NCBI GenBank assembly: GCA_018660685.1
Contig: JABJJW010000016.1
Location: 1 to 42,200, forward strand
Direction: 5' to 3'
Origin: Flavobacteriales bacterium
Lineage (GTDB): Bacteria; Bacteroidota; Bacteroidia; Flavobacteriales_G; Salibacteraceae
Length of the DNA: 42,200 nucleotides
Shown: in pieces, positions 1 through 42,200 of the stretch
Layout: each line of letters begins with the position of its first letter
Numbering within the stretch: the first letter of the stretch is position 1
The notes under the pieces: generated by a model
The model's input: the letters and a program-made list of their open reading frames with translations, nothing else
Database searches by the model: none
Told to the model about the DNA's origin: nothing
Position numbers and translations under genes: made by a program

Positions 1-274
1 AGAGGAGCCAGCAACGGAAGAAGCTCCAGCTGAAGAGGCTGCTGCACCAGCAGAGGAGCCAGCAACGGAAGAAGCTCCAGCTGAAGAGGCTGCTGCACTA
101 GCAGAGGAGCCAGCAACGGAAGAAGCTCCAGCTGAAGAGGCTGCTGCACCAGCAGAGGAGCCAGCAACGGAAGAAGCTCCAGCTGAAGAGGCTGCTGCAC
201 CAGCAGAAGAGCCAGCGAAGGAAGAAGCTCCAGCTGAGGAAAGTTCTAAAGAAGAAAAGAAAGGAAAGGCCTAA
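1..274 (+). CDS. rpsP: C-terminal tail of 30S ribosomal protein S16 (partial)
   Basis: The window opens inside a reading frame (codons from base 2) that ends with TAA at 272-274. What is visible is only a low-complexity acidic tail of Glu, Ala and Pro with Thr, ending in a short Ser/Lys/Glu-rich stretch. No S16 core is present, so the name rests on context: rimM follows directly, and rpsP-rimM is a conserved bacterial pair. Bacteroidota S16 proteins often carry an Ala/Glu-rich C-terminal extension. The tail is built from 51-bp tandem repeats, annotated separately. A terminator hairpin follows 25 bases after the stop. It could be another acidic-tailed protein, but the rimM neighbour makes S16 the best reading. 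Confidence 0.72.
   Translation, partial: EEPATEEAPAEEAAAPAEEPATEEAPAEEAAALAEEPATEEAPAEEAAAPAEEPATEEAPAEEAAAPAEEPAKEEAPAEESSKEEKKGKA
2..238 (+). repeat. 51-bp in-frame tandem repeat, four copies plus a partial fifth
   Basis: Full copies lie at 2-52, 53-103, 104-154 and 155-205. A partial, more diverged copy spans 206-238. Each copy encodes a 17-residue unit of Glu/Ala/Pro with one Thr. Copies 1, 3 and 4 appear identical at the nucleotide level. Copy 2 differs by one base that changes a Pro codon to Leu (CCA to CTA). The copies being this alike suggests recent expansion by slippage or unequal crossover. More copies may exist upstream of the window. Confidence 0.93.
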
Positions 275-299
275 GCCCTTTACGATTTAAATAGATTTG

Positions 300-330
300 A
301 AACCCTTCACCTTCGTGGAGGGTTTTTTTT
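300..330 (+). terminator. Rho-independent terminator between rpsP and rimM
   Basis: An imperfect stem formed by AAACCCTTCAC and GTGGAGGGTTT closes a four-base CTTC loop and is followed by eight T residues (323-330). The T-run ends immediately before the ATG of rimM at 331. The hairpin therefore ends the rpsP transcript while also forming the leader of rimM. Confidence 0.8.
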
Positions 331-822
331 ATGATGTATAAAGAGATAGGACATGTGATTAAGCCTCACGGCTTGAAAGGTGAGGTGGTTGTTTTGGTTG
401 AAGCATTTGCGGCAGACAGAGTTCAGAGTCTGAGTACAATATTTCTTGACCTCGGTGGATCGAAGGTGCCATTTCTGCTTCAACGTGTTAGTCCTTTGAG
501 GCCTGGACAATTCAAGCTCAGATTAACTGGTGTCGAGACCCAAGAGGAAGCGGAAAGATTGAGGAAGCTCCCGGTCTATTGTCTCCGAGATGACATTCCT
601 GACGAAGAGGATACTGATCTAACAGGTTTCATATTATTTAATCGAGGTGTGGAAGTTGGAAAGGTATTGGCGGTAATCGATAACAGTCTTCAAGTACTAT
701 TAGAAATCAAGACTGAAACAGGGGAATCATATGTGCCTCTCACTTCAGATTGGATCCTCGGAGTTGACGCTGAGGCGAAGAAATTAGATATGGACTTGCC
801 GGAAGGGTTGTTGGATATCTGA
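331..822 (+). CDS. rimM: Ribosome maturation factor RimM
   Basis: RimM binds ribosomal protein S19 and assists processing of 16S rRNA and assembly of the 30S head. The 163-residue product has the usual length and two domains. The N-terminal RimM domain begins with the conserved G-x-[IV]-x-K-x-HG-L-K-G-E-V pattern near residues 7-20. A PRC-barrel domain occupies roughly residues 95-163 and ends in the typical Leu/Pro-rich tail (DLPEGLLDI). Two consecutive ATG codons (331 and 334) are both possible starts. There is no clear Shine-Dalgarno sequence because the upstream bases are the T-run of a terminator. trmD, which follows rimM in many bacteria, is absent here. The gene ends one base from the convergent PUR-family gene. 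Confidence 0.95.
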   Translation: MMYKEIGHVIKPHGLKGEVVVLVEAFAADRVQSLSTIFLDLGGSKVPFLLQRVSPLRPGQFKLRLTGVETQEEAERLRKLPVYCLRDDIPDEEDTDLTGFILFNRGVEVGKVLAVIDNSLQVLLEIKTETGESYVPLTSDWILGVDAEAKKLDMDLPEGLLDI

Positions 823-823
823 G

Positions 824-1177
824 TTATTCCTCAGGATTTTTATTCCCGCTTCCAAGCTCCTCAAAACTGATATCAGTGAATTGGCTATCAAGTTTTGACT
901 CAAACTCACTTGACCGCTCCTTGTTAAGTTCAATTATTCGTCTGAAGGCATCTTCAAGAGCATCGGAGAACTTTTCAAAATCTTCTTTGTAGAGGAAAAT
1001 TTTGTGCTTTTGGTAACTGACAGACCCGTCATCTCCAAAACGCTTTTTGCTTTCAGTAATGGTCAGATAGTAGTCGTTACTTTTTGTGGAACGGACATCG
1101 AAAAAGTATGTTCGTTTGCCAGCTCTGACGGCGTTAGCGTAGATATCATCCCGGTCTTTAAATCCATTATCATCCAT
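824..1177 (-). CDS. PUR family DNA/RNA-binding protein (DUF3276)
   Basis: This 117-residue protein belongs to the DUF3276/PUR-alpha-like family widespread in Bacteroidota and related to the Borrelia regulator BpuR. The PUR core is recognisable from residue about 15 to 85: a beta-rich segment with RAGKRTYFFDVR, a middle 'DYYLTITESKKRF' stretch, and a 'HKIFLYKEDFEKF' strand-helix. The C-terminal tail is acidic. The family binds single-stranded nucleic acid, and BpuR is a nucleoid and post-transcriptional regulator. The role in this organism is inferred. The gene is convergent with rimM, with one base between stops, and lies downstream of the leftward ABC exporter gene. Confidence 0.88.
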   Translation of the reverse strand: MDDNGFKDRDDIYANAVRAGKRTYFFDVRSTKSNDYYLTITESKKRFGDDGSVSYQKHKIFLYKEDFEKFSDALEDAFRRIIELNKERSSEFESKLDSQFTDISFEELGSGNKNPEE

Positions 1178-1268
1178 CTTCTAATCAGTTAATTCTCAAA
1201 ATCTTTCACCGACAAAGACAAACATAGCAAAATATCCAACTGGCTAATGAATGGAACGGAGCATGGAA

Positions 1269-3065
1269 TTAGTCCTCAGCATTCATGATTTCAAGCTGCT
1301 GTTGCTCATGAATTTCGTGATAATATCCTCTCTTCGAAAGAAGATCTGTGTGCGATCCCTGCTCAATTATTTGACCGTCTTCAAGCACGATAATTTCGTT
1401 ACAGTGCTTCACAGAACTTACTCGATGGCTTATGATGATGGTCGTTTTGTCCTTCATGATCCGCTTCAAGTTATTTAGAATCCTTTCTTCTGTCTCTGTG
1501 TCAACAGCACTGAGACAATCATCAAAAATGAGCAACTGAGGCTGTTTAACGAGAGCTCTGGCAATGGAAATTCTCTGTTTTTGACCACCCGATAGAGTAA
1601 TCCCACGTTCTCCAACCCTCGTATCGAAGCCTTCAGTGAAACCTAAAATATTTTCATAAACCTCCGTGTCTTTGGCCGCTTCTACAACTCGCTCTTGACT
1701 AATGTTCTCAGAGGAGGTAGAAAAAGCAATGTTATTTCCAATAGTTTCTGAGAAGAGAAACACTTCCTGGGGGACATAACCAATTTGGTCTCTGTAACCA
1801 TCCAAGTTGAGTTCTTGAATGGGCGTGCCATCAACCAAGATTTCTCCCTCGTGTACATCATATAGACGACAAATCAAATTGGCAATGGTGGATTTACCAC
1901 TTCCTGTATGGCCAAGAATTGCCAAGCTTTTCCCAGGTGAGACACTGAAGCTTAAATCTCGAACAGCGCGGACTCCAGAATCAGGATAGGTGAAGTGCAC
2001 TCCTTTAAATTCAACGTTTCCTTTCAATTCGAATGAAGTGTCACTGGGTGAGACAATATCTGCTGGCGTGTTTATAAATTCATTGATCCTCTTTTGACTG
2101 GCAGCCGCACGCTGAACCAAAGAAGTAACCCAGCCTACGCTGGCTACGGGCCAAGTGAGCATATTTACGTAAATGACAAATTCTGCAATGTTTCCGGGTG
2201 AAACTTTGCCTTCCATTGCTAATTGACCACCTATGTAAATAGTGAGGATGGTGGATAATCCAATAAGCAGAATCATGGTCGGCATGAAGAGCGCATTGAC
2301 CCTAACTAAGTCGAGTGATTTGTTTTTATATCCATTGCAGAGTTCGGTAAACTCAAGCTCTCTTTCTGGAATTCTGTTGTAGGCTTTGATCACCCTAATT
2401 CCACTGAACGCCTCTTGAACGAATGTGCTCAGATCACTCAGCTTTTCTTGAACTCTTTCACTGCGCTGATTGATCTGTCGCGAAACCCAATAAATAAGCA
2501 CCGCAAGAATTGGTAAGGGAGTGAGCACAAAGGCTGTTAAGAGTGGGTTTACGCTCAACATCGTAATAATGACCATGACGAACAGAATGACCATGTTTAT
2601 AGTGTACATAATGGCTGGCCCTAAGTACATTCTCACACGGCTTACATCTTCGCTGATTCGATTCATTAAATCACCCGTGTTATTCACTTTGTAAAACCCG
2701 ATGTGCAAATGCTGGTAGTGATCAAAAACATCATTTTTGAGATCAAATTCGATCAGGCGGCTCATGACAATAATGGTCTGCCGCATGAGGTAGGTGAAAA
2801 CCCCCTTCATCAAGGCTAAAATCACAACAAGGCCAGAGAAGAGAAGAACTGCTTTTGTCAAGGCAGAAGAATAGAAAGGCTGAAATTCTGGGGTGTTGAA
2901 AATGGCATTTACCACTAACGTGTCCTGCACAAAGTCAATCGCATATCGAATGACTTGGGCTGGAAAGATTCCGAATAAATTAGAAATGACAACGAAGACT
3001 ATCCCACTAGCTAAATGGCGTTTATAATGCCAGAAATACTTGTTTAACTGAGATAGTTCGTTCAT
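1269..3065 (-). CDS. ABC exporter, fused permease and ATPase (MsbA/BmrC type)
   Basis: This is a 598-residue half-transporter. An N-terminal exporter domain of about 330 residues has six predicted transmembrane helices, beginning near residue 20. It is followed by an ABC ATPase. Visible ATPase motifs are Walker A GHTGSGKST (around residue 385), a Q-loop in YVPQEVFLF, the signature LSGGQKQR, Walker B LLIFDD and the H-loop ISHR. The residue after the Walker B Asp, normally the catalytic Glu, is Asp here (FDDCLSAVD). That substitution is seen in degenerate sites of heterodimeric exporters such as BmrC/YheI. No partner half-transporter is adjacent. The substrate (lipid, drug or peptide) cannot be told. 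A promoter with -33 and -7 boxes lies about 60 bases upstream. Confidence 0.92.
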   Translation of the reverse strand: MNELSQLNKYFWHYKRHLASGIVFVVISNLFGIFPAQVIRYAIDFVQDTLVVNAIFNTPEFQPFYSSALTKAVLLFSGLVVILALMKGVFTYLMRQTIIVMSRLIEFDLKNDVFDHYQHLHIGFYKVNNTGDLMNRISEDVSRVRMYLGPAIMYTINMVILFVMVIITMLSVNPLLTAFVLTPLPILAVLIYWVSRQINQRSERVQEKLSDLSTFVQEAFSGIRVIKAYNRIPERELEFTELCNGYKNKSLDLVRVNALFMPTMILLIGLSTILTIYIGGQLAMEGKVSPGNIAEFVIYVNMLTWPVASVGWVTSLVQRAAASQKRINEFINTPADIVSPSDTSFELKGNVEFKGVHFTYPDSGVRAVRDLSFSVSPGKSLAILGHTGSGKSTIANLICRLYDVHEGEILVDGTPIQELNLDGYRDQIGYVPQEVFLFSETIGNNIAFSTSSENISQERVVEAAKDTEVYENILGFTEGFDTRVGERGITLSGGQKQRISIARALVKQPQLLIFDDCLSAVDTETEERILNNLKRIMKDKTTIIISHRVSSVKHCNEIIVLEDGQIIEQGSHTDLLSKRGYYHEIHEQQQLEIMNAED

Positions 3066-3107
3066 TTATGCTTTTGTTCTCGAGCTTTTACTGAGGCTTA
3101 TTAAGTA

Positions 3108-3115
3108 TACATTTG
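3108..3115 (+). promoter_or_regulatory. Candidate -7 box for the leucine dehydrogenase operon
   Basis: TACATTTG matches the Bacteroidota -7 consensus TAnnTTTG exactly. It would start transcription near 3122 and give a leader of about 70 bases before the TTG at 3192. I see no good -33 TTG at 17-23 bases upstream, so support is partial. The box is one arm of an inverted repeat with the leftward promoter. Confidence 0.4.
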
Positions 3116-3133
3116 CCGCGCCAAGAACACGGG

Positions 3134-3161
3134 CAAATGTAAGGGAACGTCGAACAGACAA
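3134..3161 (-). promoter_or_regulatory. Promoter for the leftward ABC exporter gene
   Basis: Reading the minus strand, TTG (3161-3159), a 17-base spacer and TACATTTG (3141-3134) match the flavobacterial -33/-7 promoter pattern. The expected start is near 3128, about 60 bases before the ABC exporter ATG at 3065. Confidence 0.55.
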
Positions 3162-3191
3162 TTCTTACTTAACAGGTTCTTTAAAAATTAG

Positions 3192-4280
3192 TTGACTTTG
3201 GATACTTCAACAGCTACAGCGCTAACTCCCATGTCTGAAATGGGACACGAGCAAGTCGTTTTTTGCAACGATCCCCATACTGGGTTAAAAGCAATTATTG
3301 GAATTCACAACACTTTACTCGGACCAGCCCTTGGAGGCACGCGGATGTGGGTATACGAATCAGAAGCAGCTGCGCTGACTGACGTTCTTCGTCTCTCGCG
3401 TGGTATGTCTTACAAGGCTGCTATCTCTGGCTTAAATCTAGGTGGAGGTAAGGCAGTTATCATCGGCGATTCGAGGAAGATTAAAAACGAAGCACTCATG
3501 CGTCGTTTTGGATCGTTCGTAGATTCCCTTGGAGGTAAATACATCACCGCCGAGGATGTTGGAATGACCACCAAGGACATGGAGTATATCCATATGGAAA
3601 CTGATCATGTGGTAGGTATTCCTGAATCGCTGGGAGGAGGAGGTGATCCATCACCTGTGACTGCGTACGGAGTTTATATGGGAATGAAAGCTGCCGCGAA
3701 GAAGGCCTATGGCACAGACAAATTGGAAGGCAAGAAAGTACTGGTTCAAGGCGCTGGAAATGTTGGGGGCTATCTTGTAGACCACCTCATGGAAGAAGGA
3801 GCAAGTGTTATGATTGCCGACATTTTTAAAGATAAAATTGACAAAATCACGACTCAGCATTCAAATGTAGAAGTTGTGGATCCTTATAACATTGCGTCGA
3901 TTAACATGGACATATATGCGCCATGCGCACTTGGGGCAACAATCAACGATGAGACCATTGATCAACTCACATGTCAAATAATTGCCGGAGCTGCCAATAA
4001 TCAGCTTGCTGATGAAGACAAACACGGCGCAGCTTTGATTAAAAAAGGCATCATTTACGCGCCTGATTACTTGATTAATGCTGGTGGACTTATTAATTGT
4101 TACAGTGAATTAGAAGGATACAATCGCAAGCGAGCGCTGGAACAAGCTGAAAACATATTTGATACGACCCTGGAGGTGCTGAATCAATCACAATCCACCG
4201 GTAAGTCTTCACACTTGATTGCAAACGAGATGGCCGAGGCTAGGATCGATAGCACTGCTCAAATCCACCGAAGCCTGTAA
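3192..4280 (+). CDS. Leucine dehydrogenase (Glu/Leu/Phe/Val dehydrogenase family)
   Basis: This NAD-dependent oxidative deaminase would convert branched-chain amino acids to 2-oxo acids, the first step of leucine, valine and isoleucine breakdown, and is reversible. The 362-residue length fits leucine dehydrogenases. The N-terminal dimerisation domain carries GPALGGTRMW and SGLNLGGGKAVI, which holds the catalytic lysine. The Rossmann domain has VLVQGAGNVGGYL (GxGxxG) near residue 185. Later come GAANNQL and the family's INAGGLINC. The chosen start is TTG at 3192. An in-frame ATG at 3231 would remove 13 residues, but family members commonly have some residues before the GHEQVVFC segment. Its stop overlaps the nusB ATG by one base (TAATG), suggesting translational coupling. 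Confidence 0.93.
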   Translation: MTLDTSTATALTPMSEMGHEQVVFCNDPHTGLKAIIGIHNTLLGPALGGTRMWVYESEAAALTDVLRLSRGMSYKAAISGLNLGGGKAVIIGDSRKIKNEALMRRFGSFVDSLGGKYITAEDVGMTTKDMEYIHMETDHVVGIPESLGGGGDPSPVTAYGVYMGMKAAAKKAYGTDKLEGKKVLVQGAGNVGGYLVDHLMEEGASVMIADIFKDKIDKITTQHSNVEVVDPYNIASINMDIYAPCALGATINDETIDQLTCQIIAGAANNQLADEDKHGAALIKKGIIYAPDYLINAGGLINCYSELEGYNRKRALEQAENIFDTTLEVLNQSQSTGKSSHLIANEMAEARIDSTAQIHRSL

Positions 4281-5251
4281 TGAGAAAAGGACTTCCCTCG
4301 TTGATCAACCGCCGTTTCCTGAGGATCAAGGTATTCCAAGGCATCTATTCCTATCATCGGACAGAAAATGCTGATTTGGTAAAAATCGAAAAGGACATTT
4401 TCGAAAGCATCAACAAGGTCTATGACCTCTATTTATATCTGATCAAACTATTGATGCACGTTCACCGAGCATCTAAGGAAATTGTTGAGCAAAACAGAAA
4501 TAAGAAACTACCCAGCCGAGAAGACCTGAACCCTAATCTTCGTTTCGTTCAGAATCGAGTGCTCAATGCGCTCAAGGATAATGTTCAGTTGAAGCAATTG
4601 ATGAAGCTGCGCGAAATTAAATGGGACGAAGATCATGATGACGTTCGTAAGATTTTCAAGTTATTTCGAGAAGATGAAGCATATCAGCTCTATTTGATTC
4701 GAGAGGATGAGAGCTTGGAAATTGACAAAGAAATCGTCATCAAACTCTTTAGGGAGTATTTAGGGGTGAATGAGATTATTCATTCTGTACTCGAGGAGAA
4801 AGACATTTACTGGCAGGATGATCTTCCCATTGCAGCGATCACGATTATCAAGACAATTCAAGATCTTCCTGAAATTGAGACAAAGAACATTTCCATTTTA
4901 GCGGATCTTTATAAAACAAAAAAAGAGGATCAACAATTTGTGAAAGAATTGCTGAACAAGTCCATCACATTTGGAGATGACTACAGTGAACTTGTAGCAA
5001 CCCACGCTGATAATTGGGAAACAGACCGTATTGCTCTTCTCGACATGATACTGATGAAAATGGCTTTGAGTGAACTCGAACACTTCCCGACGATTCCAAT
5101 TAAAGTTTCGCTTAACGAATACATTGAACTTGCCAAGGTTTATAGCACGCCAAAGAGCAAAGTTTTTATCAATGGTGTATTGGATAAGCTCGTTGCAGAA
5201 ATGAAGGGGAGCAAGAGAATCAATAAGAGCGGAAGAGGGCTTGTTGAGTGA
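4280..5251 (+). CDS. nusB: Transcription antitermination protein NusB (long Bacteroidota form)
   Basis: NusB pairs with NusE (S10) on boxA RNA to support antitermination of rRNA operons. At 323 residues the product is about twice the length of E. coli NusB. Bacteroidota NusB typically has this length, with an N-terminal helical extension. The NusB fold is clearest in the C-terminal third: TDRIALLDMILMKMALSEL, PIKVSLNEYIELAKVYSTP and the final KVFINGVLDKLV, which matches the usual FVNGVLDKI helix. The first residues (RRFLRIKVFQGIYSY) match the family's RxxxRxxxxQxLY start. The gene begins inside the stop of leucine dehydrogenase and is followed by the DUF1573-yajC-ybbR-coaE set, an order common in Bacteroidota. 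Confidence 0.93.
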   Translation: MRKGLPSLINRRFLRIKVFQGIYSYHRTENADLVKIEKDIFESINKVYDLYLYLIKLLMHVHRASKEIVEQNRNKKLPSREDLNPNLRFVQNRVLNALKDNVQLKQLMKLREIKWDEDHDDVRKIFKLFREDEAYQLYLIREDESLEIDKEIVIKLFREYLGVNEIIHSVLEEKDIYWQDDLPIAAITIIKTIQDLPEIETKNISILADLYKTKKEDQQFVKELLNKSITFGDDYSELVATHADNWETDRIALLDMILMKMALSELEHFPTIPIKVSLNEYIELAKVYSTPKSKVFINGVLDKLVAEMKGSKRINKSGRGLVE

Positions 5252-5297
5252 TTTGTTAAGTATTTCACAAGAGCAGAAAATGAACTCACTACAGGCC

Positions 5298-5305
5298 TAT
5301 TTTTG
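5298..5305 (+). promoter_or_regulatory. Candidate -7 box upstream of the DUF1573 gene
   Basis: TATTTTTG fits TAnnTTTG and lies 15 bases before the ATG at 5321, so any transcript would have a very short leader. No clear -33 TTG is present at the right distance. It could be an internal promoter of the nusB-coaE cluster. Confidence 0.3.
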
Positions 5306-5320
5306 CGCATCTTATAATGA

Positions 5321-5809
5321 ATGAAGAACATGAATAAACTAGTTATTACCAGCCTTGCACTCACGTTGGTACTTGGGTCATGCACAGGTGGAGAATCGAC
5401 AGAAGGGGAATCAGCTTTGACGACGGAAAATGTAGAGTCAACAACGTCAATAGAATTTGCTGAAGAAGCTTTCGACTTCGGAACGATCACCCAGGGAGAG
5501 AAGGTAAATCACGTATTCAAGTTTACCAATACGGGCGAGTCTGACTTGGTCATTGTGTCCGCTAAAGGCAGTTGTGGTTGCACTGTTCCTGAATGGCCTA
5601 AGGAGCCAATATCACCTGGAGAATCTGGTGATATCCAAGTTATTTTCAGTTCAGAAGGAAAGAAAGGCAAGCAACATAAGCGAGTATCCATTATTGCGAA
5701 TACTGAGCCTGCAACGTCGGTTATTGCTATAAAAGGAGAGATTCTCACTCCAGATGCCGAACCAGAAGCTCCAGTCGAAGAAGAAACAACAGAACAAACA
5801 GAATCATAA
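5321..5809 (+). CDS. DUF1573 domain lipoprotein
   Basis: The 162-residue product starts with a lipoprotein signal: Met-Lys-Asn, a hydrophobic stretch, then LGSC as lipobox with the cysteine near residue 21. The acidic Ser/Thr/Glu linker that follows is typical of Bacteroidota surface-exposed lipoproteins. The DUF1573 domain (residues about 50-140) is an immunoglobulin-like beta-sandwich recognisable from FDFGTITQGEKVNHVFKFTN and GSCGCTVPEWP. The C-terminus is Glu/Thr/Pro-rich. The molecular function is unknown. DUF1573 genes next to nusB and yajC recur in Bacteroidota, so a cell-envelope role is inferred. The stop overlaps the yajC ATG by one base. Confidence 0.9.
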   Translation: MKNMNKLVITSLALTLVLGSCTGGESTEGESALTTENVESTTSIEFAEEAFDFGTITQGEKVNHVFKFTNTGESDLVIVSAKGSCGCTVPEWPKEPISPGESGDIQVIFSSEGKKGKQHKRVSIIANTEPATSVIAIKGEILTPDAEPEAPVEEETTEQTES

Positions 5810-6141
5810 TGAACAATTCTATCAACTCAATTATTCTTCAAGCATCAGGTGATGGTGGTCTCATCAACATCTTCATGCTCGTCGCAATTGTTGTTGTCTT
5901 TTACTTTTTCATGATCAGACCTCAAGCGAAGAAAGCCAAGGATGCTAAGAAATTTAGAGAGGCTTTGGGCAAAGGAGATAAGGTTATTACCATTGGAGGA
6001 ATTCATGGTAAGATCATCGAGGTTAAAGAACAATATGTCCAAATTCAAATCGCCAATGGCGTTGAAATCAAAGTGTCTAAATCTGCGGTTTCTCCTGAAA
6101 TGACTTCAGGATCAGGTGAGAGCGAGTTACAGAAGAAGTAG
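5809..6141 (+). CDS. yajC: Preprotein translocase subunit YajC
   Basis: YajC is an inner-membrane accessory of the Sec translocon, associated with SecDF. The 110-residue product has a single transmembrane helix (about residues 20-40, IFMLVAIVVVFYFFMIRP) immediately followed by the family hallmark FFMIRPQAKKAK. A soluble KOW-like small domain follows (GDKVITIGGIHGKI, VQIQIANGVEIKVSKSAV). Length and motif order are standard. The ATG overlaps the upstream TAA (TAATG), and a terminator follows, so it probably closes a nusB-DUF1573-yajC transcript. Confidence 0.96.
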   Translation: MNNSINSIILQASGDGGLINIFMLVAIVVVFYFFMIRPQAKKAKDAKKFREALGKGDKVITIGGIHGKIIEVKEQYVQIQIANGVEIKVSKSAVSPEMTSGSGESELQKK

Positions 6142-6160
6142 AAGATTCTTTACTATTGAC

Positions 6161-6191
6161 AACCTCTTCGATCTTTCGGGGAGGTTTTTTT
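6161..6191 (+). terminator. Rho-independent terminator after yajC
   Basis: The arms AACCTC and GAGGTT (6161-6166 and 6181-6186) enclose a loop with an inner CG/CG pairing. Together with the end of the right arm, a T-run occupies 6185-6191. It lies 19 bases after the yajC stop and 25 bases before the next ATG. Confidence 0.75.
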
Positions 6192-6216
6192 ATGATTAAA
6201 CTTTAGGTTTGAACAC

Positions 6217-7206
6217 ATGGCTAGGGAGTCGTTTTTAAGTGTCAAGGATATATTTCAAGATCGACGGAAGTTGACTGTCTTTATTATGTGCTTGAGCCTT
6301 TCGATTTTTATGTGGCTCCTTATTTCATTGGGGAAGCAGTACAACTCAACGCTGGTTGTACCCGTTCAATACGTGAATTTTCCTGAAAACAAAACCTTGC
6401 TCAACGACGTTCCTCAAGAACTCGGAATTAATGTGAGCGGAACCGGTTACGATTTACTTCAGTATGCCGACGAGCTTATTGATGACACACTCATCGTGAA
6501 TCTCGATCATCTGAATATTGCAATAATGGGCGGCTATCAGCGTGGATCGCTCAATCCATTAGAAATAAGCAAAGATTTACAAGATCGATTGCAAGGCATG
6601 TTAGCGATCAATGCGGTACTAACTGATAGTATTCGCTTTGTTTTTGATCTGAAGGTTGCACGGGTCATTCCTATCAAACCCGTTGTTGATTTCAAAGTTC
6701 CTTCCGGCTTCGTGACGATTGATTCCGCAATTGCCACCCCATCCGATGTGGAGATATTCGGAGCATTGTCCATTCTTGAAGATTTGGAATTTTTAGAAAC
6801 ATCTCCACTTAACCTTGGCCAACTTGAGAAAACGGCTGCTGTGCGTGTTGCGCTTTCAAGGTCAGTCATTGGGCAAGACGCTGAGTTGCCTTTTGATTCT
6901 GTTGATGTTCTTGTGGATATTGAGCGTTTGACAGAAAAGCGACTCATGATCAAACCCGAAGTGGTCAACCTTCCAGACTCTATTGACCTGCTTACATTTC
7001 CAAATACTATTGAGGTAATATCTCAAGTTCCTCTTCGCCACTATGACGATGTACTTGAGAAAGATTTTAAATTGGTAGTCGACTATACCAAGCTCCAGAA
7101 AGGATACCCTGTTTTACCAGTAGACCTTCTCGAATGGACGAGCAAAGCGATCAAGGTGAGCCTTCAGCCAAATGAGGTGGAACTTGTAATCTCTCGCAAA
7201 GAATGA
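6217..7206 (+). CDS. YbbR-like domain-containing membrane protein
   Basis: The 329-residue product has an N-terminal membrane anchor at about residues 19-40 (LTVFIMCLSLSIFMWLLISL), then an extracytoplasmic region with YbbR-type repeats. Signs of these are VPVQYVNFPENKTLLNDVPQ, the repeated pattern of short beta strands, and SFVTIDS-like segments such as PSGFVTIDSAIATPSDVEIFG. In Firmicutes, YbbR/CdaR regulates the diadenylate cyclase CdaA, but no cdaA gene is adjacent here. In Bacteroidota ybbR-like genes commonly sit between yajC and coaE, as here. The gene overlaps coaE by four bases (ATGA). Confidence 0.85.
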   Translation: MARESFLSVKDIFQDRRKLTVFIMCLSLSIFMWLLISLGKQYNSTLVVPVQYVNFPENKTLLNDVPQELGINVSGTGYDLLQYADELIDDTLIVNLDHLNIAIMGGYQRGSLNPLEISKDLQDRLQGMLAINAVLTDSIRFVFDLKVARVIPIKPVVDFKVPSGFVTIDSAIATPSDVEIFGALSILEDLEFLETSPLNLGQLEKTAAVRVALSRSVIGQDAELPFDSVDVLVDIERLTEKRLMIKPEVVNLPDSIDLLTFPNTIEVISQVPLRHYDDVLEKDFKLVVDYTKLQKGYPVLPVDLLEWTSKAIKVSLQPNEVELVISRKE

Positions 7207-7784
7207 AGCGGATTGGCTTAACTGGTGGAATTGGTTCAGGAAAGACGACGGTCGCTCAAATTTTCAAAACGCTATCTATTCCTGTTTTTGAAGCCGACAA
7301 TGTCAGTCGTGAACTGCTTCAAAGTAATCAGTTGGTTGTCAGTGAGGTGAAATTACTCTTAGGAGATGACGTCTATGTTAATGAGCAAGCTGACCGTTCA
7401 GCCATTGCTCAAATTGTATTCAACGATTCATCCAAGCTGAAGGCTTTAAATGGCATACTTCATCCAGCAGTATTCAGTTCATTTCAAAAATGGAGCGATG
7501 ATTTCAATGATCGAGTTCCTTACTGCATCAAGGAAGCAGCAATTCTATTTGAAAGCGGTGGTTCTGAACAATGCGACGAAGTGATCTCCGTGACCGCGCC
7601 GATTGATCTTCGCATAAAACGTGTTATGAATAGGGATGAAGTAAGCAAGGAAGAAGTGGAGGCGCGGATGGCAAATCAACTATCCGAACAGGAAATTACG
7701 ACCAAGAGCGATCATATTATCGTCAACGATGGGGTTGAAGCGCTCATTCCTCAAGTGCTCCGAATTCACTCGCTATTTTCTTAA
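7203..7784 (+). CDS. coaE: Dephospho-CoA kinase
   Basis: CoaE phosphorylates the 3'-hydroxyl of dephospho-CoA, the last step of coenzyme A synthesis. The 193-residue protein has normal length. The P-loop is GLTGGIGSGKTT at residues 5-16. The substrate-binding FEADNVSREL segment (usually DAD or EAD followed by SRxL) follows near residue 30. The conserved LHPAVFSSF motif lies at about residue 85, and a lid-like segment with RIKRVMNRD follows near residue 140. The start codon overlaps the ybbR-like stop by four bases. The 3' end overlaps the convergent rlmD gene by 12 bases. Confidence 0.95.
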   Translation: MKRIGLTGGIGSGKTTVAQIFKTLSIPVFEADNVSRELLQSNQLVVSEVKLLLGDDVYVNEQADRSAIAQIVFNDSSKLKALNGILHPAVFSSFQKWSDDFNDRVPYCIKEAAILFESGGSEQCDEVISVTAPIDLRIKRVMNRDEVSKEEVEARMANQLSEQEITTKSDHIIVNDGVEALIPQVLRIHSLFS

Positions 7785-9188
7785 CCGCATCATCGCAACG
7801 TTTTCAACATGGCTCGTGTGTGGAAACATGTCAACCGCCTGGGCCTTAATCAAATCGTACTTCTCATGAAGCAGTTTTAAGTCTCTAGCTTGAGTGGAAG
7901 GATCGCAACTGACATAAACAATTCGTTTTGGCTCAGCCTCCAGAATTCGCTCGATTACATCCGTATGCATGCCCGCTCGTGGTGGATCTGTGATAAGAAC
8001 ATCTGGACGGCCATTTTCATCAATGAAATCTCGGCTCAAAACCTCCCTCATGTCACCAGCATAGAAACTCAGATTGGATTGCTCGTTCAGTTCCGAATTG
8101 ACTTTTGCGTCTTCAATAGACTCAGGGACATATTCAATTCCAATTACATGTTTCGCGTAGCGGGCCATAAACAAGGCGATTGTTCCAGTGCCGGTGTAGA
8201 GGTCATAGACCAGATCAGATTTCTCGATTTCAGCCCAATCGAACACTAATTGATACAACCGCTCCGCCTGATAAGCATTCGTCTGAAAGAAACTCTTCGG
8301 GCCGATCTTGTATTTAACCTCAGCTTCGGTGGCCGAGTTCTTGAATGTTTCGATGAGATGATCATCTCCCTTCACCTTTACAACAGGACAGTCGGCATAT
8401 GAATCATTCAATTTTTGATTCAAAATCAACCATAGTGATGTCACTTGGCTGAACTCGGTCGAAATCTTTTCACACAGTTCATGTACCAAGTCCGTTTGTT
8501 CAGAGACCACGAGTAGAACCATCCACTCGTTTTTCCTGTTATTTCTTAGAACGAGATTGCGAAGGATGCCTGTCTTTTCCCGTTGACGATAAAAGCTAAT
8601 ATCCAGCTCCAGTGCCGTCTTGTGAACGAAATTTCTGAATTCGTTGTTCAGAGAATCTTGCAAATGGCACTCATCAATTTGAAGAACCCAGTCGAACCTC
8701 CCCGGTACATGAAATCCAAGAGATGGAGTTTTGCGGATTGATGGGTCGCTCACTTTATCAGGCGTTAGCCAACCTTCTTGTGTGAATGTGAATTCCAGTT
8801 TGTTGCGGTACTCATATACCTCTTCGGATGATAAAATTGGAAAGCTCTCATAAGATTCAAACCCACCGATGCGATTCAGTTGCTGCTTTACCTGCTTCTC
8901 CTTGAAAAACAACTGTTTCTCATAATCGAAATTTTGCCAGCTACACCCACCGCAATGTTCAAAATGTGAGCAAGTTGGATCGACGCGATCACTAGAGTAG
9001 GAGGTGATTGCATCGACGATTCCCTCTACATGACCTTTTCGGTTCTTCCTGACCTGCAGATTGATAGTATCACCGGGTACGGCCCCTTTGCATAAATAGA
9101 CTTGGCCGTCTTTCTTGCCAATGACTTTTCCTTTCGTTCCAAGATCGACGATGTCGATGCCTTCTACAATGCTTCCCTTTTTTGGCAC
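7773..9188 (-). CDS. rlmD: 23S rRNA (uracil-C5)-methyltransferase RlmD family
   Basis: The 471-residue enzyme methylates C5 of a 23S rRNA uracil (U1939 in E. coli) using S-adenosylmethionine. An N-terminal TRAM domain covers about residues 1-60. An iron-sulfur cluster motif follows (CSHFEHCGGC near residue 75-85), with a likely fourth Cys in DECHLQ. The methyltransferase domain shows DLYTGTGTIALF (SAM site), DPPRAGMH and the catalytic cysteine in VYVSCDPSTQARDL. Start is GTG at 9188, which overlaps the upstream stop by one base (TAGTG). It is the last gene of a leftward run. Distinguishing RlmD from the dual-specificity RlmCD needs phylogeny. Confidence 0.93.
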   Translation of the reverse strand: MPKKGSIVEGIDIVDLGTKGKVIGKKDGQVYLCKGAVPGDTINLQVRKNRKGHVEGIVDAITSYSSDRVDPTCSHFEHCGGCSWQNFDYEKQLFFKEKQVKQQLNRIGGFESYESFPILSSEEVYEYRNKLEFTFTQEGWLTPDKVSDPSIRKTPSLGFHVPGRFDWVLQIDECHLQDSLNNEFRNFVHKTALELDISFYRQREKTGILRNLVLRNNRKNEWMVLLVVSEQTDLVHELCEKISTEFSQVTSLWLILNQKLNDSYADCPVVKVKGDDHLIETFKNSATEAEVKYKIGPKSFFQTNAYQAERLYQLVFDWAEIEKSDLVYDLYTGTGTIALFMARYAKHVIGIEYVPESIEDAKVNSELNEQSNLSFYAGDMREVLSRDFIDENGRPDVLITDPPRAGMHTDVIERILEAEPKRIVYVSCDPSTQARDLKLLHEKYDLIKAQAVDMFPHTSHVENVAMMRLRK

Positions 9189-9709
9189 TAATCAAGAAGT
9201 TTTTCGAGCAATAATTCCCTGAGGCTTACTAGTATGTCTTGGGTTTCGCTTTTAATTGCCACGGCCTTATCCATTCGTTTGATTGATTCAGAAAGTGCTT
9301 CTGTGTCAATTACCTCAATGTTCTCAATTACGGTGCACACCTCTAAAACGGTCATGTATGTACCATTAATTGAAATGTCTATGAGGAGCTCAATGCGGTC
9401 TCCTAGATCAACGCCAGACTGCCAAACACAATTGAGTACCTCGGGTTGAACATGATAGAAATCCTTATCCATGAGAAGCTCGATCAGTGATTCTTTGACT
9501 CCGCGATCCTTCAGATTATTCAATGTTTTGTCAAGCAGTATACGAGCTTCTGATGACGGCCCAGCTAGTACCAGCTCAAACATGGGTCGAATCATTTCTG
9601 GACTACCGTCATGCGGAATACGCTTGAGCGCACCAAGCACCTTCTTCTCATTCTTTGACCTCAAGTCAATGATGATGTTCTCTATTTGTGTCTTTCTCTC
9701 TTCAGTCAT
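9188..9709 (-). CDS. HEAT-repeat-like cytoplasmic protein of unknown function
   Basis: This 173-residue, almost entirely helical protein has paired amphipathic helices reminiscent of HEAT repeats, for example RSKNEKKVLGALKRIP followed by SPEMIRPMFELVL and SSEARILLDKTLNNL. I infer a scaffold or protein-binding role. Short proteins of this kind seem familiar from Bacteroidota, but I know no assigned function. The start ATG at 9709 was chosen because the frame upstream of it overlaps the complete ABM gene, whose stop lies at 9711. That leaves a one-base gap between genes. Its stop is fused to the rlmD GTG. Confidence 0.75.
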   Translation of the reverse strand: MTEERKTQIENIIIDLRSKNEKKVLGALKRIPHDGSPEMIRPMFELVLAGPSSEARILLDKTLNNLKDRGVKESLIELLMDKDFYHVQPEVLNCVWQSGVDLGDRIELLIDISINGTYMTVLEVCTVIENIEVIDTEALSESIKRMDKAVAIKSETQDILVSLRELLLEKLLD

Positions 9710-9710
9710 T

Positions 9711-9998
9711 TCAATCTTCTTGTTGTTCAACGCTCCACGCTTCTGGTTTCCCATCAAATAGCGCTTTTGTCTTTGCCCATGTATCAGCGAATAATTTAGA
9801 ATTGCGATATGCTTGCAGGTCCGCATCACTATCCCACGTGCTATACGTGAAATAGATTCGTCGGTCAGCAAGGTCTCGGAGCAACTGAACGCCATTACAA
9901 CCCTGCTGTTCTTCGATTTTAGGTCTTACAATGTTGAATAGGGATTCAAATGAACCTACCTCATCCTTTCTGAAGGTCATTTTTACAATTCGTATCAT
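9711..9998 (-). CDS. Antibiotic biosynthesis monooxygenase (ABM) domain protein
   Basis: The 95-residue product is a single ferredoxin-like ABM domain (dimeric alpha-beta barrel). Typical features are the opening strand MIRIVKMTFR, the helix with FESLFNIVRPKIEEQQGC and the strand GVQLLRDL. The YFTYSTWDS strand and a C-terminal helix ending in SKLFADTWAKTKALF follow. Members include small quinol or heme monooxygenases and many uncharacterised proteins, so the chemistry is not assignable. The ATG overlaps the stop of the upstream SAM hydrolase-like gene by one base, implying coupled translation. Confidence 0.88.
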   Translation of the reverse strand: MIRIVKMTFRKDEVGSFESLFNIVRPKIEEQQGCNGVQLLRDLADRRIYFTYSTWDSDADLQAYRNSKLFADTWAKTKALFDGKPEAWSVEQQED

Positions 9999-10774
9999 TA
10001 AAACTGCATTACGATGGTTGTGCCTGGATGGAGTCCGATCAAATCACTTGCACGCCCTTGATTCATGGCAATTTCTAAATGTCCAGCAGAATTTATCAAA
10101 GCGAGTCGCTCACCTTCGGTGACGTCGCTGTATCTCATGCTGATTTGTTCAATAGTATAGCTCGGGCTCACAAAGCCAAGCGCATATTCTCGTCCCTTTC
10201 CAATTTCTTTGATGAGGTCAGTGGTAATATTGGAGATGGCGTTTCCATAGTCATCCACATAAATGATGCTTCCTGTGATTTGATCAGGCCCTACAGTTGG
10301 AGCCATAAGCACGCGCTGTGTCATCTTATCGGTGCGTCGGCCTATTACTTCAAGCGTTCCACCAGTCGCCAAATGCACTGCTGCCGGTGCGTATAAGTCC
10401 TTTACTGGAAAGTTTGGATAGTCGGATTCAAGGTTCATCTGGAGCTCTACTACTAAATCGGGGTGGAAGCGAGCAATCAAATTAAAGAGTCCAGAGTCAG
10501 CAGTAATGATGTATTGATTCTTGTATCGGATACCGAGATGTACCATGTTGTCGATTGCCTTTGTGCCCACTCCGACTATGTGAACTGTGTCTTTTGGAAA
10601 ATCATCAAGAATGTTTTTCAACACAAATGCGGCTTGAGCAACATCGTACTTGTCAATTTGATGCGTGACATCAACGATTTGTAAATCAGGACTTTGGGAT
10701 AATATTTTAGCCTTAACCTGACTGAGGTAGTAGTCCTTGTTTCCTAGGTCTGTTGTTAAGGTGATTATCGGCAT
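9998..10774 (-). CDS. SAM hydroxide adenosyltransferase (S-adenosylmethionine hydrolase, DUF62)
   Basis: The family converts S-adenosylmethionine to adenosine and methionine and is related to the halogenating enzymes fluorinase and SalL. The 258-residue product matches family length. The N-terminal TLTTDLGNKDYYLSQVKA carries the conserved Asp of the TD-x-G motif. VDVTHQIDKYDVAQAAFVL is the typical second block. ITADSGLFNLI and YAPAAVHLATG follow, and the C-terminal domain shows GSIIYVDDYGNAISNI, where DxxGNxxxN is strongly conserved. The hydrolase reading is favoured over halogenase on taxonomy, without a biochemical marker. It heads a four-gene leftward run. Confidence 0.9.
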   Translation of the reverse strand: MPIITLTTDLGNKDYYLSQVKAKILSQSPDLQIVDVTHQIDKYDVAQAAFVLKNILDDFPKDTVHIVGVGTKAIDNMVHLGIRYKNQYIITADSGLFNLIARFHPDLVVELQMNLESDYPNFPVKDLYAPAAVHLATGGTLEVIGRRTDKMTQRVLMAPTVGPDQITGSIIYVDDYGNAISNITTDLIKEIGKGREYALGFVSPSYTIEQISMRYSDVTEGERLALINSAGHLEIAMNQGRASDLIGLHPGTTIVMQF

Positions 10775-10798
10775 GCGCTAGAGCAAAAATCAGCGTAG

Positions 10799-10806
10799 TA
10801 AATTTG
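10799..10806 (+). promoter_or_regulatory. Candidate -7 box for phoH operon
   Basis: TAAATTTG fits TAnnTTTG in the divergent gap between the SAM hydrolase-like gene and phoH. It would give a leader of about 54 bases. A matching -33 TTG is not evident. Confidence 0.35.
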
Positions 10807-10866
10807 TTTTCTTTGCGTGGCGCGAAGGTAGGAAAACCAGTAGCCCAGTTAAACTAAGAAGCTTCT

Positions 10867-11814
10867 TTGCACGAGATTATTATCCAATTTGACGACATCC
10901 ATCCAGTAGAAATTCTGGGTGCGAAAAATGCCAATCTCTCCATTCTAAGGAAACACTTCAGTGCATTAAAAATTATTGCACGTGGCGATCAAGTCAAAGT
11001 GCTTGGACCAGAGAAGGAGCTAAAAGAATTTGATGAGAAATGGAAGTTACTCATCAATCATCTAAATGAATATCAACGGCTAACAGACACAGATGTACGC
11101 AGAGTCTTAGACTCTTCCGCATCTCTTTCGAAAGTGGATAGTTCGGTATTGGTTTATGGCAATAACGGAAAGCAAATCAAAGCCAGAACGGCTAACCAAG
11201 CCAAGCTTGTTGAGCTTAGCCTGGATAATGACCTGACCTTTGCAATAGGGCCAGCTGGAACAGGAAAGACATACACTGCTGTGGCGCTCGCAGTGAAGGC
11301 ATTGAAAGAAAAGGAAGTACAGAGGATTGTCTTGACGCGTCCGGCGGTTGAAGCAGGCGAGAGCCTCGGTTTTTTACCCGGTGATTTGAAGGATAAGCTA
11401 GACCCTTACCTCAGGCCGTTATACGACGCTCTGTTCGATATGATCCCATACGATAAGCTCTCCAAATTCTTAGAGCGAACAACGATCGAAATTGCTCCTC
11501 TGGCTTTTATGCGAGGAAGAACATTAAGCAATGCTTATGTTATTCTAGATGAAGCTCAAAACGCAAGTGAGAATCAAATGAAAATGTTCTTGACCAGAAT
11601 GGGTAAAGGTTCCAAATTCATTATCACTGGCGATACAAGTCAGGTGGACCTACCTAAACATATACCTAGTGGACTTCTCCACAGTATTAACCTTCTGCGA
11701 AATGTAGAGGGAATTGCCGTTATCGAATTGGATAAAAGAGATGTTGTCCGGCATCGTTTGGTAGAGCGAATAATCGGGAAGTACGAAACAGCTGAGAAAC
11801 CGAAGAAGAAGTGA
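10867..11814 (+). CDS. phoH: PhoH-like ATPase
   Basis: The 315-residue product is a PhoH-family P-loop ATPase, cytoplasmic, thought to act in RNA metabolism (often linked to ybeY and RNases). A KH-like N-terminal region covers about residues 1-95. The ATPase shows Walker A GPAGTGKTYTA (near residue 132), RPAVEAGESLGFLPGD, Walker B VILDEAQNAS and the sensor FIITGDTSQVDLP. Length and order are standard. The start is TTG at 10867. The reading frame there matches typical family N-termini, with the 'ARGDQVKVLGP' strand at the expected distance. It overlaps the next gene by four bases (ATGA). Confidence 0.94.
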   Translation: MHEIIIQFDDIHPVEILGAKNANLSILRKHFSALKIIARGDQVKVLGPEKELKEFDEKWKLLINHLNEYQRLTDTDVRRVLDSSASLSKVDSSVLVYGNNGKQIKARTANQAKLVELSLDNDLTFAIGPAGTGKTYTAVALAVKALKEKEVQRIVLTRPAVEAGESLGFLPGDLKDKLDPYLRPLYDALFDMIPYDKLSKFLERTTIEIAPLAFMRGRTLSNAYVILDEAQNASENQMKMFLTRMGKGSKFIITGDTSQVDLPKHIPSGLLHSINLLRNVEGIAVIELDKRDVVRHRLVERIIGKYETAEKPKKK

Positions 11815-12287
11815 AACTCGTAATCAGCATAGTATTGATGCTTGCTGCCCAGATTTCTATTGGGCAGAAGATTGATAAAAGCAAGCCCAACGCATACTTT
11901 CTGAGCCATTTAAATCATCATGCTGGACAGGATGATTTTAAACAAGTGCCGCATAACGTTTTCATTGATTTTGAGGAGAATCTCATTTGGATAGAGAATG
12001 ATGACAACTGCGACATCGTTTATAAAATTGAATTTGACAGCGCTTATCAAGGGGGGAGCCCAGCGGTGGTCCTGCAAGAAGGAGAGACCATGTTTTTCAC
12101 AAAAGATTGGCAAGTACAATTTGTAATGTATCAAGAAAGCGTTGGAGTGATTTCATTGATTATGAATGAAGGAATTAGTCACCTGTTCGGTGAACTTGAA
12201 ACAGAGGAAGAGATCCCGCTTCTCAAATATCACAACCAAAGACAGTGGGTTTATATGATAGGAGTAAAGAAGAAGAAAGATGAGTGA
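11811..12287 (+). CDS. Secreted protein of unknown function
   Basis: I do not recognise this 158-residue protein. It begins with a signal peptide (about residues 1-18, [19 protein letters not shown]), so it is probably periplasmic or outer-membrane associated. The mature part is mixed with several aromatic residues and short beta-prone stretches ([29 protein letters not shown]). It ends in a run of Lys. The ATG overlaps the phoH stop by four bases, and its own end overlaps purC by eight. It is therefore almost certainly co-translated with two housekeeping genes, which supports it being real. Confidence 0.75.
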
Positions 12288-13233
12288 AGCCCTGAAAGAC
12301 ACAAACTATCATTTTCCTCATCAGACGAAAATGTACAGAGGCAAGGTTCGAGATGTTTATCACATTGGACCTGAGCATCTGATTATGGTTGCTTCGGACA
12401 GGATATCGGCCTTTGATTGTATTCTCCCTAAAGGAATTCCTTACAAAGGACAGGTGCTAAATCAGCTGGCAGCAAGGTTTTTAGATGCGACGAAGGATAT
12501 TGTCCCAAATTGGATGTCGGCAGTTCCAGACCCAAACGTAACCGTGGGGCTTAAGTGCAATCCCATCAAAGTGGAAATGGTAATCCGGGGCTATCTCAGT
12601 GGACATGCTTGGAGAGAATATCGATCCGGTAAGAGAATGATATGTGGAGTCTTCATGCCAGACGGAATGAAGGAAAGCGATAAGTTCCCTGAACCAATTA
12701 TCACCCCTGCCACAAAGGCAGAGGAAGGACATGATGAGGACATTTCAAGAGAAGACATCATCTCTAAAGGAATTGTGGAAGAATCAATTTACGTTCAACT
12801 AGAAAGCATTACACGACAACTGTTCGAAAGAGGAACCCAGATTGCTGCGGAAAGGGACTTGATTCTGGTTGATACCAAATATGAATTTGGAATCGGCTCT
12901 AATGGAGAGATTATCCTCATTGATGAGATTCACACTCCTGACTCTTCTCGGTACTTCTACGCAGATGGCTATGAGCAAAGGCAGGCGAGTGGAGAGATCC
13001 AGAAACAATTGAGTAAAGAGTTTGTTAGGCAATGGCTAATCAGTGAAGGATTCCAAGGACTTGATGGTCAGACAATGCCTGAAATGCCCGACGATTTCGT
13101 AAACACAGTTAGCGAACGATACATTGAACTTTACGAAAAGATAACTGGTGAATCATTCGGCCGAGCGGATACGAACAGAATCAATACTAGGGTAGAAGCG
13201 AATATTGCTGACTGGATTGAGACTAATCTCTAA
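12280..13233 (+). CDS. purC: Phosphoribosylaminoimidazole-succinocarboxamide synthase
   Basis: PurC (SAICAR synthetase) ligates aspartate to CAIR with ATP in purine biosynthesis. The 317-residue length matches the longer, fungal-like PurC form found in Bacteroidota rather than the roughly 240-residue E. coli form. Visible motifs are [11 protein letters not shown] (glycine-rich ATP loop), [47 protein letters not shown] and [14 protein letters not shown]. The ATG lies eight bases inside the upstream frame. The 3' end overlaps the convergent secreted protein by four bases. Confidence 0.96.
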
Positions 13234-13730
13234 TACTTACTAGGCGAAATTTCACTCATATAAGTCCGGGTGTATTCTTTGTCGAAGACAAATTCTTTTC
13301 TCTTCTTATGGAATTCGATTAGCGCAACCGGGTAATCTTTAAGATATTCATCGAAGTCTTTTTCACCTTTCAACGTCATGCCAATATCAAATGGAAACTT
13401 TTGGAAGTCACCGTCAACACCACTGAGCTTCGTGTTTATTGAAACTCTTTTAGCGTAGTAGCCTTTCTTACTTATTTCAATCGTGTAGATCTTTTCACTG
13501 TAAAGAGTGAATTTGTACTTTCCATTTTTCTTGGTCAATTCTTCAGTGACAACTTTATTGCCCTCCCATAACTCCACATTGATGCTCTCGATTGGTTCAT
13601 CTAAATGAGAGATAATCCCGCCGATAGAGAGTATTTCGAATGATTCGACTGCCGATGTGTCTTGTCCAAAAGCTGGTATGCAAATTGACCCTAGCACGGC
13701 AATAATTGATATATAAATCAAGCTTTTCAT
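13230..13730 (-). CDS. Secreted protein with carboxypeptidase-regulatory-like domain
   Basis: The 166-residue product has a signal peptide (about residues 1-22, ending ICIPAFG before QDTS). A beta-sandwich resembling the carboxypeptidase regulatory-like (CRD) domain follows at about residues 35-105. It includes a '[19 protein letters not shown]' opening, the [19 protein letters not shown] block and a '[12 protein letters not shown]' strand, which is the classic pattern (G-K-Y-x-F, Y-x-I-x-x-x-K-x-G-Y). The rest, ending in charged segments, is unassigned. No T9SS or lipobox signal is visible. The role is unknown, probably envelope related. It is convergent with purC and divergent from the rhomboid gene. 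Confidence 0.75.
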
Positions 13731-13821
13731 ATGATAAAACCTTGGTTTCTTTGTCTAAGTTCAGGAAAAAATCAATAGAAATTTTAGATATAGCTTCATT
13801 ATTTCCCTTTTCATCATTGGG

Positions 13822-14409
13822 GTGCTATGGTTGATTCACTTCTTGAACAGTCAATTTCTCATCGATTTCAGGGGTTTTGGATTAAGACCAAGGTCCATTG
13901 AAGGCCTAATTGGACTTATTACTTATCCGCTGCTCCACGCTGACTGGAAGCATCTAATGGATAATTCCGTGAGTGCATTTGTGCTCATGTTTGGTCTGTT
14001 TACGGTTTACGGAAGACTTGGCTGGGCCGTCATAGGTTGGAGTTGGTTAATGAGCGGAATATGGATTTGGATTGCGGCAAGAGATGGGAACCACATTGGA
14101 TATAGTGGAATTATTTACGCATTAGCTTCATTCATCTTCTTCAGCGGTGTCTTCCGAAAGTATTATCGCCTCATGGCACTTTCATTAATCGTGGTCTTTT
14201 TGTATGGTTCGATGGTGTGGGGAATTCTTCCGATTCAACCCAGTATTTCTTGGGAAGGGCACTTATTTGGAGCGATCGCAGGATTGATCCTAGCGTACTA
14301 TTATCGCGGAGATGGTCCACAACGACCTAAGTATATTTGGGAATTAGAAGAGGAATTGGATGACGAAGACGAAAATCCATATTGGATAACAACGTCGACT
14401 CACAATTAG
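13822..14409 (+). CDS. Rhomboid family intramembrane serine protease
   Basis: The product cleaves substrates within the membrane. At least five or six hydrophobic helices are visible. Key motifs are the catalytic serine in GYSGIIYA (GxSx), the catalytic histidine in EGHLFGAIAG and the L1-loop element HADWKHLMDN. The start is uncertain: GTG at 13822 gives 195 residues but leaves the first transmembrane helix short. The frame stays open back to 13759, encoding more hydrophobic residues (FIISLFIIG) just upstream, with only ATT codons and no ATG. An ATT start near 13798-13801 is possible. The C-terminus is acidic and cytoplasmic. Its stop lies three bases from the convergent dnaN stop. Confidence 0.88.
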   Translation: MLWLIHFLNSQFLIDFRGFGLRPRSIEGLIGLITYPLLHADWKHLMDNSVSAFVLMFGLFTVYGRLGWAVIGWSWLMSGIWIWIAARDGNHIGYSGIIYALASFIFFSGVFRKYYRLMALSLIVVFLYGSMVWGILPIQPSISWEGHLFGAIAGLILAYYYRGDGPQRPKYIWELEEELDDEDENPYWITTSTHN

Positions 14410-14412
14410 AAT

Positions 14413-15534
14413 TTACTGGCTAAGCATCACGGGCATCACCAACATGGTGATTTGCTCTGCATCATCCTTATCAGAAGGGGATAGCAGGCCAGCTCGATTT
14501 GGGGCAGAAAGCTCCAATTTGACTTCATCAGATTCTAAATTGTTCAGCATTTCAATAATGAAACGGCTGTTAAACCCAATAGTGATGTCATCTCCTTTAT
14601 AGTTACAAGTCAATCTCTCTGATGCCTCGTTGCTAAAGTCAAGATCTTCTGCGCTTACTTGAAGTTCGCTTCCCTTGATCGCAAGTCTTACCTGGTGTGT
14701 TGTCTTATTTGAGAAAATTGACACTCGGCGAATGCTGTTCAGAAACGCTTCACGGTCAATCATCATTAAGTTTGGATTCTCCTTTGGAATCACCGCTTCA
14801 TAATTTGGGTATTTCCCATCAATCAATCGGCTTACGAGTGTGTAATTATCAAATACGAATGATGCGTTGGTTTCATTGTATTCGATGCTCACATCTGAGT
14901 CCATAGAAGCGAGTAGTCCTTTGAGAAGATTCAGTGGCTTTTTAGGCATTATAAAAGTCGACGCTTTGCTGCTCTTGGCATCGCTACGCTCATACTTCAC
15001 AAGTTTGTGCGCATCAGTGGCAACAAACGTTAGCCCGTCCTTTTCAAGCGCGAAATAGACTCCACTCATCACTGGTCTGAGTTCATCATTTCCTGTTGCG
15101 AATACAGTCTTGTTGATGGCGTTGAAAAGAACTCCGCTATCAATCTTTAAACTGGAGGAAGAATCCATCTCAGGAAGTCTGGGGAATTCATCTCCATTCA
15201 CACCTGCCAAGCGATACTTACCGTTGTCAGAGGCTATCTCAATACCAAATGACTTTGAATCTATCGAGAACGTTAACGGCTGATCTGGAAATGTCTTTAG
15301 CATATCGAGCAACAACTTTGCTGGTACACAAATCTTCATGTCGTCATCAGCCTTGTCAAGGTCAATTTCCGTAATCATAGTGGATTCTAGGTCAGAACCA
15401 GAGATGGTCAACTTCTTATCCTTTACATCAAAAAGAAAGTAGCTCAGAATTGGAAGATTGCTGCTCGTGTTGAGAACTCCGCTGATGGAGGTCAATTGCT
15501 TCAGTAATGTGTTGCTGGAAACGATGAATTTCAT
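14413..15534 (-). CDS. dnaN: DNA polymerase III subunit beta (sliding clamp)
   Basis: DnaN forms the ring-shaped dimer that tethers the replicative polymerase to DNA. The 373-residue product, from ATG at 15534, has the three clamp domains. The N-terminus MKFIVSSNTLLKQL, the PILSYFLF block, ATDAHKLVKYE and the domain-3 end QITMLVMPVMLSQ correspond well to the family. A TTG at 15543 in frame would add three residues, but the ATG gives the usual N-terminus. No dnaA or recF is adjacent. It lies next to gldG/gldF, a grouping familiar in Flavobacteriia. A minus-strand -7 box lies about 40 bases upstream. Confidence 0.97.
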   Translation of the reverse strand: MKFIVSSNTLLKQLTSISGVLNTSSNLPILSYFLFDVKDKKLTISGSDLESTMITEIDLDKADDDMKICVPAKLLLDMLKTFPDQPLTFSIDSKSFGIEIASDNGKYRLAGVNGDEFPRLPEMDSSSSLKIDSGVLFNAINKTVFATGNDELRPVMSGVYFALEKDGLTFVATDAHKLVKYERSDAKSSKASTFIMPKKPLNLLKGLLASMDSDVSIEYNETNASFVFDNYTLVSRLIDGKYPNYEAVIPKENPNLMMIDREAFLNSIRRVSIFSNKTTHQVRLAIKGSELQVSAEDLDFSNEASERLTCNYKGDDITIGFNSRFIIEMLNNLESDEVKLELSAPNRAGLLSPSDKDDAEQITMLVMPVMLSQ

Positions 15535-15573
15535 AGTCGTCAATTATGTGCAGTACGCTCGCTCTAATGTGGG

Positions 15574-15581
15574 CAAATATA
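15574..15581 (-). promoter_or_regulatory. Candidate -7 box for dnaN
   Basis: Reading the minus strand, TATATTTG matches TAnnTTTG and would place the transcript start near 15567, about 33 bases before the dnaN ATG. The -33 region lacks a clear TTG. Confidence 0.4.
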
Positions 15582-15641
15582 GATTATTGGTCTTGAGATA
15601 AAGAGAGATGATTTTAACCTGAAATGAACAAGTTTTGAACG

Positions 15642-16625
15642 CTATCGAAAGAGACCAATCCCTTTCGTTAATGGATCGAAAATGGCATACTGGCCAATTA
15701 CCATTTCGCCATTGTCGAGTTGCAGATAAAGACGATCTAAGTCATAGCCGATTGCATTCCCCTCAGGATCATATCCCTCCCGAATCGGCTTCTTGAATCC
15801 AGTGACTCCAATGGCTCCATGATTAAATGTGCGCAAGCTGATTTGAAACAAAGGTTCTGTTCCTCTGATTGAATCTAAAAACTCAGGCGACTTCGTCTCT
15901 TCAAAACTTTCGTAATGAACCAACTCATACTTTTTCAAATATGCCATCAATAGAAAGGTGTCAATTTCTGAAGATGAAGGCGAAACCGTCCAGGAGCCTG
16001 TTGTTTCATTTCTACTTATATCCACATCCAAAGAAGAATCAGCAGGAAAGGAGATGTTCAGCCCGTCTATGTTGTGAATCTGCTCCTCAAAAATTCCGCG
16101 ATGCCGCCATTCCAACACATTGGTGAAATAGCGAGTCGTCAAAAACCCGTGAAACCCTTCAAGGTGTGTAATAAAAGGCCTCGAAGACCCTTTCATTAAC
16201 ATGAGTGTTCCAGTGTGTGTTTGATCTGGCCCGCCCACATAATATGCTTTGTCCGCCTCCTCACTTGAAGTATAAATCTTAATCAGGGTGTGTTTGGCTA
16301 TGATGTTCTTTAGCACCGAGTTCATTCCTTGTTGACTTACCGGGGATTTAACGGACAGTTTTGACATGGTCGTCAGGAGAATTCTCACTGCATCAGGTCT
16401 GGCGATAAACTCCTGATTGACAATCCAACCTTTTTCATTTCTATCTAAAACGACTGTTACGCCCGTTTCATCTTCAAGTGTGATTTTGCTTATCACAGCT
16501 GTATCCTGAACAGCAAAGTCGGTGAGTTCTGATTTAATGGTGCTACTCGATTGATTATTGAGAACCCAAAACGTGATTAATGTAATCACGAACAAGAAAG
16601 CGACTCCAATTCCTATTTTTCTCAT
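15642..16625 (-). CDS. DUF4340 domain-containing membrane-anchored protein
   Basis: The 327-residue product has one N-terminal membrane helix (about residues 4-22, IGIGVAFLFVITLITFWVL) and a large extracytoplasmic DUF4340-type region. That region has the recognisable early block ITLEDETGVTVVLDRNEKGWIVN followed by a helix with RILLTTMSKLSVKSPV. DUF4340 proteins commonly accompany ABC transporter genes of the GldG/GldF kind, and this one follows gldG by eight bases, so a shared complex is inferred. I chose ATG at 16625. An in-frame TTG at 16661 would overlap the end of gldG. The function is not experimentally known to me. Confidence 0.85.
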   Translation of the reverse strand: MRKIGIGVAFLFVITLITFWVLNNQSSSTIKSELTDFAVQDTAVISKITLEDETGVTVVLDRNEKGWIVNQEFIARPDAVRILLTTMSKLSVKSPVSQQGMNSVLKNIIAKHTLIKIYTSSEEADKAYYVGGPDQTHTGTLMLMKGSSRPFITHLEGFHGFLTTRYFTNVLEWRHRGIFEEQIHNIDGLNISFPADSSLDVDISRNETTGSWTVSPSSSEIDTFLLMAYLKKYELVHYESFEETKSPEFLDSIRGTEPLFQISLRTFNHGAIGVTGFKKPIREGYDPEGNAIGYDLDRLYLQLDNGEMVIGQYAIFDPLTKGIGLFR

Positions 16626-16633
16626 GCGGCCAT

Positions 16634-18328
16634 TTATGAATATTTCCTTTTTCGCATCCAAGTACGAGCAAAACCAAAAAGCACGACTATGACGATGGGC
16701 ACCGCTGTGTTCATGAATTGCCAGTAAAAGCGCTCCTCATCAATTTTGGCTTGGTCTAGTAATCGAATTTTAAATTCTTTGCTCCGGATATTGAGCAGGC
16801 CTTGGTCATCTAAGAGGTAGTTGATTGCGTTTAGGACAAACGCCTTGTTTCCATAGGTTTTGTTGGTATAGCGATCATAGCCAAGGGTGAAGTATCGGTT
16901 CTCATCCCTCCGCACTGGATTGCGAATGATGTCTCCGTCACTGACCACAATCATTTGCGTGCTGTCGCTCATTTCCAAGAAGTCAATTTTCTCATTTGCA
17001 ACAAGTCGTTTCGGTAATCGGTTCTTGAACACAGATTCAAATCGCCCCTCTAACAGCACAGCGACTGCGTGGGGTCCGGTATTGAATAATTCGTATCGTG
17101 GAGCTTCACGCAGAATATTGAAACTAACGCGTGTCGGAGCGTTCACTAATTTGGTTTGGTCACTTGAGCTCAGAATTGTTGTGGCTTTGATTCCTTCCAA
17201 TTCTAACGATTCGACGGTGCTGGTGAATTCGGTTTTGACCCTGTCAAGATTTAAACTTATTGGATGACCATCATTTCCACTCAAGAGAGGCGAGTAGTAC
17301 CAAGGGAACATCTCCTGCTTCGGTTGATCTCCTACTTGACCGGTTACAATTGGGATGCTGACACACTCCAAGTCTAAAATGAGATCGTTGTTGAGCCGAA
17401 CCCCGTACTTAAATAGCTGATCAGTCAGGTTGTGTTCCAACACTAAACCCATCGTGAGTTGGCTATTTTGAAGGCTATCCATACGGGCGAAAACAGGGTC
17501 AATCATCCAGAGGACTTTCCCACCTCGCATGATAAATTGATCTAGGACGAACTTGTCCTTTTCGGAATAGGCGCTATCAGGTCTCGCGATGATGATCGCG
17601 TCCACACCTTCTAGGGCACTGAGCTTTTCATTGATTGTGATCCGTTCGACCGTATATAGTTCTTTGAGCGATGCCTCGATATCCGCAGTTTCCATCGCAT
17701 CAAATTCGCCATGACCTTCAACAAATGCAACAACCTTACTTTGAGGCTGCATCAATTTTTGAAGAGCCGAGATGAATTCGTATTCCAGTTGCTGGATGGA
17801 ATTGCTGATCATGTCTTGTTGAGAGGCTCCGAGCTTGTTTTTCAGTAGTTGCAACGGCACTTCGACACCACCATACGCTACAATTGCTCCAGGGAAGATG
17901 ATTTGTTCGGAAACCTTGTCTTCGCTCTGCAATCTTATGTTGGTATACTCAAGACCTGCTTTTGTCAACTCTTGATAGACCGCAATTCTCTCTTCTTCGG
18001 TGGGCGCAGAAGAAGGGTTTATAAAGACATACTCAACCTTGCCCCCCGAATAGGCCCTCATTTCATCCAGCGTTTCCTGAATGTTGTTTCTGAACTCCCG
18101 AAATTCCGCAGGAAGATTGCCTTCTAAGTACACACGGATGAGCACAACGTCTGGCAGGTTTTCTAGTATTTCTTCAGTGGATGACGATAGTGAATATCGT
18201 TTTTCTGAAGTGAGGTCAAATCGTTCAAACACAAAGCTCCCGAGAATGTTCAACATAATGACAGTGGCAATCGCAATAGCCAGCGTAAGCCAATCCCCAA
18301 GTCTTCTATTCGTTGAAGTGCCTACCAT
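16634..18328 (-). CDS. gldG: Gliding-motility-associated ABC transporter substrate-binding-type protein GldG
   Basis: GldG works with the permease GldF and the ATPase GldA in an ABC complex required for gliding in Flavobacterium johnsoniae. The 564-residue protein has an N-terminal helix (about residues 13-35), a long extracytoplasmic part and a C-terminal helix (VPIVIVVLFGFARTWM) before a basic tail. The extracytoplasmic part is of ABC_transp_aux type. It includes a thioredoxin-like first half (VLIRVYLEGNLPAEFREF, EYVFINPSS) and a GIFT-like segment, KVVAFVEGHGEFD. LWMIDPVF follows. It overlaps gldF by seven bases. gldA is not in the window. Orthologues are also found in non-gliding Bacteroidota, so motility itself is not proven. 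Confidence 0.92.
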   Translation of the reverse strand: MVGTSTNRRLGDWLTLAIAIATVIMLNILGSFVFERFDLTSEKRYSLSSSTEEILENLPDVVLIRVYLEGNLPAEFREFRNNIQETLDEMRAYSGGKVEYVFINPSSAPTEEERIAVYQELTKAGLEYTNIRLQSEDKVSEQIIFPGAIVAYGGVEVPLQLLKNKLGASQQDMISNSIQQLEYEFISALQKLMQPQSKVVAFVEGHGEFDAMETADIEASLKELYTVERITINEKLSALEGVDAIIIARPDSAYSEKDKFVLDQFIMRGGKVLWMIDPVFARMDSLQNSQLTMGLVLEHNLTDQLFKYGVRLNNDLILDLECVSIPIVTGQVGDQPKQEMFPWYYSPLLSGNDGHPISLNLDRVKTEFTSTVESLELEGIKATTILSSSDQTKLVNAPTRVSFNILREAPRYELFNTGPHAVAVLLEGRFESVFKNRLPKRLVANEKIDFLEMSDSTQMIVVSDGDIIRNPVRRDENRYFTLGYDRYTNKTYGNKAFVLNAINYLLDDQGLLNIRSKEFKIRLLDQAKIDEERFYWQFMNTAVPIVIVVLFGFARTWMRKRKYS

Positions 18329-19074
18329 TTTCGACTGGAAAGTTTTGTTTTCGAAAAAAACAGAAAAAGAAAAATCAGACTACCGAAATAGAGAAGATCT
18401 CGTGTGTCAATCACACCACGACTCATGGACATGTAATGCTCGTTAATACCAAGGCTTATGAATATGAGTTCAAACGAACCCGTCGGAACGAATCCGCTCA
18501 GAGAATCGAATCCAATAAACAGGACAAAGCACAAGAACACAGAAGAGATGAAACTGACAATTTGATTCGAAGTGAGTGACGAAGAGAATAGGCCGATTGC
18601 AATGTATGCACCTGCCAGCATTATAAGTCCCACATATGACCCCAGGACGCCACCGACATCTAAATTTCCTTTTGGACTTCCAAGTTGATGAACAGACCAG
18701 AAGTATATCAACGTTGGCAACAGAGCGAGAATGCTGAGTATCCAACCAGCCAGGAACTTTGCTAAAACAATATTCCATTCGGTCAATGGTCTTGTCATAA
18801 GTAATTCCATGGTGCCAGCTCTATTCTCTTCAGCAAAGAGGCGCATGGTGATCGCTGGACACAAAAACAAAAAGACCCAAGGTGCAAGGGTGAAGAGTGC
18901 GTCAAGATTGGCGTAGCCGCCATTCAAAACATTTATATCAATAGGGAAGACCCACATGAATAACCCAATCGCACATAGGAAGACAGAGATGACAAGGTAT
19001 CCGATGAGGGAGGAGAGGAATTCGTTTACTTCTTTTCGCAGAAGTGCTATCACATTGTAGAATTGAGTGGTCAA
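18322..19074 (-). CDS. gldF: Gliding-motility-associated ABC transporter permease GldF
   Basis: The 250-residue protein is an ABC-2-type permease with six predicted membrane helices. The first is in LIGYLVISVFLCAIGLFMWV after a short cytoplasmic lead. A conserved ABC-2 block follows: PAITMRLFAEENRAGTMELLMTRPLTEW. This block matches the family pattern that contacts the ATPase. The C-terminal FGSLIFLFLFFSKTKL ends in basic residues. It is the first gene of the leftward gldF-gldG-DUF4340-dnaN group and overlaps gldG by seven bases, which implies coupled translation. Confidence 0.94.
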   Translation of the reverse strand: MTTQFYNVIALLRKEVNEFLSSLIGYLVISVFLCAIGLFMWVFPIDINVLNGGYANLDALFTLAPWVFLFLCPAITMRLFAEENRAGTMELLMTRPLTEWNIVLAKFLAGWILSILALLPTLIYFWSVHQLGSPKGNLDVGGVLGSYVGLIMLAGAYIAIGLFSSSLTSNQIVSFISSVFLCFVLFIGFDSLSGFVPTGSFELIFISLGINEHYMSMSRGVIDTRDLLYFGSLIFLFLFFSKTKLSSRKW

Positions 19075-19183
19075 AGATATGCAGTAGCACAGGTGTATAA
19101 ATTCAAATTGAGAAATAGGTTTTCAACTGCGGGCTATGTATTGCCAATAAACATCTTCATAGTTCTGTGAGTGAGTGAACGAG

Positions 19184-19191
19184 TACATTTG
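19184..19191 (+). promoter_or_regulatory. -7 box retained upstream of the lysC-lysA relic
   Basis: TACATTTG matches TAnnTTTG exactly and lies 17 bases before the ATG at 19209. The -33 region is weak. It suggests the ancestral aspartokinase promoter is still present. Confidence 0.4.
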
Positions 19192-19208
19192 CGGCCCAAT
19201 TTGAAAAG

Positions 19209-19522
19209 ATGATTGTTCAGAAATTCGGAGATACATCGGTAGGAAGCGCTGATCGCATTAAGCATGTGGCAGAGCTCGTGAATAGAGAAGAGGAGAGAAT
19301 TGTGGTTTTGTCAGCGTTTTCTGGCACCACGAATGAACTCTCACAAATTGTCCAGCATCTCTACCGAAATGAGAAAGCAGCGATTGTTTTGGGAAAGCAG
19401 TCTACATGCCTAATTCAGAACGAGGAGATTTGATTGCGATTCGTTCTGTTGGAGCGTATGGTGAATCAATGGCTTCCTCCTACAACCTACGCCAATTGAA
19501 TGATTCACTTTTCGTGGACTGA
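19209..19522 (+). pseudogene. Relic of aspartokinase / diaminopimelate decarboxylase gene(s) joined by a large internal deletion
   Basis: The first about 62 codons from ATG 19209 encode an aspartokinase N-terminus: IVQKFGDTSVGSADRIKHV, where the family has KFGGTSVGS, then IVVLSAFSGTTNEL. The second Gly of KFGGTS is Asp here. From about 19400 the similarity moves to another frame and becomes the C-terminus of a PLP-dependent decarboxylase of the LysA type: ERGDLIAIRSVGAYGESMAS, ending in TGA at 19520-19522. The aspartokinase frame itself stops at 19433. About 2.4 kb of coding sequence expected between these ends is gone. The parent was either a bifunctional LysC-LysA fusion or two adjacent genes. 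Functional copies must lie elsewhere because the pathway supplies lysine and diaminopimelate. Confidence 0.72.
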
Positions 19523-19583
19523 CCATTATCACCTATCTAGATTTTCAAATGCGTGGGTTATCGCATAGATTTGAATTTGGCCT

Positions 19584-20105
19584 ATGACCAAGCTTGAGTT
19601 CCGACCTCGATACAAGTTCAAATCTCCATTGTCGACTGTTGATATAACGACACGTGTCGAAAAGAGCATCGACACTGACAACCCCGAAAACTTATTGCTT
19701 AAAAAGGTGCACGATCACTTGGTACTTGAGCTTCCGCCCGAATCGCGACACTATTGGAGCCCTCACATGGATGTCAATTTGGAAGAGGAAGGCGGCGAAA
19801 CAATGGTCAGATGCATGATTGGACCAGCTCCCACGGTCTGGACCATGTTCATGTTCTTCTATGGGTTCTTTGGATTCGCCTCTTTTGTAGGACTCACTCT
19901 TGGAATGTCCCAATGGACACTGAATAAGGAAATGTGGGGTTTTTGGATACTCCCAGCGGCGCTAGTAGGAATGACGGTGATGTACTTCATTTCGTACGAA
20001 GGGAAGAAGCTTGCTCGGGATGAGATGAGGACTTTAAAACAATTCTTTGATCGGGCGCTGGGCTGTGATTGCTTTCAGCTTGCTGTTCAGCAGGATTTTG
20101 ATTAA
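19584..20105 (+). CDS. Membrane protein of unknown function
   Basis: I do not recognise this 173-residue protein by name. It has a soluble N-terminal part of about 90 residues with LVLELPPESRHYWSPHMDVN. Two closely spaced hydrophobic helices follow at about residues 93-113 (VWTMFMFFYGFFGFASFVGL) and 121-142 (MWGFWILPAALVGMTVMYF). A short cytoplasmic-type tail with acidic and basic residues ends the protein. There is no signal peptide. A conserved Pro-Glu-x-x-x-x-x-Trp-Ser-Pro segment precedes the membrane part. It stands alone between the lysC-lysA relic and convergent small genes, overlapping the next by four bases. The coding frame is clean and the amino acid pattern credible. Confidence 0.7.
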   Translation: MTKLEFRPRYKFKSPLSTVDITTRVEKSIDTDNPENLLLKKVHDHLVLELPPESRHYWSPHMDVNLEEEGGETMVRCMIGPAPTVWTMFMFFYGFFGFASFVGLTLGMSQWTLNKEMWGFWILPAALVGMTVMYFISYEGKKLARDEMRTLKQFFDRALGCDCFQLAVQQDFD

Positions 20106-20323
20106 CGCGCTTCGATCATTAATCCCAGAACGTAATCTTGAGAGGATGCGGTTATCGTGTACTTACCAGAAGGCAAGGATTCACTTCCTGTTATATACAG
20201 TCCGCGTTCATCAACTAAAACCTCTTTATCGTATAGGAACTCGACACTGTGCACGTCCCGCAGAACAAGGATTAACCTCTTACCGTTGAACGAACTCAAA
20301 TCAATGATCGTCGTTTTTTTCAC
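20102..20323 (-). pseudogene. C-terminal half of a probable frameshifted secreted protein
   Basis: This 73-codon frame starts with GTG at 20323, inside the end of the upstream frame (20301-20726), and shares 23 bases with it. The sequence is short beta strands (GKRLILVLRDVHSVEFLYD, then SLPSGKYTITASS). This pattern resembles the final strands of T9SS sorting domains, where a 'LPSGxYxI' strand is typical, though the canonical P-N-P opening is missing. A seven-A run (20314-20320 on the minus strand) lies in the overlap. Removing one A would fuse the two frames into one protein of about 212 residues. As a stand-alone gene it has no signal peptide, so the fused reading is preferred. Confidence 0.5.
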
Positions 20324-20726
20324 TCAAGAATTCATCTGGAACCATGATTTCTCCTTTGGCCAGATTTTCCAATCCAAGGAATACAGGAATCGTTGGAGTG
20401 TGAAGGGTGTCATCACTGTTTAGGATCTGACTCATTCGGTAATATGACCACCCTGAATAGGGATCAAAATCCACCTCGAGCATTTCGAATTGGGTTTCAG
20501 GCGCTTCAATTTCCTTCCAAATATCAAAGACTTTATTGTCATGGCTTTTTTCGAGATGGTAAAGCTTGACTTCACTATCAGTCGCGGGCATCCAATGGGT
20601 CTTCACCTGATCATTTTCATCATCAGGGTATACAAAGTACTCCTGGAGATATCTCATCCCTTCACTGCCAGCCGTTCCGGCAAAACATAACGCAAATACA
20701 ATCGAAACCCAAAGGATCCTCTTCAT
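20301..20726 (-). CDS. Secreted Fn3-like fragment, N-terminal half of a probable frameshifted gene
   Basis: The product (141 residues from ATG 20726; another in-frame ATG lies at 20738) has a signal peptide, about residues 1-20. A fibronectin-III-like segment then follows. It contains 'HLEKSHDNKVFDIWKEI' and 'DPYSGWSYYRMSQI', the pattern that precedes sorting domains in many T9SS cargo proteins (VEKS-x-D-x-x-x-F ... G-x-x-YYRL-x-Q). The frame ends at TGA 20301-20303 just after an A7 run. The missing C-terminal part appears in the +1 frame immediately downstream. The function is unknown. It may be a small surface protein. Confidence 0.6.
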   Translation of the reverse strand: MKRILWVSIVFALCFAGTAGSEGMRYLQEYFVYPDDENDQVKTHWMPATDSEVKLYHLEKSHDNKVFDIWKEIEAPETQFEMLEVDFDPYSGWSYYRMSQILNSDDTLHTPTIPVFLGLENLAKGEIMVPDEFLSEKNDDH

Positions 20727-20873
20727 TATCCCAATCATCCATCCTTAGCTAAGCCGCTCACATTCAGGTGATATGCCTGCTGAGCGATCATCGTTACAAG
20801 ATGCGCTAAAATAGCGGAATAAGGAATTCATGCTCAGGAAGAGGATAAAACTTTTGGATCAACAATTTGTTGA

Positions 20874-22445
20874 TTACTCAGCCTCACGTTCCTGCGCTAG
20901 ACGAAATGCGGCAAGTGCATCAAGAACGCCTCCAGTGGAGGACAGTTCACTGAATTCCACTTTTGTTTTTTTAGTTCCTGGCAGAATTACAGATCGGTCA
21001 ATCTTACCGGAACTGTTGAGTAAGACGTCTCTAATTTCTTTGGCTGAATAATCTGGAAAATACGACCAGATCATTGCGGCAACTCCACTAACCACTGGCG
21101 CAGCCATACTCGTCCCACTTAGAAACTTATATTCATTTCCGGGAATTGTAGAATAGATTTCATCTCCGGGAGCGAAAATGTTAACCGACTGTTTACCATA
21201 GTTGGAAAAGTCTGCGACAAGCTTTTTGTTCTTGTGCGGGGCAAGTGCGCCAACCGTGATCAAGTTGACGTCTGTTAGTCCACTTCCATTTGGGTAATTC
21301 GTGATGACATCATTGTCCTGACTGTCATTTCCGGCAGCATGAATTAGCAATACACCCTTGTTTGACGCATACATAAATGCTCTTTTTACTTCATCGGAAT
21401 GCGGTGATATTCCCTTCCCAAAACTCATGTTAATGATGTTGGCCCCATTATTAGTGGCATAGTGGATAGCATTTACAACGTCGAGGTCATACTCGTCTCC
21501 GTCAGGCACGGTACGTACGAGCATTATTTCAGCTCCTCCAGAAGAAGTGCCATCTGCCCCGAGATCATTCCTGCTATTTGCTCCAACAATTCCTGCAACG
21601 TGGGTGCCGTGTTCAGCATGCTGACCCTCGTAGTCATTGTTACCGTATCCTTTCTTGTTATAGTTGAATTCATCTCGAGTAACAAAAGACTTGTTGAGGT
21701 AATACTTTTCGTAGGTCTCAGACTGTATTGCTGTTTCCTCAAGATCTCCCTTGCTGAGTTTGATAAATTTAAATATCCTGAAAATCTTCTTGGTTTGCTT
21801 GAATTCTGGCTCCTTCGACTTGTGTTTGAATACATCTGAGTAAGTGTAGTTCTCATCTCCTGTTACGGCAATTGCAATCGAGTCAAGCGAGTGGAATGTT
21901 TCTGCAAAGGAGAGCATCATCTGGTAGTCGACTTCGTTGCTCTGATAGATTTCCTCCGCCAACTTGACCATTTTTTCATCCAGCCATTCGGGGCTCTCAA
22001 CTCCAGACTTTCTATAAACACTGTCCAGGCGTAATACTCTCGTGGCCTCCAAATTCTCGTGGCCAATATCTCCTTGTTGCTCATCAACTAAAAAGTTCCA
22101 GCCGTGAATATCATCGACGTAACCATTGGCGTCATCGTCAATGTTGTTGTTGGGGATTTCACCCTCATTTGTCCAAAGCACCTCAACCAAATCCTCATGT
22201 TCGCTATCAACGCCAGAATCTATGATTGCAACAACCATTTTCTTTTTTGGCTTCGATTCTCCTAGTGCTTTCCGCAGTTCTATGATGTTCGCCCCATAAG
22301 CCTTTGCGCTTTTCTTGTTTTGCAAATGCCAGTTTTTGAGGCCTTCGCTCTTATTCGAATTGACTGACGTCAGGGAAGTTTGAGCTTGAAGACTCAGGAT
22401 GGAAAGTATAAGTGAAGCTGCAAATAGAATTCTCATGTTTCTCAT
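20874..22445 (-). CDS. Secreted S8 family serine peptidase (subtilisin-like)
   Basis: The 523-residue product is a subtilase. The catalytic Asp is in VVAIIDSGVDSEHEDL, the His in HGTHVAGIVGA, the oxyanion Asn in IHAAGNDSQDND and the Ser in SGTSMAAPVVSGVAAM. An insertion of about 200 residues separates the Asp and His motifs, longer than in subtilisin but common in Bacteroidota S8 peptidases. A signal peptide covers about residues 1-22 (ILFAASLILSILSLQAQ). No T9SS sorting domain is visible, so it is probably periplasmic or outer-membrane associated. Start is ATG at 22445. An in-frame TTG at 22460 is less likely, and a second ATG lies nine bases inside. No substrate can be inferred. Confidence 0.92.
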   Translation of the reverse strand: MRNMRILFAASLILSILSLQAQTSLTSVNSNKSEGLKNWHLQNKKSAKAYGANIIELRKALGESKPKKKMVVAIIDSGVDSEHEDLVEVLWTNEGEIPNNNIDDDANGYVDDIHGWNFLVDEQQGDIGHENLEATRVLRLDSVYRKSGVESPEWLDEKMVKLAEEIYQSNEVDYQMMLSFAETFHSLDSIAIAVTGDENYTYSDVFKHKSKEPEFKQTKKIFRIFKFIKLSKGDLEETAIQSETYEKYYLNKSFVTRDEFNYNKKGYGNNDYEGQHAEHGTHVAGIVGANSRNDLGADGTSSGGAEIMLVRTVPDGDEYDLDVVNAIHYATNNGANIINMSFGKGISPHSDEVKRAFMYASNKGVLLIHAAGNDSQDNDVITNYPNGSGLTDVNLITVGALAPHKNKKLVADFSNYGKQSVNIFAPGDEIYSTIPGNEYKFLSGTSMAAPVVSGVAAMIWSYFPDYSAKEIRDVLLNSSGKIDRSVILPGTKKTKVEFSELSSTGGVLDALAAFRLAQEREAE

Positions 22446-22567
22446 ATCAAAAGCGAACAAACGAAAAATCTAAGTTTAGAAATCTAAAAATGTGATAAAC
22501 GAACGATCATGTTGACGAATAGTCGTTGAAAGCAATTTCAAGGTCAATTGATTTGTATTTTTCGACC

Positions 22568-23953
22568 GTGTACGCCATCGTTGATATAGAGACAACAGGA
22601 GGGAGGTCGAAGACCGATCGGATCACCGAAGTGGCCATCATTACTCTTGATAATGATCGTATAATCGATCGCTATGAAACCCTGATCAATCCAGGGGTCA
22701 AAATCCCTCCGATGATCACGCGTCTCACCGGAATTAGTGATGAAATGGTTCAGGATGCACCCGGGTTTGATGAAGTCGCTGACGAAATATGGAAGCGGAC
22801 TTCGGAGTCAATATTTGTTGCACACAATGTGAATTTCGACTTCGGCTTTATCAAACAGCACATGGATGAGGTTGGAAAGGCATGGAGACCCAAACGGCTT
22901 TGCACAGTTCGGTTGTCGAGAAAGATCATGCCTGGGATGTATTCTTACAGCCTTGGTAAGCTTGCTCAGCAGCTAGGGCGAACCATTGAAGATCGTCACC
23001 GCGCTATGGGAGATGCTGTATTCACGGCCGAATTATTCATGAAGCTGCAAAAGCTGGACAATGATGGTCATATGGCATTTGCTCTAAATGCTCGGTCGAG
23101 AGAGGCAACACTGCCACCACATTTAGATCGAAATGTCTTTCTCAGTATTCCTCAGACTCGGGGAGTCTATATTATGAAAGGGCCAAAAGGCAAGGTTCTA
23201 TACGTTGGAAAGGCAACCAATCTGAAGAAACGCTTGTCTGAACACTTCAGACAGACTTCTCACAGCGGGTACAAGAATCGTTTTGTAGAACAGATTGAAG
23301 ACCTTGAATACATTGTTTGCCCAAATGAGCTGATTTCTCTTTTAACCGAAGCACAGCTCATTAAGAAGTACTGGCCACCCTTCAATAGAGCGATGAAGAG
23401 AATCTCATTGAATTGTGGCGTATTTGCATACTCAGATCAAAATGGATATGGTCGTCTAAACTTTGGTAGAGTCGGAAAATGGGATAAGCCGTTACTCTCG
23501 TTTAAATCACAGCATGAGGTGAGAACAGTACTCGACTCATTGTGCAAAGATTTTGATCTCTGTGCGCGTTATTGCGGATTACAAGAGAGCTTAGAGTCCT
23601 GTGATGACTGGTTCGGTAAGTGTTTTGGCGCATGTACACTTGAAGAATCCGCCAAAAGTTACAATCAAAGATTTGATCAAGCCGTTCAAAAGCTCAGTGA
23701 ATTTGAACACTCGCTGATCATTCGAGGAAAAGGATTCACTGACAAGGAAAGTAGCGTCATCCTTATTGAGAATGGACGCTTCAAAGGGCACGGGACGATT
23801 GCTTCTAACGAAAATGAATTGTCGATTGATAAAGTGAAGGATTCAATTGAAACGGCGTACGATGATCAAGATCTTCAAAGCATCATCCGTAGTTTCATTT
23901 TTCAAATTCATTCTGGGAACACAAAGGAGGAATTTGAGGTCGTGTCCATTTGA
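22568..23953 (+). CDS. DnaQ-type 3'-5' exonuclease fused to a GIY-YIG nuclease domain
   Basis: The first about 170 residues are a DEDDh exonuclease: AIVDIETTGG (Asp, Glu), FVAHNVNFDFGFI (Asp) and HRAMGDAVFTAELF (His, Asp). Residues about 195-275 form a GIY-YIG nuclease like the UvrC N-terminus: RGVYIMKGPKGKVLYVGKAT, with Arg and Tyr positions conserved and the catalytic Glu in SLLTEAQLIKKYWPPFN. A C-terminal region with a cysteine-rich patch (CARYCGLQ ... CFGAC) follows, as in UvrC-like Cho proteins. This exonuclease/GIY-YIG fusion occurs in Bacteroidota and Actinobacteria and is presumed to act in DNA repair. I chose GTG at 22568 because VYAIVDIETTGG starts as the family does. An in-frame TTG at 22526 would add 14 residues. 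The 3' end overlaps the convergent patatin gene by 46 bases. Confidence 0.9.
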   Translation: MYAIVDIETTGGRSKTDRITEVAIITLDNDRIIDRYETLINPGVKIPPMITRLTGISDEMVQDAPGFDEVADEIWKRTSESIFVAHNVNFDFGFIKQHMDEVGKAWRPKRLCTVRLSRKIMPGMYSYSLGKLAQQLGRTIEDRHRAMGDAVFTAELFMKLQKLDNDGHMAFALNARSREATLPPHLDRNVFLSIPQTRGVYIMKGPKGKVLYVGKATNLKKRLSEHFRQTSHSGYKNRFVEQIEDLEYIVCPNELISLLTEAQLIKKYWPPFNRAMKRISLNCGVFAYSDQNGYGRLNFGRVGKWDKPLLSFKSQHEVRTVLDSLCKDFDLCARYCGLQESLESCDDWFGKCFGACTLEESAKSYNQRFDQAVQKLSEFEHSLIIRGKGFTDKESSVILIENGRFKGHGTIASNENELSIDKVKDSIETAYDDQDLQSIIRSFIFQIHSGNTKEEFEVVSI

Positions 23954-26151
23954 GTGAAACCAGAAGGGGGATTAAGAAGTTCAGCGAGCCGCTCAAAACG
24001 ATCTTGGTTGGCGTTGGTATTCACCGATTCTAGGATTTGATTTTTCTCCCTACTCGTTAAATGCCAACTCAAACTTATCGGGTTTTCGTCAGTCCGATTG
24101 AGGATGAATTCAATCACCTCTATTTCGCCGTTGTACCAGTCCTTTGCCCTACGAACACTAGCATCCAGCTGATAATCTTGAATGTCTAGCACCGTGTTAT
24201 AAAAGGTGCCAAATGGTTGAGTTACTCGATCAGCCAAGCTTGGATATTGGGATGCTTTTAGATCTATAAATTTCTCTTGATCTCTGATCTGAAGTAAAAC
24301 TATTCCACTTGTATTCCTTAAAAGCCATTCGCGGAAAAAATAGATGAAATTTAGTGTATTGCTCATTCCGTAATTGTCGCGGATTCCCGCGTCCAGCACT
24401 TCTACAGAGGGGTTTGTGGGTAGACTGGCGGCTGGAAAGACATATGGAAATGTAGCGCTCATGCGCAGGGCAGAAAGAAAGCTCAAGCTATCAGGCTCAT
24501 TGTTCTTGAAGAATCGTCGGAATTCAATGTTTTCGTTGAGCTGGTTGGGGTCATTGTTATGACAGAGATATGATACCGGCTGTGACGACACAATTAGCTT
24601 TCGCCCGTCATTGCTAATAGTAGGTGAGAGGATCAGCAAAGGCATATCTCTCCTTAGCTCAAGTTGAGCATAGTCAGAAAGCCGCCTGTCCAGCCATCCC
24701 CGAGTATCAGCATTAAGCTTCTGCTCAAATGCGTACCCTCGATCTTTAGTGTAATAATGGCTTCCGTATTTGAACTTCTTGAATCGAAAAAATAAGTCAT
24801 GCAAAACTGCTGTGGCTGCGACTGGGTTCAGCTTGTCTGCGCTGATATCCTCAATGACTTGATCAGAATTAATTTCAGCCAATCCGTTCTCTGTACGGTA
24901 GTAATATTCTCTTAAATAGGAGGCTCCGATCATTCCGCCTGATGACCCGTTGATCATGACGAGGTGTTTCCACATGTCTCCGTTAGTAGCATTATTGGCA
25001 GCGTCAACAGATACCATCGTCCAAAGAGCCGATCTCAACCCACCACCGGGAATATTTAGGAATACCGCAACAGGTTTCTCTTCGCCGGTTTTTGCCTTCC
25101 AGTTTTGTAAATAAGTCAACCCGTGCTCGACGTCTAAATAAACAGTTTGATCATTCTCCTGTTGGGTTCGAATGTTCTCTTGGGTGTATAAGACTTTTTC
25201 AGTGCTGTAATTCAGACCATAGGCTTGCGTCTGATAAAACGACTTCTCGATGCGTGTCAGAAAAGTTAGTCCAACCAAAATGCACATTATCACTACTGCA
25301 GTCCAGCCCCGAAACCATGAATAGACGGCCGATGTCAGCATGATCAAGATGGTGAAGAAAAGCATGAAGCTCGCCGCTGTTGGAATCATCATCCATTTAT
25401 TCTCGATCCATCCAAGCGTAAAAAGTGCTGAAAGGACAAACAACTGAAAGAATGATGCGTTAATGCGGTTTTGCCTAAATACCTTTTCCAACGTAGACTT
25501 TTTATAATGACTACTATCTCGAGCAAGTGCAACAGATCCAAATCTTGAGATATAGGATACCACCATCCAGTTCCGAGATTCGGAAATTGACTTTTGCCAG
25601 CTCTTTTTATTGCTAAACAAATCCGCCACAGGCCTGACCTGATCGGATATCTGTTGATCAAATGCTTTGAGGCTTTTATTCGTTACCATAAAGTACAGGG
25701 CCGTTAATAAAATGAACAGGGCGTTTCCAAATAAAAACCCAGTCAGATTTATAATGACATGAGAGAATGATAATTCTTCAGGCCCCAGCTGAAAGCTTGC
25801 AAGTGAAGCGCAGTAGAGCAATGTGAATGTGAGAGGGATGATGAAGTTATTTTGGCAGTACTTAATAAAAGGACGACTTAATGTGGCTAGAAAACTGAAT
25901 CGAAAACCATTTACCACATAGCTGGAGATGTTGAATGCCATGATGAAACTGCCAGTGGATAAACCAACGAGCAAATGAGAGAGAAAGCCTACTTTTCCTA
26001 GATACTCTGGGAATAGGAATAAATATGGGACACCGTACTTACTTCCAATAAGCTGTAGGATAAGGGCAAAAAGAATCAACCAGTAGAGGATAAGTACAAG
26101 GTTCTTTTTTAGATGAACGAAGACCAATTGAACTGGAAAAAAAGAAGACAA
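23908..26151 (-). CDS. Patatin-like phospholipase with N-terminal multi-pass membrane domain
   Basis: The 747-residue protein has about seven hydrophobic helices in the N-terminal half. Examples are LVLILYWLILFALILQL, VIINLTGFLFGNALFILLTA, and MLFFTILIMLTSAVYSW near residue 270. A patatin domain follows from about residue 365. Its oxyanion loop is in NIPGGGLRSALW and the nucleophile Ser in MINGSSGGMIGASYL (GxSxG). The dyad Asp is in VLDAGIRDNYG, where DGG/DGA is more usual. The expected activity is lipid acyl hydrolysis at the inner membrane. The catalytic residues are intact. The multi-helix membrane half sets it apart from soluble patatins and from PlpD-type transporters. It is convergent with the exonuclease gene. 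Nothing in the neighbourhood indicates its substrate. Confidence 0.85.
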   Translation of the reverse strand: MSSFFPVQLVFVHLKKNLVLILYWLILFALILQLIGSKYGVPYLFLFPEYLGKVGFLSHLLVGLSTGSFIMAFNISSYVVNGFRFSFLATLSRPFIKYCQNNFIIPLTFTLLYCASLASFQLGPEELSFSHVIINLTGFLFGNALFILLTALYFMVTNKSLKAFDQQISDQVRPVADLFSNKKSWQKSISESRNWMVVSYISRFGSVALARDSSHYKKSTLEKVFRQNRINASFFQLFVLSALFTLGWIENKWMMIPTAASFMLFFTILIMLTSAVYSWFRGWTAVVIMCILVGLTFLTRIEKSFYQTQAYGLNYSTEKVLYTQENIRTQQENDQTVYLDVEHGLTYLQNWKAKTGEEKPVAVFLNIPGGGLRSALWTMVSVDAANNATNGDMWKHLVMINGSSGGMIGASYLREYYYRTENGLAEINSDQVIEDISADKLNPVAATAVLHDLFFRFKKFKYGSHYYTKDRGYAFEQKLNADTRGWLDRRLSDYAQLELRRDMPLLILSPTISNDGRKLIVSSQPVSYLCHNNDPNQLNENIEFRRFFKNNEPDSLSFLSALRMSATFPYVFPAASLPTNPSVEVLDAGIRDNYGMSNTLNFIYFFREWLLRNTSGIVLLQIRDQEKFIDLKASQYPSLADRVTQPFGTFYNTVLDIQDYQLDASVRRAKDWYNGEIEVIEFILNRTDENPISLSWHLTSREKNQILESVNTNANQDRFERLAELLNPPSGFTQMDTTSNSSFVFPE

Positions 26152-26211
26152 TTTTCTCCCAAGTTTTGAATTGAATCTTCCTCTCCTTCGTCGCCATATA
26201 TTATTCTACGT

Positions 26212-26243
26212 AAAAAAGCCCGCCTTGTTATATAAGACGGGCC
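26212..26243 (-). terminator. Rho-independent terminator after ftcD
   Basis: On the minus strand, GCCCGTCTT pairs with AAGGCGGGC around an ATATAAC loop and is followed by six T residues. It lies 25 bases beyond the ftcD stop. Confidence 0.85.
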
Positions 26244-26268
26244 TGTACAGTATTATGTGAGGTTGAGA

Positions 26269-27966
26269 TTAGATTTTATCCTCGACAAATCCTATGATTT
26301 TACTCTCCAGCTCATCCGCTTTGGACATATAGGCGCTCGCTTCATTCATGACATCATCAATGAAAGATTGGTCATTGAGATCCTTAGCGTTGATTCTCAC
26401 ATTTAACCATGCGCCACGAACCGCAGTGCGAGCACATAGAGCTCCGACACCGGCATCGCTAATTGAAGCTTCCAGGCCTGTTTGAGACATTTCCAGCATC
26501 ACTTCCATTGAGTCAGCCGCATTCTTCATGACTTCCAACGGAATCAGAATCGCTCCTTTCGTAGCGTCTGAAATGGCTTGTTTTCTTGCTTCTTTTTCAG
26601 CTTCTGAACCTTTAGGAAGTCCAAATGCAGCCATGATCTGATTGAAAGCTTCAGTGTCTTCATCCACCAATTCGGTGAGTCGTTGTTTGTACTGTTGGCC
26701 TTTAACGGCCCATTCAGAATAGTATTCCCATTTATCGTCCCACCCGCGTTTATGAGCACTCAGGTTTGCGACCATAGTTCCGAGCGAAACGCCTAGAGCG
26801 CCCACATAGGCAGATATCGAACCACCGCCGGGAGCAGGAGATTCAGCCGCAGTTTCATGCGCAAATTCCTTGAGATTTAAATCAACGAGTTTCGAAGAAT
26901 CGCTGAGTCTGTCTTCCAAGACATATTCAATAATTCGTTCGCGAACATTGAAAGGGGCAAGTTCGTCGAGGCCAAGCGATTTGACAGCGATTTTTAGTAC
27001 TTCCTCCTCATGTAACCCCAAGGACCTTTCTTGTTTCTTCAAAAAGTACTCTCCAGCTTCCAGGAGCGCTTTTTTTGGAACGAGACCAATTAATTCTGAT
27101 CCAGTTACCCTAATTCCTCGAGCCAGCGCTCGTTCACAGGTCTTATCGAAAGCTTCGTGAATTGAGGTCACGCTAATGTTCGTGAGGTTGTAGCTTATCT
27201 GGGCTACTCCGTATTCTTCGATGAACCAACCGATTCCTTTCACACATTTTAAAAGGCCGGGCTCAGAAACAGGATTACCACTATTGTCTTTGATTATTTT
27301 TCCGGTTAGACTGTTCCCTTCTCGTTTTACACGGCCTCGTTCGCGTATGTCAAACGCAATAGAATTAGCACGACGAGTGCTCGTTGTATTCAAGTTAATG
27401 TTGTAAGCAACAAGAAAGTCACGAGCGCTTACGGCTGTGACTCCAGATCGAGATACAGATTCATTATATGCTGACGGTCCATGGTCAGGCTTCCAATTTG
27501 AATCGGAGAGTTTGTCCTTCAATCCTTCGTATTCCCCGGAGCGAACAGTCGCTAAGTTTGACCGATCGGAAGAGGTCGCCGCGTTTTCGTAGAAGTAAAC
27601 AGGAATTGAAAGCTCTTCTCCAATTCGCTTTCCAAGGATACGGGCGTACTCGATGCATTCTTCCATAGTCACATTACTCACTGGTACGAGTGGGCAGACG
27701 TCCGTGGCTCCAAATCGAGGATGAGCTCCAGAATGTTGAGACATGTCGATTTCTTCAGATGCCTTTTTTATAAGCTGGAAAGCAGCCTCCATGACGTCTT
27801 CAGGGCTTCCGCCAATCGTGATGACCGTTCTATTCGTTGCCTTTCCCGGATCAACGTTTAAAAGCAATGCACCATCTACTTTTTCAACTATGTCCGTAAT
27901 CCTCTTGATTTTCGCTTTGTCTCGGCCCTCACTAATGTTAGGCACACACTCAATAACTCTCTTCAT
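26269..27966 (-). CDS. ftcD: Bifunctional glutamate formimidoyltransferase / formimidoyl-THF cyclodeaminase
   Basis: The enzyme takes the formimino group from formiminoglutamate to tetrahydrofolate and then releases ammonia, giving 5,10-methenyl-THF, in histidine degradation. The 565-residue product carries both domains. The transferase occupies about residues 1-320, with VIECVPNISEGRD, HSGAHPRFGATDVCPLVP and YFYENAATS. The cyclodeaminase occupies about residues 355-565, with AAESPAPGGGSISAYVGALG and ANLSAHKRGWDD. The ATG at 27966 was chosen because MKRVIECVPN is the family start. A longer frame to 28035 has no support. hutI, the preceding pathway enzyme, lies on the same strand 4.4 kb away, separated by two T9SS genes on the opposite strand. 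Confidence 0.94.
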   Translation of the reverse strand: MKRVIECVPNISEGRDKAKIKRITDIVEKVDGALLLNVDPGKATNRTVITIGGSPEDVMEAAFQLIKKASEEIDMSQHSGAHPRFGATDVCPLVPVSNVTMEECIEYARILGKRIGEELSIPVYFYENAATSSDRSNLATVRSGEYEGLKDKLSDSNWKPDHGPSAYNESVSRSGVTAVSARDFLVAYNINLNTTSTRRANSIAFDIRERGRVKREGNSLTGKIIKDNSGNPVSEPGLLKCVKGIGWFIEEYGVAQISYNLTNISVTSIHEAFDKTCERALARGIRVTGSELIGLVPKKALLEAGEYFLKKQERSLGLHEEEVLKIAVKSLGLDELAPFNVRERIIEYVLEDRLSDSSKLVDLNLKEFAHETAAESPAPGGGSISAYVGALGVSLGTMVANLSAHKRGWDDKWEYYSEWAVKGQQYKQRLTELVDEDTEAFNQIMAAFGLPKGSEAEKEARKQAISDATKGAILIPLEVMKNAADSMEVMLEMSQTGLEASISDAGVGALCARTAVRGAWLNVRINAKDLNDQSFIDDVMNEASAYMSKADELESKIIGFVEDKI

Positions 27967-28112
27967 TCTAATTTTTTGGAGCCGCAAAGCTAAATTCCTT
28001 TTCTCCCATTCACTACACCCTCGATAGGAATTCAATCAATTGAAAGTTCATTTTGGGCTGAATCCATATATGATTAATGATATTTGTATCAATCATTAAC
28101 TAATAATTTAAC

Positions 28113-30050
28113 ATGAAAAGAATTCTACTTTCAGGTTTGGCGGCGATTACTGCTGCTGCAGGCCTAAACGCTCAAGTTATTTTGAGTGAGGATTTCGAAT
28201 CTGGTGTTCCAGGTTCGTGGACTCAGGTCACGCTTGCCACCGACGGTGGATGGTTAGCAGGTGACGCAACTTCATTATCTAGTGCATCATTCCCAATTCC
28301 AGAGCACGGAAACTTCATTGCAACGAATGACGATGGATGTAACTGCGACAAGTCAGCAGATTCAATTTTTACAGAATCGTTTGATTTAACCGGATTATCT
28401 GCTCCACGTCTAGTCTATGATGTGTTCTACGGAGAATTTACTTATCAAGCAGCAACAGAGTCATTTGACATTTATGCTTCTGATGATGGTGGTGCTACTT
28501 GGAGCATGCTTCAAGATTTGACCGGAGACGGAAATGGCTGGAGAGAAAATGAAATTGTTGACCTTTCTGCTTATGCAGGGTCGGCGAATGTTCAACTGGC
28601 TTTCATCTACAACGATGGCGCTGGGTGGCTTTATGGAGCTGCAGTTGATAATGTTGTGGTTGAAGAGCCTTCACCATTTGATATCAAATTGAGCGCTATA
28701 GCTGTTCCAAGATATGTTACTTCAACAGGGACGCAACTTGCGGGATCTGTTCTTAACAACGGTGCCAACTCGATCTCATCTTACACGGTAAGCTGGACTG
28801 ATGGTACAACAACCAACACAGAAACGATTACTACATCTCTTGCTCCTGGAGCGAGTGAAATATTCATTCACAGTGATTTACTAGCTCTTAATGCTGGTGA
28901 TGAAGTTGATGTTACAGTATATGTTGAAACTGCAAATGACGGCAACCTTAGTAATGATACACTGGCTGCAATGTCTTCTGGAGTTTCATTCATTCCAGTT
29001 AAGGCTGTAGTAGGTGAAGAAGCAACTGGTACATGGTGCGGATGGTGTCCAAGAGGATTCGTTTACATGGAGTACATGGAAGACACATATGGCGAAGACT
29101 GGATTGGAGTTGCCGTACATAATGGTGACCCAATGACGAACTCGGACTATGATACATGGATGGGTGGACAGGTTCCAGGTTATCCAAGTGGACTGATAAG
29201 TCGTGACGGAAACGCATACGACCCATCTGATTTTGAGACTCCGTTTGCGACCTATATCAATCAATTTGGTCTTGCTGAAATTGAAGTAGAAGCTACAATG
29301 GACATGGACAACGTTGTTACGGTTGATATCACAGCAACTTTCGCAGCATCAACCAGCGATGATCTAAGATTGTCTGCAATTGTTATCGAAGATCACGTGA
29401 CTGGAACAACTGCAGATTACAACCAGGCCAACTACTACGCAGGTGGTGGTTCTGGTGCTATGGGAGGTTGGGAAAATCTCGCTGCTTCAGTTCCTGCTGC
29501 TGATATGTCATATGATGATGTTGGGCGCGAGCTGTTAGGTGGTATTGATGGAGATGCAGGTTCTGTTCCTTCTTCAGTAACCGCTGATGATGTTGTTGAA
29601 TATTCATATACATTCACCATGGATGGAGATTGGGATCACAATAACGTTCGCATTGCGGCACTTCTTCTTGATAATTCAACAGGAGCTATCTGGAATGCAG
29701 CGGAAGATGATTTCATCGACTATGAGTACGAAGATGCTGGTGAGACATACTCTGTTGTAGATGGAGATACATTCGAGCTTTGGGATGGTAACTGGGTTCC
29801 TCTAGGGAATGCAGGTGTTTCTATTGCGGACGTAAATATTTTCCCGAACCCTGCAAAGGACGTGGTCTCTATTACAGGAATGAACGGTCTGAAGAACATT
29901 ACAATCTATGATGCTCTTGGAAGAACTGTACTCAATCAAGCATTATATTCAAACACTCTTGATGTTTCTGGGTTGAACGCTGGATACTACAATATTGTCA
30001 TCGAAAATGATATGACTCGAACAACGAAGTCACTGACTGTGGTTAAGTAA
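28113..30050 (+). CDS. T9SS-exported protein with MAM/choice-of-anchor-J-like and Omp28-like CxxC domains
   Basis: The 645-residue protein has a signal peptide (about residues 1-20, ending GLNAQ). The N-terminal region at about 20-190 begins EDFESGVPGSWTQVT and ends WLYGAAVDNVVV, which is the choice-of-anchor-J pattern. A beta-rich linker follows at about 195-285. Then comes a thioredoxin-like Omp28-type domain with TGTWCGWCPRG (CxxC) near residue 310 and 'GVAVHNGDPMTN' after it. The C-terminal T9SS type A sorting domain begins at VNIFPNPAKDVVSI and ends at TKSLTVVK. It is the tandem paralogue of the next gene. The two share everything from the linker onward but have different N-terminal domains. 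A redox or metal-related surface role is inferred from CxxC only. Confidence 0.88.
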   Translation: MKRILLSGLAAITAAAGLNAQVILSEDFESGVPGSWTQVTLATDGGWLAGDATSLSSASFPIPEHGNFIATNDDGCNCDKSADSIFTESFDLTGLSAPRLVYDVFYGEFTYQAATESFDIYASDDGGATWSMLQDLTGDGNGWRENEIVDLSAYAGSANVQLAFIYNDGAGWLYGAAVDNVVVEEPSPFDIKLSAIAVPRYVTSTGTQLAGSVLNNGANSISSYTVSWTDGTTTNTETITTSLAPGASEIFIHSDLLALNAGDEVDVTVYVETANDGNLSNDTLAAMSSGVSFIPVKAVVGEEATGTWCGWCPRGFVYMEYMEDTYGEDWIGVAVHNGDPMTNSDYDTWMGGQVPGYPSGLISRDGNAYDPSDFETPFATYINQFGLAEIEVEATMDMDNVVTVDITATFAASTSDDLRLSAIVIEDHVTGTTADYNQANYYAGGGSGAMGGWENLAASVPAADMSYDDVGRELLGGIDGDAGSVPSSVTADDVVEYSYTFTMDGDWDHNNVRIAALLLDNSTGAIWNAAEDDFIDYEYEDAGETYSVVDGDTFELWDGNWVPLGNAGVSIADVNIFPNPAKDVVSITGMNGLKNITIYDALGRTVLNQALYSNTLDVSGLNAGYYNIVIENDMTRTTKSLTVVK

Positions 30051-30072
30051 TTAGCATAGTACAAGCATTTTG

Positions 30073-30105
30073 AAGCCCCGTCCACGAAAGTGAGGCGGGG
30101 CTTTT
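30073..30105 (+). terminator. Rho-independent terminator after the first T9SS gene
   Basis: AAGCCCCG (30073-30080) pairs with CGGGGCTT (30096-30103). An inner CAC-GAAA-GTG hairpin with a GNRA-type loop sits inside, and the stem is followed by a short T-run. The two paralogues therefore probably have separate transcripts. Confidence 0.85.
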
Positions 30106-30155
30106 AGCATTTCAATATTTTGGGTTGCTTTTAATGATTGAATACTCTCCTTGAG

Positions 30156-30163
30156 TACATTTG
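30156..30163 (+). promoter_or_regulatory. Promoter -7 box for the second T9SS gene
   Basis: TACATTTG matches TAnnTTTG exactly and lies 28 bases before the ATG at 30192. A TTG at 30138-30140 would be the -33 element, with a spacer of 15 bases, slightly short. Position after the upstream terminator supports an independent promoter. Confidence 0.5.
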
Positions 30164-30191
30164 GAGCATATTCATTCTTAAAATCAATTTT

Positions 30192-32300
30192 ATGAAAAAA
30201 GTTCTATTATCTCTAGCGGTAGTATTGACAGCTGGTTTTGCCAGTGCACAGTACTACTCTCTATCACTGGTTAACGCCGGTAACAATCCGGGAGAATTAA
30301 ACAATGATGATGAGCAGCCTTCTGCTTACATGACTGCTAACTTCACCGGTTACACTGAGATCCTGACTACTGGTTCTACTGGTTGGTCAGCTCAAGAATC
30401 CATTGGATTTGATTTTGATTTCGATGGCACAACGTATTCATCTTACTATGCTGATGCTGGTGGTGTTGTTACGTTTGAATCTACTGTTGGAGCATCTCCA
30501 GGTTCAACGCCTGCAAGTCTTCCTTCAGCGGATATTCCAGCAAACTCTGTCTGTGCATGGGGTCTGAATGTTACAGGTGCCAACGACGGAGTTATCACTA
30601 AGACATTCGGTACTGCTCCTAATCGTCAACACTGGGTAATTTGGGCATCTGCCTCAAGTTCAACTCTAGGTGCTGGATGGGCATATTGGGGAATCGTCCT
30701 TGAAGAAACTTCCAATAAGGTATTCGTTGTCGATATGAGAAGTTATTCTCAATCAGGAGGCAATGTTGAGCTTACTGTGGGAATTCAGTTTGACTCTACC
30801 AGCGCGATGCAAATTTCTGGTTCACCAACAATTGGCTCGTACAATACAGCTACTGGTGGTTCTGAATTTACCGCAGTGGATAATACATACTATTCGTTTA
30901 ATCCTGGTACACAACCAGCAACTGATGCTCAAATGTCATCTGTGTTTGTACCGAAAGTTGTTACATCAACTCAGGGAGGAACTATTACTGGATCTGTTAC
31001 TAACTGGGGTTCTAATGACATCACAGCTTGGGATGTAATTTGGACTGATGGAACATCAACCAACACAGAGTCTTACACAAACACAATCTCAAATAGTGGT
31101 GGGTCAGCAAACTTTACTCACTCCGATCAGATTTCATTGAGCGCTGGAGATCAGGCAGATATTACAGTATATGTAGTTGCGACTGGTGATGCTGACAATT
31201 CAAATGATACACTTTGGGGTTCAACTTCAGGTGCTTCATTCTGGCCAACGACTGCTGTTCTTGGTGAAGAAGGTACTGGTACATGGTGTGGATGGTGCCC
31301 AAGAGGTGCGGTTTACATGGAGTACATGGAAGACACTTATGGAGATTCCTGGATTGGTGTTGCTGTTCATAACGGTGATCCAATGACAAATTCAACTTAC
31401 GACACATGGATGGGAACAAAAATCGGTGGATATCCAAGCGGATTAGTAGGAAGAGATGGGACTGCATATGATCCCTCAGGATTTGAAGTTCCTTACGTTA
31501 TTCAGGTTAATGAATTTGGCTGGGCTGATCTTGATGTTACTGCTGAAATGGACGAGAATGATGTAGTTACTGTTGACATCAGCGCTGACTTTGCGGTTAC
31601 TTCATCGGCAGATTTCCGTTTAGCCGCTATCGTAATTGAGGACAACGTGACTGGTACAACATCGGATTATAACCAAGTGAACTATTATTCTGGTGGTGCA
31701 AACGGCGCAATGGGTGGATATGAGAATCTTCCTGCTACCGTTCCTGCTGCAGATATGGTATACAATGACGTAGGACGTGAGCTACTTGGTGGAATTGATG
31801 GAGATGCTGGTTCAGTTCCTTCTTCAGTTATTGCTAATGATAATGTGACTTACTCCTATACATTCACTAAAGATGGTGATTGGGATATCTCAAACTTGAG
31901 AGTGGCCGCAATTCTTCTTGATAATACTACTGGCGCTGTTTTAAACGGTACAGAAGATCACAACATCGACTATGAGTACACAGATGGTGGCGAAGATTAC
32001 GCAGTTCTTGATGGTGATACATTTGAGCTTTGGGATGGTGAGTGGGTTCCTCTTGGAACTGAGCACGCTATCGGAGCAAATATTAGCTTGTATCCAAATC
32101 CAGCTAACGACGTTGTTACAATCAACGGAGTTACAGGTGTAGCTAACGTTAAAGTATTTGACGCAATGGGAAGATTGGTTATCAACCAAAACCTAAGCGG
32201 AAATGCACTTAATGTTTCTGCTCTTGAGGCGGGATATTACAACGTAATGATTGAAAATGCTGGTGTGAAGTCTGTATCTAAGATTACAGTCGTCCACTAA
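30192..32300 (+). CDS. T9SS-exported protein with Omp28-like CxxC domain (paralogue of upstream gene)
   Basis: The 702-residue product from ATG 30192 has a signal peptide (about residues 1-20, VLTAGFASAQ). A longer N-terminal beta-rich domain at about 20-245 is unrelated to that of the upstream gene (YYSLSLVNAG, WSAQESIGFDFDFDG, WVIWASASS). From about residue 250 it parallels the upstream gene: a linker, 'GTGTWCGWCPRGAVYMEYME' with the CxxC pair, GVAVHNGDPMTN, and GRELLGGIDGDAGSVPSS. It ends in a T9SS type A sorting domain (SLYPNPANDVVTING ... SKITVVH). The pair arose by tandem duplication followed by exchange of the N-terminal domain. Start ATG 30192 fits a signal peptide; an upstream in-frame extension has none. 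Confidence 0.88.
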   Translation: MKKVLLSLAVVLTAGFASAQYYSLSLVNAGNNPGELNNDDEQPSAYMTANFTGYTEILTTGSTGWSAQESIGFDFDFDGTTYSSYYADAGGVVTFESTVGASPGSTPASLPSADIPANSVCAWGLNVTGANDGVITKTFGTAPNRQHWVIWASASSSTLGAGWAYWGIVLEETSNKVFVVDMRSYSQSGGNVELTVGIQFDSTSAMQISGSPTIGSYNTATGGSEFTAVDNTYYSFNPGTQPATDAQMSSVFVPKVVTSTQGGTITGSVTNWGSNDITAWDVIWTDGTSTNTESYTNTISNSGGSANFTHSDQISLSAGDQADITVYVVATGDADNSNDTLWGSTSGASFWPTTAVLGEEGTGTWCGWCPRGAVYMEYMEDTYGDSWIGVAVHNGDPMTNSTYDTWMGTKIGGYPSGLVGRDGTAYDPSGFEVPYVIQVNEFGWADLDVTAEMDENDVVTVDISADFAVTSSADFRLAAIVIEDNVTGTTSDYNQVNYYSGGANGAMGGYENLPATVPAADMVYNDVGRELLGGIDGDAGSVPSSVIANDNVTYSYTFTKDGDWDISNLRVAAILLDNTTGAVLNGTEDHNIDYEYTDGGEDYAVLDGDTFELWDGEWVPLGTEHAIGANISLYPNPANDVVTINGVTGVANVKVFDAMGRLVINQNLSGNALNVSALEAGYYNVMIENAGVKSVSKITVVH

Positions 32301-32323
32301 GTATTATCATTTATAATACAGTG

Positions 32324-32353
32324 AACCCTCTTCAGAAATGGAGAGGGTTTTTT
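32324..32353 (+). terminator. Terminator between the second T9SS gene and hutI
   Basis: AACCCTCT (32324-32331) pairs with AGAGGGTT (32342-32349), the stem extends by one wobble and one G-C pair, and six T residues follow. The T-run reaches the convergent hutI stop codon at 32352-32354. Confidence 0.8.
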
Positions 32354-33602
32354 ATTGCCCGAAAGTTTCGCCATTGATCAATACGTGATCAATGTGATTC
32401 GAACCAAAGGCATATGGAAGGTACGAGAGAGAATCAAGTTCCTTTGTGACAATTAGATTGGCTCTTTTACCCGGTGTAATGCTGCCAACTTCTCCACTTA
32501 ATTCCATAGCAGCAGCTCCATTTATGGTAAGTGCATTGATGGCTTGAGACGGTGTCATTTTCATAACGACGCACGCTAGAGACAAAACAAAATTCATGTT
32601 GCCGCTTGGAGTGGAGCCAGGGTTATAATCAGTAGCTAGTGCCACTGGGATTCCTGCATCAAGAAGCCGCTTGACTGGTGTATATGGAATTCCAAGGAAG
32701 AACGAACAGCTGGGCAAGGCCACCGCAATGGTCCCACCATTCCGTTGTTTTAAAGCTTCAACATCATCTTCGGTCAACTCTTCCAAGTGATCAACTGATA
32801 CAGCATCTTGCTCACAACACACCCTCACACCACCAGTTGCTGTGAACTGATTAACGTGAATTTTAGCCTTTAGACCGTGTGATTTTCCGGCTTCAATGAG
32901 TCTTTTAGTTTGTTCAGTTGAGAAGTATCCATCCTCGCAAAACACGTCGATGTAATCGGCCAACTTGGTTCTTCCGACTTCAGGAAGAATATCGGCTATA
33001 ACATGGTCGACATACGCTTCAGAATCACCTTTAAACTCTTCTGGAACAGCATGAGCGCCCAGAAACGATGCCTTGATCGGAATAGGAAATGTTTTTTTCA
33101 ATCGATCTATGACCTTGAGCATTTTCACCTCCGAATCGAGAGTCAGCCCATAACCGCTCTTTATTTCGATTGCACCTGTACCCAGTGAGATCAATTCTGT
33201 TAAGCGATCAGCGGCTCGTTCAAAGAGGTCGTCTTCACTCAGTTCTCTGAGTTTTCTGGCTGAGTTTAGGATTCCACCGCCTCGATTCGCAATCTCTTGA
33301 TATGTCAAACCATTTATTCGATCCTCGAACTCTCCATGTCTTGAATCCGCGAAAACAATGTGGGTGTGACTGTCAGACCAAGTCGGCAAAACAGCTTTGC
33401 CCCTTAAATTAACTTGCTCATACGCACTAAATCGAGAGGGATCCAAATCACCCATGGATCCAAAGTCCTCGATCACGCCTTTTTTTATTGCTAGCCATGC
33501 ATTTTCGATGGTAGGAAGGTCGTTCATGGCCTCTCCTTTTACCTGTAAATGAGATTCTCGTCTCGTTTGTGCTAGTATGTTGATATTAATGAGGAGCTTC
33601 AT
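32352..33602 (-). CDS. hutI: Imidazolonepropionase
   Basis: HutI hydrolyses 4-imidazolone-5-propanoate to formiminoglutamate, the third step of histidine degradation, and FtcD acts on the product. The 416-residue amidohydrolase shows the metal-binding HTHIVFADSR (HxH), NRGGGILNSARKLRE, GTGAIEIKSGYGL, FLGAHAVPEEF, HVNQFTATGG and the Asp of ALATDYNPGS, all diagnostic. ATG at 33602 gives the conventional N-terminus. A TTG at 33611 would add three residues. hutH and hutU are not in the window. The gene is separated from ftcD by two opposite-strand T9SS genes and is divergent from aroC. Confidence 0.95.
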   Translation of the reverse strand: MKLLININILAQTRRESHLQVKGEAMNDLPTIENAWLAIKKGVIEDFGSMGDLDPSRFSAYEQVNLRGKAVLPTWSDSHTHIVFADSRHGEFEDRINGLTYQEIANRGGGILNSARKLRELSEDDLFERAADRLTELISLGTGAIEIKSGYGLTLDSEVKMLKVIDRLKKTFPIPIKASFLGAHAVPEEFKGDSEAYVDHVIADILPEVGRTKLADYIDVFCEDGYFSTEQTKRLIEAGKSHGLKAKIHVNQFTATGGVRVCCEQDAVSVDHLEELTEDDVEALKQRNGGTIAVALPSCSFFLGIPYTPVKRLLDAGIPVALATDYNPGSTPSGNMNFVLSLACVVMKMTPSQAINALTINGAAAMELSGEVGSITPGKRANLIVTKELDSLSYLPYAFGSNHIDHVLINGETFGQ

Positions 33603-33689
33603 TGCCTGCAATTGGCCCGCAAAATAATCGATCTAAGAACATTGTGATTGAAACAAATAGGATCATTCCTTTGCAGTTGAATTTTTAGA

Positions 33690-34760
33690 ATGGCTGGAAG
33701 CTCAATCGGAAAACTCTTTATACTGACCACTTTTGGTGAATCTCATGGAAAGGCCATCGGTGGGATCATTGATGGGTGCCCTCCCGGACTTAAGCTTGAC
33801 CTGACTGAAATTCAAACTGAATTAGATAGGAGAAAGCCGGGACAAAGCAATATCAGCTCATCTAGGAGTGAAACTGATGCAGTGCAGTTCTTGAGTGGAA
33901 TCGTTGATGAAACGACAATTGGAACTCCCATTGGTTTCCTTATTCAGAATTCCGATATCAAATCTTCGGATTATGATCATCTCAAAGATGTATTTCGTCC
34001 TAGCCATGCCGACAATACTTATGAGGAGAAATACGGCATTCGCGATCACCGAGGTGGAGGAAGGTCCTCAGCTCGTGAAACGGCATGCAGAGTTGTTGCC
34101 GGTGCAATTGCCAGGCAGTTTTTAGAGGCTAATGGCGTTTCTGTAATTGCCTTTGTTTCGAAGGTCGGAAACATCCAAATGGAAGATAGCAACAGCATTC
34201 CTTCCAGGAAAGAGGTGGAAGCGCATATTGTCAGATGTCCAAGCCCCGATATCGCTTCCAATATGCAGGTCTTAATCGAGGAGGTTAAAAAAGATGGAGA
34301 CACCGTAGGTGGTGTGGTGACATGCATTGCTCATGGTCTACCTTCCGGATTAGGGGAGCCCGTCTTCGATAAGTTTCATGCAGATTTAGGGAAGGCGATG
34401 TTGAGCATCAACGCGGTTAAAGGATTTGAGATTGGGAGAGGGTTTGAGTCCTCAATGATGAGGGGTTCTGAGCACAATGACACCTATTCTCAAGAAGGTC
34501 GAGTTACATCCAACAATAGTGGAGGTGTTCAAGGCGGTATTACAAATGGAAATGACGTGGTTGTTAGACTGGCCTTCAAACCTGTGGCCACGCTGATGAA
34601 GGATCAAACAGGACTGACTAAAGATGGAGATGCTGTTATAGTTGAGGGTAAGGGACGCCATGATCCTTGCGTGGTCCCTCGAGCGACAGCCATTGTGGAA
34701 GCGATGATGTTATTAACAATAATGGATCATTATTTGCGTCAACAAGCGATCAAGGGCTAA
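33690..34760 (+). CDS. aroC: Chorismate synthase
   Basis: AroC converts 5-enolpyruvylshikimate-3-phosphate to chorismate using reduced FMN, the last step of the shikimate pathway. The 356-residue product matches the family: GESHGKAIGGIIDGCPPG at residues 14-31, RRKPGQSNISSSR, RPSHADNTYEEKYG, GGGRSSARETACRV, GFEIGRGF, and PVATLMKDQ near the end. Start is ATG at 33690, 87 bases from the divergent hutI start. No other aromatic amino acid genes are nearby. Confidence 0.97.
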   Translation: MAGSSIGKLFILTTFGESHGKAIGGIIDGCPPGLKLDLTEIQTELDRRKPGQSNISSSRSETDAVQFLSGIVDETTIGTPIGFLIQNSDIKSSDYDHLKDVFRPSHADNTYEEKYGIRDHRGGGRSSARETACRVVAGAIARQFLEANGVSVIAFVSKVGNIQMEDSNSIPSRKEVEAHIVRCPSPDIASNMQVLIEEVKKDGDTVGGVVTCIAHGLPSGLGEPVFDKFHADLGKAMLSINAVKGFEIGRGFESSMMRGSEHNDTYSQEGRVTSNNSGGVQGGITNGNDVVVRLAFKPVATLMKDQTGLTKDGDAVIVEGKGRHDPCVVPRATAIVEAMMLLTIMDHYLRQQAIKG

Positions 34761-34787
34761 GTATCACGCCTTAAATTCGACTGTGCA

Positions 34788-36872
34788 ATGAGGTCCGCAT
34801 TTCTCGCCATCCTGCTATTTCTGATCTCGGTTACGAGTTACTCTCAAAAGGTGACGAACAAGAGCTTCAAGATCACTCCTTCCTCAGAGTGCGCAGAAAC
34901 GGAAAACAAAAAAGCCAAGAAGTTTTTGGAAGAAGGTATGAATCGCAAAAACTCGAAAGAGGAACGAGTTGGCGCCCTTAGAAAAGCGATCGAGGAAGAT
35001 CCTGATGTGGGTCTAGCCCAGTATCTAATTGGTCTTGAGTCTTTGAGAACCTCGATGTCCAAAGGAACTTCACTAAAACCAGCACAGGGCTATCTCAAAG
35101 AGTGCATTCGGCTCTGTCCAAATTTTCATTTTGAACCGTACTATTTTCTAGCTGAAATTGCATTAGGCAGATCTGAGTATGCCGAGAGCATTGAATATTT
35201 TGAGAAATACTACGAATTAAGTGGCTCATCAGTGGAACCATTGGATGATGACCGAGAAGATGAAATCAAATTGGATTATGAGTACGCCAAGTTTTTTGAT
35301 GATGCCTACAAGAATCCTAAACCTTATAATGCCAGAAGGGTAGGCGCAGTTTGTACGGAAGACGATGAATTTTTACCGTTGATATCACCGGATAATGAGA
35401 GTATGCTGCTCACCAGACGGTATTCGATTCGATCTGAGGTAAAAGCCTCTTTATTGACGGACAATCAGACCTTTTCTGAAAAGTTTGTCAAAGCAAAACT
35501 GGTAAATGGAAAGTTCGAAGAAGGAGAGCCGTTTCCTTCTCCATTCAATGTAAATGAGGGTTGGTATTACGGCGGAGCGACAGTCAGCTTGGACAATAAG
35601 CATCTATATCTTACGATTTGCAAGCCAGCAGGCATGGGCTATACAAACTGTGATATATATCAAGCTGACTTACACTTCGGCATCGAACCGAAGTCAAGAA
35701 TTGAAGGATACTATTGGAGCAACTTAAGAAGTCTTGGGGATAAGGTAAATACACCGAACGGTTTTGAATCTCAACCCAGCATATCGGCTGATGGTCAAAC
35801 CATTTATTTCACCAGTGACCGCGGTGAGAATTCTGGATTGGAGATCTACTATTCTAAAAAGAATCAGAATGGTGATTGGATGGAGGCACAGAACATTGGA
35901 TCTCCGATCAATACGCCTTACAACGATAAAACACCTTTCATTCATAGCGATTCTAGGACATTGTACTTTGCTTCTGACGGCCACCTCGGATTTGGTGGAT
36001 TGGATGTGTTCTATACACAGCAAAATGATGATGGCACATGGAAGAAACCTGTGAATTTGGGGCACCCCATCAATACAGCTCAAGATGAGCAGGCGTTTGT
36101 GGTAAGCACAGATGGCAAGAGAGTATACTACTCGGCCAAGGATAAAGACTACCCACAGAGCATTGAAATATGGACATTCGAATTGTACAAGGAAGCTAGA
36201 CCTGATAAGGTTGTGTTTGTCAAAGGGCAGCTGAAAGATGATTCCGGATATCCCATTGAAAACGGAAAAATTGAACTGAAGACAATGCAGTCTAAGAAAA
36301 TTACTGCCGTAGATGTCTCAGATGAGGATGGTAAGTACGCGGCAGTCATTGCAGTTCGAGATAATGAGGATGTTGTGATGAACATCAAAGCAGATGGTAA
36401 GGCGTTTCAATCGAAGTTGATTGAAGTAGAAGAGGATGACGATGACATGAAAAGCCGGACAGGGGATGAGGAATTGGTCATTGAAACCTTTCAGGATATT
36501 GATGTGGAAGTTGAAGAACTTAAGGAGGGCGGAGTTTACAAGATCAATGACATCTTTTACTCTTCCAATAGCGCAGATATAACTCAGCAATCAAAAGCCA
36601 TTCTAACCGAGTTCGCTCTTTACCTTCAAGAGAATGATTCCATGAGGATTGCAATTCACGGACATACTGACAACGTAGGAAAGGATGAAAAAAACCTTGT
36701 GTTGTCTGCCGATCGAGCATTCTCGGTCAAGCAATATTTAGAAACCCAAGGTGTCAACGGGTCACGAATTGAGTACAAAGGGTTTGGAGAGACTGTTCCT
36801 TTTGCATCGAATGAAACCGAAGAAGGTAGAGCTAAGAATAGAAGAACTGAGTTTTTAATTCTCAGCCATTAA
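34788..36872 (+). CDS. OmpA family protein with TPR, PD40 and CRD domains (PorE-like architecture)
   Basis: The 694-residue protein has a signal peptide (about residues 1-20). A TPR-like helical region (about 35-150) includes YFLAEIALGRSEYAESIEYF. PD40-type beta-propeller blades follow (about 190-465), such as SISADGQTIYFTSDRG and DSRTLYFASDG. A carboxypeptidase-regulatory-like domain lies at about 480-530 (VKGQLKDDSGYPIENGKIEL). A C-terminal OmpA domain lies at about 590-694, with the peptidoglycan-binding Asp and Arg in HGHTDNVG and RAKNRRTEF. This domain order is that of PorE, a T9SS component that anchors the machine to peptidoglycan. There is no lipobox cysteine at the signal cleavage site, unlike lipoprotein PorE. 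OmpA/PD40 paralogues are common, so the T9SS role is tentative. The gene is 27 bases after aroC. Confidence 0.85.
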   Translation: MRSAFLAILLFLISVTSYSQKVTNKSFKITPSSECAETENKKAKKFLEEGMNRKNSKEERVGALRKAIEEDPDVGLAQYLIGLESLRTSMSKGTSLKPAQGYLKECIRLCPNFHFEPYYFLAEIALGRSEYAESIEYFEKYYELSGSSVEPLDDDREDEIKLDYEYAKFFDDAYKNPKPYNARRVGAVCTEDDEFLPLISPDNESMLLTRRYSIRSEVKASLLTDNQTFSEKFVKAKLVNGKFEEGEPFPSPFNVNEGWYYGGATVSLDNKHLYLTICKPAGMGYTNCDIYQADLHFGIEPKSRIEGYYWSNLRSLGDKVNTPNGFESQPSISADGQTIYFTSDRGENSGLEIYYSKKNQNGDWMEAQNIGSPINTPYNDKTPFIHSDSRTLYFASDGHLGFGGLDVFYTQQNDDGTWKKPVNLGHPINTAQDEQAFVVSTDGKRVYYSAKDKDYPQSIEIWTFELYKEARPDKVVFVKGQLKDDSGYPIENGKIELKTMQSKKITAVDVSDEDGKYAAVIAVRDNEDVVMNIKADGKAFQSKLIEVEEDDDDMKSRTGDEELVIETFQDIDVEVEELKEGGVYKINDIFYSSNSADITQQSKAILTEFALYLQENDSMRIAIHGHTDNVGKDEKNLVLSADRAFSVKQYLETQGVNGSRIEYKGFGETVPFASNETEEGRAKNRRTEFLILSH

Positions 36873-36916
36873 GCTAATGTTCTCTGAGTTTACCGTCCTA
36901 TTGATGTCATTATTGT

Positions 36917-38533
36917 TTATTTTTTGACAACTATCTTGGTCCTTAGCCCTTGGGAAGACATTACTTGGACAACATATAGTCCTTTTGCGAGCATCTTTAA
37001 GTTTATCTGACTCGGTAATGGTGTGATGTTCTTTTGGACAAGTCGTCCATTCAAGTCAATAATGGAGACCTCTACGAGTTCGGTGCTTTGAATATTCCAG
37101 TCAAGATTTAGGAGGCCAGGGGTTGGGTTTGGAAAGAGTCGAAGGTTCTCATTATTAAGTATCTCATCATTTCCAATTACGTAATCGCACGGCTCTGACG
37201 GATTAGATAGCGTATAGCCAGTAAGCGTAGCTGGCAGGCCTGTTTTGACTCCGGATCCCACGCTTGATGACACAATGTTCACTGTAGGATTTATAACCGA
37301 GGCCTGAATGCTAATACTGGTGTCATGACAGACATTCACCCCGGCACTATCTGTTTTGATTAAGTACACATCTGAATGCGCAACGCCGAATCCCATCGTG
37401 TAGCCAGCAATGATGAACCCCTGATCATCCGTCTGTTTTATAGATCGAGCAAAATCACCTAGGTCGCTGCCGATGGCACGTCCAAATTGCACATCTCCAC
37501 TATCGCTGAGTTTCAGGAGGAGAACATCTTCGTCACCAGCACCATAACTGCTCGTATGCCCCGTAATTGAAAAGCTACCATCAGTACACAGATCGATGGA
37601 CTGGCCTGATTCAGATTCTGCACCTCCATAAGCATTTGACCATTCAATGTTACCGATCGAATCAATCTTGATTGCAATGACATCGGCCTTACCAGCTCCA
37701 AAACTGTGAGAAGTCCCACAAATAACGAAACCACTGTCCGGTGTACTTGTCACAGAGTAGCCCTATTCATTCTCAACCCCACCATAGGTCTTCTCCCATT
37801 CGATGTTTCCATCAGCGGTTGTCTTGATAGCATACACATCTGAACTGGACGCCCCGAAGCTGAAGGAATAACCCACCATGAATAATCCCCCATCTGGAGA
37901 TTGGATAACCTTGGTCAGTGCGTCTATTGATTCGCCACCAAAGGTTTTGTTCCATACAAGGTCTCCATCCAAGTCAATTCTCAAAACATAGCCATCTCGG
38001 ACATCCACATTGCCACTTTCTGTAAAGCCCACAATCACGAAATCTCCATTCGCAGTCTCAAGAACTGCCTCAGAGTAGTCAGCTTCGGTTGTGCCGTAAG
38101 TCTTTGACCAGAGCAGGTTGCCTAAGGAATCGACCTTGACAACGTAGACGTCAGCTAGACCTGCTCCGAACCCATGAACTTCGCCGACCATGAGATACCC
38201 ATTGTCACTCGTTTGAATCGCGTGATATCCAAGATTTCCGCCGTTGTGACGAGCATTAGAGTCAACCTTCCGGCCGTAAGTCCTTGCCCATATAGTGTCT
38301 CCGAACTGATCTGTTTTGATGAGGTAGAATTCTGAAGTGAAAAGAGCAGTCATATCGTACCATCCAGCAACGATGTATCCGCCATCATTGGTGAGCTCTA
38401 CAGAGTTTGCTTGATTTCCATGCGCGTTTCCAAATGTTTTCTGAAACGTGATTTGCGATAGAACAGCTTCCGTGGAAAAGAGAAAGACCCAAACGAGCAG
38501 AAATCGGAATATGAAATGGAATGGTTTCAACAT
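36917..38533 (-). pseudogene. T9SS-exported propeller-like repeat protein split by an in-frame amber stop
   Basis: From ATG 38533 the frame has a signal peptide (FIFRFLLVWVFLFSTEAVLS). At least six repeated segments follow, with the pattern 'DGGYIVAG ... DVYVIKxDxxGxxxWxKTYGG' (about 50-60 residues each). The same frame is interrupted by TAG at 37763-37765 in the middle of a repeat, after YGGVENE, and continues with GYSVTSTPDSGFVICG. It ends with a T9SS sorting domain (LFPNPTPGLLNLDW to KIVVKK). Without the stop the protein would be about 538 residues. The second half alone could only start at GTG 37753, without an export signal. Reading either as separate genes is unlikely. A recent mutation or a sequencing error are the main alternatives. 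Confidence 0.7.
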
Positions 38534-38638
38534 GCGGACTGAGGTACGAATATGTAGTTTACATCCATATGCTGAGTGCGGAATTCTGGGCACGTTGGTT
38601 TCCATACATTCGGCCAGTCCGAAAAACATACACCTTAC

Positions 38639-38965
38639 ATGAATAATTGTCCTTCTTGCAACTCAGAACATGCTTATTCAACCGGAATACTGATGGCTTG
38701 TCCAGAATGTGGACATGAGTGGAATCCTGATGAATTAGAGGAGGAAGTTGGTGAACGAGTTTTGGATGCAAACGGTAATGAGCTTCAGAGCGGAGACTCG
38801 GTCATTGTTCTCAAAAACCTTCCCGTCAAAGGATCGCCGCAGCCAATTAAGGCGGGCACTAAGGTGAAAAACATCAGGCTGACAGACGGTGACCATAACA
38901 TTGATTGTAAGATCGATGGCTTTGGTTCAATGGCGTTGAAATCAGAGTTTGTGAAGAAGGCTTAG
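38639..38965 (+). CDS. yjdM: YjdM (PhnA-like) zinc ribbon protein
   Basis: The 108-residue product has an N-terminal zinc ribbon with two CxxC pairs ([10 protein letters not shown] and CPECGHEW) and a C-terminal SH3-like PhnA domain with [28 protein letters not shown] and [13 protein letters not shown]. Members are called alkylphosphonate utilisation operon proteins because of E. coli phnA, but they do not cleave phosphonates and no phn genes lie nearby. The role is unknown. ATG at 38639 was chosen because the zinc ribbon begins there as in the family. The frame is open further upstream, but that part has no family-like residues. It is divergent from the split T9SS gene; its stop is five bases before a tRNA-derived direct repeat. 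Confidence 0.9.
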
Positions 38966-38970
38966 TTGTT

Positions 38971-39028
38971 AGAAACAAAAAATCCCCGCTAATACGAGGA
39001 TGATTTGCTATGCGGAGAGTGAGGGATT
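38971..39028. repeat. att-like direct repeat, distal copy carrying a tRNA-Ser 3' fragment
   Basis: This 58-bp segment repeats at 39138-39195 with two mismatches. On the minus strand it contains the last 16 bases of the tRNA-Ser (from inside the T-loop to the discriminator base, 39028-39013) plus its terminator hairpin and T-run (38977-39001). The flanking bases on both sides do not match those of the other copy, so the repeat has sharp edges. Such a copy at a distance from the intact gene is what an integrated or lost element leaves. Confidence 0.85.
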
Positions 39029-39137
39029 ATTCCATGATCCCATTTTTATTGAGGAGGTTCAGACCAAATCATCCTCACTCATTTCATTCGTCTGTGATCT
39101 TTGTTCCCAACCTTATCCAAGCAAGCTTGCAACGGCC

Positions 39138-39195
39138 AGAAACAAAAAATCCCCGCTAATGCGAGGATGATTTGTTATGCGGAGAGTGAGGGATT
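39138..39195. repeat. att-like direct repeat, tRNA-proximal copy
   Basis: This is the proximal copy of the 58-bp direct repeat, overlapping the 3' end of the intact tRNA-Ser gene and its terminator. Compared with 38971-39028 it differs at two positions (A/G and C/T). A 109-bp unique segment separates the copies. Confidence 0.85.
39144..39168 (-). terminator. Terminator of tRNA-Ser
   Basis: On the minus strand, ATCCTCGC pairs with GCGGGGAT around an ATTA loop and is followed by T residues. It is 11 bases beyond the tRNA 3' end. Confidence 0.75.
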
Positions 39196-39264
39196 CGAAC
39201 CCCCGGACCCGTGAAGATCAATAGTTTTCAAGACTACCGCATTCGACCACTCTGCCAACTCTCC
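39180..39264 (-). tRNA. tRNA-Ser (UGA anticodon)
   Basis: The minus strand folds into a class II tRNA. Acceptor arms GGAGAGT and ACTCTCC pair fully and are followed by discriminator G. The D arm starts with GCA pairing to TGC. The anticodon arm is GTAGT-CTTGAAA-ACTAT, with TGA at positions 34-36 (reads UCA). A long variable arm follows, and then the T arm GGGGG-TTCGAAT-CCCTC. CCA is not encoded. The serine identity fits the long variable arm and G73. It is a known type of integration target, and its 3' end is duplicated at 39013-39028. Confidence 0.95.
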
Positions 39265-39266
39265 GC

Positions 39267-39388
39267 TGCAAAAGTAAAATCATTTTGATACGTTAAAATG
39301 TAAGTTTCAAGAAGATTTTTCCGGAACCCTTTCCGCTTAAAAATCAGATATTTGGGTAGGACTCAACAAGCAATACTCACTGACTATC
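39267..39388. other. Intergenic stretch upstream of tRNA-Ser and the desaturase relic
   Basis: Apart from the tRNA, its terminator and repeats, and the relic after 39389, the 38966-39712 interval holds no recognisable gene. The 109 bp between the direct repeats (39029-39137) and this stretch show no coding pattern I trust. The tRNA promoter must lie just right of 39264, but I do not see a clear -7 box on the minus strand. Confidence 0.4.
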
Positions 39389-39649
39389 AGTATTACATTA
39401 GAAATACAACGACTCGTTTCGAAACCCATATTCAGAGAGTTACACCGCGTAGATGATGTTCGGAGTATTTTGAATCTCTTGTTTGAATGGACATTCATCG
39501 TTGGTGTAGTTATGCTAAGCGAACAGTTCTTTTCGTGGCCGCTGTATCTTTTATCCATTATCCTCATAGGCTCTCGAAGAATTCTAAACCAAGACTTTGA
39601 GATCATGAAAAAGGCAGCAACTATAAAGAGGCAAATTAAGACTACATAG
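39389..39649 (+). pseudogene. Relic of a fatty acid desaturase N-terminus
   Basis: A frame without any ATG start runs from an upstream TAA at 39338-39340 to TAG at 39647-39649. Its middle portion (about 39437-39580) reads as the N-terminal membrane segment of a bacterial fatty acid desaturase: LHRVDDVRSILNLLFEW, then FSWPLYLLSIILIGSR. In intact family members this leads into a QHAL ... LMHDxxH histidine box. Here the reading continues instead with RILNQDFEIMKKAA and stops. Catalytic histidine boxes are absent. The recognition rests on pattern memory of the LYLLxxxLIGSR segment, and I rate it modestly. It is most likely a deletion remnant and not translated. Confidence 0.4.
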
Positions 39650-39686
39650 CAGCTATACTCTACAGCCTGAACCAGCTAATTTTAAA

Positions 39687-39694
39687 TATCTTTG
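39687..39694 (+). promoter_or_regulatory. Candidate -7 box for the gene at 39713
   Basis: TATCTTTG matches TAnnTTTG exactly, 18 bases before the ATG at 39713. There is no clear -33 TTG at the usual spacing. Confidence 0.35.
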
Positions 39695-39712
39695 AAATAG
39701 AGCTTATTACCT

Positions 39713-40465
39713 ATGAGATTCCTTTCTGCTCTGTCTTCGCTTTTGCTTTCACTTTCTCTCAATGCCCAAAGCATAGCAGATTACAAGACCACTCAATCTG
39801 GAGTGTCATTTACTGAGAATAAAGGGCAGGTTTCTGACCAGCATTACAACCCTCGTCCTGATGTGCTCTATAGCGGTAATAGCGGAGGGTTGAACTTCCA
39901 TATACGAACTGATGGTATCAGCTACCAGATGACTCGAATCGACTCATGGAAAGAAGATGATATGGGTCTACCAGAGGAATTAGCTATGCCAGATGGCGCC
40001 AGTCAACCTAAGGACTCAGTGATTGATCAAATGACCATCTACCGAACCGATATTAATTGGATTGGAGCAAGAAGCAATTTTGAGGTTGAAACAGGAAGGG
40101 CTAAACAAGGCTACAATAACTACTATCTACCGACCTGTCCAGATGGTGCTTTGAATGTTCTATCGTATGATGAGGTAACTTTTAAGAACCTCTATGAGGG
40201 TATTGATCTGAAATGGTACAGTAACGAAGGCGCATTAGAATATGACTTCATAGTTTCCCCGAATACAGACTACAGTCAAATCAAGTGGGAGATTGAGGGA
40301 GCCGAGGAGATATCTATTGGAGATGAAGGACAGCTAATCATTACCACACCACTGGGTAAGATCGAGGAGCAAGCTCCAATTGCCTTTCAAGGTGAGCAAG
40401 AAGTAGACATCGTTAAAAATTTCATCTTAAGTATACGGCGACTGCTCCTCACGCGATCAAAATAA
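39713..40465 (+). pseudogene. Truncated N-terminal fragment of a large gliding/SBBP-type exported protein (DUF7948-like)
   Basis: The 250-codon frame has a signal peptide (FLSALSSLLLSLSLNAQ). A complete-looking N-terminal domain follows, of the type found in large Bacteroidota surface proteins with SBBP or gliding-motility C-terminal modules. Blocks are SGVSFTENKGQVSDQHYNPR, DVLYSGNSGGLNFHIRTDG, YNNYYLPTCPDGA, YEGIDLKWYSNEGALEYDF and APIAFQGEQEV. Family members normally run on for hundreds of residues. Here the frame ends soon after, within a short inverted-repeat element that begins at 40431. The last residues (IRRLLLTRSK) come from that element, so truncation by insertion is likely. It may still be exported, but lacks any sorting domain. 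Confidence 0.68.
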
Positions 40466-40560
40466 TCATAGTGATTGGAGTGAAAAGCTATTATAGCTTC
40501 AATCGTGCTGAATAAAACCTCTAATATTCATTTAAATCTTACATAAAGTCAGCCGTATAC
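40431..40560. mobile_element. MITE-like 130-bp element with imperfect terminal inverted repeats
   Basis: The left end GTATACGGCGACT (40431-40443) and the right end AGTCAGCCGTATAC (40547-40560) are inverted copies with a single-base indel. The inside is A+T-rich, with no coding frame, and has a small palindrome AAGCTATTATAGCTT. The left end coincides with the point where the gene at 39713 loses family similarity. I see no clear target-site duplication in the flanks, so the element could also be an IS end remnant. No transposase is in the window. Confidence 0.45.
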
Positions 40561-40635
40561 CACGGGGCTCTACTTTCGTCGAAAATGAAGATTGCCTTCC
40601 TCCAAAAGTTTATTCTTGACCAAAATCTATTCAAC

Positions 40636-42200
40636 ATGAGACATTTAATTCTCACAATTTCTTGCGGTTTTCTCATCTCAACTTTATTTGGACAAGATGT
40701 CCTAATAATTCATGATAACGGGAGCACATTTTCTAATACAGTTAGTTTAAAGGATACCTTGGATAGTGAGGGGTTTGACGTCACGATAACTACCGTAAAT
40801 GAATCAAATTGGAATAATACAAATCCATCCGTTTCTGGTTTTGATGCTGTCATTCATTTGAATGGAACGTCATACGCAAGTGAAATGCCGCAAGCGGGGC
40901 AGATTGCTTTGAATGACTTTGTAGAGGACGATGAAGGATTGTATATAGGTTTCGAGTGGAACTCGTATCAAAGGTTTGTTTTAAATGAACTTCAAAACTT
41001 GGATGATTTAATACTTTTTCAGAGGACTTCTGGGGCTACGGGTTCGCCAACCCATACTATTTCTGCTGGTCAAACGAATCACCCTGTACTCTCTGGAGTT
41101 CCGAATTCTTTCTCCGTGTATGATGGGTATAATATTGGGAATTTACGAACACTATCTGGCTCTACGCTCTTGATGCAATCTGGATCGAACCCTTTAGTCG
41201 CCGTGAGGGATTTTGGTCAAGGTCACATTTTAAACTTTGCCATGGCAGCTAACTACAGTCAGGGTAATAGCACTGTGCTAACAAATAGTCATATTCAAAC
41301 AATAATTATAAACTTTATAAGAGAATACGCCTTCAATGTAGAGATTATACAAGATTCGTCTATTCTATGTTATGGGGACTCAACAGCAGTTCTCTCAGCA
41401 GATGTTATTGGCGGAGATTCGCCCTATACATATTTATGGAGCAATGGAGATACGTCTTTATCGATTTCTGGGCTCGATACTGGCACATATGGCGTAACAG
41501 TTACTGACAGCGTGGGGGATCAAACCTCAAACTCCTTTATTGTTAGTGAACCAACTGAATTAATTGCTTCTCTGGGGTATCAGGAGAATATTCTTTGTCC
41601 AAATGATTCAAATGGCATTGCATTTGTTGCTACGAATTTGGGTGGAATCCAGCCTTATACGTATGCTTGGAACGATGGCTCAATTAATGATACAAATACG
41701 AATTTACCGCTAGGTCCATTTACTTGCACTGTATCAGATTCTAATAATTGTATATCGACTTACACTGGGACTATAGTTTCGTTAGATATTACGGCCCCGA
41801 CTGCAGTAGGACAAAACCTGACAGTTTACCTTGACGCTAGTGGATCTGCGAGCATCACTGCGGCACAGGTAGATAATGGCTCGAGTGATAATTGCAGTGT
41901 GGATTCTCTCTACCTAGATCAAACTGACTTTGATTGCTCTGACACGGTAGTTAATGAAGTCACTCTCACAGCGGTTGATGCATCAGGCAATAGCTCTTCT
42001 GTAACAGCTGACATCACTGTTTTAGATACGATCTCTCCTACGATGGCGAGCCAGAACTTGACGGTTTACCTAGATGCAACGGGCGGAGCTAGCATCACTG
42101 CGGCACAAGTCGACAGTGGCTCATCGGACAACTGCAGTGTGGACTTAAGTCTTTCTCCGAGCGATTTCACTTGCATGAATGAGGGATCTAATACAGTCGC
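40636..42200 (+). CDS. Large repeat-containing surface protein / adhesin (SprB-like and HYR-like repeats), 3' end outside window
   Basis: The frame opens at ATG 40636 and stays open for 521 codons to the window edge. A signal peptide (LILTISCGFLISTLFG) precedes QDVLIIHDNG. Residues about 20-235 form an alpha/beta domain that could be a Rossmann-like/ThuA-type fold (DVLIIHDNGSTFS, GFDAVIHLNG, GQGHILNFAMAANYSQG); this is tentative. Two SprB/PKD-like repeats follow, at about 240-310 and 311-380 (ILCYGDSTAVLSA, SPYTYLWSNGDTSLSI, TGTYGVTVTDS). From residue 384 come 80-residue HYR-like units with SDNCSVD and VTLTAVDASGNSSS. Such proteins in Bacteroidota are T9SS-exported and can support surface adhesion or gliding. 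The C-terminal sorting domain is expected outside the window. Confidence 0.8.
   Translation, partial: MRHLILTISCGFLISTLFGQDVLIIHDNGSTFSNTVSLKDTLDSEGFDVTITTVNESNWNNTNPSVSGFDAVIHLNGTSYASEMPQAGQIALNDFVEDDEGLYIGFEWNSYQRFVLNELQNLDDLILFQRTSGATGSPTHTISAGQTNHPVLSGVPNSFSVYDGYNIGNLRTLSGSTLLMQSGSNPLVAVRDFGQGHILNFAMAANYSQGNSTVLTNSHIQTIIINFIREYAFNVEIIQDSSILCYGDSTAVLSADVIGGDSPYTYLWSNGDTSLSISGLDTGTYGVTVTDSVGDQTSNSFIVSEPTELIASLGYQENILCPNDSNGIAFVATNLGGIQPYTYAWNDGSINDTNTNLPLGPFTCTVSDSNNCISTYTGTIVSLDITAPTAVGQNLTVYLDASGSASITAAQVDNGSSDNCSVDSLYLDQTDFDCSDTVVNEVTLTAVDASGNSSSVTADITVLDTISPTMASQNLTVYLDATGGASITAAQVDSGSSDNCSVDLSLSPSDFTCMNEGSNTV
41785..42200 (+). repeat. 240-bp tandem repeat (HYR-like units) in the adhesin
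   Basis: The first unit spans 41785-42024 and the second starts at 42025 and is cut by the window edge. Both encode a Pro-Thr lead, NLTVYLDA, SITAAQVD and SDNCSVD at equal spacing. A 17-base stretch (AGCATCACTGCGGCACA) is identical between units. The array probably continues. Confidence 0.8.

Follow-up and report, generated by a model that had tools for sequence, protein, structure and literature searches.

In the 42,200-nt stretch of Flavobacteriales DNA analysed here (hereafter the window), an intact tRNA-Ser(UGA) gene is followed by a second, displaced copy of its own 3' end, which raises the question of what lies between the two copies and how it came to be there. The preliminary description of the locus had reported a 58-bp direct repeat with two mismatches behind the tRNA gene, its second copy 109 bp away from the first, and had read it as an integration site at the tRNA 3' end whose element had been excised or eroded down to 109 bp. 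A repeat search recovered both the repeat and the 109-bp spacer (56/58 identical, start-to-start distance of 167 bp; Table 1), this being the single direct-repeat family in 38500-40000, and we judge such a match at such a spacing to be far beyond chance.

The tRNA-Ser locus and the unit behind it

Read in the direction of the tRNA, the repeat runs from the T-loop (AATCC) to just past the T-run of the terminator, and consists of 17 tRNA bases, rather than the 16 previously counted in the distal copy, followed by 41 bases of trailer and terminator. The window thereby holds an intact tRNA gene together with a displaced cognate 3' fragment in the same orientation. No integrase gene lies between the repeat copies, which are 109 bp apart, and no gene remnants there were found among the listed open reading frames, of which those of at least 90 aa end at 38965 and restart at 39713. 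Beyond them, a long open frame with repeated domains (40585-42198) runs off the right end of the window and apparently continues at the start of contig C24 of the same genome; window and contig share an overlap of 217 bp there (99.5% identity).

The 109-bp spacer is one copy of a conserved structured unit, rather than an eroded prophage. In the tRNA direction, the order of its parts is the P1 5' strand, P2, P3, P4, the P1 3' strand, an AACCTCC(CC) stretch, P5 (GGGATCA..TAATCC) and the second copy of the tRNA end (Table 1). In the repeat search, the inverted partner of the trailer (39060-39076 against 39163-39179) was 88% complementary to it, and since the spacer holds both this partner and a T-arm-like hairpin (39024-39041), it is structurally tied to the tRNA trailer. 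Both features had been overlooked in the preliminary description. Compared with the T-arm, GGGTTC-G-AATCCC, P5 has a T-to-A change at the first loop base and a hairpin tip inserted in place of the apical G, and from its letters it can be read as a modified T-arm.

Folding of the window alone was moderately better than that of shuffled sequences (z of -2.39 as DNA and -2.27 as RNA). P4 of the window is weak and absent from the minimum free energy fold, and the window's own P3 has no match to the related apex motif that is unit-specific in the genus. RNAalifold, applied to the P4-P5 alignment, returned the P5 helix only, at a weak energy of -0.75 kcal/mol, so that the evidence for P1 and P3 comes from our own pairing test, described below.

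Table 1. Features of the tRNA-Ser locus, with positions counted from the first letter of the window
Feature	Position	Strand	Basis
tRNA-Ser(UGA), intact; target gene	39179..39264	-	ARAGORN (anticodon TGA); Rfam RF00005, 58.6 bits at 39180-39264
Proximal 58-bp repeat copy: T-loop AATCC, acceptor 3' strand, trailer, terminator	39138..39195	-	Repeat search and alignment
P1 5' strand, from the base that follows the discriminator and closes the ARAGORN tRNA call, through the trailer	39161..39179	-	Pairing test; inverted repeat
P2, terminator hairpin overlapping P1; T-run 39143-39148	39149..39168	-	RNA fold
P3, long hairpin with CAAGCTTGCTTG at its centre; the terminator T-run pairs with an A-run at its base	39098..39148	-	RNA fold
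P4, small hairpin ACGAATGAAATGAGT (AC-GA-AT-GAA-AT-GA-GT); GAGCGAAGCGA type in relatives	39079..39093	-	Inferred from sequence comparison
P1 3' strand	39060..39078	-	Inverted repeat; pairing test
C-rich stretch AACCTCCTC; AACCTCCCC in many Ser units	39051..39059	-	Sequence comparison; pairing test
P5, T-arm-like hairpin GGGATCATGGAATAATCC; proposed attachment-site hairpin	39024..39041	-	Covariance model R1 match 39024-39117, E 8.9e-14 (scan of the full window, which is itself among the 20 R1 training sequences)
Second copy of the tRNA acceptor 3' strand, CTCACTCTCCGC	39012..39023	-	12/12 identical to the tRNA end
Distal 58-bp repeat copy; 5 bp separate its end from the stop codon of the convergent PhnA/YjdM gene	38971..39028	-	Repeat search and alignment
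PhnA/YjdM-like gene, convergent with the tRNA; outer boundary marker	38576..38965	+	PF03831, E 4.9e-33; PF08274, E 5.2e-11

Distribution of the unit behind tRNA and tmRNA genes

When the region was compared by BLAST with 60 relatives, tRNA-Ser genes (TGA, GGA and GCT) came up that have an equal arrangement behind them. The survey used a covariance model, R1, made from 20 P4-P5 stretches, the window's included and most of them from its genus; the model ends at the AATCC of P5 and contains no acceptor or trailer sequence. It was briefly calibrated, so its E-values are loose, and most of the genomes are draft metagenome-assembled genomes (MAGs). R1 gave 52 matches at E<=0.05 within the genus, in 12 of its 13 genomes, and tRNA context was taken for 49 of the 52, leaving out three weak ones (E 0.017-0.046). 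Among the 39 matches at E<=1e-3, 30 had a tRNA or tmRNA gene upstream on the same strand: 22 start 62-76 nt behind it, 7 are further units at 103-301 nt and 1 starts at -1. The other nine comprise 7 matches at contig ends and 2 that lie away from contig ends without a tRNA in view (G005:C43:1355 and G011:C24:1136).

A similar spacing recurs in other genera of the family. Outside the genus R1 gave 37 matches, or 34 held-out ones once 3 training loci had been removed. First units starting 58-89 nt behind a tRNA or tmRNA gene account for 22 of these 34, while 8 lie at 167-357 nt, 7 of them following a first unit that was itself matched, and the remaining 4 are at contig ends. Moreover, a separate pattern for the P3 apex matched 8 places in the 13 genus genomes and none when it was read backwards; 6 of the 8 are known tRNA-linked units, and the other 2 form a double unit behind a tRNA-Gln gene.

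We then extended the survey with two broader collections. A strict pattern for the C-rich stretch and P5 found 15 stretches in 84,980 species genomes, all of them in MAGs labelled Bacteroidales, Flavobacteriales, Salibacteraceae, Bacteroidetes or Chlorobiota; five of the 15 are contigs of genomes G002, G003 and G011. Eleven lie behind tRNA-Ser, and four have no upstream tRNA in the stored DNA. In a coarse sample of the phylum, R1 matched in at least 12 of 296 genomes, a figure that rests on 14 scored candidates per genome and implies no prevalence. The units of this sample lie behind tRNA-Ser, -Arg and -Pro, with no tRNA in view for three (L223, L208 and L206) among the 16 loci listed. Across all surveys, the target genes are those for tRNA-Ser (four anticodons), Arg, Pro, Val, Asp, His and Gln, and tmRNA.

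The length from the tRNA end to P5 was 124-154 nt in 39 loci. The P3 apex motif, the P4 type, the C-rich/TCGGA-like box and P5 recur across loci and genera, which indicates that the units share descent, and two tRNA-Ser loci of G002 carry units that are 92% identical (next best pair, 82%; 23 loci compared). The spacer of the window is hence a complete unit of a hairpin-sharing family of tight length that occurs behind many tRNA genes, and the notion of an element excised or eroded down to 109 bp is not supported. Occupancy differs among relatives: the tRNA-Ser(TGA) genes of G003, G004, G009, G010, G016 and G041 have no unit in the 520 nt read, in species that are too distant for a one-step comparison.

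Pairing of units with their tRNA genes and copying of tRNA ends

To quantify P1 and P5 we used 41 loci collected by pattern, of which 2 false ones were discarded, leaving 39. P1 was scored as the pairing of the trailer with the segment before the C-rich box. The mean score of the 39 loci with their own partners was 30.2, compared with a mean of 17.7 and a maximum of 20.7 when partners were permuted (5000 permutations). The own partner was the best of all in 26/39 loci, and the score fell below 24 in 9/39. As a control, 32 presumed non-carrier tRNA genes had a mean P1 score of 15.4; the top control, tRNA-Val(GAC) of the window's own genome (score of 30), was found to carry a unit with a decayed P5. 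Of the 32 tRNA genes seen in the own genome, 28 of which could be followed for 260 nt downstream, at least three are therefore carriers. The tRNA-Val(GAC) unit (L159; G000:C28:38780-39110) had been picked up by neither R1 nor the P5 pattern.

In the 30/39 loci with a P1 score of at least 24, P1 contains 499 Watson-Crick, 7 GT and 6 AC pairs, with no surplus of G-U pairs such as a transcript of one strand would be expected to show. In 38/39 loci, across C, T and A variants, P5 has an outer base complementary to that in the T-stem of the unit's own tRNA. A C-A mismatch in P5 occurs in 39/39 loci and is partly built in, as the collecting patterns fix part of the P5 sequence. The hairpins, and the fact that G-T mismatches in P1 are as rare as A-C ones, would suit folded DNA as the functional form of the unit better than an RNA of one strand. 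An antisense small RNA had been considered because the C-A mismatch of P5 would be a U-G pair on the other strand; this reading was not supported, as P1 has no strand bias (7 GT, 6 AC) and the sense strand is favoured energetically in 22/39 loci.

The extent of the copied tRNA end was analysed in 19 loci picked for a visible or suspected distal copy, with start points taken from a 45-nt tRNA-end query and end points from a query beginning 18 nt before the tRNA end. In 14 of the 19 the copied stretch starts exactly at the T-loop AATCC. The five exceptions start a few bases inside (L032 and L181), show a weak gapped extension (L034), align to a neighbouring tRNA (L131) or start elsewhere (L177). 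End points are more varied. The repeat runs through the terminator in 6/19 loci, the window included, which differs from the textbook end point. In 5/19 it covers approximately the tRNA end only, stopping exactly there in L072 (a tmRNA gene) and L184, where unrelated terminators follow, and in another 5/19 the tRNA end is followed by a different trailer. A long second unit is present in 2/19 (L034 and L202, the second copies agreeing at 90/92 over the 92 nt compared), and in 1/19 only a part of P3 aligns. A distal tRNA copy of at least 75% identity was retained in only 13 of the 39 loci.

In two loci (L041 and L131), two units of differing sequence are stacked, each with its own tRNA end, resembling tandem accretion. 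Together with the start of the copied stretch at the T-loop and the exact stops in L072 and L184, such stacks give the locus family the look of insertion at the tRNA 3' end. This part of the earlier integration-site reading, an insertion-like arrangement with the tRNA end restored, has thus held up, unlike the excised or eroded element that went with it. A tyrosine recombinase acting at the locus is plausible; the sublocation of tyrosine integrases in tRNA genes was reportedly treated by Williams in 2002.

Some arrays repeat P4-P5 without any tRNA part, which indicates that slippage or unequal crossing-over also takes place. Tandem near-identical P4-P5 units of about 90-100 bp occur at a contig end with no tRNA in view (L139; G004:C46:18767-18884). 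In another array (L121; G005:C43), units flank a 326-aa open frame of unknown function. Elsewhere, a four-helix-bundle (PF05635) gene lies between a tmRNA gene and a unit (L137; G006:C3), either as possible cargo or as a chance insertion.

Known systems and the origin of the units

The signature in the window bears likeness to several known systems. In the Islander concept (PMC4383910), an island is recognised at its two ends by a regenerated tRNA gene and by a displaced 3' fragment of like orientation, tandem arrays of islands carrying their own tRNA fragments occur, and the search targets multigene islands that encode a tyrosine integrase, whose sizes peak at 13.6 and 39.9 kbp. The intact tRNA, the displaced 3' end in the same orientation and the tandem stacking are common to such tRNA/tmRNA islands and the units; the units differ in being gene-less and about 110-170 bp long, whereas the islands are multigene and carry an integrase.

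Integron cassettes are likewise small tandem units, whose attC site is a folded hairpin with a variable tip and core boxes RYYYAAC/GTTRRRY. The units resemble them in size, tandem arrangement, folded-hairpin site and variable tip, but their target is the tRNA T-arm and they have no attC boxes: 0/39 units contained the boxes, against a mean of 0.86 in shuffles. The integron integrase model TIGR02249 had no match above its cut-off in the 13 genus genomes, the best sub-threshold match reaching 147 of 265 bits (G006). An integron reading was rejected, with neither attC boxes nor an integrase above the cut-off. Weaker tyrosine-recombinase matches occurred in 13/13 genus genomes and in 14/14 control genomes.

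REP/BIME repeats, which go with RAYT Y1 transposases, and MITE-like repeats are non-coding, hairpin-rich and multi-copy, as are the units. Unlike REP/RAYT, the units are tied to tRNA 3' ends, and R1 matches occur in 12/13 genus genomes as against 4/13 for the transposase domain PF01797; the latter is also absent from the own genome, and RAYT transposases were rejected as a general mover. A four-helix-bundle (23S IVP) partner, suggested by the tmRNA-IVP-unit order in G006, was not supported either: PF05635 has 39 matches across all 13 genus genomes, and apart from L137, R1 (E<=1) found no unit at the 12 other IVP loci scanned. Structured intergenic units are also typical of Rfam families, but at gathering threshold the unit matches none, the tRNA alone reaching it in the window and in six element loci, where all other rows scored below theirs.

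We consider it somewhat probable that the window holds a tRNA-Ser gene with an inserted, very small, gene-less integrative element, and the units behind many tRNA genes in relatives suggest a very small, undescribed type of mobile element for which tRNA genes serve as landing sites. Displaced ends with unrelated terminators, stacked unrelated units, sporadic occupancy and near-identical units at different tRNA genes are all outcomes of site-specific insertion into tRNA genes, following the principle in PMC4383910, and we infer that the units are small integrative elements, non-autonomous and attaching at tRNA T-arms. More tentatively, we propose a Bacteroidota-wide family of gene-less elements of about 110-170 bp that would move as folded DNA, with P5 mimicking the target T-arm as the attachment site, and with a recombinase supplied in trans inserting them into many tRNA and tmRNA genes at the T-loop, such that every insertion would re-supply the tRNA end and terminator and stack before older ones.

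In this scheme, the recombinase would recognise the T-arm palindrome of the tRNA gene (GGGTTCGAATCCC) and its imitation in P5, these being the chromosomal and the element attachment hairpins, respectively, and the cross-over would occur at the loop of T-arm and P5. The incoming unit would carry its own tRNA 3' end, trailer and terminator, so that the tRNA would remain functional, while the original 3' end would be displaced and come to lie beyond P5. The displaced end in the window keeps the same trailer and terminator, as might result from a donor from the same kind of locus or from a second unit copy that was later truncated. Neither a recombinase gene, nor a circular form, nor a strain-level pair of empty and filled sites was found in these mostly draft genomes, which include no close strains, and a literature search aimed at the element found no description of it.

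A resident role has to be weighed against insertion. The units could be host-useful bidirectional terminators or insulators, or tRNA-processing elements, whose copies spread and were homogenised by gene conversion, slippage and unequal crossing-over, the duplicated tRNA end being a by-product. P2 terminates in the tRNA direction, and by eye the A-run with P4 reads as a terminator in the other; the tightly fixed position and length and the P4-P5 arrays without tRNA parts would also suit such a role. We nevertheless consider it rather unlikely: units are sporadic within the own genome and missing behind the orthologous tRNA genes in relatives; unrelated terminators after displaced tRNA ends, and stacks of unrelated units, are not what it would lead one to expect; and a T-arm imitation has no obvious use in termination. 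Local birth by replication template switching at the quasi-palindromic tRNA terminator (a direct, an inverted and a direct copy), followed by retention, is improbable. It would place the inverted trailer partner between two direct copies, as seen, would make P1 locus-specific, and through arm homogenisation would yield P1 mismatches without strand bias, as in the 30/39 loci. De novo origin predicts no shared cores, however, and the P3 apex, P4 type, C-rich/TCGGA-like box and P5 are shared across loci and genera; template switching may account for the homogenised arms, though not for these cores.

The earlier proposal, in which the repeat is the footprint of an ordinary integrated phage or island with its interior deleted, appears very improbable to us. 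The repeat does lie at a tRNA 3' end, and the sequence behind the tRNA-Ser genes of L038 and L046 resembles larger insertions by eye, but the spacer belongs to a recurring kind of unit whose size varies little, no gene remnants are listed between the copies, and the unit was not recognised on viral contigs. Scans of the latter with three patterns gave 0, 15 and 0 stretches; in the 15, which came from the looser pattern, no tRNA was called and no P1-P4 was seen by eye, and none resembles the element, so that a phage origin was rejected. Phage records matched in the tRNA part alone among the matches listed (20 of 23). A plain tandem duplication, in which a 167-bp unit was copied without any recombinase and its second copy was then shortened, is scarcely credible. 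The window does have a unit and a partial second one, and L034 and L202 have long second copies, yet duplication leaves the 109-bp unit itself unexplained, and as the sole process it is refuted by the second tRNA ends with unrelated terminators in L072 and L184.

If mobile, the units would, to our knowledge, be the smallest known tRNA-targeting integrative elements, having no gene and yet re-supplying the tRNA end. Such elements would illustrate how few components suffice once the recombinase of another element is borrowed, and would hint at an as yet unknown recombinase capable of reading the hairpins of T-arms. Should the units serve the host instead, they would represent a new and widespread type of flank at tRNA 3' ends. 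In both cases, what readers of genomes would take for an eroded prophage is a defined element, which tools that map islands by tRNA fragments will encounter.

Two further loci of the own genome and one of the phylum sample were of note. An orphan unit (L002; G000:C24:813-960) has the last 3' bases of a tRNA-Ser and P1-P4-like sequence with no tRNA body, and is located behind a protein gene; it may lie about 0.6 kb past the end of the window, inverted with respect to the unit at 39 kb. The tRNA-Arg(TCG) unit (L126; G000:C12:43854-44056) has a second P5-like hairpin behind it, close to where the contig ends. At L206 (G090:C41:88190), a unit lies behind a tRNA-Ser-like 3' fragment without a tRNA body, and the neighbouring sequence resembles the end of a larger inserted element.
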